A DNA stretch of 64,000 nucleotides from Jannaschia sp. M317 (GTDB lineage: Bacteria; Pseudomonadota; Alphaproteobacteria; Rhodobacterales; Rhodobacteraceae). The DNA is taken from positions 282,001 through 346,000 of the forward strand of contig NZ_CP081155.1 in assembly GCF_025141175.1 (NCBI RefSeq). The letters are read 5' to 3'. The notes below the pieces were generated by a model, which was not told where the DNA came from, made no database searches, and saw only the letters and a list, made by a program, of their open reading frames with translations. The translations under genes and the position numbers were made by a program. Shown one piece after another: positions 1 through 64,000 of the stretch; positions within the stretch are counted from its first letter, which is position 1; each line of letters begins with the position of its first letter.

Positions 1-738
1 TGCCTTGGCGGGGTTCAGCCCCTTGGGACAGGTCTTGGTGCAGTTCATGATCGTATGGCAGCGATACAGTTTGAACGGATCCTCCAGATCGTCCAGCCGC
101 TCGCCCGTGGCCTCGTCCCGGCTGTCGATGATCCAGCGGTAGGCGTGCAACAGGGCCGCCGGGCCGAGGTAGCGATCGCCGTTCCACCAATAACTGGGGC
201 AGGACGTGGAGCAGGACGCGCACATGATGCACTCATAAAGGCCATCCAGCTTGGAGCGGTCCTCGATCGACTGGCGCCATTCCTTGGCGGGGGTGTTCGA
301 TTTCGTCTCCAGCCAGGGCATGACCGATGCGTGCTGGGCATAGAAATGGGTCAGGTCGGGGATCAGGTCCTTGACCACCGGCATGTGCGGCAGGGGATAG
401 ATCTTTACGTCGCCGTCGACTTCGTCGATGCCCCAGGTGCAGGCCAGCGTGTTGATGCCGTCGATGTTCATCGCGCAGGACCCACAGATCCCTTCGCGGC
501 AGGACCGGCGGAAGGTCAGGGTCGGGTCGATCTCGTTCTTGATCTTGATCAGCGCGTCCAGAATCATCGGACCGCAGGTGTCCAGATCGACGAAATAGGT
601 GTCCAGACGCGGGTTCTTTCCGTCCTCGGGGTTCCAGCGATAGATCTGGAACGTCCGCAGGTTGGTCGCCCCCTCGGGCTTGGGCCAGGTCTTGCCCACG
701 GTGATCTTGGAGTTCTTGGGCAGGGTGAATTGGACCAT
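1..738 (-). CDS. sdhB: Succinate dehydrogenase iron-sulfur subunit (3' end beyond window)
   Basis: Electron-transfer subunit of respiratory complex II; it passes electrons from the SdhA flavin to ubiquinone in the inner membrane and belongs to the TCA cycle. All three cluster-binding sets are visible: the [2Fe-2S] ligands Cys80, 85, 88 and 100 in [16 protein letters not shown], then [15 protein letters not shown], then [14 protein letters not shown]. The window edge cuts the gene after 246 codons; the family is usually near 259 residues, so about a dozen C-terminal residues are missing. The ATG at 738 follows a GGAG-like ribosome site. It is the last gene of the sdh cluster, separated from sdhA by five non-sdh genes. 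Confidence 0.97.
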
Positions 739-750
739 GGGTCGCTCCTC

Positions 751-1068
751 TCAGAGTGTGTCTAGCAGCACCGGCAGACCCTGGGTCGCGATGCATTGGA
801 TGGTTGCGGGACGCCGGGCGATGTCGCCCACGACGCGCGCGGCGGTCTGATCGTTCCGTGTGGCGGCGGCCCCGGCGAGGGTGATGATTTCCTCGCCCGT
901 AGCGTTGTCGATGATGCAATCGGTGGCGGGTTCCAGCGGGACGCCGGGAAACCGGTCGGCCAGCACAGGGCGCACGGTCGCACGGGCCGCTTCGCGGGTC
1001 AGATCCGTGCCGATCCCGCTGTTGCAGGCGGCAAGCAGCAGCGGCAGGAACAACAGGCTAGGCCGCAT
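751..1068 (-). CDS. Small lipoprotein inside the sdh operon
   Basis: A 105-residue protein of unknown function. The start MRPSLLFLPLLLAAC is a classic lipoprotein signal peptide with the lipobox Cys at residue 15, so it should be exported and lipid-anchored. I chose the ATG at 1068 because longer starts lose the signal peptide. Its start overlaps the end of the upstream sulfotransferase by 11 bases and it ends 12 bases before sdhB, so it is almost certainly co-transcribed and translationally coupled. The mature part contains one further Cys pair region (TDCIIDN and TIQCIATQ) that could form a disulfide. No family recognised. Confidence 0.7.
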   Translation of the reverse strand: MRPSLLFLPLLLAACNSGIGTDLTREAARATVRPVLADRFPGVPLEPATDCIIDNATGEEIITLAGAAATRNDQTAARVVGDIARRPATIQCIATQGLPVLLDTL

Positions 1069-1858
1069 GGCGCACCTCCTCGACCCAGTTGGTCGGGTGG
1101 TCTTCGTAGCCCAGATGCACAAGCGCCGGACCGTATTCCTCGGCATAGACCTCGGCCACGGAGCGCGGCAGGCGGGTGCGCCATTGCGCGGGTTTGCCGG
1201 AGGTGACGTGCCGGGCCACCCGTTCCACCCGATCCTCGGGCTTGGCCAGCCCCCCGAACAACGCGTTGCCCCAGAAGATATCGGCCCCCTTGGCGGCCTC
1301 CGCCTCGGTCAGGCCCAGGGTGCGCAGATGTTCGCGGAACCCCTCGCAGGAAGTGTCGGCGATCAGATCCTCGTAGCGAACCTCGATCCCGTTGGGGCGG
1401 GCGTAGTTCCAGGCCAGCATCTCGGCCAGGGTCTGCGCGTGTTTCTCGCGCATCTCGAACAGCAGTCGCGCCTCTTCGTTGGGCAGGGCGTTCAGGTGTT
1501 CCTGATAGGTCAGGCCGCCCAGATCGTCGCGCGGGATGTGCAGGAATTGCTCCCCCTTCACGCCGGCATGCAGGTGGTACCGCGCGCCCGAAAGCAGCAC
1601 ATCGCGCGGGTCGCGGATCACGTGCAGGGTGCGGGTATCGGGGCGGTTCAGGATCGTCCGGCGGAAATTGGACGACCAGGAAAACAGAAAGATCCGCTCT
1701 CCGTCCGGGATGACGTTGGCGCGCACCGACGGATAGACCACCCGTTCCGCCACGCCCATCCAGCCCGCCAGCTTGCGGAACACGGCCCGCATCCACAGCG
1801 TCCCGGTCTTGTGATGGGTTCCGACACAGAACACGCGGGGGGCAATCAGCTGCGTCAT
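1058..1858 (-). CDS. Sulfotransferase-family protein between sdhA and sdhB
   Basis: A 266-residue protein with the hallmarks of PAPS-dependent sulfotransferases: the 5'-phosphosulfate loop GTHHKTGTLWMR at residues 13-24 and the 3'-phosphate motif IRDPRDVLLSG at residues 81-91. It is predicted to move a sulfuryl group from PAPS to an unknown acceptor, in the cytoplasm or at the membrane face. The start at 1858 overlaps the previous lipoprotein stop by 4 bases (ATGA) and the end overlaps the next gene by 11 bases, so it is locked into the sdh transcript. The acceptor cannot be guessed from sequence, and its presence among complex II genes is unexplained. Confidence 0.8.
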   Translation of the reverse strand: MTQLIAPRVFCVGTHHKTGTLWMRAVFRKLAGWMGVAERVVYPSVRANVIPDGERIFLFSWSSNFRRTILNRPDTRTLHVIRDPRDVLLSGARYHLHAGVKGEQFLHIPRDDLGGLTYQEHLNALPNEEARLLFEMREKHAQTLAEMLAWNYARPNGIEVRYEDLIADTSCEGFREHLRTLGLTEAEAAKGADIFWGNALFGGLAKPEDRVERVARHVTSGKPAQWRTRLPRSVAEVYAEEYGPALVHLGYEDHPTNWVEEVRHAA

Positions 1859-2082
1859 CGGCTTGCCCGCTCTGCGGTGCAGGCCAGCAGATCCTCGATT
1901 TCCTGGTTGGACATCGGGCCACTGGGATCGACCGCCAGATCGGGCCGGCCGATGGCCGTCACGCAGGAGGCGAGACCGGGCGTCACCTCTACGTCGGCAC
2001 CGACGAAATCTGCCGCACCGGGTCCACTGCTCAGGGTGTTGCACCCTGCCAGAAGGAACGGGACCAGAAAGGCGGCTCTCAT
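1855..2082 (-). CDS. 75-residue lipoprotein inside the sdh operon
   Basis: Starts MRAAFLVPFLLAGCNTLS, a lipoprotein signal with the lipobox Cys at residue 14. The mature part is about 60 residues with two further Cys (GLASCVTAIG and DLLACTAER), which may pair in the periplasm. The start at 2082 overlaps the preceding stop by 4 bases (ATGA) and its own stop overlaps the sulfotransferase start by 4 bases. I recognise no family. The size, signal type and two-Cys pattern resemble its neighbours at 2079-2375 and 2372-2578, suggesting one small exported protein type in several copies. Confidence 0.65.
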   Translation of the reverse strand: MRAAFLVPFLLAGCNTLSSGPGAADFVGADVEVTPGLASCVTAIGRPDLAVDPSGPMSNQEIEDLLACTAERASR

Positions 2083-2375
2083 GTGCGCCCGCCCAGCGTG
2101 ATGCCGACTGTCTTCGGGGCCGGTGCGCCGGACGTGCGGCGCGCGATGCAGTCGGCGAGGAAATCCTCCTCCGACTGGGGGTTGAGTATGCGGTTGGTAA
2201 TCGTGACGCGCCCGCTGGCCACGGGTCCGCCCGACCCGATCCCGGCCCCGACGGAGCCGCTGACACCATCGGCCTGCGCCATCTCGGCGCGACACAACCG
2301 GTCGGCCCGTTCGGGCGTCACAGGCACGGGCGCGCAGGCCTGAAGATACGGCAGCAGGGCAAGCGCGCGGATCAT
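2079..2375 (-). CDS. 98-residue exported protein inside the sdh operon
   Basis: Begins MIRALALLPYLQACAPVPV, a short hydrophobic leader ending in a lipobox-like LQAC, so probably a lipoprotein. A glycine-rich stretch (SGSVGAGIGSGG) is followed by NRILNPQSEEDFLADCIARR, where a second Cys sits in a predicted helix. The gene overlaps both neighbours by 4 bases in ATGA form. Function unknown. The DxC-containing C-terminal helix recurs in the two adjacent small genes (DLLAC, DTCEAL), the main clue that they are related. Confidence 0.6.
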   Translation of the reverse strand: MIRALALLPYLQACAPVPVTPERADRLCRAEMAQADGVSGSVGAGIGSGGPVASGRVTITNRILNPQSEEDFLADCIARRTSGAPAPKTVGITLGGRT

Positions 2376-2578
2376 CGCGGCAGCGCCTCGCAGGTGTCAA
2401 GCCGGGCCAGATCCTCGGCGGATCGGGTCACGATGGTGCCGTCGCGCACGGTCAAACCCTGATCACGGGCGCAATCCAGATAGGCGGCGCGCCGGGCCTC
2501 CGGCCCGCTGGGCATGCAGGCGGACAGGGTCAGCGCAACGGCCAGCCCCCCCGCCCGAATGGCATCCCGACGGGCCAT
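2372..2578 (-). CDS. 68-residue lipoprotein directly after sdhA
   Basis: The leader MARRDAIRAGGLAVALTLSAC has the lipobox Cys at residue 21. The mature part of about 47 residues contains two more Cys (YLDCARDQG and RLDTCEAL). Only four bases separate the sdhA stop region at 2583 from this gene, which starts at 2578 downstream of sdhA in the direction of transcription, and it overlaps the next gene by 4 bases. No family recognised. It is real rather than a shadow because the overlap chain and signal peptide both hold and no other frame is coding here. Confidence 0.6.
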   Translation of the reverse strand: MARRDAIRAGGLAVALTLSACMPSGPEARRAAYLDCARDQGLTVRDGTIVTRSAEDLARLDTCEALPR

Positions 2579-2582
2579 CGGC

Positions 2583-4394
2583 TCAGTAAACCCGAGCCTT
2601 GGGCGCGATCTTCTTGAGGTCGATCCCGCCTTCGTTATGGCTGCTGAGCGGGGTCAGGTGGACCCCACGATAGCCCAGGCTGGCCTTTTGCTCGTCTCCC
2701 TTGAACCAGGTCAGCGAATGCTTGCGCCAATTTTCGTCGTCGCGATCGGGGAAGTCTTCGTGCGCGTGGGCACCCCGGCTTTCCTTGCGCGCCTCGGCGG
2801 CGACCACGGTGGCGACGGCGTTGGGCATCAGGTTCGCCAGCTCCAGCGTCTCCATCAGGTCGGAGTTCCAGATCAGCGTGTTGTCGGTGACGGCGACGTC
2901 GGACATCTTGCCGGCGATCCCCTCCATCGCTTCCTTGCCCTGGGCCAACGTATCGGAGGTGCGGAACACGGCGGCGTCGGCCTGCATCGTCTTTTGCATC
3001 TCCAGGCGCAACTCGGCGGTGGCGACCTGACCGCGTGCGTGGCGGAGGCCGTCAAAGCGGGCGAGCGCCATTTCGACCGACCGCTGGTTCGGCGTCGGCA
3101 CCGGGGTCGAGGGATCGACCACCTGACCGGCGCGGATCGCGGCGGCCCGGCCAAAGACCACAAGGTCGATGAGCGAGTTGGACCCCAGACGGTTCGCGCC
3201 ATGCACGGAGGCACAGCCCGCCTCGCCCACGGCCATCAGGCCCGGCGCGACGGCATCGTCGTTGCCCTCGGTCGGGGACAGCACCTCGCCCCAGTAGTTC
3301 GTGGGAATGCCGCCCATGTTGTAGTGCACCGTGGGCAGCACGGGAATCGGTTCCTTGGTCACGTCGGCACCAGCAAAGATGCGCGCCGATTCGGAGATAC
3401 CGGGCAGGCGCAGGGCCAGCGTCTCGGCAGGCAGGTGCGACAGGTTCAGGTGGATGTGATCCCCCTCGGCCCCGACGCCGCGGCCTTCGCGGATTTCCAT
3501 GGTCATGCAGCGGCTGACCACGTCGCGGGACGCCAGGTCCTTGTAGGTCGGCGCATAGCGTTCCATGAACCGCTCGCCTTCGGAGTTGGTGAGATACCCG
3601 CCCTCGCCCCGCGCGCCCTCGGTGATCAGGCAACCGGCGCCGTAGATGCCGGTGGGGTGGAACTGAACGAATTCCATATCCTGAAGCGGCAGGCCCGCGC
3701 GGGCCACCATGCCGCCGCCGTCGCCGGTGCAGGTATGGGCCGAGGTGGCCGAGAAATAGGCGCGGCCGTAACCGCCGGTGGCCAGCACCGTCATCTTGGC
3801 CGAAAACAGGTGCAGGGTGCCGTCGTCCAGCTTCCAGCACAGAACGCCCTGACACTGACCGTCATCGGACATGATCAGGTCGATGGCGAAGTACTCGATG
3901 AAGAACTCGGCCTTTTCCTTCAGGCTTTGACCATAAAGCGTGTGCAAAATGGCGTGGCCGGTGCGGTCGGCCGCGGCGCAGGTGCGCTGAACGGGTGGGC
4001 CTTCGCCGTATTCGGTGGTGTGGCCACCAAAGGGCCGCTGATAGATCTTGCCCTCTTCGGTGCGCGAAAACGGCACGCCGTAGTGTTCCAGCTCATAGAC
4101 CGCCTTGGGTGCCTCGCGCGCCAGGTATTCCATGGCGTCCGTATCACCCAGCCAGTCCGACCCCTTGACGGTGTCGTACATGTGCCATTGCCAGCTGTCG
4201 GGGCCCATGTTGCCAAGCGAGGCGGCAATGCCCCCCTGCGCGGCGACGGTGTGGGACCGGGTCGGAAACACCTTGGTGACGCAAGCCGTGCGCAGGCCTT
4301 GCTCGGCCATGCCCAGCGTGGCGCGCAGACCGGCCCCGCCGGCGCCCACCACGACGACGTCGTATTCGTGGGTCTCGTATTCGTAAGCAGCCAT
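2583..4394 (-). CDS. sdhA: Succinate dehydrogenase flavoprotein subunit
   Basis: Catalytic subunit of complex II; it oxidises succinate to fumarate on covalently bound FAD on the cytoplasmic face. The 603-residue length is typical. Visible motifs are the dinucleotide fold [16 protein letters not shown] near the N-terminus, the His-flavinylation segment [16 protein letters not shown], the substrate-site stretch [15 protein letters not shown] and [21 protein letters not shown] chose the ATG at 4394 ([17 protein letters not shown]) because it gives the family's normal N-terminus and has GGAGAA upstream. It lies 11 bases downstream of sdhD. Confidence 0.98.
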
Positions 4395-4405
4395 TCGAAT
4401 TCTCC

Positions 4406-4777
4406 TTACAGCGCCAGTCGGGCGAGCGCGTAGACGCTGGCCAGCGCTGCGGCGTAGCTGATGCAGGTGGTGGCGACGATCGCGATCTTGCGCGCCGTGC
4501 CGGGCACGTAGTCCTCGATCAGGACCTGCACACCCTTGGCGAAATGCACCCAGCCGACGGTCAGCGTCAAAAGCGCGATCAGCGCGGGCCAGGGGCGGGA
4601 ATAATAGGCCACGATTTCCTCGTAGGGGGCACCAAGCACCGCCCCGAACGTGAACAGAAACAGCGGCACAAGGATCAGCAGCGCGGCAGACAGCAGCGTC
4701 TGATGCCAGTGATGTGTCGTGCCCGCGCCAGAGGCACCCAGGCCCGCGACGCGCTTGCGGTCGGTCAGATAAGCCAT
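4406..4777 (-). CDS. sdhD: Succinate dehydrogenase membrane anchor subunit
   Basis: A 123-residue hydrophobic anchor of complex II with three predicted membrane helices (about residues 27-49, 58-80 and 95-120). With SdhC it binds heme b and ubiquinone. The start [24 protein letters not shown] followed by [14 protein letters not shown] matches the alphaproteobacterial SdhD pattern; the latter stretch precedes the third helix. It sits between sdhC (9 bases upstream) and sdhA (11 bases downstream), the standard order. Confidence 0.93.
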
Positions 4778-4786
4778 GCGACCCCC

Positions 4787-5170
4787 TTACAGAATGATAA
4801 TCGTGAACAGCGACAGGCAGACCGAGGCGATGATGATCCCGATGCCCAGTTTTTCCGCCGAGTCGATGTCCAGCAGATAGCCCTGATCCCAGACCAGATG
4901 CCGCAACCCCGCCAGCAGGTGATACCAGATCGCAAAGATCGACCCCAGGAACACCAGCTTGCCGAACCACGACGTCAGCACCGCGTCGGCGGTGGCAAAG
5001 GCCTCGGGCCCGGCGGCGGCGGCCACGAACCACCAGGTGATCAAAAGCCCCGCGAGGATCAGCGCGTTGCCGGTGATCCGCGTCAGGATGGAGGTCATGG
5101 AGGTCAGCTGCGGGCGATACACCTGAAGGTGCGGGCTCAGGGGTCGATTGCCCCGGTTGACGTCGGCCAT
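4787..5170 (-). CDS. sdhC: Succinate dehydrogenase cytochrome b556 subunit
   Basis: A 127-residue heme-b anchor of complex II with three membrane helices. The SdhC signature is clear: [19 protein letters not shown] at the N-terminus and [10 protein letters not shown] entering helix 1, with the candidate axial heme His in [12 protein letters not shown]. It is the first gene of the leftward sdh operon; the ATG at 5170 follows AGGAGCG. The upstream 200 bases are shared with a divergent gene and carry the twin TGTGATCACA boxes. Confidence 0.95.
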
Positions 5171-5274
5171 GCGACGCTCCTTTCCGGTCTGGAAGTCTTG
5201 GGTCTGGTCTTCGCTCTATAGTCCTAGCGATTTCACCACCGGTGTCACGGGGTCGGAGGGTCGCAGGTCAATAT

Positions 5275-5326
5275 TTGGCGCTAACGGTGGCGATTTGTGA
5301 TCACGGTTTCGCGATGTGTGATCACA
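5275..5326. promoter_or_regulatory. Candidate TCA-cycle operator: twin TGTGATCAC(A) boxes plus TTGGCGCTAACGGT
   Basis: Two palindromic boxes, TGTGATCACG at 5296-5305 and TGTGATCACA at 5317-5326, start 21 bases apart (two helical turns). TTGGCGCTAACGGT lies beside them at 5275-5288. The same three elements, with the same 21-base box spacing, occur upstream of sucC. The boxes lie 126-156 bases upstream of sdhC and 54-84 bases upstream of the divergent gene at 5380. The binding protein is not known from the sequence. The central-carbon regulators CceR and AkgR of Rhodobacter sphaeroides are obvious candidates, but I cannot confirm that their motifs match. Confidence 0.65.
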
Positions 5327-5351
5327 GGAACCGGCCCGAAGATCGCGGGTT
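5327..5351 (+). promoter_or_regulatory. Candidate EcfG-type promoter for the DUF3140 gene
   Basis: GGAAC at 5327-5331, 16 bases, then GGTT at 5348-5351. This matches the general-stress sigma consensus GGAAC-N16/17-CGTT except for the first base of the -10 element. The last base lies 28 bases before the start codon at 5380, similar to the spacing of the other candidates in the stress region. The -35 element abuts the right-hand TGTGATCACA box. Confidence 0.5.
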
Positions 5352-5379
5352 GCCCCCTGACACAAGGACGGAGGCAGCA

Positions 5380-5718
5380 ATGTCGAGCAAATCGCGCGAT
5401 CAGATCTGGGACGAATGGCGGGACATGGTCAACATGGCCCCGCAAGAGATTGCAGACTGGCTGAAGACCGACGAAAGCCGATCGGTCGGATCTGATGACG
5501 GCGACGGAGAGTCGACGGGACACAAGTCCGGCAAACGGATCGTCGAGATCAAGCGCGCCAACAAGGCCGACCTGACCGAGGCCGATTGGGACCACATGGG
5601 CAAGGTCGTGGCCTACATCAAACGACACACCGCCCAGAACGGCCCGGAAGGGGACGTCGAACAGTCCGCCTGGCGCTATTCGCTGATGAACTGGGGCCAC
5701 GATCCCCTGGCGGACTGA
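5380..5718 (+). CDS. DUF3140-type small acidic protein
   Basis: A 112-residue hydrophilic protein, probably cytoplasmic, resembling the DUF3140 family by its core (DQIWDEWRDMVNMAPQEIADWL) and its C-terminal VVAYIKRHTAQ and SLMNWGHDP. The biochemical role is unknown. I chose the ATG at 5380 because AAGGACGGAGG lies just upstream; an in-frame start at 5242 would run through the regulatory boxes. A GGAAC-N16-GGTT element 28 bases before the start suggests control by the stress sigma factor EcfG encoded at 42.4 kb. It is transcribed away from sdhC and ends one base before the next, convergent gene. Confidence 0.8.
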   Translation: MSSKSRDQIWDEWRDMVNMAPQEIADWLKTDESRSVGSDDGDGESTGHKSGKRIVEIKRANKADLTEADWDHMGKVVAYIKRHTAQNGPEGDVEQSAWRYSLMNWGHDPLAD

Positions 5719-6399
5719 CTAGCGGCGGGCCGACCGGCGCAGCGCCTTCAGCATTTCGGTGCAGAACAGGATGCGTTCGTCGCCGTGATAGTAATAGGCG
5801 TTGTCCTCGCCGCAACTGGCGACCTGCACCGGAACGGGGCGCGGCAGGGTCAGGTGCCCGTTGAGCCGGTCGATGTCCTTGGCCAACAGGCGCAGCGTCT
5901 TGCCGATTCTTTCCGGCTGTAGACTGCGACCGCCTCCGGGGGCCATGCGGGCAAGGACAGGGGCCCATGCAGCGGCCACAACCTCGGCGCGGGCGACACA
6001 GGCGTCCTCGGATTCGGCAGGCATGCCAAGCGCGCGCGCCACCGGTCCCCGCACGTCGGGCCGAAGCCCATAGTAGAGACAGATCGCATGAGCCAGCCGC
6101 TGCGGCCCGGTCATGTATTCATCCCAGGGGTCGAACAGCAGGTTTTCGGCTTCGGCCCGCGCAAGGCGGGTCGCGTCCTGCACCATGCGCCGCAGCTCCG
6201 TCTCGCTGTGCAGGCGGTGGGCCAGCAGCATCGCAAATCCGTCTGCCGCCGTCTCTTCGGGGCCGAAGGGCTGCACCTGCATCTGGTCGATCACCGCGTG
6301 CCCGACCTCATGATACAGCGTCAGCCGCAGGTTGCTGAGCACGTAGTCCGCACGAAGCGGCGTGGCCAGCAGGCAAAACAGAACGGCAAAACGCAACAT
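5719..6399 (-). CDS. DUF4344-type putative zinc metallopeptidase, exported
   Basis: A 226-residue protein with an N-terminal signal peptide (MLRFAVLFCLLATPLRADY) and a metalloprotease motif HEVGH at about residues 31-35, followed by EETAADGFA, whose Glu could be the third metal ligand. This combination is typical of the DUF4344 group. Substrate unknown; the location should be the periplasm. I used the ATG at 6399; an ATG seven codons upstream (6420) is also possible but gives a poorer signal peptide. The single downstream Cys pair (ASCGEDN and LFCTEM) may form a disulfide. Confidence 0.75.
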   Translation of the reverse strand: MLRFAVLFCLLATPLRADYVLSNLRLTLYHEVGHAVIDQMQVQPFGPEETAADGFAMLLAHRLHSETELRRMVQDATRLARAEAENLLFDPWDEYMTGPQRLAHAICLYYGLRPDVRGPVARALGMPAESEDACVARAEVVAAAWAPVLARMAPGGGRSLQPERIGKTLRLLAKDIDRLNGHLTLPRPVPVQVASCGEDNAYYYHGDERILFCTEMLKALRRSARR

Positions 6400-6437
6400 C
6401 CCGCCATCAACGCGCAGCATCCGACGCGACGCAAGGG

Positions 6438-7463
6438 TCAGGCGGGCATCAAGGCCCAATAATCCAGGTCCAGCAGAACATCGGGCAGGTATTTCCCATC
6501 CTCGCCCCGCAGCGCCCCCGCAGCCCCGCGCGTCGCCACCAACCGCAGGCGCAGCGCGGCGATGCCGGGCCGGACCTGGGCCACGTCCAGCACCTCGGAC
6601 CAGGCCCGCACGGTATCGCCCGCGAAACAGGGGTTCGCATGGGCCCCGCCATTGATCGCGATGATCATCTGCGCATTGGCCAGCCCGTTGAACGACAGCG
6701 CCCGCGCCAGGCTGATGACGTGGCCGCCATAGATCAACCGCTTGCCGTCTTCGCGGTGGGTGGCGTCGAAATGCACCTTGGCCGTGTTCTGCCACAACCG
6801 GGTGGCCAGCATATGCTCCGCCTCTTCGATCGTGGTGCCGTCGACGTGGTCGATGATCTCTCCGATGCGGTAATCGGCGGCGCGATGCCGCTCTCCGGCC
6901 AGGTCAAAGTCGTAGTGCTCGAAGGTCAGGTCTTCGGGCACGGCCAGATCGTCGATGGACACGACCTCCTCCAGGGTCGGTATGACCGCTTCGGGGGCGG
7001 CCTGCGCTTGGTCGCGCTTGCGCACCATGACCCAGCGCACATAGCTCAGCACCGGCTCGTCCATCTGATCGAAACCGGTCGTGCGGACCCAGACCACCCC
7101 TGATTTCCCATTGGAATTCTGCTTGAGGCCGATGACCTCGCTTTCGGATCGCAGGGTGTCACCGGCATAGACCGGCTTCAGGAACCGCCCCTCGGCGTAG
7201 CCCAGGTTGGCGACCGCGTTCAACGACACGTCCGGCACCGTCTTGCCGAACACCGTGTGAAACACGATCAGATCGTCCAGAGGCGCGCCGTCCATCCCAC
7301 AGGTCAACGCAAAAGCGTCCGAGGACTGCAACGCGAACCGTTGCGGATAAAGCGCGTGATACAGCGCCCGCTCTCCCTCGGCAAGGGTGCGGGGGACGGC
7401 GTGACGAATCACCTCGCCCAGCGTGTAATCCTCAAAGAAGCGGCCTGCGTTGGTCTTGGTCAT
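6438..7463 (-). CDS. mch: Mesaconyl-CoA hydratase (ethylmalonyl-CoA pathway)
   Basis: A 341-residue MaoC-like hydratase. It starts KTNAGRFFEDYTLGE and contains FGKTVPDVSLNAVANLGYAEG and SNGKSGVVWVRT, which I recognise from the Rhodobacter mesaconyl-C1-CoA hydratase; the length also agrees. The enzyme hydrates mesaconyl-CoA to beta-methylmalyl-CoA in the ethylmalonyl-CoA route for acetate assimilation, in the cytoplasm. It overlaps the upstream DUF1737 gene by 4 bases and shares the operon with the NnrU-like and malyl-CoA lyase/thioesterase genes. Its product is the substrate of a CitE-type enzyme like that at 8227-9090. Confidence 0.93.
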   Translation of the reverse strand: MTKTNAGRFFEDYTLGEVIRHAVPRTLAEGERALYHALYPQRFALQSSDAFALTCGMDGAPLDDLIVFHTVFGKTVPDVSLNAVANLGYAEGRFLKPVYAGDTLRSESEVIGLKQNSNGKSGVVWVRTTGFDQMDEPVLSYVRWVMVRKRDQAQAAPEAVIPTLEEVVSIDDLAVPEDLTFEHYDFDLAGERHRAADYRIGEIIDHVDGTTIEEAEHMLATRLWQNTAKVHFDATHREDGKRLIYGGHVISLARALSFNGLANAQMIIAINGGAHANPCFAGDTVRAWSEVLDVAQVRPGIAALRLRLVATRGAAGALRGEDGKYLPDVLLDLDYWALMPA

Positions 7464-7666
7464 TGCTGTCCCAGTTTCATGTCGGGGTGATAGTCGGCGT
7501 CCACGTCCTTGGTCACCGCCTGAGCGCAGCGCATGACGCCCGCGACCGGATCATGGGCGTAGCAAGGCGATCCGTGCAGCACCCACCCCTTGGCCAGCGC
7601 ATCCGTGACCTTGTGACAAAAGGCCGAGGAATCCTCGGACGTGAGCAATCGGTACAGTGTCGCCAT
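7460..7666 (-). CDS. DUF1737 domain protein
   Basis: A 68-residue protein. It begins MATLYRLLTSEDSSAFCHKV and continues LAKGWVLHGSPCYAHDP, the characteristic DUF1737 pattern (a short alpha-beta fold with a conserved GW.LhGsp core). Function unknown. The start at 7666 shares one base with the stop of the NnrU-like gene (TGATG) and its end overlaps the mch start by 4 bases, so the three are translationally coupled. The consistent placement next to mch suggests an accessory role, but that is inference. Confidence 0.8.
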   Translation of the reverse strand: MATLYRLLTSEDSSAFCHKVTDALAKGWVLHGSPCYAHDPVAGVMRCAQAVTKDVDADYHPDMKLGQQ

Positions 7667-8223
7667 CAGCCCAGCCCCGCAGGCGACGGGCCGACCCAGC
7701 CGTGGATCAGGAACACGACGACGAAAAGGACGAGCGCGACTGTGGCGGCCGTCACCTCTTTCTTGACGGGCACCGGATGCGCCGGGGTCCAATCGGGAAC
7801 GGCCCGGTTGATCAGGGCGATTTCCGCCAGCGCCCAGATCAGCAGCCCCCCGAACAGCAGCAACGACGCGACATCCCCGTTCGCCAACAGGTGCGCCGCC
7901 GCCCAGATCGCAAAGGCAGTCAGCTGCGGGTGGCGGATAAGGCGGGTGATTCGCGTCTTCGCGCCCGAGGCGGCAAAAAGGTAGAAGGCCAGCAGAACCG
8001 CCAGATTGTTCACCGGATAGACCCAAGCCCCCAGCGCCCAAAGCAGATCGTACGGGGCCCAGCGATAGCCGAAGATCATCAGCAAGATCGACACGACCAC
8101 CCCTGCGGTCACGGCCCCCTTGCCGGCCTCGCCCATGGCGGCCCGGCGGTCGGGGGCGACCCGTTTGAAGACATGCGCGCCCGCCCACAGGCCGACCCCC
8201 AGCACGATCATAAGATAGCCCAT
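7666..8223 (-). CDS. NnrU family integral membrane protein
   Basis: A 185-residue protein with about five to six hydrophobic helices. Family features are GVGLWAGAHVFKRVAPDRRA at the N-terminus and the RLIRHPQLTAFAIWAAAHLLANGD segment, which also resembles isoprenylcysteine methyltransferase/NnrU proteins. NnrU was first linked to nitrogen oxide metabolism in Rhodobacter, but members next to mch are common in this family and need not act in denitrification. No denitrification genes are seen here. It lies 3 bases downstream of the malyl-CoA gene. Confidence 0.85.
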   Translation of the reverse strand: MGYLMIVLGVGLWAGAHVFKRVAPDRRAAMGEAGKGAVTAGVVVSILLMIFGYRWAPYDLLWALGAWVYPVNNLAVLLAFYLFAASGAKTRITRLIRHPQLTAFAIWAAAHLLANGDVASLLLFGGLLIWALAEIALINRAVPDWTPAHPVPVKKEVTAATVALVLFVVVFLIHGWVGPSPAGLG

Positions 8224-8226
8224 GGT

Positions 8227-9090
8227 TCAGCCCTCCAGCTTGGCGATTGCCTCCTGCTTGTCCAGCGTCCGGCGGGCGGTGTCCACATGCAGGTTCTCGA
8301 CGATCTTGCCATCCAGCACCGCGACGCCCTGCCCTTCGGCCATTGCGGCCTCGAAGGCGGCGATCTGGCGGCGCGCCAGGTCGAGTTCGGCTTCGGTGGG
8401 GGCAAAGGCGGCATTTGCGATGGCGATCTGCGCGGGGTGGATCAGGGTCTTGCCGTCCATCCCCAGGTCGCGGCCCTGTTCGCATTCGGCGTGCAGCCCG
8501 TTGTCATCCTTGAAGGCGTTGTAGACCCCGTCGATGCAGGGAATCCCTGCCATACGCGCGGCGGCTAGGCAGGTCTGCAGCGCGAACATCATCGGCAGAC
8601 GGTCGGCGCGGGTCCGACACCCCAGGTCCTTGGCCAGGTCATTCGTGCCCATGACGAATCCCCCCATGCGGGGCGCACGGGCGATTTCGGCGGCGTTCAG
8701 AATACCCTCCGGCGTTTCCATCATGGCCCAGACCGTGGCGGCAGATCCGGCGTCATCCAGTTTCTTCGCAACTGCGGCAACATCTGCGGCCCCATTTACC
8801 TTGGGCAAGAGAATCGCCTCGATATCTGCACCGGCAAAGGCATCCACGTCCTGGGCACCCCAGGCGGTATCGGCCCCGTTGACGCGCACGATCCGGGCGC
8901 GCGGGGCATAGCCACCCTGCGCCAGCGCATCGGCCAAGATGCCCCGAGCATTGACTTTTTCGTTCGGGGCGACGGCGTCTTCCAGGTCGAAGATGATCGC
9001 ATCGACCGGCAGGGTTCGGGCCTTGTCGAGCGCCCGATCCTTGGATCCGGGAATATAGAGAACGGAGCGGTAGGGGCGGGCATTGGTCAT
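8227..9090 (-). CDS. mcl2: (3S)-malyl-CoA thioesterase / CitE-type beta-methylmalyl-CoA lyase paralogue
   Basis: A 287-residue CitE-like TIM-barrel protein. Visible features are YRSVLYIPGSKDRALDKA, IIFDLEDAVAPNEK (acidic metal site), the ETPEGILNAAEIARAP stretch and GKTLIHPAQIAIANAAF near the C-terminus. The length and N-terminus match the Rhodobacter Mcl2 thioesterase (about 285 residues) better than the lyase Mcl1 (about 318 residues), so hydrolysis of malyl-CoA to malate is the likelier activity. Start MTNARPYRS at 9090. First gene of the mch operon; cytoplasmic enzyme of the ethylmalonyl-CoA pathway. Confidence 0.82.
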   Translation of the reverse strand: MTNARPYRSVLYIPGSKDRALDKARTLPVDAIIFDLEDAVAPNEKVNARGILADALAQGGYAPRARIVRVNGADTAWGAQDVDAFAGADIEAILLPKVNGAADVAAVAKKLDDAGSAATVWAMMETPEGILNAAEIARAPRMGGFVMGTNDLAKDLGCRTRADRLPMMFALQTCLAAARMAGIPCIDGVYNAFKDDNGLHAECEQGRDLGMDGKTLIHPAQIAIANAAFAPTEAELDLARRQIAAFEAAMAEGQGVAVLDGKIVENLHVDTARRTLDKQEAIAKLEG

Positions 9091-9361
9091 GGGGGTCTCC
9101 GATATCTGCGGGGAACTTGGACCATGAGGCGCAATGTTTGGCAAGTCTCAATGCTGCATTGCGGAATTTTGTTGCGGACGCGCCTGCTGCCCTGCGGCGC
9201 GAACGGGGACATGGGCGCGTTAATCATTTGTTCGGGGGTTTGTGGCAGCCTTTCTTCATCCACGTCGAAGCCGGGCACCGTCCGGACCACCGACGACCAG
9301 AGGCCTGCCGCCCGGCTGTCTCTGGTCATCGGCAGGTCCCAGATCACGAAAGGAACGTGCC
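9091..9361. other. Divergent promoter region between mcl2-type gene and small exported protein
   Basis: 271 bases without a gene. A conspicuous inverted repeat CGCAATG (9130-9136) ... CATTGCG (9157-9163), with the inner palindrome CAATG-CTG-CATTG at 9149-9161, lies 40-73 bases upstream of the leftward gene and could be an operator for the ethylmalonyl-CoA-pathway operon. The rest (9165-9361) shows nothing I can interpret. Confidence 0.35.
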
Positions 9362-9691
9362 ATGACCAAGACCCAGAAACTCAACGGCTCCCTGATCGGG
9401 TTGACGGTGCTTCTGCTGACGCTTCTGACCCTGCCGGCCAAGGCAAACCCACAGAACTGCGGGCCCAGGGGGACGGTCGTCGAACGGCTGTCATCGCATT
9501 TTGGCGAAACCCGGCGCGGGATCGGCCTGGCCCGACAGAATCGCGTGGTGGAGGTCTTTGCCTCCGATGCCTCCGGCAGCTGGACGATCACGATCACCCT
9601 GCCCGACGGCAACACCTGCCTCGTCGCCTCCGGTCAGGCGTGGGAGGATCGGATGGACGACCTCAGCCATCTCGCGGACATGGAATCCTAA
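9362..9691 (+). CDS. Small exported protein upstream of mdh
   Basis: A 109-residue protein with a clear signal peptide (hydrophobic run GLTVLLLTLLTLPAKA, likely cleaved before NPQN). The mature domain has two Cys (NPQNCGPRG and GNTCLVASG) and the pattern SWTITITLPDGNTC, which recurs in small periplasmic proteins of this bacterial family. Function unknown. I chose the ATG at 9362 because AAAGGAACG lies just before it and the longer reading frame has no signal. It ends 156 bases before mdh and may have its own promoter. Confidence 0.65.
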   Translation: MTKTQKLNGSLIGLTVLLLTLLTLPAKANPQNCGPRGTVVERLSSHFGETRRGIGLARQNRVVEVFASDASGSWTITITLPDGNTCLVASGQAWEDRMDDLSHLADMES

Positions 9692-10810
<1,119 letters not shown>

Positions 10811-10832
10811 TCCCAGACCGACTCACCCCTGC

Positions 10833-10859
10833 AGAAGCCCCGCCTTGGCGGGGCTTCTT
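10833..10859 (+). terminator. Intrinsic terminator of mdh
   Basis: A perfect 12-base inverted repeat, AGAAGCCCCGCC (10833-10844) with GGCGGGGCTTCT (10847-10858), separated by two bases. It is followed by only a short T-run (CTTG), so strength rests on the very stable stem. It lies 22 bases after the mdh stop. Confidence 0.8.
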
Positions 10860-10862
10860 GCG

Positions 10863-10927
10863 TTGGCGCTAACGGTTAACGGAGGGTTTCCAGATTTGTG
10901 ATCACACATTCGCAGCCTGTGATCACA
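10863..10927. promoter_or_regulatory. Candidate TCA-cycle operator upstream of sucC
   Basis: TTGGCGCTAACGGT at 10863-10876 is identical to the element upstream of sdhC. TGTGATCACA occurs at 10897-10906 and again at 10918-10927; the two copies start exactly 21 bases apart, as at sdhC. Box pair to sucC start: 115-145 bases. Here the element continues as CTAACGG-TTAACGG (10869-10882), a direct near-repeat not present at sdhC. The shared architecture is seen directly; the regulator is inferred. Confidence 0.65.
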
Positions 10928-11041
10928 CTGGCCAATTTTTCCACCGCATTCGCGGAATTCATAGCGATTTCTGTTCCCATGCCGGTTTCGTCGTGCCAGT
11001 CCGAAGGGCGACCCATGAACCGACCAGCGGGGACGCATCCG

Positions 11042-12235
11042 ATGAACATCCACGAGTATCAGGCCAAGGCCCTTCTGCGCGACTACGGTGCCCCCGTCAG
11101 CGAAGGCGTTGCCGTGACCAAGGCCGCCGACGCCAAGAACGCCGCCGGGCAGCTTGACGGCCCGCTTTGGGTGGTCAAGGCACAGATCCATGCGGGCGGC
11201 CGCGGCAAGGGCTCCTTCAAGGAACCCGAGGCCGGTGAAAAAGGCGGCGTGCGCCTGACCAAGTCGGTCGAAGAAGCCGCGAACGAAGCCAAGGCCATGC
11301 TCGGCAACACGCTGGTCACGCATCAGACCGGCCCGGCGGGCAAGCAGGTCAACCGCATCTACATCGAAGACGGCTCCGGCATCGCGCGCGAACTGTACCT
11401 GGCCCTGCTGGTCGATCGTCAGACCAGCCGCATCGGCTTTGTCTGTTCGACCGAAGGCGGCATGGACATCGAGGAAGTCGCGGCATCGACCCCCGAAAAG
11501 ATCGTCAGCTTCTCGGTCGATCCCGCCACCGGCTTCCAGCCCTACCACGGCCGCCGCGTCGCGTTTTCGCTGGGACTGGAAGGCGCGCAGATCAAGCAGT
11601 GCGTCAAACTGATGGGACAACTCTACCAGGCCTTCACCGAGAAGGACATGGAGATGCTGGAAATCAACCCGCTGATCGTGACCGACACGGGCGACCTGAA
11701 GGTGCTGGACGCCAAGGTCGGCTTCGACGGCAACGCCATCTACCGCCACAAGGACATCGCCGAGCTGCGCGACGAAACGGAAGAGGACCCCAAGGAACTC
11801 GCCGCGTCCAAGTTCGACCTGAACTACATCGCGCTGGATGGTGAAATCGGCTGCATGGTCAACGGCGCGGGCCTGGCTATGGCGACGATGGACATCATCA
11901 AGCTGTATGGTGCCGAGCCTGCAAACTTCCTGGACGTCGGCGGCGGTGCCACCGAAGAAAAGGTGACCGAAGCCTTCAAGATCATCACCTCCGACCCGCA
12001 GGTGAAGGGCATCCTGGTCAACATCTTCGGCGGCATCATGCGCTGCGACGTCATCGCCGAAGGCGTTGTCGCCGCGGTCAAACAGGTGGGCCTGAAAGTG
12101 CCGCTGGTTGTCCGGTTGGAGGGCACGAACGTCGAGCAGGGTAAGAAGATCATCAATGAATCCGGCCTCGATGTGATTGCGGCCGATGACCTGAAGGACG
12201 GCGCACAGAAGATCGTGAAGGCTGTGAAGGGGTGA
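11042..12235 (+). CDS. sucC: Succinyl-CoA ligase (ADP-forming) beta subunit
   Basis: A 397-residue beta subunit with the N-terminal ATP-grasp domain and C-terminal ligase domain. Landmarks are [30 protein letters not shown], the metal/nucleotide site [13 protein letters not shown], and [20 protein letters not shown]. It couples succinyl-CoA cleavage to ATP or GTP formation with SucD. It is first in the suc operon and 115 bases downstream of the twin TGTGATCACA boxes. Unusually, sucD does not follow directly: a repeat region and two exported-protein genes separate the two subunit genes. Confidence 0.97.
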
Positions 12236-12240
12236 GCGAA

Positions 12241-12333
12241 CGAACCTGCCATAGGCAGGCGGACCGTCCAGTGGACGGTCCGGTTCGCGAACGGGCGGAG
12301 CCCCGGGCGCACGAACGGGCGGAGCCCCGGGCG
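12241..12333. repeat. Hairpin pair plus 24-base tandem repeat after sucC
   Basis: Three structured elements follow the sucC stop. CCTGCC-ATA-GGCAGG lies at 12245-12259. GGACCGTCCA-G-TGGACGGTCC at 12261-12281 is a 10-base perfect inverted repeat. CGAACGGGCGGAGCCCCGGGCG occurs at 12288-12309 and again at 12312-12333 with a 2-base spacer. CGAACC at 12241 and GGTTCG at 12282 close the first two hairpins into one larger structure. It may attenuate transcription or stabilise the sucC mRNA; it looks like a family of repetitive intergenic elements, but only one locus is seen here. Confidence 0.7.
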
Positions 12334-12378
12334 TCTGTCCCGGCGCGCGCCCGGCGTCGTCACCATGCCCCGGCTGGC

Positions 12379-12894
12379 ATGGTGCGGCTTTCGGCGCTTG
12401 CACTGGGGCTCGTCGCGGCCCTTCCCGCCGCCGCCAACCCCATGCGCGCCGCCGCGCTGGACGCGTTCGCGCGCAACTGCCTGTCGCCGCATCTGACGGC
12501 GACGACGGCGACGGCGAACCTCGCCCCGCACGCGCGGCACGATTTCTACGACCTGCGTCCGTTTTCGGCGGACGCGCCCTCACCGGCCCGCACGCCAGTG
12601 ACACCCGGCACCGACCGCCGCTGCGAGATCGCCTTTGACGGCGACGCAGGCCCGCAGGCCGCAGAGGTCGCCGTCGGCGCCCTTGCCGCCGAGGGTATCC
12701 GCACCGAGGCCCCGCTGCCCGCCACCCACGTGACCGCGGCCCTGCCCGGCACCACGCTGCTGGCCGCGCGCTTTCTCAACCCGAACCGCGTGGCTGTTGT
12801 GCACACCGGCACCCGCCCCGGCCCGAATGGCCCCGAAACCTTTCTGAGCGTCGAACGTCTGACACCCGAGGCCAGCGCCGAGGTGTCCCGATGA
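12379..12894 (+). CDS. Exported protein between sucC and sucD (171 residues)
   Basis: The signal peptide is [21 protein letters not shown]. The mature part begins [20 protein letters not shown], with a second Cys in [14 protein letters not shown], a typical two-Cys small periplasmic domain. The C-terminal stretch [30 protein letters not shown] is beta-rich. I placed the start at 12379 because the frame upstream crosses the repeat region and lacks a signal. No family recognised. It overlaps the next lipoprotein gene by 4 bases, so both belong to the suc transcript. Confidence 0.65.
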
Positions 12895-13469
12895 TCCGTG
12901 CCGTCGCCCTTCTGACGCTGGCCGTGCTGGCGGGATGCGTGTCGAACACCGCGCCGGTTCAGACCTCTGCCGCGTTCCGCGCCACCGCATCGGAGCGCAT
13001 CCAGTTCGCGCTGGAGGCGGTGTGCCTGAACAACACCACCCGCGCCGCGCAAAACCGGGCCGCGCGCAGCCTGGGCTTTCCGATTGCGGAACGCGAGGGC
13101 GCATCGACCGTCTACGTCAACCCGACGACCCTGACCTTTCTGCGGATCGGCCCCGCGCCGGACCAGTTCATCACAACCGAAGCCGGGCGGCTTGCCTATC
13201 GCGGGTCCGGCTGTTCGGTCGGCTCGCCCGCCGTGGGTATCCAGGGGGCCAATGCGATTTCCGGTCGGGTGCTGGCCGCACGGCTTGCGGATGGCACCGA
13301 CCTGCTGAACCGCCCGGTCAGCGCCGGAACCAATGAACTTGGCGGGGCCGGGTTCTTCTTCGAGGACCTCTCGGTCACGCTGCCCATCGCCGATACCACC
13401 TTCACCAACGAACAGACGGGCGAGAGCGAGACGATCTCGCACCCCGTCATCCTGATCATTCACAGATAA
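12891..13469 (+). CDS. Lipoprotein between sucC and sucD (192 residues)
   Basis: Begins [21 protein letters not shown], a lipoprotein signal with the lipobox Cys at residue 16. The mature part carries two further Cys (EAVCLNNTT and [10 protein letters not shown]). It starts inside the last codons of the upstream gene (ATGA overlap at 12891) and ends 32 bases before sucD. Function unknown. The separation of sucC and sucD by this gene pair is the odd feature, because the two ligase subunits are needed in equal amounts. Confidence 0.65.
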
Positions 13470-13501
13470 AGACCGCGCAGCCGCGCAATACGGAGACAGA
13501 C

Positions 13502-14383
13502 ATGGCCATTCTCATCGACAAAGATACCAAGGTGATCTGCCAGGGCTTCACCGGCTCTCAGGGGACGTTCCACTCCGAGCAGGCGATCGCCTACGGCACC
13601 CAGATGGTCGGCGGTGTCACGCCCGGCAAGGGCGGTCAGTCACACCTGAACCTGCCGGTCTTCGACAGCTGCCACGAGGCGGTGGAAAAGACCGGGGCCA
13701 ATGCCTCTGTCATCTACGTCCCGCCCCCCTTTGCCGCCGATTCCATCCTGGAGGCGATCGACGCCGAAATCCCGCTGGTCGTCTGCATCACCGAGGGCAT
13801 CCCGGTTCTCGACATGATGAAGGTCAAGCGCGCGCTGGACGGGTCGTCGACCCGCCTGATCGGGCCGAACTGCCCCGGCGTGATCACGCCCGACGCCTGC
13901 AAGATCGGCATCATGCCCGGCCACATCCACAAACGTGGGTCGGTGGGCGTCGTGTCCCGCTCGGGCACCCTGACCTATGAGGCGGTCAAGCAGACCACCG
14001 ACATGGGGCTCGGCCAATCCACCGCCGTCGGCATCGGCGGCGACCCGATCAAGGGAACCGAGCATATCGACGTGCTGGAAATGTTCCTGGCCGACCCGGA
14101 AACCCATTCGATCATCATGATCGGTGAGATCGGCGGCACCGCCGAGGAAGAGGCCGCGCAATTCCTGGCCGACGAGAAAAAGGCCGGCCGCTGGAAGCCG
14201 ACCGCCGGGTTCATCGCCGGCCGCACCGCCCCTCCGGGCCGCCGCATGGGCCACGCAGGCGCCATCGTCGCGGGTGGCAAGGGCGATGCCGAGTCCAAGA
14301 TCGAGGCCATGCGCAGCGCGGGCATCGTCGTGGCCGACAGCCCGGCCACCCTGGGCGAGGCCGTGAAAGAAGCGATCGGCTGA
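13502..14383 (+). CDS. sucD: Succinyl-CoA ligase alpha subunit
   Basis: A 293-residue CoA-binding subunit. Visible are the CoA-binding segment [20 protein letters not shown], the [20 protein letters not shown] loop, and the phospho-His loop [20 protein letters not shown], whose His carries the phosphoryl group in catalysis. ATG at 13502 after an ACGGAGACA ribosome site. The stop shares a base with the next start (TGATG), coupling sucD to the exported-protein pair downstream. Confidence 0.97.
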
Positions 14384-14982
14384 TGCGCCGCGCGGGCGCC
14401 ATCGCGCTGACCCTGGCCCTCACCCTTTCGGGTGGGTTGGTCCGGGCTGCCGAGGTGCCCGACGCCTGCCTGATCCCCGCGACCGACCTGGACATGACCC
14501 TGGCCGGTCTGGAACGCGCGGGCTGGCAGGTGGTGCCGGGCGGAACCCTGCCGCCCGAGGTGGCGGAACTGCTCGTCTGGTCCTACGCCACACAGTACCT
14601 GACCGGCGATTCCGGGGGTGAACCGCTCGACAGCATCCTGACCCTGCAACGGCGCACGGTCGAGGGGCTGGCGCGCAAGCGCGACATCCCCACCAGCAAA
14701 ACCCGGCTCTTGCAGCGTGACGGGGCCGCGCTTGCGGTCTTCTGGCGCGTTCCGGAGGCTGGCATGATGGAGCTTCAGTGTCGCGGTGCCATGCTGGAGG
14801 CGGGGGCGGACGTCCCCGATACCGTCATCGGCACACTCGCCCGCCAGGAAGTCGACGGCGGGGCAATCATGATCCTGCCGCTGGATGCCGCCGCCCTGAC
14901 CGCCGAGATCGGCGGCCTCGCGACCGTGCCCACCGCTGTTCTCGATAGCTACATTCGTTTCGAAGGGGAGCCGTCGCTGTGA
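14383..14982 (+). CDS. Exported protein after sucD (199 residues)
   Basis: Signal peptide [24 protein letters not shown]. The mature part begins VPDACLIPATDLDMTLAGLERAGWQVVPGG, then predicted helices and a second Cys in MELQCRGAMLE. The layout (a single Cys shortly after the signal, an ExxGW motif, one later Cys) is the same as in the next gene, whose sequence reads QPCIADHFDPARYRAELEAIGWTFIP, so the two are probably tandem paralogues. It starts on the last base of sucD and overlaps the next gene by 4 bases. Function unknown. Confidence 0.65.
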   Translation: MRRAGAIALTLALTLSGGLVRAAEVPDACLIPATDLDMTLAGLERAGWQVVPGGTLPPEVAELLVWSYATQYLTGDSGGEPLDSILTLQRRTVEGLARKRDIPTSKTRLLQRDGAALAVFWRVPEAGMMELQCRGAMLEAGADVPDTVIGTLARQEVDGGAIMILPLDAAALTAEIGGLATVPTAVLDSYIRFEGEPSL

Positions 14983-15593
14983 TCCGTGCCGCTGTACTTG
15001 CCCTGACGCTTGCCGCGCCCGCCGCGGCGCAAGGCGTGCCCCTGCCCGATCCGATGCAGCCCTGCATCGCCGACCATTTCGACCCCGCCCGCTATCGCGC
15101 CGAGCTGGAGGCGATCGGCTGGACCTTCATTCCCGCCATGAACCGCGCCGCCCAGACCGACCGTCTGGCCCGTGCCTTCGCCGCGTTGTCCGTGCCCGAA
15201 GGCACCGCGCCCGAGGACATGCTGGCCGAGGCGCGCCTGCTCTGGGTCGACCGGTCCGAGGAATCGATGATCTTCGACGGCGGCGGCCAGACCCTGATGA
15301 TATCCGGCGTCGCCGAGAGCGAGATCGGAACCCGTGCCGTGATCTGCTACGTGGCGCTGCTGACTGCATCCGACCTGGACCCCGCGTTCGAGGCGGCCCG
15401 CCTGCGCGATGCCACCGGCCTGCAGGACGACGCGACGCAGATCTTTTCGACAACCTACGCCGAGGTGCGGCCCGACCAGGATGTCACCGTCACCTTTGCG
15501 CGCCCCAATCCCGACCGCTCGGATCCCACGCGGCTCGCCTCCACCCCCGCAGGACTGGCCACGCGCCTCGACCTGCCCGCCCTGCCCGAGTGA
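14979..15593 (+). CDS. Exported protein, probable paralogue of the preceding gene (204 residues)
   Basis: Signal peptide MIRAAVLALTLAAPAAAQG, then PLPDPMQPCIADHFD and AELEAIGWTFIPAM, matching the Cys and E.xGW pattern of the gene upstream; a second Cys is in AVICYVALLTASD. No enzyme motif seen. It overlaps the previous stop by 4 bases. After it the operon is interrupted by an AT-richer stretch carrying a sulfotransferase before sucA. Confidence 0.65.
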   Translation: MIRAAVLALTLAAPAAAQGVPLPDPMQPCIADHFDPARYRAELEAIGWTFIPAMNRAAQTDRLARAFAALSVPEGTAPEDMLAEARLLWVDRSEESMIFDGGGQTLMISGVAESEIGTRAVICYVALLTASDLDPAFEAARLRDATGLQDDATQIFSTTYAEVRPDQDVTVTFARPNPDRSDPTRLASTPAGLATRLDLPALPE

Positions 15594-15711
15594 CGCAAAT
15601 GGAAAATTCCCTGATGCTCCGAAATTGCATTACGCCTGTCACACATAAGCGGTTGGTTATGTCTTCAATTTTCAGCATCACGGCTGAGATGGGGTGCGCG
15701 GAGTACTCTGA

Positions 15712-16437
15712 ATGTTAGTGTCGCATCCTTATCAATTTATCTATCTCAAGACCAGCAAGACTGCTGGCACCTCAATTGAAATGGCTCTGCAAGGGGCGGC
15801 TTTCAATCAGGATCCGGACCAGGTGAAAGCCGCCACACACGCGCAAGTCGGAGTTCGAGGCGTCATTGGGAGGAGAATGATATTCAACCTCTCAAGCAAA
15901 GAGACCGCCGCAGACAAGATCTGGCTACCGCATATGTCGGCTGCGGACCTGTTCGACAGGGTTGGAGAACGAATTTGGAATAGATACGACAAAGTCGCAT
16001 CCGTTCGGAACCCGTTTGACCGAATGGTGTCCAATTTCCATTGGCGCCGGACAGTTCGCCACGAAATCAAGGGTCATAAGGTCTCGACCAGAGAAATCGC
16101 TGAAAGCGGATTCGACGAAATTCGCTCCGAGTTCCGTGATTTTATTATGTCCAATGACGCCATCGTGGATGGAGAAACCGTCATGTTGAATGGTAAGTTT
16201 TGCATCACTAAAGCGATTAGATATGAACACCTGCGCGAGGATTTGATACGTGTCGCCAAGGAACTTGAACTGGACGAAAACCGACTGAGAATTCCGGAAA
16301 CGCTTGTCAGTAAACATCTACGACATGGCCATTCGGTCGCAGACTATTACGATCAAAGCACGGTTGAACAAGTCAAGAAGAGAATGTTCTGGGCGTTTGA
16401 GAAATTCGGCTATCCAGAAAAGCCAGGCGATCAGTGA
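15712..16437 (+). CDS. Sulfotransferase-family protein upstream of sucA, AT-rich
   Basis: A 241-residue protein of the Sulfotransfer_2 type. The PAPS 5'-phosphate loop is in YLKTSKTAGTSIEMAL (residues 11-26) and the 3'-phosphate site in SVRNPFDRMVSNFHW. The predicted reaction is sulfation of an unknown acceptor, perhaps a glycan. Base composition is clearly more AT-rich than the flanking suc genes, with many A/T-ending codons (AAA, GAA, ATA, TTT), which suggests horizontal acquisition. It lies between the exported-protein pair and sucA, 118 and 111 bases from its neighbours, and has no strong ribosome site. Confidence 0.8.
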   Translation: MLVSHPYQFIYLKTSKTAGTSIEMALQGAAFNQDPDQVKAATHAQVGVRGVIGRRMIFNLSSKETAADKIWLPHMSAADLFDRVGERIWNRYDKVASVRNPFDRMVSNFHWRRTVRHEIKGHKVSTREIAESGFDEIRSEFRDFIMSNDAIVDGETVMLNGKFCITKAIRYEHLREDLIRVAKELELDENRLRIPETLVSKHLRHGHSVADYYDQSTVEQVKKRMFWAFEKFGYPEKPGDQ

Positions 16438-16548
16438 TACAGTTGACACCCCCGATTGATGGCAAAGACTACTTTGGCCTTAAAAAATGCCCCCAAGTGA
16501 CCGCTCGATGACCCAAGTTTCCGCCCCCGCCCTTCAAGAGGTGATCGC

Positions 16549-19509
16549 ATGACCGACCAATCCGACAACGACGTTTTCCACTCCACGTCCTTCATGCAGG
16601 GGCATAACGCGGAATACCTCGAACAGATGTATGCCCGTTACGCCACCGACCCCGGTGCGGTCGATGACAGCTGGCGGCAGTTCTTCGAGGCGCTGGCCGA
16701 CGACAAGGAGGCCGCCCGCGCCGAGGCGGCAGGCCCGTCCTGGGCGCGCCGTGATTGGCCGCCGCAGCCTGCCGACGACCTGACCGCCGCCCTGACGGGC
16801 GAATGGCCTGCAGAGCCGGTCGAGAAAAAGGCCGCTGGCGACAAGATCAAGGCCAAGGCCGAGGCGGCGGGCGTGTCGATCACCGACGACCAGCTGCGCC
16901 GCGCCGTGCTCGACAGTATCCGTGCGCTGATGCTGATCCGGGCCTACCGGATCCGGGGCCACCTGGCCGCCGACCTGGACCCGTTGGGCATGCGCGACGA
17001 CAGCGCCCATCCCGAACTGGACCCGCAGTCCTACGGCTTCGAAGAGGCCGACATGGACCGGCCCATCTTCATCGACAAGGTGCTGGGCCTCGAAGTGGCG
17101 ACCATGCGCCAGATCGTCGAGATCGTGAAGCGCACCTACTGCGGCACCTTCGCGCTGCAGTACATGCATATCTCCGACCCCGAGCAATCGTCCTGGCTGA
17201 AGGAGCGGATCGAGGGTCTCGGCAAGGAGATCGAGTTCACCCAGAACGGGCGTCGCGCGATCCTCAACAAGCTGGTCGAGGCCGAGGGCTTTGAGAAATA
17301 CCTGCACGTCAAGTACATGGGCACCAAGCGGTTCGGCCTGGACGGCGGCGAGGCGCTGATCCCAGCGATGGAACAGATCATCAAGCGCGGCGGTCAGCTG
17401 GGGCTCGAAGACATCGTCATCGGCATGCCCCACCGGGGCCGCCTGTCGGTTCTGGCGAACGTCATGCAGAAACCCTACAAGGCGATCTTCAACGAATTCC
17501 AGGGCGGCAGCTTCAAGCCCGAGGACGTCGACGGCTCGGGGGATGTGAAATACCACCTGGGGGCCTCGTCCGACCGGGAATTCGACGGCAACTCGGTGCA
17601 CCTGTCGCTGACCGCGAACCCGTCCCACCTGGAGGCGGTGAACCCCGTCGTCCTGGGCAAGGTCCGCGCCAAGCAGGATCAGCTGGGCGATGAGGCCCGG
17701 ACCCGCGTGGCGGGCCTGTTGCTGCACGGGGACGCGGCCTTTGCGGGTCAGGGCGTCGTGGCCGAATGTTTCGCCCTGTCGGGCGTGCGCGGCCACAAGA
17801 CCGGTGGCACGATCCACATCGTCGTCAACAACCAGATCGGCTTCACGACCGCGCCGCACTTCTCGCGTTCGTCGCCCTATCCGACGGACAACGCCCTGGT
17901 GGTCGAAGCCCCGATCTTCCACGTCAACGGCGACGATCCCGAAGCGGTGGTCCACGCCGCCCGCGTCGCGATCGAATTCCGCCAGAAATTCGGCAAGGAC
18001 GTCGTTCTCGACATCTTCTGCTACCGTCGTTTCGGCCATAACGAGGGCGACGAGCCCATGTTCACCAACCCGGTGATGTACAAGCGCATCAAGGGCCACA
18101 AGACGACGCTCAGCCTCTATACCGAACGCCTGGTCAAGGACGGCCTGATCCCCGAGGGCGAGATCGAGGACATGAAGGCCGCGTTCCAGGACCGCATGGC
18201 CCAGGAATTCGAGGCCGGGAAGGACTACAAGCCCAACAAGGCCGACTGGCTGGACGGGCGCTGGTCCCATCTGGATCGGCGCGACGCCGAGGAATACGTC
18301 CGCGGCGAGACCTCCATCCCCGAAGACACCTTTGACGAGGTGGGCCGCGCCCTGACCTCGGCCCCCGCTGATTTTCCGATGCACAAGACGGTCACCCGCC
18401 TGCTGGACGCCAAGTCGAAGATGTTCGAAAGCGGCGAAGGCTTCGATTGGGCCACCGCCGAGGCCCTGGCCTTCGGGTCGCTTCTGACCGAGAACTACAA
18501 GGTGCGTCTGGCCGGTCAGGACAGCACGCGCGGCACCTTCAGCCAGCGGCACTCCGGCTTCGTCAACCAGGAGACGGAAGAGCGGTACTACCCCCTCAAC
18601 CACATCCGCGAAGGCCAGGCCCAGTACGAGGTCATCGACTCCGCGCTGTCGGAATATGCGGTCCTGGGCTTCGAATACGGCTATTCGCTGGCGGAACCCA
18701 ACGCGCTGACCATGTGGGAGGCGCAGTTCGGCGATTTCGCCAATGGCGCGCAGATCATGTTCGATCAGTTCATCAGCTCGGGCGAATCGAAATGGCTGCG
18801 GATGTCGGGCCTGGTCTGCCTGCTGCCCCATGGCTTCGAAGGTCAGGGGCCGGAACACTCCTCGGCGCGTCTGGAACGGTTCCTGCAAATGTGCGGGTCG
18901 GACAACTGGATCGTGGCCAACTGCACGACGCCGTCGAACTACTTCCACATCCTGCGCCGTCAGCTGCACCGCGATTTCCGCAAACCGCTGATCCTGATGA
19001 CGCCCAAATCGTTGCTGCGGCACAAGATGGCGGTCTCGACCAAGGCGGAATTCACCACCGGCAGCAGCTTCCACCGGGTGCTGTGGGACGATGCCCAACA
19101 GGGCAACTCCGAGACGACGCTGGTGGCCGACGACAAGATCAAGCGCGTCGTCGTCTGTTCGGGCAAGGTCTACTACGATCTGCTGGAGGAACGCGACGCG
19201 CGTGGTTTGACCGACGTGTATATCCTGCGGCTGGAACAGTTCTATCCGTTCCCCGCGCTGTCGATGGTCAACGAACTCAGCCGCTTCAAGCAGGCCGAAG
19301 TCGTCTGGTGCCAGGAAGAGCCCAAGAACCAGGGCGCATGGACCTTTGTGGAGCCCAACATCGAATGGGTCCTGACCCGCATCGGGGCCACCCACCCACG
19401 CCCGCAATACGTGGGCCGCGCGGCCTCTGCCTCGCCCGCCACCGGCCTCGCCAGCCAGCACAAAGCACAACAAGCCGCGCTCGTGAACGAAGCGCTGACC
19501 GTGGAGTAA
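16549..19509 (+). CDS. sucA: 2-oxoglutarate dehydrogenase E1 component
   Basis: A 986-residue thiamine-diphosphate enzyme, first component of the 2-oxoglutarate dehydrogenase complex. N-terminal E2-binding segment YLEQMYARYATDPGAVDDSWRQFF; IGMPHRGRLSVLANV; the ThDP-binding stretch GDAAFAGQGVVAECFALS through NNQIGFTT; FCYRRFGHNEGDEP; HGFEGQGPEHSSARLERFLQ in the pyrimidine-binding domain. It decarboxylates 2-oxoglutarate and succinylates the SucB lipoyl group. ATG at 16549 after AGAGGTGATCGC. It is 3 bases from sucB. Confidence 0.98.
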   Translation: MTDQSDNDVFHSTSFMQGHNAEYLEQMYARYATDPGAVDDSWRQFFEALADDKEAARAEAAGPSWARRDWPPQPADDLTAALTGEWPAEPVEKKAAGDKIKAKAEAAGVSITDDQLRRAVLDSIRALMLIRAYRIRGHLAADLDPLGMRDDSAHPELDPQSYGFEEADMDRPIFIDKVLGLEVATMRQIVEIVKRTYCGTFALQYMHISDPEQSSWLKERIEGLGKEIEFTQNGRRAILNKLVEAEGFEKYLHVKYMGTKRFGLDGGEALIPAMEQIIKRGGQLGLEDIVIGMPHRGRLSVLANVMQKPYKAIFNEFQGGSFKPEDVDGSGDVKYHLGASSDREFDGNSVHLSLTANPSHLEAVNPVVLGKVRAKQDQLGDEARTRVAGLLLHGDAAFAGQGVVAECFALSGVRGHKTGGTIHIVVNNQIGFTTAPHFSRSSPYPTDNALVVEAPIFHVNGDDPEAVVHAARVAIEFRQKFGKDVVLDIFCYRRFGHNEGDEPMFTNPVMYKRIKGHKTTLSLYTERLVKDGLIPEGEIEDMKAAFQDRMAQEFEAGKDYKPNKADWLDGRWSHLDRRDAEEYVRGETSIPEDTFDEVGRALTSAPADFPMHKTVTRLLDAKSKMFESGEGFDWATAEALAFGSLLTENYKVRLAGQDSTRGTFSQRHSGFVNQETEERYYPLNHIREGQAQYEVIDSALSEYAVLGFEYGYSLAEPNALTMWEAQFGDFANGAQIMFDQFISSGESKWLRMSGLVCLLPHGFEGQGPEHSSARLERFLQMCGSDNWIVANCTTPSNYFHILRRQLHRDFRKPLILMTPKSLLRHKMAVSTKAEFTTGSSFHRVLWDDAQQGNSETTLVADDKIKRVVVCSGKVYYDLLEERDARGLTDVYILRLEQFYPFPALSMVNELSRFKQAEVVWCQEEPKNQGAWTFVEPNIEWVLTRIGATHPRPQYVGRAASASPATGLASQHKAQQAALVNEALTVE

Positions 19510-19512
19510 ATC

Positions 19513-21039
19513 ATGTCCGTAGAAGTCAAAGTCCCTACCTTGGGCGAATCCGTGACCGAGGCCACCGTCGCCACCTGGTTCAAACAGCCGGGCGATGCGG
19601 TCGCTGTCGATGAAATGCTCTGCGAGCTGGAAACCGACAAGGTAACGGTCGAGGTCCCCTCCCCCGCCGCAGGCACCTTGGGTGAAATCGTCGCGAACGA
19701 AGGCGACACCGTGGGCGTCGACGCCCTGCTGGCCACCATCTCCGAGGGCGAAGGGGCGGCCCCCGCCCCCAAGGCCGCCAAGACAGAGGCCCCCGCCAAG
19801 GACGCCCCCACCGAGGATGCGGGCGGCCAGGAGGTCCCCGTCATGGTCCCCGCCCTGGGCGAGAGCGTGACCGAGGCCACCGTCGCCACCTGGTTCAAGT
19901 CCGAAGGCGATGCGGTCGCCGCCGATGAAATGCTCTGCGAGTTGGAAACCGACAAGGTCTCCGTCGAGGTGCCCGCCCCCGCCGCCGGCACCCTGACCAA
20001 GATCCTGCACATGGAAGGCGCCACGATCGAGGCCGGCGGTCAGCTGGCCGTCATATCGTCCGGTGCGGGTGCCGCGGCAGCCGCGCCCGCCTCCGACACG
20101 CCCGCCGCCGCCGCACCTGCGGCCAGCCCGTCCAAGGGCGATGTCGAAAACGCCCCCTCGGCCAACAAGCTGATGGCGGAAATGGGTCTGTCCGACGCGC
20201 AGGTCACCGGCACCGGCCGCGACGGCCGCATCATGAAGGAAGACGTGCTCAAGGCCGTCTCCTCCGGCACCTCTGCCCCGGCCCCGGCCCCGGCGCCGAC
20301 CGCCCCGGCCCCCCGCGCCCCCGTCGCCGCCAGCGATGACGCGCGCGAAGAACGGGTGAAGATGACCCGCCTGCGCCAGACCATCGCGCGCCGCCTCAAG
20401 GACAGCCAGAACACCGCCGCGATGCTCACGACCTACAACGAGGTCGACATGAAGGCGGTCATGGACCTGCGCTCCGAATACAAGGACCTGTTCCTCAAGA
20501 AGCACGGCGTGAAGCTGGGCTTCATGTCCTTCTTCACCAAGGCCTGCGTGCACGCCCTCAAAGAGGTGCCCGAGGTCAACGCAGAGATCGACGGCACCGA
20601 CATCGTCTACAAGAACTTCGTCCACATGGGCATTGCGGCGGGTACGCCCACCGGCCTGGTCGTGCCGGTCATCCGCGACGCCGACGCCATGTCCTTCGCC
20701 GAGATCGAAAAGGCCATCGCAGAAAAGGGCGCCAAGGCCCGCGACGGCAAGCTGTCGATGGCCGAGATGCAGGGCGGCACCTTCACCATCTCCAACGGCG
20801 GGGTCTATGGCTCGCTCATGTCCTCGCCCATCCTGAACCCGCCGCAGTCGGGCATCCTGGGCATGCACAAGATCCAGGACCGCCCCATGGTCGTCGGCGG
20901 CGAGATCGTGATTCGCCCGATGATGTATCTGGCGCTCAGCTACGATCACCGCATCGTCGACGGCAAAGGGGCCGTGACCTTCCTCGTGCGCGTGAAAGAG
21001 GCGCTGGAGGATCCGCGCCGGTTGCTGATGGACTTGTAA
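19513..21039 (+). CDS. sucB: Dihydrolipoyl succinyltransferase E2 with two lipoyl domains
   Basis: 508 residues, longer than the usual single-lipoyl E2o of about 400. Domain order is lipoyl domain 1 (residues 2-77, lipoyl Lys43 in [11 protein letters not shown]), Ala-Pro linker, lipoyl domain 2 (108-183, Lys148 in [11 protein letters not shown]), linker, E1/E3-binding domain (about 210-250, [20 protein letters not shown]), second linker, catalytic domain with the active-site HRIVDGKGA near residue 480. The two lipoyl domains are nearly identical, also at DNA level. It transfers the succinyl group to CoA and forms the core of the complex. Confidence 0.97.
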
Positions 21040-21051
21040 ACCCAGCGTCCA

Positions 21052-21126
21052 GCGTAGGGTGGGTGAAACCCACCGCCCCGATCATGTGTTTTCCTCCCAT
21101 GATGGTGGGTTGCACCCACCCTACGC
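21052..21126. repeat. Nested inverted repeat downstream of sucB
   Basis: Outer arms GCGTAGGGTGGGT (21052-21064) and ACCCACCCTACGC (21114-21126) are perfect complements. Inner arms AACCCACC (21067-21074)/GGTGGGTT (21104-21111) and ATCATG (21081-21086)/CATGAT (21098-21103) nest inside. GTAGGGTGGGT palindromes of this kind are common dispersed intergenic elements in Proteobacteria. It could stabilise the sucAB message or partly terminate transcription; the four downstream genes and lpd continue in the same direction. Confidence 0.85.
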
Positions 21127-21147
21127 ACCCCAAAGACCGGAGCCCCC

Positions 21148-21387
21148 ATGAACCTCCTCGCCCACCTCGCCCCCGCCGACGACGACACCTGGAAACGGGA
21201 TTTCGACGCCACCGCCGTACAACGGATGCAGGCGGGGATGACGGTGTTGCAGCTCTGGCGGCAGGCGGATGGGCCGGGGGTCACCGCCCTTTTCGAGGTC
21301 AACGACCGCAAGAAGGCACAGGCCTGGTTCGACCGTGAAACCGCCACCAGCCCCGCGATCGAGGCCAATTTTCTGAGGACTGCCTGA
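21148..21387 (+). CDS. Hypothetical 79-residue protein
   Basis: A small soluble protein (MNLLAHLAPADDDTWKRDFD...) with no signal or membrane segment. Trp and charged residues are rich (TVLQLWRQADG, DRKKAQAWFDRE). The VTALFEVNDRKKAQAWF stretch resembles small ferredoxin-like alpha-beta folds, but I recognise no family. Start at 21148 after CCGGAGC. It is followed within 2 bases by a tiny membrane-protein gene and lies between sucB and lpd in the same direction. Confidence 0.6.
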   Translation: MNLLAHLAPADDDTWKRDFDATAVQRMQAGMTVLQLWRQADGPGVTALFEVNDRKKAQAWFDRETATSPAIEANFLRTA

Positions 21388-21388
21388 C

Positions 21389-21565
21389 ATGACCCCCACC
21401 CGCCGCGCCATCGCCTTCTGGCTGATCCGGGTCGCCATCGCGGTGATCCTCGTGCTCGTGCTGCAGGCGTGGCAGGGGCCGGACCCGATCCTGTGGTATC
21501 TGGCGGCGGGTTATGCGGTGCTGTCGGCGGTCACGACCGCGATCCTGATCCGGCGGAACGGATGA
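21389..21565 (+). CDS. 58-residue two-helix membrane protein
   Basis: Encodes MTPTRRAIAFWLIRVAIAVI... with two hydrophobic segments (about residues 8-26 and 34-53) joined by WQGPDPILWY, ending in RRNG. A probable small inner-membrane protein of unknown function. It starts one base after the previous stop and overlaps the next start by 4 bases (ATGA at 21562), which supports it as a real gene despite its size. Confidence 0.6.
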   Translation: MTPTRRAIAFWLIRVAIAVILVLVLQAWQGPDPILWYLAAGYAVLSAVTTAILIRRNG

Positions 21566-22062
21566 TCCTGCTGCGCGCCCTCCCCCTGCTGCTGCTGGCC
21601 ACGGCGGCGCAGGCCGGGGTCGATGGGCCGCTGCCCGCGGGAAACCCCGCTGGCCAGCGCCTGATCGAGGCCGCCGCCGACGTCTGCACCACCGAGGATG
21701 CCGGCGACCTGATCGTCGAGGACGGTGCCTATACGGCCGCCGACCTGGACGGCGATGGGGATGAGGACCTCGTGATCTCTTTCGATCATGTCTTCTGTCA
21801 GTTCAACGCCGCCCGCTGGGCCGGGACCGCCGGGACCCCCAAGCATTTCATCCTGGACGGCACCACCGCGCAGGAGGTCTGGGGCGGCGACTGGCAAACC
21901 GTCGACGTGCCCCCCTTTGCCGACGATCCCACCGTCACCGAACGCCTGATCCTGGTGCCCGTCCACGGCGGCCAATGCGATGGCTACGGGGCACAGCCAT
22001 GCTGGCGCGTGCTGTCCACGTTCGACGGCGGGTTTTCGACCCTGCCGCTGGTGACGGAATGA
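21562..22062 (+). CDS. Exported protein of the sucB-lpd interval (166 residues)
   Basis: Signal peptide MILLRALPLLLLATAAQAGVDGP. The mature domain contains EDGAYTAADLDGDGDEDLVISFDHVFCQFN, an FG-GAP/EF-hand-like DxDGDxD loop likely to bind calcium, with a nearby Cys; further Cys are in ADVCTTED and GGQCDGYGAQPCW. A periplasmic role is likely; the ligand is unknown. It overlaps genes on both sides by 4 bases. Confidence 0.65.
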   Translation: MILLRALPLLLLATAAQAGVDGPLPAGNPAGQRLIEAAADVCTTEDAGDLIVEDGAYTAADLDGDGDEDLVISFDHVFCQFNAARWAGTAGTPKHFILDGTTAQEVWGGDWQTVDVPPFADDPTVTERLILVPVHGGQCDGYGAQPCWRVLSTFDGGFSTLPLVTE

Positions 22063-22454
22063 CACCGGAACTCACCGTCCTTGCGCTGGCGATCCTGTTG
22101 CAGGCGGCACAGTTCGCCGCTTATTCCATCCGCGCCAATCTGGACGTCGGGCCGGGTTATGCGATGTCGGCGCGCGACCGCGACCCGTCGCGTCCGCTGT
22201 CGGATCTGGGCGGCCGCCTGCAACGGGCGCTGACCAACCACTTTGAGGGGCTGACCCTGTTCGCCCCCGCCGCCCTGCTGGTTGCCGTCTCGGGGCAATC
22301 CACCCCTTTCACCGCCGCCTGCGCCTGGGTCTACCTGGTCGCGCGGGTCCTTTATGTTCCGGCCTACGCTTTCGGGTGGCGGCCGGGACGCTCGCTCATC
22401 TGGTTCGCGGGGTTCCTCGCGACCATATCAATGGTAATCTCGACGCTAATCTGA
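22059..22454 (+). CDS. MAPEG family membrane protein
   Basis: A 131-residue protein with four predicted helices. The pattern GRLQRALTNHFEGLTLFAPAALLVA followed by AACAWVYLVARVLYVPAYAFGWRPGRSLIW is the MAPEG (membrane-associated eicosanoid and glutathione metabolism) signature, with the conserved Asn-His-x-Glu and Arg/Tyr residues. Bacterial members are poorly characterised. It begins inside the previous stop (ATGA) and ends 74 bases before lpd. Confidence 0.85.
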   Translation: MTPELTVLALAILLQAAQFAAYSIRANLDVGPGYAMSARDRDPSRPLSDLGGRLQRALTNHFEGLTLFAPAALLVAVSGQSTPFTAACAWVYLVARVLYVPAYAFGWRPGRSLIWFAGFLATISMVISTLI

Positions 22455-22528
22455 TCCGCGCCACGTCGGACCCGCATCCGACGTGGATCACCCGCTGATC
22501 ACCCATGGAATATTCGACCGGAGGCATC

Positions 22529-23923
22529 ATGGCCCAATACGACGTCATCATCATCGGAAGCGGCCCGGGCGGCTATGTCTGCGCCATCCGCTGCGCACAG
22601 CTGGGCCTGAAAACGGCCGTGGTCGAAGGCCGCGAGACGCTGGGCGGCACCTGCCTGAACGTCGGCTGCATCCCGTCAAAGGCCATGCTGCACGCCACCC
22701 ACCAGCTGCACGAGGCGGAGCATAACTTCGCCAAGATGGGCCTGATGGGCAACGCCCCCGCCGTCGACTGGAAACAGATGCTGTCGTACAAGCAGGACAC
22801 CATCGACACCAATACCAAGGGCATCGAATTTCTGTTCAAAAAGAACAAGATCGACTGGCTGAAGGGGTGGGGATCGATCCCCGCTGCGGGTCAGGTCAAG
22901 GTCGGTGACGAGGTTCACGAGGCCAAGCACATCATCGTTGCGTCGGGTTCCGAGGCGGCGAATGTGCCGGGCGCCGAGGTGGAGATCGACGAAAAGATCA
23001 TCGTCACTTCGACCGGTGCCCTGGAACTCGACAGCATTCCCGGATCCATGGTTGTCGTGGGCGGTGGTGTGATCGGGCTGGAACTGGGGTCCGTCTACGC
23101 GCGCCTGGGCACCAAGGTGACGGTGGTGGAATACCTCGATCAGATCACGCCGGGCCAGGATGGCGAGGTTGCGAAAACGTTCCAGAAGATGCTGAAAAAG
23201 CAGGGGCTTAAATTTGTCACCGGAGCCGCCGTGTCCAAGGTTGTGGCGGGCGACGGCGGGGCGGTTGTCGACTATACTCTGCGCCGCGACGACAGCGCCA
23301 AACAGATCGAAGCCGATGTCGTTCTGGTCGCCACGGGGCGCAAACCCTATGTCACGGGCCTGGGCCTGGACGGGCTTGGGATCGAGATGACAAAGCGTGG
23401 CCAGATCGCGGTCGATCACCGCTATAACACCTCGGTCAAGGGCATCTACGCCATCGGCGACGTGATCGAAGGCCCGATGCTGGCCCACAAGGCCGAGGAT
23501 GAGGGCATGGCCCTGGCCGAGATCCTGGCCGGACAGGCGGGACACGTGAACTACGACGTGATCCCCGGTGTCATCTACACCCACCCCGAGGTCGGGTCGG
23601 TCGGCGCCACCGAAGAACAGCTGAAGGCGGAGGGACGCGCCTACAAGGTCGGAAAATTCACCTTCATGGGCAACGCCCGCGCCAAGGCCGTGTTCGCCGG
23701 TGACGGTTTCGTCAAGATGATCGCCGACGCCGAAACGGACCGGATCCTGGGCTGTCACGTGATCGGCCCGATGGCGGGCGACCTGATCCACGAGGTCTGC
23801 GTTGCGATGGAATTCGGGGCCGCAGCCGAAGATCTGGCCCGCACCTGCCATGCGCACCCGACCTTTAGCGAGGCGATGCGCGAGGCCGCCCTGGCCTGCG
23901 GGGACGGGGCGATTCACGCCTGA
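22529..23923 (+). CDS. lpd: Dihydrolipoyl dehydrogenase (E3)
   Basis: A 464-residue flavoenzyme that re-oxidises dihydrolipoyl groups with NAD. Visible are the FAD fold [17 protein letters not shown], the redox-active disulfide [16 protein letters not shown], the NAD fold [20 protein letters not shown], and the catalytic His/Glu stretch [14 protein letters not shown]. Start chosen at MAQYDVII (22529) with GGAGGC upstream. The position at the end of the suc operon shows it serves the 2-oxoglutarate dehydrogenase complex. A strong terminator follows. Confidence 0.97.
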
Positions 23924-23969
23924 CGCCGCCCCGCGTGCGACAGGAATACCGACAATTTGCCATGATTGA

Positions 23970-24001
23970 GCGGCAGGAGGTTCCAACTCCTGCCGCTTTT
24001 T
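23970..24001 (+). terminator. Intrinsic terminator of the suc-lpd operon
   Basis: GCGGCAGGAG (23970-23979) pairs perfectly with CTCCTGCCGC (23987-23996) around a 7-base loop and is followed by TTTTT (23997-24001). It lies 47 bases after the lpd stop. The hairpin also argues against the longer in-frame start at 23966 for the next gene. Confidence 0.92.
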
Positions 24002-24043
24002 CATGGTGAACAGGGCAGGTCCAATACCTTTAACGGTGCCCCC

Positions 24044-24670
24044 ATGTTTCGGTCCAGCTTTCCTGTTCTCACGGCCTGTTTCTCGCCGCTGCTTCTGTTG
24101 TCTGCGCCCGTGAAGGCCGACATCGACCCTGTCGCGCCGCATCAGCATTTCCTGCCAACCGCCGTGATCGAGGCCTTCGGCAAGCTGAACCTTCTGCCTT
24201 GGGTCGCGGGCCTGTTTGCCCTTGGGGCGGTTGCCTTGCTGGCAACCCACCGCCTGCGGCTGCGGAGACGGACCTTGCGGCGGGAGATCATGGGCCTGAA
24301 GGACGGCCCGCGTTTCCGGGTCGTCGACGCGATGGCCCACGCCACCTGGCGCAAGGGCAAGATCGACCCGGACCGCCTGAAGCGCGCCCACGAAGTCGCG
24401 CGCAACACCACCAAGATGGATTTCGACATCGACCATATTCGCGAGGTGGCGCACCGCGCCGACCGCGTGATCTTTCCCGGGACGTTCCACTATCTGGGCG
24501 ACAATCTGAACGAGGCCGAAAAGTTGGTCGTCTTCAACGCCGCCGTGTCGGTGATGCTGGCCTCGGGCCCGCTCAGCCCGATTGACCGGTCGCACCTGAA
24601 GACGATGGCGTCTGGCCTGCGGCTGCGCCGATCCGACCTGCGCGACCTGCGTAAGCTGATCCCGGCCTGA
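24044..24670 (+). CDS. Membrane-anchored protein with TerB-like helical domain
   Basis: 208 residues: a signal-like segment (about 7-22), a periplasmic loop, one membrane helix (LLPWVAGLFALGAVALLATH, about 45-65), a basic stretch RLRLRRRTLRR, then a helical domain (about 90-208) with DAMAHATWRKGKIDPDRLKRA and FNAAVSVMLASGPLSPIDRS, which resembles TerB/DjlA-type domains. That assignment is tentative. The start at 24044 is placed after the terminator; the message must therefore begin near 24005-24040. Confidence 0.55.
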   Translation: MFRSSFPVLTACFSPLLLLSAPVKADIDPVAPHQHFLPTAVIEAFGKLNLLPWVAGLFALGAVALLATHRLRLRRRTLRREIMGLKDGPRFRVVDAMAHATWRKGKIDPDRLKRAHEVARNTTKMDFDIDHIREVAHRADRVIFPGTFHYLGDNLNEAEKLVVFNAAVSVMLASGPLSPIDRSHLKTMASGLRLRRSDLRDLRKLIPA

Positions 24671-24673
24671 CCC

Positions 24674-25321
24674 TCAGGTCGCCAGCAGACGCAGTCCCTG
24701 GGTCACATCCGCCCGCACCGCCAGTCGCAGCCCCGGCTCGTCCCCGGCGCGCAGGGCCGCCACGATCAGGCGATGGTTCTTCGGCAGTTCGGTGCGGTTC
24801 AGCCGCCCGTACAGCGATCGCATCGTCGGTCCGAGTTGCAGCCAGACCGTTTCGACCATCGCCAGCATCGCGGGCGCTTGGGCGCGCAGGTAAAACGTGC
24901 GGTGGAACTCAAGATTGGTGCGGATGTAGCCAGAGGCGTCGTGCTTGGCGATCTGCTCGGCGATGGATTGGTTGATCGTCTCCAACCGGTCGATCAGGGC
25001 CAGGTGCGCCCGTGGCAGGGCCCGCACGGCCAGCTCCGGCTCCAACAGGGACCGCAGCGCGGCCAATTCCTCGATCCGTTCGTTCGACAGCGCAGGCGTG
25101 GTCACACGGCCCGAGGTCGACAGCGACAGCGCGCCTTCGGCGACCAGCCTGCGCATCGCCTCGCGGGCGGGGGTCATCGACACGCCGTAGTCCCGCCCGA
25201 TCCCGCGCAGGGTAAGCGGCTCGCCGGGCCCCAGCTCTCCATGCATGATGCGCGTGCGCAGCGACCGATACAGTCGATCATGCGCCGCACCGGCACCATC
25301 GGGTTTTGGGGTCAGTAACAT
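24674..25321 (-). CDS. GntR family transcriptional regulator, FCD type
   Basis: 215 residues. An N-terminal winged helix (DRLYRSLRTRIMHGELGPGEPLTLRGIGRDYGVSMTPAREAMRRLVAEGAL, about 15-65) and an FCD ligand domain with a likely metal/ligand His in LEFHRTFYLRAQ and an NHRLIVAAL motif. Members usually bind carboxylates. It lies next to the TCA block, convergent with the gene at 24044 and on its own promoter side, so a role in sensing a TCA-related acid is possible but unproven. Confidence 0.9.
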   Translation of the reverse strand: MLLTPKPDGAGAAHDRLYRSLRTRIMHGELGPGEPLTLRGIGRDYGVSMTPAREAMRRLVAEGALSLSTSGRVTTPALSNERIEELAALRSLLEPELAVRALPRAHLALIDRLETINQSIAEQIAKHDASGYIRTNLEFHRTFYLRAQAPAMLAMVETVWLQLGPTMRSLYGRLNRTELPKNHRLIVAALRAGDEPGLRLAVRADVTQGLRLLAT

Positions 25322-25373
25322 GGGCCAAGTGTCCCTGCCCTGCGGCAGAGGTCAACTGGCGATTCGCGCCGTC

Positions 25374-26063
25374 TCAGTCGAAGTGCACGGCATGCAGCGC
25401 CGCCCCTTGCCTGCGCAGCCAGTCGCGCCGGGGCGCGTAGTCGGGCATCAGAACAGCAACCTGGCCCCAGAACCGGGCCGAATGATCCATGTGGCGCAGA
25501 TGCGCGACCTCGTGGGCGGCGACGTAGTCCAGTACCTCCGGCGGGGCCATGATCAACCGCCAGGAAAACATCAGATCCCCGCGCGACGAACAGCTGCCCC
25601 ACCGCGACCGCGTATCGCGAAGCGTCATCTTGGCCGGCGCCTTGCCCAGAACATCCGCATAGCGATCAACAGCCGCCGCCAGATGGGTGCGGGCCAACGC
25701 CTTCAGGAGCGCTTTGACACGCGGTCCCGCGCGGGCGTCGTCGGCCACGGCAATCGCCTGGCCCGTATAGCGGGCCGCGCGACCAGGACCCGCGACAATC
25801 GGCACCTCCGCCCCCAAGAGCGGCAAGGTCGCCCCCACCGCGACCCCGCGCGGCAAAGGCGCGGCGGCGACGTTTCGGGCGATCCAGCCGGCCTGCTGCG
25901 CGACGAACAGCTCCGCCTCCGACACGGGCATGGCCGTGGGCATCGACAGGGTGACCCGTCCGTCAGACCGCCCGACCCGCAGCGACATCCGGCGCACACG
26001 CGCCGACCGGCGCAGCGCGACCGCAAGGCCGGGGTGGCCCGGAACGGCCAAAGTCTCTGCCAT
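25374..26063 (-). CDS. YgjP/SprT-like zinc metallopeptidase (DUF45)
   Basis: 229 residues. The signature is AAHEVAHLRHMDHSARFWGQV, where HEVAH plus a third His six residues on matches the YgjP/M48-like set; also RWGSCSSRGDLMFSWRLIMAPPEVLDYV, the strand-helix before the metal site. Substrate not known. The start at 26063 (MAETLAVPG) is preceded by AGGGAAGGGC. Upstream, 106 bases separate it from a divergent gene. No signal peptide, so cytoplasmic. Confidence 0.88.
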   Translation of the reverse strand: MAETLAVPGHPGLAVALRRSARVRRMSLRVGRSDGRVTLSMPTAMPVSEAELFVAQQAGWIARNVAAAPLPRGVAVGATLPLLGAEVPIVAGPGRAARYTGQAIAVADDARAGPRVKALLKALARTHLAAAVDRYADVLGKAPAKMTLRDTRSRWGSCSSRGDLMFSWRLIMAPPEVLDYVAAHEVAHLRHMDHSARFWGQVAVLMPDYAPRRDWLRRQGAALHAVHFD

Positions 26064-26169
26064 GTGGTCCCTGCCCTTCCCTGAGGGGCTTGCCACGCGT
26101 TTTCCGCTGTGGCATGCGACCCCATTCCCCTGCCCGGCAACCGTGCCGGCGCGACATGAAGGAACCGAC

Positions 26170-26499
26170 ATGCCCAAGGAAGAATGGGGCGTCAAGCGGG
26201 TCTGCCCGACGACCGGCAAGCGCTTCTATGACCTCAACCGTGATCCCGTCGTCAGCCCCTATACGGGCGAAGTCGTGAACGTCGAAACCAGCAACAAGAC
26301 GCGCGTGCTGGCGGCTGACAAGGACGACGTGGACGCCAAGCCGAAGGACGACGAAGACATCCTGCTGGATGACGACGACGTCGATATCGAAGAAGAAGAC
26401 GTGACGGACGACGATGACGACGTCCTGGACGACGACGACGAGGACACCGTCTCGCTCGATGAAATCGCCGATGTGGGCGACGACAAGGACGACGACTAA
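26170..26499 (+). CDS. TIGR02300-type protein with acidic tail
   Basis: 109 residues. The N-terminal part KEEWGVKRVCPTTGKRFYDLNRDPVVSPYTGE, with the CPTTGKRFYDLN motif, matches the TIGR02300 family of alphaproteobacteria. The C-terminal half is almost entirely Asp and Glu (residues about 60-109), so the protein is very acidic. Function unknown. It is transcribed divergently from the metallopeptidase and ends 70 bases before a tRNA gene. The ATG at 26170 follows AAGGAACCGAC. Confidence 0.85.
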   Translation: MPKEEWGVKRVCPTTGKRFYDLNRDPVVSPYTGEVVNVETSNKTRVLAADKDDVDAKPKDDEDILLDDDDVDIEEEDVTDDDDDVLDDDDEDTVSLDEIADVGDDKDDD

Positions 26500-26569
26500 G
26501 ACGACGCACGGCGCAGCATTTTTCCGCTTGCGCCGTGCGGGCCGCTCCCTTAGGACGCGGCACAGGTTA

Positions 26570-26645
<76 letters not shown>

Positions 26646-26929
26646 TTTCTCATCCATTCCCGACACTCCCTCGGACGGTCCGTGCAGCCCGTCAGCGTTC
26701 GCGTCGATTGGCCGGATCCATCGATGCCGCCAACGGATGCCATGAAGACCGTCAGGGAAACGGTTTAGACGATCCGATCCACCTGACGGATCGATACGCC
26801 TCGCGACCGATGCCGTGCCCTTGTCGAGGGTCGCTTCGGGATCGTGTGCTGCTTGCGCCCCGTCTTCGGGGCACCGACGGACAGGCGTTTGGGACAAGCG
26901 TCGTGCAGTGACTTTGCAGCGCCAGATCC
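26646..26929. other. Intergenic segment after tRNA-Ala
   Basis: 284 bases with no gene I can support. I looked for a copy of the tRNA 3' end here and at the far end of the sugar island and saw none, so there is no evidence for a tRNA attachment site. Confidence 0.5.
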
Positions 26930-27262
26930 TTATTCCAGATGGAAAACTTCTGCCATCGAGGCCCACCACTCCCCTGCATCACGCGACTCGAGCGGCACCT
27001 GCATCGGGCCACACAGTTTCCACCAATCTTTGGTGGCCTCATCTGTGCCGATGGCCGCCATGTCGGCGTCAAAGTCGGTGCCGGTGTATTCCCAATAGCT
27101 GAACATGATGTTTTCCGGCTCGCGCAGAAAGATCGAGTAATTGGTGATGTTCGATCTGCGCAGACGATCCAGGACGGCAGGCCAGACATCGGCGTGCAAT
27201 GCCTTGTAGTCTGCAATCGTCTCGGGCTTCAGCCCTATGATCATGCCCATGCGTTCAGCCAT
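26930..27262 (-). CDS. L-rhamnose mutarotase family protein (RhaM/COG3254)
   Basis: 110 residues with MIIGLKPETIADYKALHADVWPAVLDRL, the conserved His in ALHADVWP and Tyr in FSYWEYTG, plus DWWKLCGPMQ: features of RhaM sugar mutarotases, which interconvert alpha and beta anomers of L-rhamnose or related deoxy sugars. Last gene of the leftward sugar operon, 15 bases after the lactonase. In this pathway it would supply the anomer used by the aldose dehydrogenase. Confidence 0.9.
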   Translation of the reverse strand: MAERMGMIIGLKPETIADYKALHADVWPAVLDRLRRSNITNYSIFLREPENIMFSYWEYTGTDFDADMAAIGTDEATKDWWKLCGPMQVPLESRDAGEWWASMAEVFHLE

Positions 27263-27277
27263 TGGTCTTCTTTCCTG

Positions 27278-28123
27278 CTAGATCCGGTAAAAACGTTGCG
27301 CCGTCAGGCCCAGGATGTCGGCCTGTTCACGGGCCGAATACGGCGCAATCAGATCGCGGACGAACGCGATCCAGGTCGCGTAGTCACTGGCAAGATTGAC
27401 CACCGGCCAGTCGCTGCCAAACATCACGCGGGCGGGGCCGAAAGCGTCCAGCACATGCTGCGTGAAGGGCATCAGATCCGCGGAGGTCCACGCCGGGCCC
27501 GCTTCGGTTGTCAGGCCCGACAGCTTGCACTGGACGGTCTTGCACGCCGCAAGCGTGGCAATGCCCGCGCACCAGTCCGGGTCGGGGCGCAAGCCGCCAC
27601 CCATCACGGGCTTGGCGATATGATCGACCACAATGGGCAGGTGCGGATGTCGGGCTGCAAGGTCTGCGATCACGGGCAGGTGGCGGGGCTGGATCAGGGC
27701 GTCGAAACACAGGCCCGTCCGCGCCATATGCGCCAACGCCGGCTGTGCCGCATCCTGCAGGATCCAGTTCGTATCCGGGATGCCTTGCAACATGGGTCGC
27801 AAACCCTTCAGCGCGGGATGCGCGCGCAGCAACTCGATTGTGGCGATGGCATCCGGTGCGGTCAGATCGACCCAGCCCACGACGCCGGCGACAAAATCCG
27901 TAGCCTCGGCGATCTGCAGCAGAAACTGCGTCTCGGCCACGGAATCGGTCGCCTGCACGAGAACGGTCCTTGAAACGCCCGCTTCCGTCAGCAGGGGGCG
28001 CAGATCACCCGGCGTGAAATCGCGAAAGATCGGCGCGACGCTGTCGTTGGGCCAATCGTAGTCCCCGCGCGCCAAAGTCCAGAAATGCTGATGCGCGTCG
28101 ATGATCATGTCCGGCTCATGCAA
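27278..28123 (-). CDS. COG3618 amidohydrolase, probable sugar-lactonase
   Basis: 281 residues. TIM-barrel amidohydrolase: metal ligands IIDAHQHFW near the N-terminus, IVVDHIAKP in the middle, and RVMFGSDWPVV (Asp) near the C-terminus. COG3618 proteins include L-fucono-1,5-lactonase and L-rhamnono-lactonase, which open the lactone made by an aldose dehydrogenase. The ATG at 28123 overlaps the upstream gene by 8 bases; an ATG at 28108 (MIIDAHQ) is an alternative. The neighbouring dehydrogenase supports the lactonase role. Confidence 0.85.
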   Translation of the reverse strand: MHEPDMIIDAHQHFWTLARGDYDWPNDSVAPIFRDFTPGDLRPLLTEAGVSRTVLVQATDSVAETQFLLQIAEATDFVAGVVGWVDLTAPDAIATIELLRAHPALKGLRPMLQGIPDTNWILQDAAQPALAHMARTGLCFDALIQPRHLPVIADLAARHPHLPIVVDHIAKPVMGGGLRPDPDWCAGIATLAACKTVQCKLSGLTTEAGPAWTSADLMPFTQHVLDAFGPARVMFGSDWPVVNLASDYATWIAFVRDLIAPYSAREQADILGLTAQRFYRI

Positions 28124-29075
28124 TCAATTCCGCCGTGCGCAGGTCATCCCAGAGGGCGGCGGGAATCTGCGACCGGAACTGTGTGACATTGCGCAGCAAC
28201 GATCCGGGTTTGGACGTGCCGATCAGGGTCGAGACAACGTGGTCGTCGCGCGCGGGATACTGAATCGCGGCGGCAGCCATCGGCACGTCGTGGCGGGTAC
28301 AGATCGCCTCGATCTCGGCCACGCGTGACAGGACCTTGGGCGGGGCGGGGGCATAGTTGTATTGCGCGCCCGCCACCGGGCCGGTCGCCAGGATGCCGGA
28401 ATTGAAGACCCCGCCGATCACCAGTTTCGCACCATAACGGTCCAGCAGCGGAAACAACCGGTCCCGCGCCGTCTGCTCTAGCAGCGTGTAGCGCCCGGCC
28501 AGCAGAATCAGGTCGATCTCCATCTGACCCAGCAGGTCTTCGCAGATCTCGACGGTGTTCACCCCCAGGCCGACCGCCGAAACGACGCCTTGTTCCTTGA
28601 GCGCGCGCAAGGCCTTGGCACCGCTGTCGCGCAACTGGGCCCGGTGGTGCGCGGTGTCCGTGCCGGCACCCGGATCGCCGATGTCATGGACAAACAGGAT
28701 ATCGATCCGGTTCAGGCCCAACCGTTGAAAGCTGTCCTCGACCGAGCGCATGATGGCGTCATAGCCAAAGTCGAAATGCTGCTTGAGCGGCAGGGCGCTG
28801 TGAAATCCGTTGACCACGGCGGGCGGGTTGCGGTCGGGCGTCAGGATGCGTCCGACCTTGGTCGACAGGATCCAGTCGGATTTGTCCCGCAGGAAATCGC
28901 CCAACCGATGTTCAGACGCGCCATTGCCGTAGTGCGGGGCGGTATCGAAATACCGGATCCCGGCGTCCCAGGCGCTTTGCAGCACCTCGTGGGCGGCCTC
29001 GGAGGTGACGGGCGCGTAGAGCCCGCCGATGCTGGCGGTTCCAAAGGACAGGGTGTGGTCAGGTGTCAGGATCAT
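28116..29075 (-). CDS. Aldo/keto reductase, probable D-threo-aldose (L-fucose) 1-dehydrogenase
   Basis: 319 residues. AKR catalytic elements: FGTASIGGLYAP, GIRYFDTAPHYGNGASEHRLG (Asp/Tyr), STKVGRIL (Lys), DILFVHDIGDPG (His). It is close to bacterial galactose/fucose-type AKR dehydrogenases that oxidise C1 of an aldose to a lactone. Cytoplasmic, probably NAD(P)-dependent. It is 7 bases downstream of the dehydratase C-terminal subunit, and its product fits the lactonase that overlaps its end. Confidence 0.85.
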   Translation of the reverse strand: MILTPDHTLSFGTASIGGLYAPVTSEAAHEVLQSAWDAGIRYFDTAPHYGNGASEHRLGDFLRDKSDWILSTKVGRILTPDRNPPAVVNGFHSALPLKQHFDFGYDAIMRSVEDSFQRLGLNRIDILFVHDIGDPGAGTDTAHHRAQLRDSGAKALRALKEQGVVSAVGLGVNTVEICEDLLGQMEIDLILLAGRYTLLEQTARDRLFPLLDRYGAKLVIGGVFNSGILATGPVAGAQYNYAPAPPKVLSRVAEIEAICTRHDVPMAAAAIQYPARDDHVVSTLIGTSKPGSLLRNVTQFRSQIPAALWDDLRTAELIA

Positions 29076-29082
29076 GGTGGCC

Positions 29083-30273
29083 TCAGGCAGCAGAATGGCA
29101 GCCGGGTTCGGGCCGCGATGTGGTTTTATAGGTCAGGACAAATTCGTGGTGACCCAGATCCTCGGAGACGGTGGTCCCGCCCTTTGCCAGGCCGATCAGT
29201 TTCTCGAAGATCTCGTCCCCGACATCATCCAGGCTGGCCTCGCCGTGCAGGATACGGCCCGCGTTCACGTCCATGTCCCCCGCCATGCGGGCATAGGTCT
29301 GCGGGTTGGCGCAAACCTTGAGCACGGGGGAAATGGCAGAGCCCACGACGGACCCGCGCCCGGTGACAAAGATCACCGCATGCGCCCCGCAAGAAATCAG
29401 CTCGATGATCTCGGCGGTGTCGTTGATGTTGGGAAAGCCGAACTTCGGCGGCCCGTCCGGCACCACATCCAGCAGGTACAACCCCCCCGTCGCGGCCTGT
29501 TCCGCGGGGCGCAGGATACCGTTGATCTGGCTGTCGCCGGATTTGGCATAGGCACCCAGCGACTTTTCCTCGATCGTCGACAGACCGCCGGTGGCATTGC
29601 CCTGCGAGAACGAGCCATAGCCCATCGCCGCGTAATACCGCGCGGCCTTTTCGACCGTCGCGACCAAGGTGGTTTGCAGCTCGGGGGTCGCGGCGCGGGC
29701 GGCCATGATCCGCTCACATCCGATCAACTCGCCGGTTTCCTCGAAGATGCAGGTGGCACCGGCGGCGACCAGCCTGTCGAACGCGCGCCCGGCGGCGGGA
29801 TTGCCCGCCAATCCCGATGTCGCGTCTGACCCGCCGCAGATCGTGCCGATCACCAGCTCGGACGGATCCATCGCCACCTTCGGCAGGGCGTCCAGTGCCG
29901 CCCGCTGCGCACGGACCCAGGCACTGCCCTCGGTGATTGCCGCCCGCGTCCCGCCGGCATCCTGAATGGTGATCAGGTTCACGGGCCGACCCGAGGCTTC
30001 GATCTGACGCACCAGGTCGCTCTTGCGAAAGTTCTCGCAGCCCAGCGACACGATCTGCACCGCCCCGACATTGGGATGGGTGCACAGCGCCGCCATCATG
30101 TCCTGTCCATAGCCGCTTGGAAAACAGCCGGAGAACCCGATGACCTGTGCGTCCTGATCCGCGCAATCCTGCGCGATCCGGGTGCAGACGTGGTGGGCGC
30201 ATTCCACCGTGTAGGCAATCAGGATCGTGTTTCGGATGCCCTTGCGCCCGTCGCTGCGTTGCCAAGCCATCAT
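29083..30273 (-). CDS. UxaA-type sugar-acid dehydratase, large (C-terminal) subunit
   Basis: 396 residues homologous to the C-terminal part of altronate dehydratase. It starts MMAWQRSDGRKGIRNTILIAYTVECAHHVC, with GCEN (SLGCENFR) and GTICGGSDATSGLAGNPAAG typical of the family. The family is metal-dependent and dehydrates aldonic acids to 2-keto-3-deoxy acids. The N-terminal SAF part is a separate gene just upstream, overlapping by 4 bases. In this operon the likely substrate is L-fuconate or a related aldonate rather than altronate. Confidence 0.88.
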   Translation of the reverse strand: MMAWQRSDGRKGIRNTILIAYTVECAHHVCTRIAQDCADQDAQVIGFSGCFPSGYGQDMMAALCTHPNVGAVQIVSLGCENFRKSDLVRQIEASGRPVNLITIQDAGGTRAAITEGSAWVRAQRAALDALPKVAMDPSELVIGTICGGSDATSGLAGNPAAGRAFDRLVAAGATCIFEETGELIGCERIMAARAATPELQTTLVATVEKAARYYAAMGYGSFSQGNATGGLSTIEEKSLGAYAKSGDSQINGILRPAEQAATGGLYLLDVVPDGPPKFGFPNINDTAEIIELISCGAHAVIFVTGRGSVVGSAISPVLKVCANPQTYARMAGDMDVNAGRILHGEASLDDVGDEIFEKLIGLAKGGTTVSEDLGHHEFVLTYKTTSRPEPGCHSAA

Positions 30274-30584
30274 TGTCCTGCGGCCTCCATATCCTCGATC
30301 ACGGTATAACGACTGGTCAGGTTGTGCAGGTGCACGTGATCCCCGACCGCGATGTCGGTGGCGGCATACCCGATGGGGCAGCCGTATTTCAGAACATCCG
30401 CACCCGCCGGGATCGCCCGGATGGCGATCTTGTGGCCCATGACCAGATCGCAGGGCAGGACGATATCGCCGCCTGACGCGAGGGCGACCCGGTCGCCTGC
30501 ACGCCCATCCGCCGCCAAAACGGCGACATTGTCGGACCGGTGCAGATGCAGAAGTTTCACCCTGTCTTTCGCAAGCTCTGGCAC
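30270..30584 (-). CDS. UxaA-type dehydratase, small SAF-domain subunit
   Basis: 104 residues with the SAF fold: LLHLHRSDNVAVLAADGRAGD, VLPCDLVMGHKIAIRAIPAG and KYGCPIGYAATDIAVGDHVHLHNL. In many bacteria this domain is fused to the large part; here it is split. GTG start at 30584 with AGGGAGAA upstream. It is first in the leftward operon, so the divergent promoter at 30585-30688 controls it. Confidence 0.88.
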   Translation of the reverse strand: MPELAKDRVKLLHLHRSDNVAVLAADGRAGDRVALASGGDIVLPCDLVMGHKIAIRAIPAGADVLKYGCPIGYAATDIAVGDHVHLHNLTSRYTVIEDMEAAGQ

Positions 30585-30688
30585 GCTGAATTCTCCCTAT
30601 AATGTATTTCTTACAAAAAAAACAATTGACGGCAATGGCAAATGTTTTTTACGCATACTGTGCAGATTCCAGGGAGGGCGCGCTGCAG
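30585..30688. promoter_or_regulatory. Divergent AT-rich promoter region of the sugar island
   Basis: 104 bases, far more AT-rich than the surroundings, between leftward uxaA and rightward ABC genes. TGTA-N5-TACA at 30603-30615 is a small palindrome of the size bound by FCD GntR regulators and overlaps a leftward -10-like CATTATAG. Rightward, TTGACG lies at 30626-30631 with TACGCAT about 18 bases on. The GntR gene at the end of the rightward operon is the natural candidate regulator. The -35/-10 assignments are tentative. Confidence 0.45.
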
Positions 30689-31474
30689 ATGACACCCACG
30701 ACCGACACCACGCTGCGGCCACCTGTGCTGGAAGCGCACGGTATTTCAAAGCATTACGGCGGCATCGTCGCCCTTGATCAGGTTGATCTGACCCTGCACG
30801 AGGGCGAGGTCCTGGCGGTGGTCGGCGACAATGGTGCGGGTAAGTCCACGCTGATCAAGGCCTTGACCGGCGCGATTTCCAAGACGTCCGGCGTCGTGAA
30901 ATTCGACGGCATAGAGACGCAGATCGACACGCCAACCGACGCCAAGGCCGCAGGCATCGAGACAGTTTATCAGGACCTGGCCCTGGTCAACGAAATCTCT
31001 ATCACCAAGAACGTCTTTCTGGGCCGGGAGATCCTGCGAGACGATTGGCTGGGCCGTTGGTTCGGCGTGCTCGACTTCAAGAAGATGGACGCCGAGATCC
31101 GCGCGCTCTTTGGCAAGCTCGACGTGCGGATCGCGGATATCTACCGCGAGGCGGAGGCGTTCTCCGGCGGTCAGCGACAGGCGGTCGCCCTGTCCAAGAC
31201 GGTCATGTTCGGCAAACGCGTGGCCATCCTGGACGAGCCGACGGCCGCACTGGGTGTTCGCGAAAGCAAGATGGCGATGGATCTGGTCCGGTCTCTCAAG
31301 GATCACGGGCTGTCCGTCATTATGATCACCCACAACATGCAGCACGTGCTGAATTACTGCGACCGGGTGATGGTCTTGCGGTTGGGCAGGCTGGTGGCCG
31401 TGCGGGACGTCAAGGATGTCGACGGGGACGCCCTGGTCGGACTGATTACCGGTGCCTCGGGGGATGCGGCATGA
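30689..31474 (+). CDS. Sugar ABC transporter ATP-binding protein (single domain, FrcA-like)
   Basis: 261 residues. Walker A VVGDNGAGKSTLIKAL, signature FSGGQRQAVALSK, Walker B RVAILDEPTAALGV, switch His in MITHNMQHV. A single nucleotide-binding domain, as in FrcA-type carbohydrate importers, rather than the double-domain type of RbsA. The start at 30689 (MTPTTDTTL) has AGGGAGGGCG upstream; a start at 30602 would overlap the promoter. It overlaps the permease gene by 4 bases. The substrate is inferred from the neighbours to be a deoxy or other sugar. Confidence 0.93.
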   Translation: MTPTTDTTLRPPVLEAHGISKHYGGIVALDQVDLTLHEGEVLAVVGDNGAGKSTLIKALTGAISKTSGVVKFDGIETQIDTPTDAKAAGIETVYQDLALVNEISITKNVFLGREILRDDWLGRWFGVLDFKKMDAEIRALFGKLDVRIADIYREAEAFSGGQRQAVALSKTVMFGKRVAILDEPTAALGVRESKMAMDLVRSLKDHGLSVIMITHNMQHVLNYCDRVMVLRLGRLVAVRDVKDVDGDALVGLITGASGDAA

Positions 31475-32457
31475 CCCAGACAGACAGCCAGGCCTCCGTG
31501 TCCAACCCAGGCGACACCGCCGGCACCCTTGCGGTGCTGCGCCACAGTTTCATGCAGATCTGGCAGGTGCTGGCCGCATTGGTGCTGATCTACGGGTTCT
31601 TTTTCGTGATGTCGGAGCCGTTCCGCAGCTTCGGCACACTGTTGTCGATCTTCGGGCAGGCCTCGATCCTTGCGATCCTTGCCTGCGGGACGACGATCGT
31701 CCTGATCTCGGGCGGGCTCGACCTGTCGGTCGGATCGATCTTTGCGGTCGTCGGCGTTGCGGTCGGGATCTTCATGGCCGAATGGGGCCTGCCGCCGGTC
31801 ATGGCGGTGGGGCTGGGCCTGGCCATGGGGGCCGCCCTGGGGGCGCTCAACGGAACCATCCAGGTGCTGACGAAGGTCCCTGCCTTCATTGTCACGCTGG
31901 GCGGGCTGACCGCCTACAAGGGCCTGGCCGAGATTCTGGCAAGCGGGCGCGACCTGTCTCGGTTTCCCGATGGGTTCACCTTTCTGGGCACGGGCAACAC
32001 GGTGCCGATGCTGATCATGTTCGGCGTGGCGATCCTGACCGGTCTGTTCCTGACGAAAACGCGCCTTGGAAGCCGGGCATTCGCCATCGGCGGCAACGAA
32101 GAAGTGGCGCGCCTGTCCGGCGTTCCCGTCGCCAAGAGCCGGATCTACTACTACATGCTGGGCGGGCTGCTGGCCGGGCTTGCCGCGATCGTCGAGGTCG
32201 CCAAGCTGAACTTTGCCATGCCCGCGCGCGGCCAAAGCTATGAGCTGTATGCCATCGCCGCCGTCGTCATTGGCGGGACCAGCATGTTCGGTGGACGCGG
32301 CGGGGTCGGCAAGACGCTGCTTGGCATGTTCATCATGCAAACCATTATCGTCGGCTTGTCCTACATGGGCGTCGGCACCTCATACCAGCGCATTGCAATC
32401 GGGGCGATCATCATTGTCGCCGTCTATTGGGATGTCTGGCGACGATCGGCGCGATGA
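31471..32457 (+). CDS. Sugar ABC transporter permease (FrcC/RbsC family)
   Basis: 328 residues with about eight to ten membrane helices. Family motifs: GGLDLSVGSIFAVVGVAVG, GLTAYKGLAEIL, AIGGNEEVARLSGVPV (the EAA-like loop) and GGTSMFGGRGGVGKTLLGMF. It works with the ATPase at 30689 and the binding protein at 32516. The ATG overlaps the upstream stop (ATGA). Confidence 0.93.
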   Translation: MTQTDSQASVSNPGDTAGTLAVLRHSFMQIWQVLAALVLIYGFFFVMSEPFRSFGTLLSIFGQASILAILACGTTIVLISGGLDLSVGSIFAVVGVAVGIFMAEWGLPPVMAVGLGLAMGAALGALNGTIQVLTKVPAFIVTLGGLTAYKGLAEILASGRDLSRFPDGFTFLGTGNTVPMLIMFGVAILTGLFLTKTRLGSRAFAIGGNEEVARLSGVPVAKSRIYYYMLGGLLAGLAAIVEVAKLNFAMPARGQSYELYAIAAVVIGGTSMFGGRGGVGKTLLGMFIMQTIIVGLSYMGVGTSYQRIAIGAIIIVAVYWDVWRRSAR

Positions 32458-32515
32458 CACGGCGTCTCGTGCAGACAAAGGCCAAGTGCGGCCAGAACAT
32501 CCATGGGAGGATCAA

Positions 32516-33427
32516 ATGTCACTAAAATTGAAAACCGCTGTCCTGGCCACAGCCACCGCGATCGGCCTTGCCGGTGCCGCCTATGCGCAGGACATGCGTA
32601 TCGCCTACACCGGCTATTCCACCGACAACACGTTCTGGATCGGGGTCGCGACAGCCGCAGGTGCCGAAGCCGAGGCGCAGGGCGTCGAGTTCATCGACAT
32701 GACCGCCTCGTCGCCGGATTCCGCGGCCCAGAAGGACGCGGTCGATCGCGCCATCGACATGGGTGTCGACGGGATCATCATCGGGTCGGTCGACAACCGG
32801 GCCTTTGACGCGTCGCTCGACAACGCGGCCGCCAAGGGCATTCCGGTCGTGGCCGTCGACACGGGCATCGACCATCCCCACATCTCCAGCTTGGTGCAGA
32901 CCGACAACCTGGCCGCCGCCGGGATCGCCGGCGCATACATCGTGGAACAACTGGCCGGTGAGGGCAGCGTTCTGATCCTGGGCGGATCCGCTGGCCACCA
33001 GACCGGCAACGCCCGCCGTGATGGTGTGCTGACCACAGCCGAGGCCGCGGGCCACGAGGTGATCTTCCAGATTTGCGACTGGCAGGATTCCTGCGCTTTC
33101 GAAACCACCACGAACTTCCTGCAGTCGAACCCCGACATCAAGGCGATCTTCTCGGCCTGGGATCCGGGCGCGCTGGCGGCGGTTTCGGCGGCCAAGGCCC
33201 TGGGCAAGCTCGACGATCTGGTGATCGTGGGCTTTGACGGGAACCCGGCCAACCTGGTCGCCATCGAAGAAGGCGAGCAGGACGCGACGATCAAGCAGGA
33301 CAACACCCGGATGGGGCAGGAATCCGTCCGGAACCTGCTCAACATCATCAACGGGGCAGACGCCCCGGCCGTGGTGCCGATCGACGGCATCCTGATCACC
33401 GAGGCCAATGTGGCCGACTTCAAGTAA
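32516..33427 (+). CDS. Periplasmic sugar-binding protein of the ABC transporter
   Basis: 303 residues with signal peptide MSLKLKTAVLATATAIGLAGAAYAQD. Peripla_BP_4 fold: DNTFWIGVATAAGAEAEAQG, DGIIIGSVDNRAFDASLDNA, AVDTGIDHPHISSLVQTDN, ILGGSAGHQTGNARRDG, IVGFDGNPANLVAIEEG. It delivers the sugar to the permease. It is usually the most highly expressed gene of such operons; a GGGAGGATCA ribosome site precedes the ATG. Confidence 0.95.
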   Translation: MSLKLKTAVLATATAIGLAGAAYAQDMRIAYTGYSTDNTFWIGVATAAGAEAEAQGVEFIDMTASSPDSAAQKDAVDRAIDMGVDGIIIGSVDNRAFDASLDNAAAKGIPVVAVDTGIDHPHISSLVQTDNLAAAGIAGAYIVEQLAGEGSVLILGGSAGHQTGNARRDGVLTTAEAAGHEVIFQICDWQDSCAFETTTNFLQSNPDIKAIFSAWDPGALAAVSAAKALGKLDDLVIVGFDGNPANLVAIEEGEQDATIKQDNTRMGQESVRNLLNIINGADAPAVVPIDGILITEANVADFK

Positions 33428-33484
33428 CCACCCAATGCGGCAGGCGGGGTCCTGACCCTGCCTGCCGTCGCCAACGGATACGTC

Positions 33485-34513
33485 ATGCACGCGCTTGTCA
33501 TCGACAAAATCGGCCACACGGCCTTTCACCATACCGAAGATCTTTCGCCTGGGCCGGGTGAGGTTCTGCTGGATGTCGCCTTTGTGGGCCTGTGCGGCAG
33601 TGATCTGAACACCTTTCAGGGATTGAACCCGCTGGTCCGGCTGCCACGCATCCCCGGCCACGAGATCGGCGGCCGCATCGCCGCCTGCGGGCCGGATGTC
33701 GGGCCGGAATATACGGTTGGACAGGGCGCGATCGTCATTCCCTACACGACCTGCGGCACTTGTACCGCCTGCCGCAAGGGCCGGGCCAACGCCTGTCAGC
33801 ACAACAAGACCCTGGGCGTGCAACAGGACGGCGCGTTGCGCCCACAGATCGTCCTGAAAACCGACCGCCTCATTCTGAACGACACGCTTTCGCTGCGCGA
33901 CATGGCACTGGTTGAACCGCTTTCGGTCGGGTTCCACGCTGCTGCCCGCGCCAATGTCAGTGCCACGGACACCGTCTTGGTCCTGGGTGGCGGCATGATC
34001 GGGGTCGGCGCGATCCTGGGGGCACAGGCCAGGGGCGCGCGCGTCATCGTCAGCGAGCCTTCTGCGCAGAAAGCCAGGACCTTGCGCGACCTTGGGGTCG
34101 AGGCGGTCTTGTCGCCCGTCGCGGGGGATCTGGCAAAAGACCTGGCCGCGCTGACGAATGGCGAGGGCCCGGATGTCATCATCGAAGCAGTCGGATCCCC
34201 GGACACGTTCCGGGCAGCGGTCGACCTCGCCCCATTTGCGGGACGCATCGTCTATGTCGGCTACGCCAAGACCGAAGTCAGCTATGACACCAAGCTGTTC
34301 AATCTCAAGGAGCTCGACATCTTCGGATCACGCAACGCCGTGCGCGAAGATTTCGAGGCGGTCATCGCGTTTCTTCAGGCTTCCCCGGCCATCGCGGACG
34401 AATTGATCACGCGGGTCCTGCCCTGGCGCGACGCGGAGCAGGCCTTTGACCACTGGCGCAACAACCGCGACGCGGTTTTCAAAATCATGATCGAAATGGA
34501 CCCGGACACATGA
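33485..34513 (+). CDS. Zinc-dependent medium-chain dehydrogenase
   Basis: 342 residues. Catalytic zinc site in [10 protein letters not shown] and GHEIGGR; structural zinc Cys in [18 protein letters not shown] fold in [17 protein letters not shown]. Resembles galactitol/L-galactonate/threonine-type sugar-alcohol dehydrogenases. The exact substrate in this pathway is unclear; it may oxidise a sugar acid or the C4/C5 hydroxyl of a 2-keto-3-deoxy acid. It overlaps the next gene by 4 bases. Confidence 0.88.
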
Positions 34514-35265
34514 GCCTGCAAGAAATCTATGGTCTGGACGGCAAGCGCGCGCTGGTCACCGGCGGAGGCACCGGCATCGGCAAGGCCATCGCCACCTGCC
34601 TCGCTCAGTCCGGGGCCAAGGTCGTGATCGCGGGCCGTCGCCGCGACGTTCTGGAAGAGGCGGCGGCCGAGATCGGTGCCGGTTGCGAGATTGCCCTGCT
34701 CGACATCACGAGAACCGAGGACATCGCCGCCTTTGAACAGGCTTTGGGGCCCATCGACATCCTGATCAACAACGCAGGCAACACGCTCAAGAAACCCTTC
34801 GAAGACCAGACGATGGACGATTTCGACCGGGTCTTCGACGTTCATGTGCGCGGCGCGCTGGAGCTGAGCCGGTGCGTGATCCGCCGGATGCTTGCGGAAC
34901 AAAGGACGGGCAGCATTCAGTTTCTGTCGTCGATGACCGCCTATATCGGGCAACCGATGGTCGCGGGCTATACGATTTCCAAGACCGCCATCAACGGCGT
35001 GGTGCGCGGCCTGTCAGCGGAATTCGCGGCGCGCGGCATCCGCGTGAACGGCGTGGCCCCGGGTTGGATCGATACCGACATCTTCCGCACGGCGACCAAG
35101 GGCGACCCGGCGCGACGGGACAAGATCCTGGGCCGCATCCCCATGGGCCATCTTGGCCAGCCCGAAGATATTGGCTGGTGCTGCGCCTTTCTGGCCGCAC
35201 CAGCAGCACGCTACGTCACCGGTCAGGTTGTCCTGGTCGATGGTGGCGGCGCGACAGGTTTTTGA
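34510..35265 (+). CDS. SDR family dehydrogenase, possibly 2-keto-3-deoxy-aldonate dehydrogenase
   Basis: 251 residues. [12 protein letters not shown] cofactor loop, NNAGN, active-site Ser and YxxxK in SSMTAYIG and YTISKTAI, and a C-terminal [16 protein letters not shown]. Arg in AGRRRDV suggests NADP or mixed specificity. Similar proteins act on 2-keto-3-deoxy-L-fuconate or gluconate. Placed between the Zn dehydrogenase and the aldolase. Confidence 0.85.
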
Positions 35266-35277
35266 AAGGACTACGAC

Positions 35278-35943
35278 ATGGCGCTTGATTTCAACCTGAT
35301 CCGCGAGACGCTGTTCACTGCAGTGATTGGCGACGTCCTCGATCAGATGGGCCACCGACATCAGTTTCTGCCCCCCGGTCTTGCCCCGCTGACGGCAGGC
35401 ACGCGGATCGTGGGACGGGCCATGCCGGTGCTGGAAACCGCCAGCACAGATGGTCCGGGTGCCGGCCCCCTGTCGGACCGGCCCTTCGGCCTGATGTTCG
35501 AAGCCCTGGACGACCTGAAACAGGACGAGATTTACATCACGACCGGAACCGCGTTGCAGTGCGCGCTCTGGGGGGGGTTGATGTCGACGCGGGCGCAGTA
35601 CCTGAAGGCTGCGGGCGCGATCCTCGACGGCTACGTGCGGGACACGTCGGACATCCGGCGGCTGGGTTTTCCCGTCTTTTCGCGCGGGGCCTATGCCCAG
35701 GATCAAGGGGTGCGAGGCAAGGTCATCGACTATCGCATGCCGTTGCAGATCGGGCAGGTCCGTATTGCCAATGGCGACCTGATCGTGGCCGACGACGAAG
35801 GCGTCCTGATCGTCCCGCACGCCATCGAATCCGAGGTCATCGCCGCGGCGCAGGAAAAGGTCGCGACCGAAAACCTGGTTGGCACCGCCATCAAGGGCGG
35901 TATGAGCACGCAGGAGGCCTTTGATACCTTCGGCGTCATGTAG
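35278..35943 (+). CDS. RraA/HMG-aldolase family protein, candidate 2-keto-3-deoxy-acid aldolase
   Basis: 221 residues. The family motif GGLMSTRAQYLKAAGAILDGYVRDTSDI contains the Arg-Asp pair that positions the metal and pyruvate in class II HMG/CHA aldolases; GNxxAD-like AGTRIVGRAMPV precedes it. RraA-like proteins also inhibit RNase E, but the position in a sugar catabolic operon and the intact catalytic residues favour aldol cleavage to pyruvate plus lactaldehyde or a similar aldehyde. No other aldolase is in the cluster. Confidence 0.8.
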   Translation: MALDFNLIRETLFTAVIGDVLDQMGHRHQFLPPGLAPLTAGTRIVGRAMPVLETASTDGPGAGPLSDRPFGLMFEALDDLKQDEIYITTGTALQCALWGGLMSTRAQYLKAAGAILDGYVRDTSDIRRLGFPVFSRGAYAQDQGVRGKVIDYRMPLQIGQVRIANGDLIVADDEGVLIVPHAIESEVIAAAQEKVATENLVGTAIKGGMSTQEAFDTFGVM

Positions 35944-35973
35944 TAGGGCAAGGCGAAATGGCAGAAGTCCCGA

Positions 35974-36870
35974 ATGTCGCGTAGCAGCAGCACCTTCAAG
36001 GAAGGCTACAACCGCGCCCTCGACATGATTGGCTCGGGCGGGGTCGACTGGGAACTGCCGACCGAAGTCGCCCTTGCCAAGAAATGGTCGGTCAGCCGAA
36101 CCACCGTTCGCAGCATTCTGCAGGGGTTGCAGGACGTCGGGATCATCACCTGGTCCGGACGGTCCAAGACGGTCCTGCGCAAGCCGCGCAAGGCGGAATA
36201 CTTTCCGGCGGACGAAACGGAATCGGTCGCCGAAAAGCTGCCTTCGCTGTTCATGGAACATATCTTTGCGGGCGAATTGACGCCCGGCACGACCCTGCGC
36301 GAAACCGAACTGGCCAAGGCATTTGGCGTCAGTTCGACAGCCGTGCGCGAATTCCTGATCCGGTTTTCCCGCTTTGGCCTGATCGAGAAGAAACCCAATC
36401 GCCACTGGGTGCTGAACGGGTTCACCCGCGACTTCGCCGAGGAATTGTTTGCGGTGCGTGCGATGTTCGAACGCACTGCCTTTGCCGCGTTTCTGGCCGC
36501 AGGCAAAGACACCCACCAACGCGTCATCGACCTGCGCGAAGAACACGAAATGATCCTGGCCGATATTACCCGGAACTATGTCCTGTTTCCGCGGCTCGAC
36601 GAAAAATTCCACCGGACCTGGATCGACGCCTTCGGCAATCGGTTCGTCCGGGACTTCTTCGAGCTGATCTCGCTGGTATTTCATTATCACTATCGCTGGA
36701 ACAAACGAGACGAGCTGGAACGCAATCACCACGCGGTGATCCAGCATCTCGCCATCATCTCGGCCCTGGAAGCGGGTGACGCGGACGCGGCTGATCGGGC
36801 AATGAACCTGCACCTGACCCACGCCCGCGAAACGCTGTTGTCTTCGGCCACCTGGGATGGGTCGACATAG
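35974..36870 (+). CDS. GntR/FCD regulator with two tandem winged-helix domains
   Basis: 298 residues, about 60 more than usual. The first helix-turn-helix is LAKKWSVSRTTVRSILQGLQ (34-53) in a full wing context, the second LAKAFGVSSTAVREFLIRFS (113-132), and an FCD ligand domain follows (about 155-290) with LDEKFHRTW and LHLTHARE as likely metal/ligand residues. Normal FCD proteins have one DNA-binding domain. It probably controls the divergent sugar operons; the ligand would be a pathway intermediate. The start at 35974 begins the first domain. Confidence 0.85.
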   Translation: MSRSSSTFKEGYNRALDMIGSGGVDWELPTEVALAKKWSVSRTTVRSILQGLQDVGIITWSGRSKTVLRKPRKAEYFPADETESVAEKLPSLFMEHIFAGELTPGTTLRETELAKAFGVSSTAVREFLIRFSRFGLIEKKPNRHWVLNGFTRDFAEELFAVRAMFERTAFAAFLAAGKDTHQRVIDLREEHEMILADITRNYVLFPRLDEKFHRTWIDAFGNRFVRDFFELISLVFHYHYRWNKRDELERNHHAVIQHLAIISALEAGDADAADRAMNLHLTHARETLLSSATWDGST

Positions 36871-37335
36871 CGCTGCCTGAATCCGGTCGCCGGCCCACGG
36901 CCCGTGCGGGCCGTGTCTTCGGGGGCGGATGGGCATACTGCCAGTCTCGAAACTTGCGGTCGCGTGTCTCGAACGCAGGTCCCGCGCACCCTCCGCGTCG
37001 ATGACCTTATCTGTGAGGCTAGGGCCGAGGGCTGGTGATCCGATGCACCAGTGAGAGAACGGCACGCGTTCTCTGCTGGGACTCTGATATCTTGTCAGAT
37101 GCGGCGAGCGACATCCGTGCGAAATCGGTTGGGCCGGACGGTCGCACCGGGATTGATCTTGGTTAGCCTGCCTTGGTCATATCCAGAATAATCATTTAAT
37201 GACCGAACCTTAGAGAGGATCGATAGTTTCAGCGTGAAAGATGCGTGGGAACCCGATGCCCCGGATCGGTGTTCTTGTTTCGATATAGCCGCGTGATCCG
37301 ACATCGACACGCGACCCGACGCAATGGAGACACCG
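36871..37335. other. 465-base gap between sugar island and stress region
   Basis: No gene supported. Near the left end CACGGCCCG (36896-36904) and CGGGCCGTG (36907-36915) form a 9-base stem without a T-run, a weak terminator candidate for the GntR gene. The right third carries the GGAAC-N17-TGTT promoter candidate at 37248. In between I see no structure. Confidence 0.5.
37248..37273 (+). promoter_or_regulatory. Candidate EcfG-type promoter of the YqjD/holin-like operon
   Basis: GGAAC at 37248-37252, 17 bases, TGTT at 37270-37273, one mismatch to the CGTT -10. It lies 62 bases before the start of the first gene, longer than the 28-38 bases seen for most other candidates in this window, so it is the weakest of the set. 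Confidence 0.35.
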
Positions 37336-37977
37336 ATGACACGCCAGAAAACGACGGGGGCCGATCCAAGCTCCAATACGCCAGACATTGATCTCGACCG
37401 TGCCAAGGAGCCGCTGGAAACCGGCAAGGCCAAGGCCGAAGCCACCGGTGAGGCCGTGAAGCGCCGCGCCGAGACGTTGAAGGATCGCGCCGGAGAGAAA
37501 CTGCGCGAGACCGCCGAAGCCGCCACCGACAGCGCCAGGGAGAAGGTCGACGCCAAGACGGCCGAGGTTCGCAATTCCATGGCGGACACCGTCGATGGCG
37601 CGGCCAGCACGCTTTATGAGGCCGCCGAACGGATGACCGACGGCTCGCCCCAGGCCGAAGCCGTGGACCGTGCCGCAGACTACGTGGCCGGGGCCGCCGC
37701 CGAGATCCGCAACAAGGATATCGCCAGCCTGGGAGAGGACGTCGCAGGCTTTGCGCGCCGTCACCCGGGCGCATTCGTGGCCGCGGCCGCCCTGGCGGGT
37801 TTCGCCGCGGGCCGTTTTCTCAAGGCAAGTGCCCGCGAAGTGCCACCGGCCTATCCATCCACCGGCTACCATCCACCTGCGCCCCGTCCGACGACGATGC
37901 CGACTGCGGCGTCGACATCTGATGTGACACCGCATCACGTCCCCCCCGCCGCCCCGGCACCGACCGGAGGGGCCTGA
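37336..37977 (+). CDS. YqjD/DUF883-like membrane-anchored helical protein
   Basis: 213 residues: a long Ala/Lys/Glu-rich amphipathic helix (DRAKEPLETGKAKAEATGEA through about residue 120), one C-terminal membrane helix (AFVAAAALAGFAAGRFL), and a Pro-rich tail. Comparable to inner-membrane YqjD/ElaB proteins that tether ribosomes or shape envelopes under stress; function here unknown. The start at 37336 follows GGAGACACCG. First of three co-directional genes; a stress promoter candidate lies upstream. Confidence 0.7.
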   Translation: MTRQKTTGADPSSNTPDIDLDRAKEPLETGKAKAEATGEAVKRRAETLKDRAGEKLRETAEAATDSAREKVDAKTAEVRNSMADTVDGAASTLYEAAERMTDGSPQAEAVDRAADYVAGAAAEIRNKDIASLGEDVAGFARRHPGAFVAAAALAGFAAGRFLKASAREVPPAYPSTGYHPPAPRPTTMPTAASTSDVTPHHVPPAAPAPTGGA

Positions 37978-37979
37978 TC

Positions 37980-38384
37980 ATGGCTGTTACCAGCGAACGA
38001 CCGCCGCAGGACAACTCGGCGATCCAGAACGCGCTGCTGCATTTGCACCGCCTGTTCCGCAAGGAAATGGAGCTGATGAAGGCCGAGGTCTCTGACCGGA
38101 TCAGCCGCGCCGCCATCGGCGTCGCCATGATCGCCGTCGCAGGCATCCTGGCGCTGATCGGGCTGAACGTTCTGGCCGGGGCCGTTGTCGCGCTGCTGGT
38201 CGAATTGGGCATGACCGCCGGCTGGGCCTCTTTGACGGTGGCCGCCGTGACCCTTTTGATTGCCGTGGGGCTCGTGCTTCGTGGCCTGAATATCCTGAAA
38301 ACCACCAGCCTCGCGCCGCGCAACACCCTCAATGCGCTGGAACGCGACGCCGAAATCCTGAAGGAGACGATCCGTGACGCATGA
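37980..38384 (+). CDS. Phage holin/YqjE-like membrane protein
   Basis: 134 residues. A soluble N-terminal helix (LLHLHRLFRKEMELMKAEVS) and two membrane helices (AAIGVAMIAVAGILALIGL and ASLTVAAVTLLIAVGLVL), the layout of Pfam PF07332 (Actinobacterial holin-X/YqjE). It pairs with the YqjD-like gene 2 bases upstream, as yqjD-yqjE do in enterobacteria. Probable inner-membrane envelope protein of the stress regulon. Confidence 0.8.
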   Translation: MAVTSERPPQDNSAIQNALLHLHRLFRKEMELMKAEVSDRISRAAIGVAMIAVAGILALIGLNVLAGAVVALLVELGMTAGWASLTVAAVTLLIAVGLVLRGLNILKTTSLAPRNTLNALERDAEILKETIRDA

Positions 38385-39285
38385 TAGCCGCACAGACCTC
38401 GAAGCCGATATCGCCAAGGAACGTAACGCCCTCGCCGACAGCCTGTCGGAGCTGACCTCCGCCTTTTCGCCGGAGCGTCTCGTGTCCTCCGTGGGTGACA
38501 CGCTGAAGAACCAGAGCGACCATCTGGCGGAAACTGTCGTGACAGGTGCCAGGGAAAACCCGGCCGCCGTTGCGCTGGTCGGGGCCGGGCTGGCCTGGCT
38601 GCTGCTGGGCAAGAAGGACGAAAAGACACCTGCGCAGGCCGCCTATGATCCAACGGGTCGCCCGACCGTCGGCGGGTTCAATCCCGATGCCGACACGTCG
38701 GATTTCAAAGCGCGCGTTGCTGCCGCAGAGGCCGCGATGCACGGGCACACCGCCCGGACCCAATCGGGCATCGAACAGGCGAAATCCTACGTCCAGAGCA
38801 GCGCGGCCCAGATGCGCGCAACACTGTACGACGGGACGTCGCAACTGAGCGATGCGGCCCGTGCACGTGTTGTTCAGGCCCGCGAGAAGGCCATGCTTCT
38901 TCAGGAAGAGGCCGAACGCCGCGTGGCGCAAGGGGCACAATCCGGCAGATCGTTCTATGACAAGAACCCGCTGCTGGTCGGGGCTGGCATCGCCGCTGTC
39001 GGCGCGCTGGTCGCAGCCAGCCTGCCGCGCACGCGGACCGAAGACGCGGCCTTTGGCGCGCAACGCGATGCCCTGATGGCAGAAGCCGACCGCGCCCTGC
39101 AAGAAGAACTGTCGCGTGCCAAGCTGATGGCCGAAGGGGCGTTCGAGGAAGCGACGCGCATAGCCCGGGACGCCGTTGCCGACATTCCCGCGGGCGAAGA
39201 GGCCGTGGACATGGCTGAAGCCAAGGTCCGCGCAATGGGCGAACGGGTTGCCGACGGCGCGCACCGCGCGGCCAAGACCCACTGA
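38374..39285 (+). CDS. DUF3618-type membrane protein
   Basis: 303 residues. N-terminal DUF3618-like segment (DLEADIAKERNALADSLSELTSAFSPERL), one membrane helix near residue 63-80 (AVALVGAGLAWLLLG), a long helical region and a second hydrophobic segment (PLLVGAGIAAVGALVAASL). GTG start at 38374, supported by AAGGAG 12 bases before and by the 11-base overlap with the upstream gene. Third gene of the YqjDE-like operon; ends at a strong terminator. Confidence 0.8.
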   Translation: MTHDSRTDLEADIAKERNALADSLSELTSAFSPERLVSSVGDTLKNQSDHLAETVVTGARENPAAVALVGAGLAWLLLGKKDEKTPAQAAYDPTGRPTVGGFNPDADTSDFKARVAAAEAAMHGHTARTQSGIEQAKSYVQSSAAQMRATLYDGTSQLSDAARARVVQAREKAMLLQEEAERRVAQGAQSGRSFYDKNPLLVGAGIAAVGALVAASLPRTRTEDAAFGAQRDALMAEADRALQEELSRAKLMAEGAFEEATRIARDAVADIPAGEEAVDMAEAKVRAMGERVADGAHRAAKTH

Positions 39286-39304
39286 CCGGAACCGCCACAC
39301 GGCG

Positions 39305-39340
39305 AAAGGGGCGATGCCATTCTGGCGTCGCCCCTTTTTT
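39305..39340 (+). terminator. Intrinsic terminator of the YqjDE/DUF3618 operon
   Basis: GGGGCGATGCCA (39308-39319) pairs with TGGCGTCGCCCC (39323-39334), with one G-U pair, loop of three, followed by TTTTTT. Flanking AAA (39305-39307) pairs with the first T's, so it can also work for the gene on the other strand at 39377. Confidence 0.9.
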
Positions 39341-39376
39341 CGTGTCGTCCGGTCGTTCTGTCTGGTCTACATTTCT

Positions 39377-39541
39377 TCAGTCGGCCCGATCGTGCGGGTC
39401 GCCATCCTTGGCCAGGCTCGATTTGGGCGCCTTTGGATCGGCTTTGCGATCCCGGGTCGCCCGACGGCTGGTCAGGGCAAAAATGATAGCAGCCGCGAAA
39501 GACAGGGCGACAAGACCAATGAGCAGGATCTCGATGGACAT
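39377..39541 (-). CDS. 54-residue single-helix membrane protein, stress-regulated candidate
   Basis: Encodes MSIEILLIGLVALSFAAAII..., one membrane helix (about 3-24) and a basic, hydrophilic tail (SRRATRDRKADPKAPKSS). The ribosome site AAAGGAG lies 5 bases before the ATG at 39541, and GGAAC-N16-GGTT ends 33 bases before it. Both signals and the compact gap make it a real gene despite its length. Function unknown. It is divergent from the AI-2E family permease. Confidence 0.7.
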   Translation of the reverse strand: MSIEILLIGLVALSFAAAIIFALTSRRATRDRKADPKAPKSSLAKDGDPHDRAD

Positions 39542-39574
39542 AGCGTCTCCTTTCGTGTTGCGAGTCAGGGACAC

Positions 39575-39599
39575 AACCCGTCCGGGGCCTGCGGGTTCC
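39575..39599 (-). promoter_or_regulatory. Candidate EcfG-type promoter of the 54-residue protein
   Basis: On the reverse strand GGAAC (39599-39595), 16 bases, GGTT (39578-39575). The first base of the -10 differs from CGTT, as in the elements upstream of 5380 and 47133. The 33-base distance to the start codon agrees with the other sites. Confidence 0.5.
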
Positions 39600-39662
39600 T
39601 GACTTGGGCCCGACGCTTTGTCGCAGGCAGTCACGAAGGACTCGCCCCTGCGGAGGACACCG

Positions 39663-40691
39663 ATGACAGTCGACCGACAGACCCGAATTGCCGTCACGTT
39701 GCTGGCAGTCATCGCCACGCTGGCCGTGCTGCGCGAGGCCTCGGCCCTGTTCGCGCCCGTGGTTCTGGCCCTGGTGATCGGTGTCGTCCTGTCGCCGCTG
39801 GCCCGGCGGATCGACCGGTTGGGTGCCCCCGCCGCCCTGAGTGCATTTCTGACATTGGCGATCATGTTGGGCATGTTGGCGGGGCTCGCCGTTCTGATCG
39901 AACCGGTCATCAGCAGTCTGGTGCGACGGGCCCCCGTCATCTGGCTGGAGATCCGGGAAACCATCGCTGACCTGCGCGGCGCGATCACGGGTCTGGACCG
40001 CGTCAGCGAAAGCGTGTCGGAGGCTCTGGCCGTTCCGGGCACAGCGCGCGCCACAGACGACGGGGTGGAAATCCCGTCGCTGCGCGATGCCTTGCTGCTG
40101 GCCCCGAACCTGGCGGCCTGGCTTCTGCTCCTGATCGGAACGCTCTATTTCTTCCTGCTGTCCCGCCGCGACGTCTATGCTTGGGTCACGACGACCGACC
40201 TGGCGATCACCATTGGCGACATGCTGGAGGCAGAGCGCGAAGTCTCCCGCTATTTTCTGACGATCACCTGTATCAATGCCGTGTTCGGAATTGTCGTGAC
40301 ACTGGCGCTTTGGCTGATCGGCATGCCGTTTGCCGCGCTCTGGGGGTTCATCGCGTTTCTGGCGAATTTCATCCTGTACCTCGGCCCTGCGATCTTTGCC
40401 GTTTCCTTGCTGGTCGGCGGTGTCGTGGCCTTTGATGGCCTCGTCAGCTTTCTGCCCGCCGCGGTTTTCGTGGGACTGAACCTGACCGAAGGTCAGTTCG
40501 TCACACCGGGGCTGGTCGGCCGGCAGATGTCGGTGAACCCGTTGCTGGTGTTTCTGTCGCTGGTGTTCTGGTTGTGGCTTTGGGGTCCGATCGGCGGCAT
40601 CATTGCGATCCCGTTGCTGGTCTGGATCCTGGTCATCCAGGGCCGCCACAAGAAGGCGCTGGCCAGCGCCCCCTCGGCACCGGATCAGTAA
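39663..40691 (+). CDS. AI-2E family transporter (PerM-like permease)
   Basis: 342 residues with about eight membrane helices, including two N-terminal ones (VTLLAVIATLAVLREASALF and VVLALVIGVVLSPLARRI) and the C-terminal GGIIAIPLLVWILVIQ. The mid region contains FWLWLWGPIGGII and LVGRQMSVNPLLVFLSL, typical of this family. Substrate not known; some members export signalling molecules, others transport ions. Start at 39663 after GCGGAGG. The last bases overlap the convergent histidine kinase stop by 7 bases. Confidence 0.88.
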   Translation: MTVDRQTRIAVTLLAVIATLAVLREASALFAPVVLALVIGVVLSPLARRIDRLGAPAALSAFLTLAIMLGMLAGLAVLIEPVISSLVRRAPVIWLEIRETIADLRGAITGLDRVSESVSEALAVPGTARATDDGVEIPSLRDALLLAPNLAAWLLLLIGTLYFFLLSRRDVYAWVTTTDLAITIGDMLEAEREVSRYFLTITCINAVFGIVVTLALWLIGMPFAALWGFIAFLANFILYLGPAIFAVSLLVGGVVAFDGLVSFLPAAVFVGLNLTEGQFVTPGLVGRQMSVNPLLVFLSLVFWLWLWGPIGGIIAIPLLVWILVIQGRHKKALASAPSAPDQ

Positions 40692-42439
40692 TCCTCGGGT
40701 TCCTGCGAAAACTCGTCCACGCGGAAAACCACCTCGGTCCGGTGATGCGTCTCGGAGGTATCGATTTCCATCTGGCTGCCCAACTGCGCGGCAAAGGCCC
40801 GGATCAGTTGAGATCCTAGACCCGTGCGTGTGGTTTCATCGGCTGCCGGTGCCTGCGGATTGACGGAATTCTCGCAGACGAAACGCGCGACGCCCGGCTC
40901 TTCCATCCGGAAGGACGCGTGGATGTAGGGCGTCTCTCCCTGAGGTGCACCCACATTCTTCAGGGCGTTCGTCCCCAACTCCGACGCCAGAAGCGACAGC
41001 GGGACGGCCTGATCGGGAAACAGGATCACCTCATCAAAGTCAGAGGTGAACGTCACCTCCTGCCCGCCATCCCGTCCGGTCTTGATCAACTGGTGAAACA
41101 GCTCGGACAAAAGCCGACCGGCGTTCGAGCGGCTGAGGTTTTCCGCCTGGTAGAGGTTGCGGTGGACAGTGGCGAGGCCCAGCACACGGTCCTGAAGGCG
41201 GCGCAGCACGCTGACCGTTTCCGGCTGTTCCGCCGCGCGGATCTGCATGTTCATGATCGACGAAATCAGCTGCAGGTTGTTCTTTACCCTGTGGTGGATT
41301 TCCTTGAGCAGGACGTTCTTCTCGCGCAGCGCATCCTCCATCCGTGCCTCGTCATTGCTGAGGTCCAGCGCCATGTCCGAAAAGCTCTGTTCCAGCTCCA
41401 GCAGTTCGGAGGACAGCGCCCCCCGCCGGGACGGTTGCGGCAGGAATCTGCGGCTTGCGAAATTTCGCATCTTGTGGCGCAGGTCGGACACATGCCGAAC
41501 GACCAGCCGGTCTACGGCGAAATACGCGACGCCGATGCTGGCCAGAAACATCAGCAGCGGCGGCAGCAGCGGCGGGATCAGAACCCCCGCAAGCGAACCA
41601 CCGCGCAGCCGCTCGGGCCAGGCAGCGATGGCATAGACCACTTCGGGGATGATCGGAACGACGGCAAAGGTTTGCATCTCGCCGAACTGATCCTCGGCGT
41701 TGAAGGTGCGTTCCCGATCGTCGGCCAGATTGATCAAGGCGCGGTTGTCGGGCCACAACGGCTCGTCCGCGTTAAGCAGATTTTCCTGCAACAGCACGTC
41801 GCCCTCTTCGTTGAAGATAATCAGGCTTGACGGGCCATCTTCTCCTTCGGCGACGGGAACACTGGATTGCTGAGCCTGCGCCAGGGAGATCGAGAGCACG
41901 ACATACCCCTGCATCACCTCTGCCTCGTCAAAGGTCGGAAGGGTGACGACGATCACCGGCTCCCGGCTGACGCGGGGGGTTTGCAGGACGTCCACGCCCA
42001 GACGCGGATCGGCTATCCGCTCGAGCGTGCTCGGGTCTTCGGAAAAGTCGACGGTCTCTCCCGCGGAGGAGCATTCCATCACGCCGTCTACAGGCAGGAA
42101 TCCCACAAAGGTAACATGCTCTGCCGTCTCAAGGTATTCCTCGAGGTAGGCGCGGCATTCGTCCGAATCCTTGCGCAACAGGTGAAGCACACCGGAAAGC
42201 GCATCAGCCGCGCCAAGCGACCGTTCCAGGACCTGCCGCTTTCCAAAGGCCGCGGTCTTGGTCTGGTTGAGCAAGGTCAGCGACGTACGGTTGGACACCT
42301 CTTCGGCCAGCTCACCGGTCTGGAACATCGTGACCAGTCCAATAGGCAAGAGTGACAGCGCCAGAAGCGCTGCCACCCGAAAGCGGAGCCCGCGAAAAAA
42401 CGACCTTCCGCCTTGTGCGTCGTCAGACGCAGTTGTCAT
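40685..42439 (-). CDS. HWE/HisKA_2-type sensor histidine kinase of the stress locus
   Basis: 584 residues: membrane helix 1 (about 21-40), a periplasmic sensor domain (41-282), helix 2 (283-308), a linker, then the HisKA_2 phosphoacceptor LLKEIHHRVKNNLQLISSIM (phospho-His probably 382), and a C-terminal ATPase with LASELGTNALKNVGAP and GLGSQLIRAF. It should phosphorylate PhyR in response to an envelope or other signal. It starts on the last base of ecfG (TGATG), so nepR-ecfG-kinase is one operon. Confidence 0.93.
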   Translation of the reverse strand: MTTASDDAQGGRSFFRGLRFRVAALLALSLLPIGLVTMFQTGELAEEVSNRTSLTLLNQTKTAAFGKRQVLERSLGAADALSGVLHLLRKDSDECRAYLEEYLETAEHVTFVGFLPVDGVMECSSAGETVDFSEDPSTLERIADPRLGVDVLQTPRVSREPVIVVTLPTFDEAEVMQGYVVLSISLAQAQQSSVPVAEGEDGPSSLIIFNEEGDVLLQENLLNADEPLWPDNRALINLADDRERTFNAEDQFGEMQTFAVVPIIPEVVYAIAAWPERLRGGSLAGVLIPPLLPPLLMFLASIGVAYFAVDRLVVRHVSDLRHKMRNFASRRFLPQPSRRGALSSELLELEQSFSDMALDLSNDEARMEDALREKNVLLKEIHHRVKNNLQLISSIMNMQIRAAEQPETVSVLRRLQDRVLGLATVHRNLYQAENLSRSNAGRLLSELFHQLIKTGRDGGQEVTFTSDFDEVILFPDQAVPLSLLASELGTNALKNVGAPQGETPYIHASFRMEEPGVARFVCENSVNPQAPAADETTRTGLGSQLIRAFAAQLGSQMEIDTSETHHRTEVVFRVDEFSQEPEDY

Positions 42440-43017
42440 CAGAACGCACCGCTCCCATTGGCCGCGACGACCGCGATTGTGGCATTGTCGGTCATCTCGA
42501 CGGCTTCGTCTTCGTTCAGATGCATCAGTTCCGCCAGACGTTTGCGCCCCCGGTTGGCGCGGCTTTTGATGGTGCCCACGGCGACGCCACAGGTCTCGGC
42601 TGCTTCCTCGTAGGAAAAACCGGACGCGCCGACAAGGATCAGTGTTTCGCGTTGTTCGTCAGGCAGCTTTTCGAACGCCTTCCAGAAATCATCCAACTGC
42701 AGCCGCCCGTCATGGGCCGGCTTTTCCGCAAGACTGCCGGTATGGATGCCGTCCACGTCCGCGACTTCGCGCTTCACCTTGCGCCGGCTGGAATAATAGG
42801 TGTTGCGTAGAATGGTGAACAGCCAGGCACGCATGTTGGTACCGACCGTGAATTTCTCGATGTTGGTCCAGGCTTTGACCAAGGTGTCCTGCACCATGTC
42901 ATCGGCCGTGGCCCCGTTGCGCGTCAACGACAGCGCAAAGGCCCGGAGCGCCGGCAAATGATCCACGAGTTCGTCCCTGGGATCACTTGGCGGCTCAGTC
43001 GGCGCGGCCTTTTTCAT
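42439..43017 (-). CDS. ecfG: General stress ECF sigma factor
   Basis: 192 residues, ECF15/EcfG type. Region 2 (AFALSLTRNGATADDMVQDTLVKAWTNIEKFTVGTNMRAWLFTILRN) and region 4 (LPDEQRETLILVGASGFSYEEAAETCGVAVGTIKSRANRGRKRLAELM). Directs RNA polymerase to GGAAC-N16/17-CGTT promoters, several of which flank this gene. It is held inactive by NepR, whose stop overlaps its start by 4 bases. Confidence 0.95.
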   Translation of the reverse strand: MKKAAPTEPPSDPRDELVDHLPALRAFALSLTRNGATADDMVQDTLVKAWTNIEKFTVGTNMRAWLFTILRNTYYSSRRKVKREVADVDGIHTGSLAEKPAHDGRLQLDDFWKAFEKLPDEQRETLILVGASGFSYEEAAETCGVAVGTIKSRANRGRKRLAELMHLNEDEAVEMTDNATIAVVAANGSGAF

Positions 43018-43178
43018 TCGGACGCTCCCTCATCGCCAGAGCTGTCTTGCTGGCGCAATTGGTTCAGAAGGTCCGTGAACCGATCGGGGATGTCTTCGCC
43101 TTCCTTCTCACGGAAGACTCGCCGAAGGTTTTCGTCGATTTGTTGCGCCGTGCGCGCGTTGGGCGGCTTGCCGGTCAT
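43014..43178 (-). CDS. nepR: NepR-type anti-sigma factor (54 residues)
   Basis: Translation gives MTGKPPNARTAQQIDENLRR...; the core IDENLRRVFREK followed by IPDRFTDLLNQLRQQ is the two-helix NepR motif that binds EcfG. It is the first gene of the leftward operon and overlaps ecfG by 4 bases (ATGA). Transcription comes from the EcfG promoter 48 bases upstream. NepR is released from sigma when phosphorylated PhyR binds it. The position next to ecfG and phyR makes the assignment firm. Confidence 0.92.
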   Translation of the reverse strand: MTGKPPNARTAQQIDENLRRVFREKEGEDIPDRFTDLLNQLRQQDSSGDEGASE

Positions 43179-43219
43179 GTGTGCGAGAGACCTTTAAAAC
43201 ATGAATGCGTACTTTCTTG

Positions 43220-43251
43220 GGAACCCAACGCGAAGTCACACGTTGGGTTCC
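43220..43251. promoter_or_regulatory. Bidirectional palindromic EcfG promoter pair, nepR/phyR
   Basis: On the + strand GGAAC (43220-43224), 16 bases, CGTT (43241-43244), for phyR. On the - strand GGAAC (43251-43247), 16 bases, CGTT (43230-43227), for nepR-ecfG. The arms GGGAACCCAACG and CGTTGGGTTCCC are perfect complements, so each -35 element sits on the opposite strand just beyond the other's -10. Both match the published EcfG consensus exactly. This gives autoregulation of sigma, anti-sigma and anti-anti-sigma. Confidence 0.93.
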
Positions 43252-43282
43252 CGAGAAAATTGACGTTCAGGTAGAAAAATAA

Positions 43283-44098
43283 ATGACCACTGAGACCACG
43301 GCACAGGATCTGACCGCACAGATCGCTGCCAACCTCCCCTTCCTGCGCCGCTATGCGCGCGCCCTGACGGGTTCTCAGGCCAGCGGCGATCAATACGCCG
43401 TGGCCACACTGGAGGCCATTCTGGCTGATCGCAGCGCCATCGCCGAAGGCATGCCGCTGAAGACAGGATTGTTCAGGGTCCTGCATACGATCTGGCAGGG
43501 CACCAAGGTGATGCCAGACGCATCGGATGCCGACTTTCTCGAAGGGGCTGCGCAAAAGCACATGGCCCGGCTGACCGATGACACGCGCGAGGCGCTCTTG
43601 CTGCACACCATCGAAGAATTCCCGTTCGAGGACGTGGCGTTGATCATGCAGATCGAGCCGACCGAGGCGAAGCAGCTGGTCGACATCGCCCACAACGAAA
43701 TGGCCGAGAGCATCGCGGGACGCGTCCTGATCATCGAAGACGAGCCCGTCATCGCGATGGATCTGGAAAACCTCGTGTCCGAACTGGGCCATCAAATCAC
43801 CGGCGTCGCGCGTACCCGCACCGAGGCCGTGGAAATCGGCGGCAAGGAACGGCCCGACCTGATCCTGGCCGATATTCGCCTGGCCGACAGCTCGTCTGGG
43901 ATCGATGCCGTCAACGATTTGCTGGCCGAATTCGGGGACCTTCCGGTGATCTTCATCACCGCCTACCCGGAACGTCTGCTGACCGGCGACCGCCCGGAAC
44001 CGGCTTTCCTGATCTCCAAGCCCTACAAGGAAGACCAGGTCCGTTCCGCTGTCAGCCAGGCGATGTTCTTTTCGACCACCGCGATATTGAACGCCTGA
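43283..44098 (+). CDS. phyR: PhyR anti-anti-sigma response regulator
   Basis: 271 residues. Residues 1-140 form the sigma-like domain (a sigma2-like region with LRRYARALTGSQASGD and a sigma4-like region with TREALLLHTIEEFPFEDVALIM). Residues about 147-271 form the receiver, with RVLIIEDEPVIAMD, phosphoacceptor Asp197 in LILADIRLADSSS, FITAYPERLL and Lys in FLISKPYK. On phosphorylation it binds NepR and frees EcfG. The start at 43283 is 38 bases after the palindromic EcfG promoter. Confidence 0.97.
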   Translation: MTTETTAQDLTAQIAANLPFLRRYARALTGSQASGDQYAVATLEAILADRSAIAEGMPLKTGLFRVLHTIWQGTKVMPDASDADFLEGAAQKHMARLTDDTREALLLHTIEEFPFEDVALIMQIEPTEAKQLVDIAHNEMAESIAGRVLIIEDEPVIAMDLENLVSELGHQITGVARTRTEAVEIGGKERPDLILADIRLADSSSGIDAVNDLLAEFGDLPVIFITAYPERLLTGDRPEPAFLISKPYKEDQVRSAVSQAMFFSTTAILNA

Positions 44099-44112
44099 TA
44101 CGCGCGCCCCAG

Positions 44113-44138
44113 GCCGCTAACGGACGGCCGTTAGCGGC
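44113..44138. terminator. Inverted repeat between phyR and convergent receiver-like gene
   Basis: GCCGCTAACGG (44113-44123) and CCGTTAGCGGC (44128-44138) are perfect complements around a 4-base loop. It overlaps the last codons of the leftward gene (stop at 44117). There is no long T-run on either strand, so it is a terminator candidate of moderate confidence; it probably separates phyR from the convergent gene. Confidence 0.6.
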
Positions 44139-44482
44139 TTGCGCTGCAACCAGTCCTGCAACACCTCGGCGACGGATTCGTTGGTGAAGGGCATTCGGAC
44201 GATCCGCTCCCATGGGGTGCGGGTGTCGCAATCTTCGGATTCGTCGATCCGCCCGACCGCGATCTGACGGTCGATCAGCCCCCCGATATCCTGCGGTTGC
44301 AGGGGGCCGTCGCCGCCGAAAAAGACGGCATAGGTCGTGCGGTCGAACGCCAGGCGGCGTGTTGCTTCGTCGAACGTCGTTGCATGGCCGACCTCCGCCT
44401 CGGGGACGACCGTGCGAATGATCTCGCGCAGGTCGTCGGCCACGAACAGGTCAGCGTGCACGACAAGGAAAAAAGGTTTCAT
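44117..44482 (-). CDS. Degenerate receiver-domain protein next to phyR
   Basis: 121 residues with a receiver-like start (FLVVHADLFVADDLREIIRTV), helix/strand layout and a C-terminal VRMPFTNESVAEVL resembling the KPF...L switch region. The phosphoacceptor position reads AVFFGGDG, so the usual Asp is missing or shifted, and the conserved Lys is replaced by Arg-Met. Such proteins may act as phosphate-independent partners of kinases or regulators. Its position inside the stress locus suggests a link, unproven. Confidence 0.6.
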   Translation of the reverse strand: MKPFFLVVHADLFVADDLREIIRTVVPEAEVGHATTFDEATRRLAFDRTTYAVFFGGDGPLQPQDIGGLIDRQIAVGRIDESEDCDTRTPWERIVRMPFTNESVAEVLQDWLQRKPLTAVR

Positions 44483-44513
44483 CGGCGTGCTTCCATTTGG
44501 ATGTCGCGCTTAT

Positions 44514-44538
44514 GGAACCATATCGCGGGTGCCGCATT
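44514..44538 (+). promoter_or_regulatory. Candidate EcfG-type promoter of the Crp/Fnr gene
   Basis: GGAAC (44514-44518), 16 bases, CATT (44535-44538), one mismatch to CGTT. It ends 35 bases before the start codon at 44574, close to the distance seen for the better-matching elements. Confidence 0.4.
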
Positions 44539-44573
44539 AAACTAGGACGTAGTGCATTGCAGAAGAGGGACCC

Positions 44574-45302
44574 ATGGCCACCGCTTGCGAACATTGCCCA
44601 CTGCGCCGCAGCAAATTGTTCGTGGAGCATTCTCCGGATGACACGCGCTTCATGGAGCGGTTCAAAGTCGGCGAATTGACGATAAATCCCGGCACGCCCG
44701 TCCTGATGGAAGGCTCGAACAGTCCACAGTTGTTCACCGCCCTGCGCGGCATGGGGCTACGATATAAAATGTTGCAGAATGGTCGCAGGCAGGTGCTGAA
44801 CCTGGTTTTTCCCGGCGATTTCATCGGCCTGCAGGCCGGTGTCATGGGCGAGATGCAGCACTCGGTCGAGGCGAGTTCCGCAATGACCCTTTGTGTGTTT
44901 GATCGGGCGGGCCTTTGGAACCTGTTCCGATCCCAGCCGGAGCGGGCGTTCAACCTGACCTGGCTCGCCGCGGTGGAGGAACACTTCCTGGGCGAATCTC
45001 TGGCCACCGTCGGACAGCGTGGTGCGATGGAGGCGATGGCCTGGGCATTAACAAAAATCATGCAACGCGGAGAGGCGTTGGGCATGGTCGAGAACCGCGC
45101 AATGCCCCTTCCCTACCGTCAACAGGACCTTGCAGACGCGCTTGGCCTGTCGCTGGTCCACACCAACAAGACACTGGCCAAACTGCGCGACCGTCAGTTG
45201 GCCAATTGGCGGGACGGGTTGTTGATCGTGAACGACCTGAAGGAATTGGCCAAGCTCGCCGAGATGGATTTTGCCCCGCTGCCCAAACGTCCGCTGATGT
45301 AG
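44574..45302 (+). CDS. Crp/Fnr family transcriptional regulator
   Basis: 242 residues. cAMP-receptor-like beta-roll (about 25-140: VLMEGSNSPQLFTALRG, LNLVFPGDFIGLQAGVMG), a long dimer helix, and a C-terminal helix-turn-helix (YRQQDLADALGLSLVHTNKTLAKLRDRQL). Near the N-terminus CEHC gives two Cys; the four-Cys Fe-S set of FNR is not present, so oxygen sensing is not indicated. It may link the general stress response to redox or membrane state. A stress promoter candidate lies upstream. Confidence 0.88.
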   Translation: MATACEHCPLRRSKLFVEHSPDDTRFMERFKVGELTINPGTPVLMEGSNSPQLFTALRGMGLRYKMLQNGRRQVLNLVFPGDFIGLQAGVMGEMQHSVEASSAMTLCVFDRAGLWNLFRSQPERAFNLTWLAAVEEHFLGESLATVGQRGAMEAMAWALTKIMQRGEALGMVENRAMPLPYRQQDLADALGLSLVHTNKTLAKLRDRQLANWRDGLLIVNDLKELAKLAEMDFAPLPKRPLM

Positions 45303-45304
45303 GC

Positions 45305-46222
45305 TCAGACCTTCAGGTAGGTATCCGCCGCCTGCGCCCCGCGTTGACCCAACGGACGATCCATCCCGATCGTGCTGTCAGGTTTTGTATGACGCTCCAA
45401 CTCCGCGTTGAGCGCGGCACCGATCAGCAGCAGAAAGCCGGAGATGAACAGCCACATGAGCAAGGCAATGACCGCTCCGATGGATCCGTAGACCTCGTTG
45501 TAGCGCCCGAAGGCCGACAGATAGGCCGAGAACCCCCAGGACGCCGCCGCCCAGACCGAAACCGCAAGCACCGCACCGGGCGTAATCCAGGGCAGGCGCG
45601 CGGCCCGGCGATTGGGGCCATAGCGATAGATGATCCCCGCCCCGATCAACAGGACCCCTACGGCGAGCACAAGGCGCACCGCGTTCAACGCCATCTCGGC
45701 CATCGGTCCAAGCGGCAGGAACGCCATCACGATCGGAACGATGACAATCGCCGCAATCGCGACCAGCGCGACGGCCAGCAACACCAGTGTCAGCCCGACA
45801 GCATAAAGATAGTGCCCGATACCCTGCCGGTTCCGTTCCTCGTAGACGGCATTCATGCCCAGCATCAGCGACGCGACCCCGGCCCGCGCGGACCAGATCG
45901 CCAACAGGAACGACAGCGCCGTGGCCCAGCCCAGCGTTTCCCCATCCGCAGTGGACAGGGCGTCGATCTGATCGCTGATCAAGGTAAAGGCGTCGACGGG
46001 CATGACGGCACGAAACCGTTCCAACTCCGGCAGGATGGCATTGGGGTCACCGATCAACCCCCATAGGGCAATGACTGCGGCGATGGCCGGGAATAGCGCC
46101 AGGATGCCGTAAAAGGCGATCCCGGCCGCAATCAGGCTCAACCGCTTTTCGTCGATCTGCACGAAAATGCGTTTGGTCATGTTCCACCACACCGCCAACT
46201 TGGGCAGCCGGATCATCCGCAT
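45305..46222 (-). CDS. YihY/BrkB family membrane protein
   Basis: 305 residues with about six membrane helices. Recognisable are RLSLIAAGIAFYGILALFPAIAAVIALWG near the N-terminus, SLMLGMNAVYEERNRQG, and SAYLSAFGRYNEVYGSIGAVIALLMWLFISGFLLLIGAALNAE, typical of the YihY family. Function not settled. A perfect GGAAC-N17-CGTT promoter ends 33 bases before the start codon, so it is very likely an EcfG target. It lies 2 bases after the Crp/Fnr stop, convergent. Confidence 0.9.
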   Translation of the reverse strand: MRMIRLPKLAVWWNMTKRIFVQIDEKRLSLIAAGIAFYGILALFPAIAAVIALWGLIGDPNAILPELERFRAVMPVDAFTLISDQIDALSTADGETLGWATALSFLLAIWSARAGVASLMLGMNAVYEERNRQGIGHYLYAVGLTLVLLAVALVAIAAIVIVPIVMAFLPLGPMAEMALNAVRLVLAVGVLLIGAGIIYRYGPNRRAARLPWITPGAVLAVSVWAAASWGFSAYLSAFGRYNEVYGSIGAVIALLMWLFISGFLLLIGAALNAELERHTKPDSTIGMDRPLGQRGAQAADTYLKV

Positions 46223-46255
46223 CGGATCAATGGAGGACTATATGCCATGGAACCT

Positions 46256-46281
46256 AACGCCGCCCCCCGGGCCAGAGTTCC
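46256..46281 (-). promoter_or_regulatory. EcfG-type promoter of the YihY/BrkB gene
   Basis: Reverse strand GGAAC (46281-46277), 17 bases, CGTT (46259-46256): an exact match to the EcfG consensus. Distance to start codon 33 bases. Confidence 0.8.
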
Positions 46282-46296
46282 CACGCAACGCAGCCC

Positions 46297-47133
46297 CTAG
46301 ATCTCGTCCTTTACTTGACCCCAGGCCATCAGGGCGAAAATCGCCGTGCCACCGATGATGTTCCCGGCCAGAACCGGCAGGAAAAAGCCAAAGACCGCCT
46401 CACCAAAGCCCAGCATCCCCTGCACCGCCAGATAGGCCATCTCGACCGAGCCTGCGACGATGTGGGTAAAATCTCCGGCTGCGATCAGCCAGGCAAAGGT
46501 CAGAATCACGAAGAACGCGGAATCCTCGGCCTGTGGCAACATCCAGACGATGGCCGCCACCAGAATACCGGCCGGAATTGCGCGAAAGAAGCTTTCGCCT
46601 GCGGGCATCTTCACCGCGTGTTCCGACAGAGAAATCAACGCAGGCGTCAACGTTTCCGGCAGCGCGGGCGTATGCGCATAAAGCGTGGCAATCGCAAAGG
46701 CCCCGACCAGATTGGCCCCCAGGACAATCGACCAAAGCCGCGCGACCTTGGCGAACATTTTCGGGTACGGCCGCGAGATCAGCGGCAACACGGTCGAGAT
46801 GGTGTTTTCCGTAAACAGCTGCATCCGCCCCATGATCACCAGGATGAATCCCAGCGCGTAGCCCAGGTTTTCCACCAGGAACCGCCAATCCGCGTCCGGC
46901 AGGTAGGTACGAAAGACGGCCTCGGCGAGAACCGAAAAGCTGATCATGATGCCCGCGGCCACCCCGGACCAGAACAACGACCGGTTGGGACGATTCAGCT
47001 CCTCCTCCCCGTCGCGGCGGATGACCTCATAGATCATGCGTGGCGCAAGTTTGGAGGCCCCCTCCATCGCAGCTTCCTGCACCTCGCGATCAAGTTGCGT
47101 GCGTCGGCTGGTCCTGCTTTTCGGGCGAGTCAT
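46297..47133 (-). CDS. Formate/nitrite transporter (FNT) family protein
   Basis: 278 residues, six membrane helices after a basic cytoplasmic N-terminus (TRPKSRTSRRTQLD). FNT pattern in RSLFWSGVAAGIMISFSVLAEAVF, NLGYALGFILVIMGRMQLFTENTISTVLPLI, ARLWSIVLGANLVGA and IVAGSVEMAYL, where SVEMAY carries the channel His region replaced by Val-Glu. Substrate may be formate, nitrite, another small anion or none. The start at 47133 follows AAAGGAG. A GGAAC-N17-GGTT element ends 31 bases before it, suggesting stress control. Confidence 0.85.
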   Translation of the reverse strand: MTRPKSRTSRRTQLDREVQEAAMEGASKLAPRMIYEVIRRDGEEELNRPNRSLFWSGVAAGIMISFSVLAEAVFRTYLPDADWRFLVENLGYALGFILVIMGRMQLFTENTISTVLPLISRPYPKMFAKVARLWSIVLGANLVGAFAIATLYAHTPALPETLTPALISLSEHAVKMPAGESFFRAIPAGILVAAIVWMLPQAEDSAFFVILTFAWLIAAGDFTHIVAGSVEMAYLAVQGMLGFGEAVFGFFLPVLAGNIIGGTAIFALMAWGQVKDEI

Positions 47134-47164
47134 GAAATGGCGGCTCCTTTGATCATCACAAGGC

Positions 47165-47190
47165 AACCCACGTGACGGCCCAAGGGTTCC
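47165..47190 (-). promoter_or_regulatory. Candidate EcfG-type promoter of the FNT gene
   Basis: Reverse strand GGAAC (47190-47186), 17 bases, GGTT (47168-47165). The same first-base deviation as at 5348 and 39578. Distance to start codon 31 bases. Confidence 0.5.
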
Positions 47191-47229
47191 CCCCTTGACC
47201 ATTCCGCAGAAACCGTGCCCGCTGGTGTC

Positions 47230-48138
47230 ATGATACCGATCCTCGACTGGACCCGCGCCACCACCGATCCCGACGCCTTCACTGCCGATCTGGGGCAGGC
47301 GGTGCGGGACACCGGTTTTTTCCTGCTCAAGAACCCGTCCGTGCCGGCGGGGCTGCGCGCCGACACGCTGCAACAGGCGGGCGCGCTGTTTGATCTGCCA
47401 GAGGCCGAGAAACAGGCGATCTCGATCCTCAACACGCCGCATTTCCGGGGCTGGGGCAAACCCGGCGACGAATCGCTGGATGAATCCAGCCCGGAGGTCG
47501 ACACCAAGCAGACCTTCAACATCGGCTATGACCTGGCAGACGACGACCCGCGCCTGGGGCAACAGTTCCGGGGCCTGAACCAATGGCCCGATCTGCCGGG
47601 GTTTCGCGACACGATGCTGGCCTATTACGACGCGGCCCAGGCGCAGGGGGTCGGGCTTCTGTCGATGCTGGCGCGGGACCTGTCCTTGCCGCCGGATCAC
47701 TTTGCGCCGTTGTTCGATGAACCGCTCTCGGCCCTGCGCCTGCTGCACTACCCCCCCGCCTCCGGTGCGGATGGAGAAATCGGGGCCGGGGCCCATACGG
47801 ATTACGGGGCAGTGACCCTGTTGATGACGGATGGGGAACCGGGGCTGCAGGTGCGCCCGCGCGACGGCGATTGGACCGACGTGCCGCATGTGGACGGGGC
47901 CTATGTGGTCAATATCGGGGACTGCCTGATGCGCTGGTCCAACGACATCTATGTATCGACCCCGCATAGGGTCCTGCCACCCAAACGCCAACGCCGGTCG
48001 GTCGCCTTCTTTGTGGAGGCGAACCCCGACGCCCTGGTCGAGGCGCTGCCCAGCACCGGGACACCGAAATACCCGCCGATCCGAGCCGCCGATTACCTAC
48101 AGTCCAGACTGGACGCGACCTACGCGCCCAAAAGCTGA
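47230..48138 (+). CDS. Isopenicillin-N-synthase-like 2-oxoglutarate/Fe(II) oxygenase
   Basis: 302 residues. The Fe(II) triad is visible as HTD in GAHTDYGAVTLLM and the distal His in STPHRVLPP, with the RxS co-substrate motif in QRRSVAFFVEA; N-terminal DTGFFLLKNP and PEAEKQAISI are also typical. Hydroxylates or oxidises an unknown small molecule. I prefer ATG at 47230; a GTG at 47215 is in frame. It is divergent from the FNT gene and ends before a double hairpin. Confidence 0.88.
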   Translation: MIPILDWTRATTDPDAFTADLGQAVRDTGFFLLKNPSVPAGLRADTLQQAGALFDLPEAEKQAISILNTPHFRGWGKPGDESLDESSPEVDTKQTFNIGYDLADDDPRLGQQFRGLNQWPDLPGFRDTMLAYYDAAQAQGVGLLSMLARDLSLPPDHFAPLFDEPLSALRLLHYPPASGADGEIGAGAHTDYGAVTLLMTDGEPGLQVRPRDGDWTDVPHVDGAYVVNIGDCLMRWSNDIYVSTPHRVLPPKRQRRSVAFFVEANPDALVEALPSTGTPKYPPIRAADYLQSRLDATYAPKS

Positions 48139-48145
48139 CGGGGCC

Positions 48146-48190
48146 ACCAAATCCTTCGAAGGATTTGGTCAGCTTTTTCCAAAAAGCTGA
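48146..48190. terminator. Tandem palindromes forming a bidirectional terminator
   Basis: First, a perfect 24-base palindrome at 48146-48169 (ACCAAATCCTTC and its complement GAAGGATTTGGT). Next, TCAGCTTTTT-CC-AAAAAGCTGA at 48169-48190, with a T-run on both strands. The two share base 48169. They lie between the convergent oxygenase and gluconate dehydrogenase genes, so they work as a two-way terminator. Confidence 0.88.
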
Positions 48191-48197
48191 TACCGCC

Positions 48198-48965
48198 CTA
48201 AAGCGAGGCGGTGATGCCCCCGTCGACGTAGACCACCGTGCCGTTGACAAAACTCGATGCCTCGGACGACAGGAAAATGCAGGTCCCCACCAGTTCGTCG
48301 ACGTTCCCCCAACGGCCCGCTGGTGTCCGCTTGGCCAGCCAGGCCGAAAAGTCCATGTCTTCGACCAGCGCCTTGTTCAGCGGCGTGTCGAAATAGCCTG
48401 GGGCCAGCCCGTTGCATTGTAGCCCATGCTTGGCCCAATCCGTCGCCATGCCCTTGGTCAGGTTGGCAACCGCCCCCTTGGTCGCGGTGTAGGGCGCGAT
48501 GCCGGGCCGGGCCAAGGCCGTCTGAACCGAACAGATGTTGACGATCTTGCCCGCGCCGCGACCGATCATGTGGCGTGCGACGGCCTGACCCACGTGAAAG
48601 ACGCTGGCGATATTGGTCTGCAACAGGCGCTCAAAGGCATCGGCCGGGAAATCCTCCAGCGGGGTGCGGTGCTGCATGCCTGCGTTGTTCACCAGGATAT
48701 CGATCGCCCCGGTCGTTGCCTCGAACCCGTCGACCGCAGCGCGCACGGCGTCATGGTCGGTCGCGTCGAAGGCCAGCGTGGTGACCACCGCCCCCTCCTC
48801 GCGGAGCGCTTGAGCCGCGGCGTCCAGCTTGCCCGCGTCGCGCCCATTCAACACGATCTCCGCCCCGGCGGCGGCCAGCCCGCGCGCCAGCGCATAGCCG
48901 ATTCCCTGGGACGATCCGGTGATCAACGCCCGCTTTCCGGACAGGTCAAACAGTGACAGGCTCAT
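48198..48965 (-). CDS. Gluconate 5-dehydrogenase-like SDR
   Basis: 255 residues. Cofactor loop TGSSQGIGYALA, Asn-Ala-Gly in NNAGMQHRTPLEDFP (the MQ.R motif is typical of Ga5DH/IdnO), catalytic Ser in ICSVQTALA and YxxxK in YTATKGAVAN, C-terminal NGTVVYVDGGITASL. Catalyses reversible 5-ketogluconate reduction to gluconate. It is divergent from the idonate dehydrogenase, giving a route from L-idonate to gluconate. Confidence 0.92.
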   Translation of the reverse strand: MSLSLFDLSGKRALITGSSQGIGYALARGLAAAGAEIVLNGRDAGKLDAAAQALREEGAVVTTLAFDATDHDAVRAAVDGFEATTGAIDILVNNAGMQHRTPLEDFPADAFERLLQTNIASVFHVGQAVARHMIGRGAGKIVNICSVQTALARPGIAPYTATKGAVANLTKGMATDWAKHGLQCNGLAPGYFDTPLNKALVEDMDFSAWLAKRTPAGRWGNVDELVGTCIFLSSEASSFVNGTVVYVDGGITASL

Positions 48966-49064
48966 GGATATCTCTCCCTTTCGCCTCGACTTCGCCGGGG
49001 CCCCTCCCCTACGCTTGTCGCGAGGAAAGGGCCCGGTGGCAACCGGTCGCCCCCGGAGGATCCC

Positions 49065-50093
49065 ATGAAAGCCATCGTCATCCACGCCGCCCGCGATCTG
49101 CGCATCGAAGAAAGGCCCGCAGAAGCCCCCGGCCCCGGTCAGGTCGCCATCGCAATGGAGGCAGGGGGGATCTGCGGGTCTGACCTGCATTACTATCAAC
49201 ACGGCGGCATCGGCACCGCGATCCGGGTAAAAGAGCCGATGATCCTGGGCCACGAGGTTTCGGGCCGCATCACCGCCTTGGGTGCTGGCGTCACCGGACT
49301 GACCGAGGGGCAGTTGGTCGCGGTGTCGCCGTCGCGCCCCTGCGCGGCCTGCCGGTTCTGCCTGGAGGGGCAGCCGAACCATTGCCTGAACATGCGGTTC
49401 TATGGCTCTGCCATGCCGTTCCCACATATCCAGGGGGCCTTCCGCCAGAGTCTCGTCGCGGACGCCAGCCAATGCGCGCCCGCCGATGGCCTGAGCGCCG
49501 CCGAGGCCGCGATGGCGGAACCGCTGGCCGTCTGCCTGCACGCGATGCGGCAGGCCGGCGACCTGGTGGGCAAATCGGTGCTGGTCACCGGCTGCGGACC
49601 GATCGGCACGCTGTGCATCCTGGCGGCGCGCCGGGCGGGGGCCGATCTGATCGTGGCCACGGATCTGGGGGACTTCACGCTGGGATTGGCGCGGCAGGCG
49701 GGCGCGGACGAGGTGATCAACATGCGCGGCGGCACGCTGGACGCCTACACCGCGGACAAGGGGCAGTTCGACGTGTTGTTCGAATGCTCCGGCGCGGCCC
49801 CGGCGCTGGCTGCCGCGATCCCGGCCATCCGCCCGCGCGGGCGGATCGTGCAACTGGGTCTGGGCGGTGACATGACCCTGCCGGTCCAGGCCATGACCGC
49901 GAAGGAGCTGGAGTTCCACGGCTCCTTCCGGTTCCACGGCGAGTTTCACACCGGGGTCAGCCTGATGCAAAAGGGCCTGATCGACGTCAAACCGCTGATC
50001 ACACAGACCTATCCCATGGCCCGCGCCCTGGACGCCTTTGAAATGGCAGGCGACCGCAGCCAGGCGATGAAAACGCAGATCGACTTTACCTGA
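49065..50093 (+). CDS. L-idonate 5-dehydrogenase-like zinc dehydrogenase
   Basis: 342 residues. Catalytic zinc in GGICGSDLHYYQHGG and GHEVSGRI, structural Cys set in CAACRFCLEGQPNHC, NAD fold in VLVTGCGPIGTLCILAARR; NMRFYGSAMPFPHIQGAF is characteristic of idonate/sorbitol-type enzymes. Oxidises L-idonate to 5-ketogluconate. The start follows CCGGAGGATCC. Seven bases separate it from the lactonase. Confidence 0.9.
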   Translation: MKAIVIHAARDLRIEERPAEAPGPGQVAIAMEAGGICGSDLHYYQHGGIGTAIRVKEPMILGHEVSGRITALGAGVTGLTEGQLVAVSPSRPCAACRFCLEGQPNHCLNMRFYGSAMPFPHIQGAFRQSLVADASQCAPADGLSAAEAAMAEPLAVCLHAMRQAGDLVGKSVLVTGCGPIGTLCILAARRAGADLIVATDLGDFTLGLARQAGADEVINMRGGTLDAYTADKGQFDVLFECSGAAPALAAAIPAIRPRGRIVQLGLGGDMTLPVQAMTAKELEFHGSFRFHGEFHTGVSLMQKGLIDVKPLITQTYPMARALDAFEMAGDRSQAMKTQIDFT

Positions 50094-50099
50094 GGCCCA

Positions 50100-50996
50100 A
50101 TGACCTTCGACATCATCGACCCACTCTTCAACCGCTACATCCTGCACAATGCGCCGGTAAAGAAACTCGCCACCGGGTTCGACTGGGCCGAGGGACCGGT
50201 CTGGTTCGGGGATCATTCCTGCCTGCTGTTCTCGGACATTCCGAACAACCGCATCATGCGCTGGTCGCCCGAAGACGGGCTGTCGGTCTTTCGCGCGGAC
50301 GCGCGCTATGCCAACGGCCACACCCGCGACCGGCAGGGGCGGCTGGTGTCCTGTGAACACGGCGCGCGGCGGGTCACCCGAACCGAGGCAGACGGCTCGA
50401 TCACCGTTATCGCCGACAGCTACGACGGCAGGCCGCTGAATTCCCCCAACGACGTGGTGGTGAAATCCGACGGCACGATCTGGTTCACCGACCCCCATTA
50501 CGGGATCGGCAGCGACTACGAAGGCTTCAAGGCCGAGAGCGAGAACCCCCTGGTCGTCTACCGCGCCGACCCAGAGGCGGGCACCCTGGAGGTCGTGATC
50601 GACGATATGAAGGCCCCCAACGGGCTGGCCTTTTCACCGGATGAGGACCTGCTCTATGTCGCCGACACGGGCCGGATGTACGAAAACGACCCCAGCCACA
50701 TCCGGGTCTACGACTGCGGCTCCGACGGCACGCTGTCGAATGGCCGGCATTTCCACACCGTCGATCCGGGCAAGGCAGACGGCTTCCGCCTGGATACCGA
50801 TGGCAACATCTGGACCTCGGCCGAGGACGGGGTGCATTGCATTGCACCGGACGGCCGGCTGCTGGGCAAGGTGTTGGTGCCCGAAAAAGTGTCCAACGTC
50901 TGTTTTGGCGGGCGCGCCAAGCATGAGCTCTATGTCACCGCGACGACCAGCCTTTACCGTGTGACGCTGAACAGGCGCGGGGTGCAGTGGCCCTGA
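50100..50996 (+). CDS. SMP-30/gluconolactonase family lactonase
   Basis: 298-residue six-bladed beta-propeller. Metal site motifs: Glu in WAEGPVWFGD, NSPNDVVVKSDGTIWFTDPHYG and DTDGNIWTSAEDGVH. Hydrolyses sugar lactones such as gluconolactone or a related aldono-lactone, so it can feed the idonate/gluconate route next to it. Operon with the idonate dehydrogenase. No signal peptide. Confidence 0.92.
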   Translation: MTFDIIDPLFNRYILHNAPVKKLATGFDWAEGPVWFGDHSCLLFSDIPNNRIMRWSPEDGLSVFRADARYANGHTRDRQGRLVSCEHGARRVTRTEADGSITVIADSYDGRPLNSPNDVVVKSDGTIWFTDPHYGIGSDYEGFKAESENPLVVYRADPEAGTLEVVIDDMKAPNGLAFSPDEDLLYVADTGRMYENDPSHIRVYDCGSDGTLSNGRHFHTVDPGKADGFRLDTDGNIWTSAEDGVHCIAPDGRLLGKVLVPEKVSNVCFGGRAKHELYVTATTSLYRVTLNRRGVQWP

Positions 50997-51036
50997 GGGG
51001 GCAGGCGGCCTGAAGCCCGCCCTACGGGGGATGGCC

Positions 51037-52005
51037 CTAGGGGGTGGGCGTGCCGCCCGACAGGACGGTGACCATCTTGTCCGTGTCGATGTTGCCGCCA
51101 CACAGGATCGTGGCGACACAACGGCCCGCCATCGCCTCCTTCTCTTTCAGCAATCCGGCCAGAGGCGCCGCCCCCGCCCCTTCGGCGGCGTTGTGGGTCG
51201 CGGTCCAATAGAGCCGGATCGCATCGGCGATCAGGTCGTCTGAGACGTCGATGATCCGTGCGGCCCCGGGCCCGTAGATATCAAGCGCCGCCTGCACCGG
51301 CACCCGCACAGCCATGCCATCGGCGAAGGTCTCGGCGGCGTTCGTCTCGACCAGCCGCCCTGCCGCGACCGACAGCTGTGCGGTGCGCGCGTTTTCGGAC
51401 ACGACGCCCACGATCTCCGCCTGATGGCCCAGGGCATCGCGTGCGGCGATGCAGCCGCAGATCCCGGACCCGCAGCCGATCGGGACATAAAGAACCTCGA
51501 TTTCCGGATGGGCGGACAGCAACTCCCACCCGTAGGTCGCCACACCACGCACCAGTTCCGTGTGGAAAGGTGGCACGATGGTCAGCCCCTCCACCTCCGC
51601 CACGCGAAACGCTTCTTCCTTGGCGGTATCGAAATCCGGCCCGTGGATGCGCAGATCGGCACCCCAAGCGCGCATGGCCGCGTTTTTCTCGGGCGAATTG
51701 CCTTCGGGGGCATAGACCACCGCCCGCAGCCCGGCGGCGATGGCGGCGCGCGCCTGGCTTTGGCCGTGGTTGCCACGGGTGGCGGTGATGATGCCGGGGC
51801 TGTCGGGCTGTGTGCGCCGCACCCAGTCGATAAAGGTCACCCCGCCGCGCACCTTGAACGCCCCCGTGGGGTTGGCGTTCTCGTGCTTGACGATGACGTC
51901 GGCCCCCACGCCGTCCGACAGCAACGGCCAACGGATCTGTGGCGAGGCGGGGACGCTGCGGTGGACAAGCGCCGCCGCCTCTTCGAGTTCCTGTAACGTG
52001 AACAT
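51037..52005 (-). CDS. PLP-dependent threonine/serine dehydratase-like protein
   Basis: 322 residues, fold-type II PLP enzyme. PLP-Lys in NPTGAFKVRGGVTF, GNHGQSQARAA, the phosphate loop GCGSGICGCI. Similar to serine/threonine dehydratases and to the EutB-type enzyme of hydroxyectoine degradation, but no other ectoine gene is present, so I keep the broad name. The start at 52005 is chosen by family N-terminus (FTLQELEEAAALV). It is divergent from the dioxygenase at 52070. Confidence 0.85.
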   Translation of the reverse strand: MFTLQELEEAAALVHRSVPASPQIRWPLLSDGVGADVIVKHENANPTGAFKVRGGVTFIDWVRRTQPDSPGIITATRGNHGQSQARAAIAAGLRAVVYAPEGNSPEKNAAMRAWGADLRIHGPDFDTAKEEAFRVAEVEGLTIVPPFHTELVRGVATYGWELLSAHPEIEVLYVPIGCGSGICGCIAARDALGHQAEIVGVVSENARTAQLSVAAGRLVETNAAETFADGMAVRVPVQAALDIYGPGAARIIDVSDDLIADAIRLYWTATHNAAEGAGAAPLAGLLKEKEAMAGRCVATILCGGNIDTDKMVTVLSGGTPTP

Positions 52006-52069
52006 GCCGACCCTCTTCGAAACCGTTTCGCCTGCTACCCTGCCAAGCGAAGGCGGGGGAATAAACATC

Positions 52070-52831
52070 ATGTCAGAGATATCAGAGTTTTTCATCAAGC
52101 ACGGCTACTGGCACGCAAAGGGGGTTTTCGACCCCGAGCACGTCGCCGGGCTGGAGACGGATTTCGATCGTATCGTCACGCAGCTTGCAACCTCCGGAGA
52201 GGCCGTGGACGCGACCTGGGGCGGGTCCGAGACGGCCAAGCTGGCCAGCGACGGCGACCGCATCCTGCACACTCACAATGTTCAGCAGTATTCGCGCCGC
52301 TGGATGGACGCGCTGCTGGACGACCGCCTGTTGGACGTGATCGAGGAACTGGTCGGTGCGGATATCGTGCTGCACCACTCCAAACTGTTTCAGAAGCCCT
52401 CGGAAAAAGGGTCGCCTTTTCCAATGCACCAGGATTGGCCCTATTTCCCCACCTTGCGCGACAGCATGGTCGCCGGGATCATCCACGTCTCGGACGCAAC
52501 GAACGAAATGGGGTGCCTGCGGGTCTGGCCCGGATCGCATCGTCTGGGCCGGATAGCCGGCGCGGACGGGCGCAGCCAGAACGACGTGATCGACGCCCAC
52601 CCCATCGAAGACGCCCTGCCGGTAGAGGCCAAGGCGGGCGACGTCGTCTTCTTCCACTACTTCACGCTGCACGGGTCCATGCCGAACCGGTCTGACCGGG
52701 TCCGCAAGACCGTGTTGTGCCAGTTCTATGCGGGCAACGACCGGGTAGAGGACGGCAACACGCACCCAGACGAGCGGTTGGTCCTGCGCGGCTGGAACCA
52801 TCATGCCAGCCGCGAACGGGCGAATGTCTAG
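52070..52831 (+). CDS. Phytanoyl-CoA dioxygenase (PhyH) family protein
   Basis: 253 residues. Fe(II) ligands HQD in PMHQDWPYFP and the distal His in LHGSMPNRSD, with Arg in RVRKTVLCQFY for 2-oxoglutarate. Acts on an unknown small substrate. The start (MSEISEFFIKHGY) follows AAGGCGGGGG. It faces the dehydratase across 64 bases and overlaps the stop of the convergent TRAP gene by 4 bases. Confidence 0.88.
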   Translation: MSEISEFFIKHGYWHAKGVFDPEHVAGLETDFDRIVTQLATSGEAVDATWGGSETAKLASDGDRILHTHNVQQYSRRWMDALLDDRLLDVIEELVGADIVLHHSKLFQKPSEKGSPFPMHQDWPYFPTLRDSMVAGIIHVSDATNEMGCLRVWPGSHRLGRIAGADGRSQNDVIDAHPIEDALPVEAKAGDVVFFHYFTLHGSMPNRSDRVRKTVLCQFYAGNDRVEDGNTHPDERLVLRGWNHHASRERANV

Positions 52832-54138
52832 ATCAGGAACAGCGTGATCGCCGGGAACGCCACCAACAGGACCACCCGTACCACGTCCGAGGCAAGGAAA
52901 TAGACCACGGCGCGATACGTCTCCAACATGGGCGTGTCGCGGTCCATCGCGTTGATGACGAACAGGTTCAGGCCGACGGGCGGTGTGATCAACCCGACTT
53001 CGACCACGATCAGGACGAGAATTCCGAACCAGATCGCCACCTCCTCTGCGGTCATCCCGAAATCGAGCGCGGCGACCACCGGAAAGAAAATCGGGATCGT
53101 CAGCAGAATCATCGACAGGCTGTCCATCAGACACCCCAGGATCAGGTAGAACAGCAGGATCACGACCAGCACCGTCATCGGCGCAAAATTCTGCCCCACG
53201 ACCCAGGCCGACATCTCCTGCGGGACCTGGGTGAAGGCCAGAAAGCCGTTGTAGAACCCAGCCCCCAGCACGATGAAAAAGATCATCGCGCTGGATTTCG
53301 CGGTGGTGGTGAAGCTTTCGATCAGGGTGCGCCCGGTCAGCCCGCCGTTGGCCAGCGCGATCAGACCGGTGCCTGCCGCGCCCACCGCCGCTGCCTCTGT
53401 GGGCGTGAAAATGCCGCCGTAGATGCCGCCCACCACGGCCACAAAGACCGCCACCACGGGCCAGACCGCCAGCAGCCGGCGCATCCGGTCGCGCATCGGC
53501 AATGGTGCGGCCACACCTGCCGCACGGGGGTTGATCCGGACATAGACCGACACCGCGATCATATAGCCAAGCGCCGCCAGCAATCCGGGCACAAAGGCCG
53601 CCAGGAACAGCGTCGCAATGTTCTGCTCGGTCAGGATGGCATAGATGACCAAGACGACCGACGGCGGGATCAGGATGCCCAGCGTGCCGCCCGCCGCCAG
53701 CGACGCGGTGGCAAAGCCGCCGTCGTAGCCGTAGCGCTTCATCTCTGGCAGGGCCACGCGGCCCATGGTGGCCGCCGTTGCCAGCGACGATCCGCAGATC
53801 GCCCCGAACCCCGCGCAGGCCCCCACCGCCGCCATGGCCACGCCACCCCGCCTGTGCCCCAGGAACCCTTCGGCGGCCCGGAACAAGGCCCGGCTCATCC
53901 CGCCCAGGGTCGCGAAGTGCCCCATCAGCAGGAACATGGGCACGATCGACAGGGAGTAGCTGGAAAAGGTCGTGTAGGTCTCGTTCTTCAGCCGCGACAG
54001 GGCGACCGTGTTGCCCCCGGTCACCATGTAAAGCCCCACGAAACCGGTCACGAACATCGCCAACCCGATGGGCACCCGCAGGAAGATCAGGATCAGCAAC
54101 GCGGGAAACGACAGCAGGCCCAGGGTCAGGTCGCTCAC
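52828..54138 (-). CDS. TRAP transporter large permease (DctM)
   Basis: 436 residues with about 12-13 membrane helices. DctM family motifs: AVGACAGFGAICGSSLATAATMGRVALPEM (the TRAP signature), LILGCLMDSLSMILLTIPIFFPV and VGLITPPVGLNLFVINA. GTG start at 54138, which overlaps the DctQ stop in GTGA form. Uses the sodium gradient to import an organic acid with DctQ and a binding protein; the binding protein gene is not next to it. Confidence 0.93.
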   Translation of the reverse strand: MSDLTLGLLSFPALLILIFLRVPIGLAMFVTGFVGLYMVTGGNTVALSRLKNETYTTFSSYSLSIVPMFLLMGHFATLGGMSRALFRAAEGFLGHRRGGVAMAAVGACAGFGAICGSSLATAATMGRVALPEMKRYGYDGGFATASLAAGGTLGILIPPSVVLVIYAILTEQNIATLFLAAFVPGLLAALGYMIAVSVYVRINPRAAGVAAPLPMRDRMRRLLAVWPVVAVFVAVVGGIYGGIFTPTEAAAVGAAGTGLIALANGGLTGRTLIESFTTTAKSSAMIFFIVLGAGFYNGFLAFTQVPQEMSAWVVGQNFAPMTVLVVILLFYLILGCLMDSLSMILLTIPIFFPVVAALDFGMTAEEVAIWFGILVLIVVEVGLITPPVGLNLFVINAMDRDTPMLETYRAVVYFLASDVVRVVLLVAFPAITLFLI

Positions 54139-54713
54139 GTTTCCGACTCCGCCTCGGTCAGGATGGTGTCGCCGGTCAGCAGCTCCGCCAGACGGGCGAG
54201 CGCTACGTAAACGGCGGTCAACGCCGTCACGCAGGCCCCGGCCAGCGCGGCCATATAGGCCCACCAGATCGGCAGCTGGATCAGATAGGTTGTCTCGCCA
54301 TAGCGCATCTTGGCCTGCGTTCCCTGCCAAAGCTGCCAGGCGATCAGGATCAGAACCGCCGCGAACAGCACGGCCCAAAGCAGCGACAGCACACGGTTCG
54401 GGCGGACACCCCAACGGCTGGTAAAGATGTCGACCGAGGCGTGGGATCCACGCAGCTGCGCGATGGGAAGGAAGGCAAAGATGACGAAAGCCATGCCCGC
54501 CTCGATCAACTCGAAATCCCCGGTCACGGGCCCGATTCCTGTGGCAAGCGCCGCCTCTGCCCAGGCCATGCCCGCCATGACATCGCTGTGGAGCACATCG
54601 TTGAGGAACCGCCCAGAGATCGACAGGCATGTCATCGCAATCAACCCGGTCAGGACCAGCCCGCCCAGGATTGCCATGATGATGGCCAGCGCCTCGATGA
54701 TCCGTCGCAGCAT
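54135..54713 (-). CDS. TRAP transporter small permease (DctQ)
   Basis: 192 residues, four membrane helices; GLVLTGLIAMTCLSISGRF and RGSHASVDIFTSRWG are the usual DctQ features. It works with the DctM at 52828, overlapping by 4 bases. Upstream sequence to 54914 is 201 bases with no binding protein gene, so the transporter lacks DctP in this neighbourhood. Confidence 0.9.
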   Translation of the reverse strand: MLRRIIEALAIIMAILGGLVLTGLIAMTCLSISGRFLNDVLHSDVMAGMAWAEAALATGIGPVTGDFELIEAGMAFVIFAFLPIAQLRGSHASVDIFTSRWGVRPNRVLSLLWAVLFAAVLILIAWQLWQGTQAKMRYGETTYLIQLPIWWAYMAALAGACVTALTAVYVALARLAELLTGDTILTEAESET

Positions 54714-54914
54714 GTCTGGCCCTCGTGCGGGTCGGTGAACGTCCGGCTTGCTTTACGGGACGCGGGCGCGCGGGTCTAGCGCATGGCGACGACGGTCCTG
54801 CCTGCGATTTCGTCTCGTTTTCGGGTCGCGTTCAGGACACGGCCCATCGCATCGCGTCAGGCTGGCTATGCGGCGCATGTCTGCCCGCACCCGCACACCA
54901 TAAGGAGATGACCC

Positions 54915-55271
54915 ATGCCCCGCCTTGCCGCATCCGCCGCCTGTGCCGCCACCCTGCTGATGGGCACCGCCGCCCTGGCGGAGGACTATGTTCTGACCAT
55001 CGACGGCCCCCTTGCGGCACGGGCCGAGCCATTGTTGGCAGCAACGAACCTGACCCTGATCGACAGTTTCGAAGCGCGCGGCGTGCATTACGTCGTCCTC
55101 TCCGCCCCGAGCGACGTCTTTGTCGAAACCTTCTTCAGTACCTATGGCACCTGGCCTCTGGCGATGCACCGGCTGGAGGGTGGCTGGGATTCGGAGCGAT
55201 ATTCCGCAATGCCGACAGAACGCCGCCTGCTTCAGCTTGAACCGCTGCATTGCCGGTTCTGCCTTGGCTGA
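54915..55271 (+). CDS. Exported small protein (118 residues)
   Basis: Signal peptide MPRLAASAACAATLLMGTAALAED; the mature part DYVLTIDGPLAARAEPLLAAT... is alpha-beta, with a Cys pair in LHCRFCLG at the C-terminus. Function unknown. It sits between the TRAP genes and a CadC-like regulator (convergent, 8 bases). The ATG has AAGGAGATG upstream. Confidence 0.65.
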   Translation: MPRLAASAACAATLLMGTAALAEDYVLTIDGPLAARAEPLLAATNLTLIDSFEARGVHYVVLSAPSDVFVETFFSTYGTWPLAMHRLEGGWDSERYSAMPTERRLLQLEPLHCRFCLG

Positions 55272-55279
55272 CGTGTCCG

Positions 55280-56737
55280 TCAGCCGACCGTCCAAAGACC
55301 GCTGCGGGCCAGCCCGTCCTCCAGCAATTGCAAATCGGCAGGCCGCGTGAACGGCATGTGCCGGAAGTGGTGCGCTGGCAGCGCGCCCTGCATTGCGCGA
55401 AGACGCGCCCCTTCGCGTGCGAGGCGTTCCGGGCCTGCCACCGCAGCAAGCACCATGCCGGTCCAGGGGGTATTCGGCCAAAGATCGAACGCCTCCTGCG
55501 CGGCGGTTTCCGCCGCGCCCGTATCGTTCAGAAGTCGCGCCCCGATTGCGATCAGGCTGAGATAGAGCGGGTTCTGCGTATCCACGGGCGTCCGGCGCAT
55601 GATTTCCTTCAGGCGCGTGACACCCGACAGCGGGTCACCAGACAGGATTTCACTTGTGGCGCATGTGAGGTGGGCAAGATGGAACGCCGGGTTCAGGGCC
55701 AGCGCCCGCGCGCAATCCCGACGCGCGCCATCGTGGTCGCGGAACCGCCAGAGCCGGATGTTGCCTCGGGTCCGCAGGACATAGTCGACGCCGTGCCCCA
55801 GTTCGACCGCGCGATCCGCGCGGGCCAAGGCAAGGCAGGCCCCGTCTCCCAGATCCGCGAAAGGCAGCAAGGGGATCATCTGCGTCGCCATCGACGCCTG
55901 CATCGCCAGCGCCACCGGATCGTCCGGTGCCAAGGCGCAGGCCCGGTCCAGGGCCTTGCGGGCCGCGGTCCAGTTTTCCCGTTGAAACCGGGCCATGTGC
56001 CAGGCCGCCTTCTCCTTGAGGTGCTGCACCGTGAGGACGGCATCGTCGCTGTGGGCCACCGCACCGCCTTCGTGGACGATCATGTGCACACGCAGGCGCG
56101 CGGCCAAGGCTTCGGCCACCAGGCGCGGCAGGTCGACACTGGTAGCGGTGCCGCCCGACACCCTGTCGGCCAGCACGACACGGCCTGTCCCCGCCTCGAG
56201 GATCCTGAAGCGGGCGTCGGCCGTCACGTCGGTCACTCGCACGGTCCCTTCGATCCTGTAGGCCGTCTTCCTCGGCGCAACCGGCCCGATGTGGACCGAC
56301 AGCGCGTCGCGCGGGGACAGCAGGGTCAGGATCGCGTCCTCGATCTCGGCGCTCAACTCGCTGGCCGCTGCCTGGTTGCCCCGCGCCTCGAACCGCCGCA
56401 GATGAACAGCAGGCCGGGCGCTGACCTCTTCCGACTGCACAGCGGTCAACACATAGCCACGGCCCACGACGGTCTTCACGATCTCGTGCCCGTCATCGGC
56501 AAGGGCGCGGCGAATGTCGCGAATGCATTGGACGAGGCTGTCATCGGTGACTGCAATCCCCGACCAGACCGCCGCGATCAGCTCCTCTCGACGAACCAGG
56601 GTGCCATGTCTGTGCGCCAGCACGGACAGAACCCGCGTCGACTGGCTGCGCAGATCGATCGTGGACCCGTCGGGCCCCCAGAGGCGGGCTTCGGCGGTGT
56701 CGAAGGTCCGATCCCCGAGAAGGAGAGTGTCAGGCAT
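55280..56737 (-). CDS. CadC/ToxR-like winged-helix regulator with helical repeats
   Basis: 485 residues. N-terminal OmpR-type winged helix (about 10-100: LRSQSTRVLSVLAHRHGTLVRREELIAAVW and VVGRGYVL), then an extended helical C-terminal half with TPR-like repeats (ARKALDRACALAPDDPVALAMQAS, RDCARALALNPAFHLAHLTCA). There is no membrane helix, so it should be a cytoplasmic regulator. Start at 56737, preceded by AGGAAAC; an ATG at 56755 is also in frame. Target unknown. Confidence 0.85.
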   Translation of the reverse strand: MPDTLLLGDRTFDTAEARLWGPDGSTIDLRSQSTRVLSVLAHRHGTLVRREELIAAVWSGIAVTDDSLVQCIRDIRRALADDGHEIVKTVVGRGYVLTAVQSEEVSARPAVHLRRFEARGNQAAASELSAEIEDAILTLLSPRDALSVHIGPVAPRKTAYRIEGTVRVTDVTADARFRILEAGTGRVVLADRVSGGTATSVDLPRLVAEALAARLRVHMIVHEGGAVAHSDDAVLTVQHLKEKAAWHMARFQRENWTAARKALDRACALAPDDPVALAMQASMATQMIPLLPFADLGDGACLALARADRAVELGHGVDYVLRTRGNIRLWRFRDHDGARRDCARALALNPAFHLAHLTCATSEILSGDPLSGVTRLKEIMRRTPVDTQNPLYLSLIAIGARLLNDTGAAETAAQEAFDLWPNTPWTGMVLAAVAGPERLAREGARLRAMQGALPAHHFRHMPFTRPADLQLLEDGLARSGLWTVG

Positions 56738-56835
56738 CTTCTGTTTCCTGCCCACGGCTTTGCGTGGCGGCAGGTTAACCGCTCGGCCGCCGGTCGCCTA
56801 CTGCCCGCATGGACCTCCGCTGAAAGGGACAGGGC

Positions 56836-58896
56836 TCAGCTTCGCCCTTCACGCAGCCAGGCCCAGGTGGCCAGTCCGGTCGCCAGCAGCAGGAACAACC
56901 AGGCGGGGACAAGCGACGTCACCCGCACATCCGCCGTCAGATAGGCACCGCGCGGGGTCCAGCCGATCCAGCCACGCCCTGCGGCGGCCCGCCCCTCACG
57001 GACAGACCGCAGGTCAGGCGCGCCGTCCTCCAGCGCGAGGCTGCCGCCCCGTCGGCTGGCCACGGCGTCCGACAGGGGGGCGTCGGTGGCGATGGTTTCC
57101 ACGAACTCTCGCGGGGCTGCGGGGCCCAGACCGATGACCGAGGTCAGATCCCCCTCCACCAGTCGATAAAGCCCCTGTTCCGCCCCTTCGAACCGCGCCG
57201 TGAAGCGACCGGGTCTGTCTTCGATCAGGGGCAGGACCTGTTCGGTGCCATCGGGCGCGGTGACGGTCACGGTCTGGGCCGCATCGCCCAGGGTGCGCCG
57301 GGTCACAGTCACCTCTTGCTGGGTGGCGCTGGCGGTCAGTGCCTCTTCCTCCAGGTCGGGTTCCTGCATCAGCCAATGGGCCAGGCGGCGCAGCAACTCT
57401 GCCTGAGGGCCGCCCCCCTCGAACCCGCGATCCCACAGCCAGACGTGGTCCGACCCGAGCAGGGCCACGCGCCCCGCCTTTACCCGGTCAAGGATCAACA
57501 ACGGCTCCTGTGCGAGGCCCGACATGACCACATCGGCACCCGGCACGGTTTCGACCTGCACCTGCCGGAACCAGCGCCCCCAGGGCGCGCCATCAAGGCC
57601 GAAGTCCTCGGGCAGGCCCTCGGTCACGGGGTGCTTGACGCCGACCTCCGACACCTCGGGCAGGAAGCCGTCCTCCAACACGATGGCCGTCGGCGCCCCC
57701 GGCAGGATCGGGGCCAAGGGCGAGCGATAGATGCTGTCCGCCGAGGCGAAATCGGGGCCCGCCGCCACCAGCAGCGCACCCCCCTGTTCGACATAATTGC
57801 GCACGTTTTCCAGATAGATCGACGGCAGAATGCCGCGCCGTTGATAGCGATCAAAGATGATCAGATCGAATTCGTCGATCTTGTCGAAGAACAATTCCCG
57901 CGTGGGAAAAGCGATCAGGGACAGCTCCGTCACCGGCACGCCGTCCTGCTTTCCCGGCGGGCGCAGGATGGTGAAATGCACCAGATCCACCGAGCTGTCC
58001 GCCTTCAGCAGGTTGCGCCAGGTGCGTTGACCCGGATGCGGCTCTCCGCTGACCAGCAGGACGCGCAGACGGTCGCGGACGCCGTTGATCTGCACCACGG
58101 CGGCGTTGTTGCGGTCGGTCAACTCTCCCTCCGCCTCGGGCACGCGGAATTCGATGACGTTCAGCCCGCCGTGCGGCAAGGCCAGCGGCAATTCCAGATC
58201 CTGGCCCACAGGGATGACATAGGCGCGCGGCTGGCCGCCATCGACAGAGATCACGATTTCGGCCTGATCCCCCATTTCTGCGGGCACATCGCCCTGATCC
58301 TCGATCCGCAAGGTGATCGAGAATTCCTCGTCCAGGATCGCGAAAGCAGGGGCGTTCGACACGATCAGCCGGCGGTCCCAATCCCCGGTGCGGCCCGTGC
58401 GCAGCAGGTGTAGCGGCGCGGGCAGGTCCGGGGCCAGATCGGCGTCATGCACCTGGCCGTCGGAAATCACGACGGCGCCTGCGACACGGTCGCGCGGCAC
58501 CTCGGCCAGCAGCTCCGACAAGGCGGTCATGGCCTGTGTGCCCGCGTCGCCGATGCCGTCGCCGATCCGCGTGACACGTGTCTCCAGCCCCGCCGCCTCT
58601 GCCTCGCCCAGCAGGCCCGCCAGGGCGTCTTCGGATTGGGCGGCCCGGTCGGACAGGGCCTGCGACGCGCTTTCGTCAACGGCAATCAGCAGAATGTCCG
58701 ACAGCGGTTCGCGTTCTTCCGTCTGGAGGCTGGGGTTCACCAACGCCACAGCCAGCGCGATCACCGCAGAGGCGCGCAACCACCAGCCGGGCAATCCCCG
58801 GAAAGCGGCCAACACGCACAACAACAACGCCACCCCGGCCAGCCCGGCAATCAACCAGACCGGCAACATCGGGTCAAAGAGGATCTCGCGCGCCAT
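56836..58896 (-). CDS. Membrane protein of MoxR/BatA operon (glutamine amidotransferase-like)
   Basis: 686 residues: N-terminal membrane helices (about 13-28 and 42-55), a VWA-like region (LIAVDESASQALSDRAAQSEDAL), beta-rich middle, a GATase1-like domain (FDLIIFDRYQRRG, VEQGGALLVAAGPDF, PVTEGLPEDF), and a C-terminal membrane helix (LVPAWLFLLLATGLATWAWL). Last gene of the MoxR operon, 3 bases after the BatA-type gene. The metal-site DxSxS is present only as DESAS. Probably part of a chaperone/maturation system acting at the inner membrane. Confidence 0.8.
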   Translation of the reverse strand: MAREILFDPMLPVWLIAGLAGVALLLCVLAAFRGLPGWWLRASAVIALAVALVNPSLQTEEREPLSDILLIAVDESASQALSDRAAQSEDALAGLLGEAEAAGLETRVTRIGDGIGDAGTQAMTALSELLAEVPRDRVAGAVVISDGQVHDADLAPDLPAPLHLLRTGRTGDWDRRLIVSNAPAFAILDEEFSITLRIEDQGDVPAEMGDQAEIVISVDGGQPRAYVIPVGQDLELPLALPHGGLNVIEFRVPEAEGELTDRNNAAVVQINGVRDRLRVLLVSGEPHPGQRTWRNLLKADSSVDLVHFTILRPPGKQDGVPVTELSLIAFPTRELFFDKIDEFDLIIFDRYQRRGILPSIYLENVRNYVEQGGALLVAAGPDFASADSIYRSPLAPILPGAPTAIVLEDGFLPEVSEVGVKHPVTEGLPEDFGLDGAPWGRWFRQVQVETVPGADVVMSGLAQEPLLILDRVKAGRVALLGSDHVWLWDRGFEGGGPQAELLRRLAHWLMQEPDLEEEALTASATQQEVTVTRRTLGDAAQTVTVTAPDGTEQVLPLIEDRPGRFTARFEGAEQGLYRLVEGDLTSVIGLGPAAPREFVETIATDAPLSDAVASRRGGSLALEDGAPDLRSVREGRAAAGRGWIGWTPRGAYLTADVRVTSLVPAWLFLLLATGLATWAWLREGRS

Positions 58897-58899
58897 GGC

Positions 58900-61587
58900 C
58901 TAGTTCCCCAACCGGTCCAGCAATGCCGGCACATGGACCTGATCGCTTTTGTAATTGCCCGACAGCACGTGCATCACCAGGTTCACACCCCAGCGGAACG
59001 CGATCTCGCGTTGTTGCTCGCCCGCGAAGCCGCGCCCGATCGGCAACAAGGCCAACCCCGCGTCGTCCACCGCCCAGGCGGCGGCCCAGTCGTTGGCCCC
59101 GATCACCACCGGCGTCACCCCGTCGTTGAGGTTGCGAAAGGGCATGCCCTCCACCTGCTCGACATCGGCGGCGGCCTCGACCCAGACCTCTCGCGAGTTG
59201 TAGCGGCCAGGGAAATCCTGAAGCAGATAGAAGCTGCGCGTCATCACGTGGTCGGCGGGCAAGGGCTCCAACGGGGGGATATCCAGCGGGGCCGCAAGGT
59301 CGCGCAACCGCCGCGACGCCGGAGAGGAGGAGCCGAAGCCACCGATATCCGCGTCGCGCGTATCGAACACGATCATCCCGCCACCGCGCAGATACCGGTT
59401 CAACCGGGCGTAGGCATCCGATGACGGGATCGGCTGGCGGTCGGTGATGGGCCAGTAAAGCAGGGGGTAAAAGGCCAGCTCATCGGTTTCCAGATCGACA
59501 CCACGCGGCGGCGACGGCTCGACCGAGGTGCGATTGGTCAACACCCGCGACAACCCGGTCAGCCCCGCCTCCGAGATCTCGTCGATGCGCGCATCGCCGG
59601 TCTGCACGAAGGCCAGCGCCACCTCTGACGGGACCGGCAGGTCCTGCGCCTCGGCCCCCGAGGGCACCAACAGGACCGCCGCCAACAGGCCCACGACCCC
59701 GCGCCGCAGCCGCCCCCCCAGCCAAAGCGAAACAAGCGTGTCGATCGTCAAAAGCGCCAAGGCAAGCGCCAGCAGATAGGGCATCAGATCAGTCTCCGCT
59801 GCGCGCGTCAGACCCTCGACGATGGTGCCGGCGGGCCAGATCGCGGGGTTCAGCGTGGCATCGGCGGCAAGGACATTGACCGCCAGGCTTTGCGAGGGGC
59901 CCGCATAAAGACCCGGCGGCAGATTGGCGGACGGGGCGGGATCGACCAGATCCTCGCCCGCGACGCCCGCCATGGCTCCCGCGTCCCGCGCCTGCCCGAA
60001 CCCGTCGAGCACGACGCGCGGCACCCAGGTCGTGCCCGCCAGATCCTCGGCCGAGGGGGCGGTGGGCCGGGTAGAAACAGCAAGCCGTTCCAGCATCTGC
60101 ACGAACAGACCCGACAACGGCAGCGTCGACCATTCGGCATTTGCGGTCACATGAAACAAGACCACTTGTCCCTGGCCCAAGGCCTTGCGGGTCACCAAGG
60201 GCGTGCCGTCCGCCAGGGCCGCGATGGCGCGGTCGGCCAACGTCGGATCGGGCTGTGCCATGACCTGCGACGTGACGGTCACTTCCTCCGGGACGGGCAA
60301 CCCTGCAAAGGGCGAGTCCGGACCGAAGGGGCGCAGGGCCTTCGGCTCTCCCCAGCTGAGCGCGCCGCCCACCGTCCGCCCGCCAGACCGCAGCCGGACC
60401 GGCATCAGCGCATCTTCGGCATCGCGCGACACGTCAGAGGCCGCCAGTTGCGGCCCGGCAAAGCGCAGCAGCAATCCCCCCTCCTGCACCCAGGCCTCGA
60501 CCGCGTCGGATTCCTGCGGCGACAGGCGGGCCACATCGGCCAGGATCAAGACATCCGGTCCGGCAGGCAGGATCGTGGACAGATCGCCTTCGATCAGGTC
60601 GGTCGTCGTCTGCAGGGCACGCCGCAGATAATAAAGCGGGGACAACAGGTCCTGCGCTTCGTCCCCTGCCCGGGTCAGCAAGCCAACCTGCCGCCGCGCC
60701 AGACTGTCGTCGGCCAAGGTCACTGCCCCGGCGGACCGGACGCCTGCGATCTCGAAGCGCTGGACACGGTTGCGCAGATCGGGGGGCAAGGACAGGGTCA
60801 CCGTGGCCTCGGACGCGCCGGGCTCGAAGGTGATGGGGGCCGTCGCAAGTTGGGCGAGCGCGCCGTTGGGGGCGGCACCGATCACACGCACCTCGGCCGC
60901 GCGGGCCCCGGTGTCGCCTAGGCGCAGGGCACGCAGGGTGATCTGGCCATCCTCATAGGTGGCAGGCGTCAGGCCCAGGACCGGGCGCGCGCCCTGCAAC
61001 ACCCGCGCGCGCAGCCCCTCGCGCCCGGCACGCGCCAATCCGTCGGACAGCCAGACCACCTCGGCCCCGTCGGTGTCCAGATCAGCCAGCGCCGAGTAGT
61101 CCGGTGCCCAGGCGCGCGGGGACAGGCCGGGCAGCCGCTCGATCCAGGCGTTGGCGGATTGATAGGGGATCGTCTCTGGCAGGGGGTCGGTCAAAGGCAG
61201 GACCGCGGCGACCCGCCCTGCGCGGGCCGCATCCCGCAACATATCCTCGACCCGCGCGACGCGCGCCTGCCAGTCGCGGGCCGACGCCCAGCTGGCATCC
61301 ATCAGAACCAACAAGGGTCCCGTCCCCGTGCCCGCCGCGCGCGGGTTCAGAACCGGACCGGAAAACCCGACAATCACCGCAGCCAGGGCCAGTATCCGCA
61401 ACAGAAGCAGCCACCAGGGGGTTGTCGCAGTCTGGCTTTCGTCGTCCTTCAGACCCAGCAGCAGGACAATGCCGGGAAACCGCCGCCGGATCGGCGCCGG
61501 CGGCACAGCGCGCAATAGCCACCACAGGATCGGCAGCAGCAACAGCCCCAGCAGCAACAAAGGCGTGGCAAAGGCCAGACCGGTCAT
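58900..61587 (-). CDS. BatA-type N-terminal plus DUF4159 protein
   Basis: 895 residues. Aerotolerance-regulator N-terminus (GLAFATPLLLLGLLLLPILWWLLRAVPPAPIRRRFPG), a degenerate VWA domain (LLVLMDASWASARDWQARV), a long beta-rich middle, membrane helices near residue 625-680 (YLLALALALLTIDTLVSLWLG), then DUF4159 (LAFVQTGDARIDEISEAGLTGL and RLNRYLRGGGMIVFDTRDAD). Function not established; the operon with MoxR and DUF58 suggests protein maturation or envelope integrity. Start overlaps the DUF58 stop by 4 bases. Confidence 0.88.
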   Translation of the reverse strand: MTGLAFATPLLLLGLLLLPILWWLLRAVPPAPIRRRFPGIVLLLGLKDDESQTATTPWWLLLLRILALAAVIVGFSGPVLNPRAAGTGTGPLLVLMDASWASARDWQARVARVEDMLRDAARAGRVAAVLPLTDPLPETIPYQSANAWIERLPGLSPRAWAPDYSALADLDTDGAEVVWLSDGLARAGREGLRARVLQGARPVLGLTPATYEDGQITLRALRLGDTGARAAEVRVIGAAPNGALAQLATAPITFEPGASEATVTLSLPPDLRNRVQRFEIAGVRSAGAVTLADDSLARRQVGLLTRAGDEAQDLLSPLYYLRRALQTTTDLIEGDLSTILPAGPDVLILADVARLSPQESDAVEAWVQEGGLLLRFAGPQLAASDVSRDAEDALMPVRLRSGGRTVGGALSWGEPKALRPFGPDSPFAGLPVPEEVTVTSQVMAQPDPTLADRAIAALADGTPLVTRKALGQGQVVLFHVTANAEWSTLPLSGLFVQMLERLAVSTRPTAPSAEDLAGTTWVPRVVLDGFGQARDAGAMAGVAGEDLVDPAPSANLPPGLYAGPSQSLAVNVLAADATLNPAIWPAGTIVEGLTRAAETDLMPYLLALALALLTIDTLVSLWLGGRLRRGVVGLLAAVLLVPSGAEAQDLPVPSEVALAFVQTGDARIDEISEAGLTGLSRVLTNRTSVEPSPPRGVDLETDELAFYPLLYWPITDRQPIPSSDAYARLNRYLRGGGMIVFDTRDADIGGFGSSSPASRRLRDLAAPLDIPPLEPLPADHVMTRSFYLLQDFPGRYNSREVWVEAAADVEQVEGMPFRNLNDGVTPVVIGANDWAAAWAVDDAGLALLPIGRGFAGEQQREIAFRWGVNLVMHVLSGNYKSDQVHVPALLDRLGN

Positions 61588-62471
61588 CTGCGCCGCTCCA
61601 ACGCGGTATAAAGCGACAGAAGCGCTGCCTCGGCGGAGGCGTCGCTGTGATGTAGCTGGAACCGCCATCCGGTGCGACGGCACAGATCCTGCAGCGCGGC
61701 CCGGCGCGTGGCAAGCCGGGTCAGATAGTCATCGCGCAACCGGCCCGCCTTGAGCGTCTCGAACCGGACGGCGCCGGACATGCTCTCGAATACGGTGCGA
61801 CCATCGTAGGGGAAGGCCTCCTCGTCCGGGTCGAGCACCTGAAGCAAGACACCGGTGACACCCCGGTCGGCGGCTGAGGTCAGGGCCTCGGCCAAGGGGG
61901 CAGGGTCGCCCAGGAAGTCGGACAGAAAGACGGCGCGGCTGCCCATCGGCATGACCTGTGGGCGCGGCGTGCCATAGTCGGGCACCTCGCCGCCTTCCAT
62001 CAGGGCGTCGGCGATCCGTATCAACTGGCCCCGCCCGCTGCGCGGGGGTTCGGCCAGTTGCGCCAAACCGACCCGTTCGCCGCCCTTGATCGACAGAACC
62101 GCCAGCGCCAGGGCCAGCGTTTGCGCCCGCCGCAGTTTCGACGGGCGGTCGCCCCCCGCAAAACGCATCGAGGCCGCGTCGTCGACCCAGAGCATCAGCG
62201 ACTGCGCCGCCTGCCATTCGGTTTCCCGCACGAAATGACCGTCACCGCGCGCCGACGCGCGCCAGTCGATGGCGCGTCGCGCATCGCCGGGCTGTGCGGT
62301 GCGATACTGCCAGAACGCGTCACCCGGACCGGACCGTTTGCGCCCATGGTCCCCCATCAGGACCGTCGCGGCCAGACGTTCGGCAGACAGCAGCAGCGCA
62401 GGCAAGCCGCCTGCCACCATCTCCGACCGGGCGCGCAGGCTGTCGGGCGTATGAAGCGTCTCGGCGGTCAA
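61584..62471 (-). CDS. DUF58 domain protein
   Basis: 295 residues. DUF58 core GPGDAFWQYRTAQPGDARRAIDWRASARGDGHFVRETEW, then a VWA-like half (LMLWVDDAASMRF, SRAVFLSDFLGDP). The start is a TTG at 62471 placed directly after the MoxR stop (TGATTG); an ATG 17 codons later is an alternative. It works with the MoxR ATPase in a widespread but poorly understood system. Confidence 0.9.
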   Translation of the reverse strand: MTAETLHTPDSLRARSEMVAGGLPALLLSAERLAATVLMGDHGRKRSGPGDAFWQYRTAQPGDARRAIDWRASARGDGHFVRETEWQAAQSLMLWVDDAASMRFAGGDRPSKLRRAQTLALALAVLSIKGGERVGLAQLAEPPRSGRGQLIRIADALMEGGEVPDYGTPRPQVMPMGSRAVFLSDFLGDPAPLAEALTSAADRGVTGVLLQVLDPDEEAFPYDGRTVFESMSGAVRFETLKAGRLRDDYLTRLATRRAALQDLCRRTGWRFQLHHSDASAEAALLSLYTALERRR

Positions 62472-63482
62472 TCAGGCGGCCCGGTCCACGGCGGTGATGC
62501 GGGCCGCGACCTCGTCGATGACCTCGTCGAGGACAACGCCTTCGGCGCGCGCCGCGAAACTCAACGCCATGCGATGGCCCAGAACGGGCCGCGCCAACCG
62601 CGCCACGTCGTCCACATCGGGGGCCAGACGCCCGTCCAGCAGGGCCTGCGCACGGGCCAACAGCATCAGGGCCTGCGCCGCGCGGGGGCCAGGCCCCCAG
62701 GCGACATGGGCGCGCACGGCATCCGGCGCGGTGTCGTCGTCGGGGCGGCAGGCGCGTACCAGGTCCAGGATCTTGTCGACCACGCCATCGCCCACGGGCA
62801 TCCGACGCACCACGCCTTGCGCGGCAATCAATTCGGCGGGGGTAAAGACGGCCTGCGCCTCGGCCTCGGTCGCGCCCGTTGTCGCCAGCACGATGGCGCG
62901 TTCGGTATCGCGGTCCGGGTAGGCCACGTCGATCTTGACCAGGAACCGGTCCAGCTGCGCTTCGGGCAGGGGATAGGTGCCCTCCTGCTCGATTGGGTTC
63001 TGGGTCGCCAGAACATGGAACGGTGCCGGCAGGTCGCGGGTCTGGCCCGCCACGGTCACCACCCGTTCCTGCATCGCCTGCAACAGGGCCGATTGCGTGC
63101 GCGGTGACGCACGGTTGATTTCATCCGCCATCAGAAGCTGGGCAAAGATCGGCCCTTCGATATAGCGAAACGCCCGCGACCCGTCGGCCGCCGTTTCCAG
63201 CACCTCCGAGCCCAGGATGTCCGAAGGCATCAGGTCCGGCGTGAACTGAATACGGTTGCCGTTCAGCCCCATCACCGTCGACAGGGTTTCCACCAGCAGG
63301 GTCTTGCCCAGCCCCGGCAACCCCATCAGCAAGGCGTGTCCGCCCGACAGCATCGCCGCCAGCGTCAGGTCCACCACCCTGTCCTGACCGATGATCCGTT
63401 CGGCAATTGCGCCGCGGGCCGCGCCCAGTCGGGTGCCCAGATCCTCAATCTCTCTCAACAGGTCGTCCGTGCCGTTATCCAT
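62472..63482 (-). CDS. MoxR family AAA+ ATPase
   Basis: 336 residues. Walker [15 protein letters not shown], Walker [25 protein letters not shown], sensor 1 [24 protein letters not shown]. MoxR ATPases act as chaperones that insert metal or cofactors or assemble complexes with VWA partners, here the downstream genes. Start chosen at MDNGTDD (63482). First gene of the leftward operon, divergent from the DUF1285 gene. Confidence 0.95.
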
Positions 63483-63549
63483 GCTTGCATCGCTCCTGCG
63501 CGGATTATCTATCCATAGGTATCGTTCCAACGCGAAAGGGCAAAGGGCA

Positions 63550-64000
63550 ATGACAGGACACAAGGATGTGATGCCGTCGGCGACCTCGCTTCTGGGTGCC
63601 GCAAGGCAGGCGGGCAGGCGCGGTCTGCCGCCTGTGCATCTGTGGAATCCGCCCTATTGCGGCGAGATCGACATCGTCATCAAACGCGACGGCACCTGGT
63701 TTCACGACGGCACGCCGATCGGGCGCATGGGGCTGGTGAAGCTGTTTTCTTCAATCCTCAAGAAAGAGGGGGACCGCATCTATCTGGTCACCCCGGTCGA
63801 AAAGGTCGGCATCCAGGTCGAAGACGCGCCCTTTGTCGCGGTCGATTTCGAAGCGGCGGACGGGGCCATCACCTTTGAGACGAATGTGGGCGACCACGTC
63901 ACCGCCGGGCCGGACCATCCGATCCGCGTCGACCTGGCCCAGGACGGAGAGCCCGCACCCTATGTCGAGGTGCGCGCCGGTTTGGAGGCGCTGATCGACC
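63550..64000 (+). CDS. DUF1285 domain protein (3' end beyond window)
   Basis: The frame starting [16 protein letters not shown] runs off the right edge after 150 codons. The core [41 protein letters not shown] and [16 protein letters not shown] is the DUF1285 pattern. Function unknown. It is divergent from MoxR with 67 bases between the starts. Confidence 0.88.

Follow-up and report, generated by a model that had tools for sequence, protein, structure and literature searches.

Paired palindromes upstream of sdhC and sucC across the Rhodobacteraceae are best explained by the known regulator AkgR

A paired layout of short palindromes, found upstream of sdhC and of sucC in Jannaschia sp. M317, recurs in most sampled genera of the Rhodobacteraceae. 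Judged from comparison of sequences, this operator pair is real and strongly conserved, and it is best explained by AkgR. It is highly probable that each pair is an operator for two AkgR dimers, through which AkgR would most likely activate the genes of complex II and those of sucCD-sucAB together. The core of this system is thus a known regulator of the citric acid cycle that has been described previously.

The window analysed here is a 64-kb stretch of the Jannaschia sp. M317 genome. The first-pass annotation of this window had reported one pair of boxes on the sdhC side and one on the sucC side, both with a 21-bp phase, and these coordinates are confirmed (Table 1): the start-to-start distance is 21 bp in both pairs, and the sdhC boxes at 5296 and 5317 have the form TGTGATCAC(G/A). 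The pattern GTGATCAC-N13-GTGATCAC has two exact matches in the window. Allowing up to three mismatches adds one overlapping match at 5318, where shuffled sequences lead one to expect 0.42; this degenerate third repeat (5318-5346, three mismatches) extends the 21-bp register past the sdhC pair. GTGATCAC itself has five copies in the window, against a simulated mean of 1.26 and a maximum of 5, and 21-bp pairs of it are found in 0 of 200 simulated windows. In the whole genome there are 20 exact copies of TGTGATCACA, and 16 of the 17 that lie outside the window overlap a mechanically called ORF of at least 100 aa. Since single boxes are common and mostly fall within ORFs, it is the pair, and not the lone box, that is the specific signal. 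A third 21-bp pair of the genome lies outside the window, inside an ORF that by eye is sufD-like (G000 C1:2250946-2250976; L064:6947-6977). Nothing similar had been noticed elsewhere in the window. The accompanying 14-mer TTGGCGCTAACGGT has its only exact copies in the window at 5275 and 10863 (the next best have two mismatches). The two operons had also been called unlinked, which does not hold: sdh and suc are separate transcription units with 5.6 kb between them, within the same cluster.

Table 1. Features of the window that bear on the paired boxes and their candidate regulator
Feature	Position	Strand	Sequence or basis
sdhC, sdh operon gene 1	4787..5170	-	PF01127, TIGR02970
Possible -10 of sdhC, TAGGAC	5226-5221	-	sequence match
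-35-like GTGACA of sdhC, 52 nt from proximal box centre	5243..5248	-	sequence match; start predicted
CceR-like site, between boxes and sdhC	5275..5288	.	GTT-N6-AAA on minus strand; one core mismatch
AkgR-type box, proximal to sdhC, 21 bp from distal box	5296..5305	.	TGTGATCACG
AkgR-type box, distal to sdhC	5317..5326	.	TGTGATCACA, exact palindrome
CceR-like site, upstream of sucC boxes	10863..10876	.	core GTT-N6-AAC at 10862-10873
AkgR-type box, distal to sucC	10897..10906	.	TGTGATCACA
AkgR-type box, proximal to sucC, 21 bp from distal box	10918..10927	.	TGTGATCACA
sucC, gene 1 of sucCD-sucAB cluster	11042..12235	+	NF001913
GntR/FCD regulator, proposed AkgR orthologue and box reader	24674..25321	-	PF00392 and PF07729; follows lpd

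The boxes contain the half-sites TGTGA and TCACA, as do binding sites of CRP. A CRP site (TGTGA-N6-TCACA) needs a spacer of 6 bp, however, and here the half-sites abut directly. The first-pass annotation had set CRP aside for the same reason, rightly in our view, and the chance that these are CRP-type sites is negligible.

To follow the pair among genomes, the pattern TGTGATCACN-N9..12-NGTGATCACA was searched, with the reversed pattern as a control. In a family sample of 295 Rhodobacteraceae genomes, one per genus, 253 contain the pair, and the reversed control finds no match in the genome rows. A draw of 385 genomes from the whole class has the pair in all five members of the family and in two of the 380 others. 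Both of these outside matches have a 22-bp spacing and neither yielded an sdhC or sucC promoter. Because the reversed control also matched one genome of this draw (G367) twice, the outside matches are near background and may be due to chance, and occurrence of the pair beyond the family was rejected.

Within the family, the position of the pair was compared in a set of promoters taken from the window and from loci L024-L053, L064-L073, L092-L111, L142-L231 and L236-L238, excluding loci that had no match, less than 150 nt of upstream sequence, or an upstream end identical to another. All 32 sdhC promoters and all 55 sucC promoters have the pair upstream of the gene; as these loci were mostly picked by the pair, the figures speak of its position and not of its frequency. 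Where loci were picked by the regulator instead, the pair is found in 12 of 12 sucC promoters (these loci included no sdhC promoter). Although 17–23 bp were permitted, 79 of the 87 promoters have a spacing of 21 bp and the other 8 one of 20 bp. From the centre of the proximal box it is 118–195 nt to sdhC (median 134) and 100–158 nt to sucC (median 113). There are 20 clusters of 13–20 kb in which sdhC and sucC each have one pair upstream, and where sdh and suc are far apart (about 90 kb in G093, about 190 kb in G252), each operon keeps a pair of its own. An absent or randomly spaced pair in relatives, which had been named in advance as the outcome that would count against shared regulation, is therefore not what is seen; the spacing at sdhC and sucC is near-fixed.

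Some further features of these loci are worth noting. In many sucC promoters of relatives, AAATGTCG and then an AT-rich stretch directly follow the proximal box. In one genus (G042; L065:5293) an additional pair lies upstream of an ORF that by eye resembles a class II fumarase, possibly an extra target in the TCA cycle. In the window, a divergent gene for a DUF3140 protein (5380-5718) was considered as the target of the sdhC pair. This was rejected because the pair stays at sdhC in 20 loci that have no blastp homologue of the DUF3140 protein.

A candidate for the protein that reads the boxes is the GntR/FCD regulator encoded after lpd (Table 1), one of 18 FCD-domain matches in the window genome. 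Another GntR/FCD-type protein is encoded at 35974-36870 (+), and by eye it has apparently two winged-helix segments ahead of its FCD domain. With a cut-off of our own choosing (E<1e-50), an orthologue of the candidate is found in 268 of the 295 family genomes. Both pair and regulator are present in 247 genomes, the pair only in 6, the regulator only in 21, and neither in 21, as tallied by eye from the genome tables. Pair and regulator go together (Fisher p=1.4e-15), in a comparison that covers this one regulator and ignores shared ancestry. Three of the six genomes that have the pair and no clear orthologue (G019, G096, G114, G256, G264 and G273) are 73–77% complete and the other three 91–100%. 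In the latter, G019, G114 and G256 (all at least 91% complete), the reader may have been replaced or may have diverged strongly.

The 42 genomes negative in this strict search were also searched with up to two mismatches, and 38 of them gave a match, of which 30 were kept, one locus per genome. Such relaxed matches occur commonly as background, including where the regulator is absent, and the reversed control matched G172 twice and G201 once. Among genomes with the regulator, the relaxed match adjoins sdhC or sucC in 12 of 17, versus 0 of 13 among those without it (p=8.7e-5), the remaining 12 genomes (4 with and 8 without the regulator) being outside this 30-locus comparison. In the other five of the 17 re-examined genomes with the regulator, no relaxed pair was found at sdhC or sucC.

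The regulator can be connected to a protein studied in Rhodobacter sphaeroides, RSP_0981, which we take to be AkgR. One genome of the sample (G051) is regarded as R. sphaeroides-like; its pufL product is 100% identical to that of R. sphaeroides. It has two 21-bp pairs, and its orthologue of the window regulator shows 77% identity, with the second match at 29%. Located 0.74 kb beyond sdhB, this orthologue is the sole GntR/FCD match in 19.9 kb. Going by the numbering of sdh (RSP_0974-6) and RSP_0981, this is the spot where RSP_0981 is to be expected, and we infer that the orthologue corresponds to that locus tag. In the available part of PMC4344238, RSP_0981 is described as a GntR protein and is predicted at sucCD, at sdh (RSP_0974-6) and at the 2-oxoglutarate dehydrogenase genes. 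The comparison with the AkgR motif that the first-pass annotation had proposed also turned out positive, as GTGATCAC is given among the AkgR sites in the portion of PMC6365646 at hand. The box pairs at sdhC and sucC are therefore very probably docking sites of AkgR. An earlier idea that one regulator acting as a pair of dimers serves both operons is very probably right as to the single regulator; that this would be an unknown protein is not borne out, the evidence pointing to AkgR.

It is conceivable that a different regulator, another GntR paralogue or a member of another family, reads the boxes and that AkgR merely co-occurs with that regulator. The many FCD-domain proteins of the window genome and the 6 of 253 pair-bearing genomes that have no clear AkgR orthologue would fit this. 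However, besides the published AkgR sites, a box is also found at a fixed place by the start of the AkgR-type gene itself, in many genera, which makes a different reader quite improbable. Among the regulator loci compared (the best 80 of 499 confirmed relatives, from named Rhodobacteraceae), 52 have an exact GTGATCAC at or before the start of the regulator gene. In the others of these best 80, the closest sequence at the start deviates from it at one position in 5 loci, at two in 11 and at three in 12. As the sample is the best 80 of 499, the proportion holds for the closest relatives; an exact GTGATCAC is also found in the start region in 18 of 31 further loci, which partly repeat the 80. Pairs at the regulator gene itself are not listed in any of the examined loci.

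AkgR thus remains the preferred reader, and the layout of its own promoter suggests how the single box could work. Counted by a slightly different rule there are 53 such self-boxes. In 50 of these a TTGA is found no more than 32 nt upstream, with its first base 18 nt ahead of the box in 44. The first ATG or GTG lies 8–10 nt past the box in 38 of the 53. If normal promoter spacing is assumed, the self-box would cover the -10 region and the transcript would begin at or near the start codon. In L142-L221 the start codon of the regulator approximately coincides with the expected transcription start, so that its mRNA is probably leaderless in many genera. In many relatives, AkgR bound at this lone box, on the -10 of the akgR promoter, should repress akgR, and the placement of the box fits such repression.

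This box is not universal. Among the best 80 of 499 relatives, an exact self-box is absent from ten Jannaschia, four Limimaricola, two Roseibacterium and four Roseicyclus loci, and G051 also has none. The regulator of the window is 81–92% identical to Jannaschia proteins, and a self-box was looked for before its start and not found; the region has TTGACC, and both target pairs are intact. Autoregulation through a box was therefore rejected for the window genome, which has kept the two target operators and has a regulator gene without a box.

At the target promoters the geometry is different. A GTGAC(A/T) element, resembling a -35, is found downstream of the proximal box in 26 of 32 sdhC promoters, the window included, with a background of 0.03 per 120 nt upstream of the pairs. 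Its distance from the box is 52 nt in the window, 61–64 nt in 21 promoters and 82–84 nt in 4, and by eye a TA-containing stretch lies beyond it, where a -10 would be expected. Because these classes are about one and two helical turns apart, the face of the helix is suggested to matter at sdhC, which with only three distance classes is to be taken as suggestive. In the case of sucC, 22 of 55 promoters have a TTTA/TTTC stretch 50–52 nt past the proximal box; this stretch is a candidate -35. Two AkgR dimers would sit side by side on the same face of the DNA, two helical turns apart, some 50–85 bp upstream of the -35 region.

GntR proteins of the FCD type are commonly ligand-responsive repressors, and the pair at sdhC and sucC might accordingly be a repressor site or an effector-dependent switch. 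This is unlikely, as the sdhC pairs are well upstream of the -35-like element, at all three distances, and a protein bound there should not block the polymerase. Such a position fits an activator and not a blocking repressor, and AkgR is called a transcriptional activator in the accessible text of PMC6365646. Activation by AkgR being the favoured reading for the target promoters, one may go a step further and suggest, tentatively and with somewhat less than even confidence, that AkgR reads the layout of its sites: a same-face pair placed whole turns upstream of the -35 would activate sdh and suc, a lone box on the -10 of the akgR promoter, probably a leaderless one, would repress the gene, and Jannaschia-like lineages would have dropped this feedback arm. 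If true, the lower TCA cycle would have a homeostatic circuit built in across the whole family.

The 14-mer TTGGCGCTAACGGT needs a separate explanation. It had been described as preceding both pairs, and there is indeed an exact copy beside each; that it precedes them is true on the plus strand only. sdhC is read from the minus strand and sucC from the plus strand, so that in the direction of transcription the 14-mer follows the boxes at sdhC, between them and the gene, and comes before them at sucC. In relatives, its resemblance to the sites of CceR, a regulator of the LacI family, can be followed through two patterns. More sdhC promoters than expected have a half-site GCTAAC/GTTAGC (11 of 32, 3.5 expected); the excess is smaller at sucC (11 of 55, 5.8 expected), and the positions of the half-sites scatter from -72 to +142 around the start of the distal box. 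Exact GTT-N6-8-AAC is not clearly enriched at either gene (sdhC 6 of 32 versus 4.4 expected, sucC 12 of 55 versus 7.3). It could be argued that 14-mer and twin boxes form one composite element and are needed together, as the exact copies beside both pairs of the window and the enriched half-sites at sdhC might indicate. The reversed order between sdhC and sucC, the smaller excess of half-sites at sucC and their scattered positions speak against this, and against the earlier view of the 14-mer as part of a shared module, so that a composite element is very unlikely.

CceR is presumably RSP_1663. For the latter, a core motif GTT-N6-8-AAC and a pattern [AGT]GTT-N6-8-AAC[ACT] are given in the available part of PMC4344238, which predicts it at sdh and mdh in R. 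sphaeroides. The suggested comparison with the CceR motif thus finds a core within TTGGCGCTAACGGT close to this pattern: at 10862-10873 the core fits and the two flanking bases do not, and the site at 5275 has one core mismatch. These sites vary in order and position. TTGGCGCTAACGGT resembles a CceR site and does not appear to be a fixed partner of the pairs, and a second, independent input by CceR at these promoters is plausible.

The pairs would mean that, in the majority of the genera sampled from a widespread family, a single regulator links complex II with the succinyl-CoA/2-oxoglutarate arm of the TCA cycle. The part of PMC11323563 at our disposal places TCA enzymes in the CceR regulon of R. 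sphaeroides and not in that of Paracoccus denitrificans, for which other mechanisms are suggested; the AkgR twin operators are a candidate for TCA control in P. denitrificans. The near-fixed geometry also offers a natural series of spacing variants for the study of activation from a distance. No description of the fixed pairing was found in the accessible portions of PMC11323563, PMC5507952, PMC4344238, PMC4419725, PMC6365646 and PMC7471390, and likewise no report of the stepped distance to the -35-like element or of the single autoregulatory box (Imam 2015, mBio, was outside this search). The geometry may thus be new, as may the contrast of paired operators at the targets with a single one at the regulator gene itself.

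Among known systems, PS417_07240 of Pseudomonas simiae, a proposed regulator of deoxyribonate catabolism, is similar in that GTGATCAC lies upstream of its cluster and that it is reported to be 32% identical to AkgR, but it belongs to another pathway and host, and one palindrome and no pair is reported for it in the available text of PMC6365646. The closest likeness is to the AkgR regulon of R. sphaeroides. Of the features that define this regulon, three were found here, with direct binding and activation as predictions, namely an orthologous GntR/FCD regulator, the GTGATCAC core in the target promoters, and sdh and sucCD/sucAB as targets, and in the R. sphaeroides-like genome the regulator adjoins sdhB. 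What is described here beyond that regulon is the pairing at 20–21 bp, found in 253 of the 295 sampled genera, together with a lone box that many genera have at the promoter of the regulator gene.
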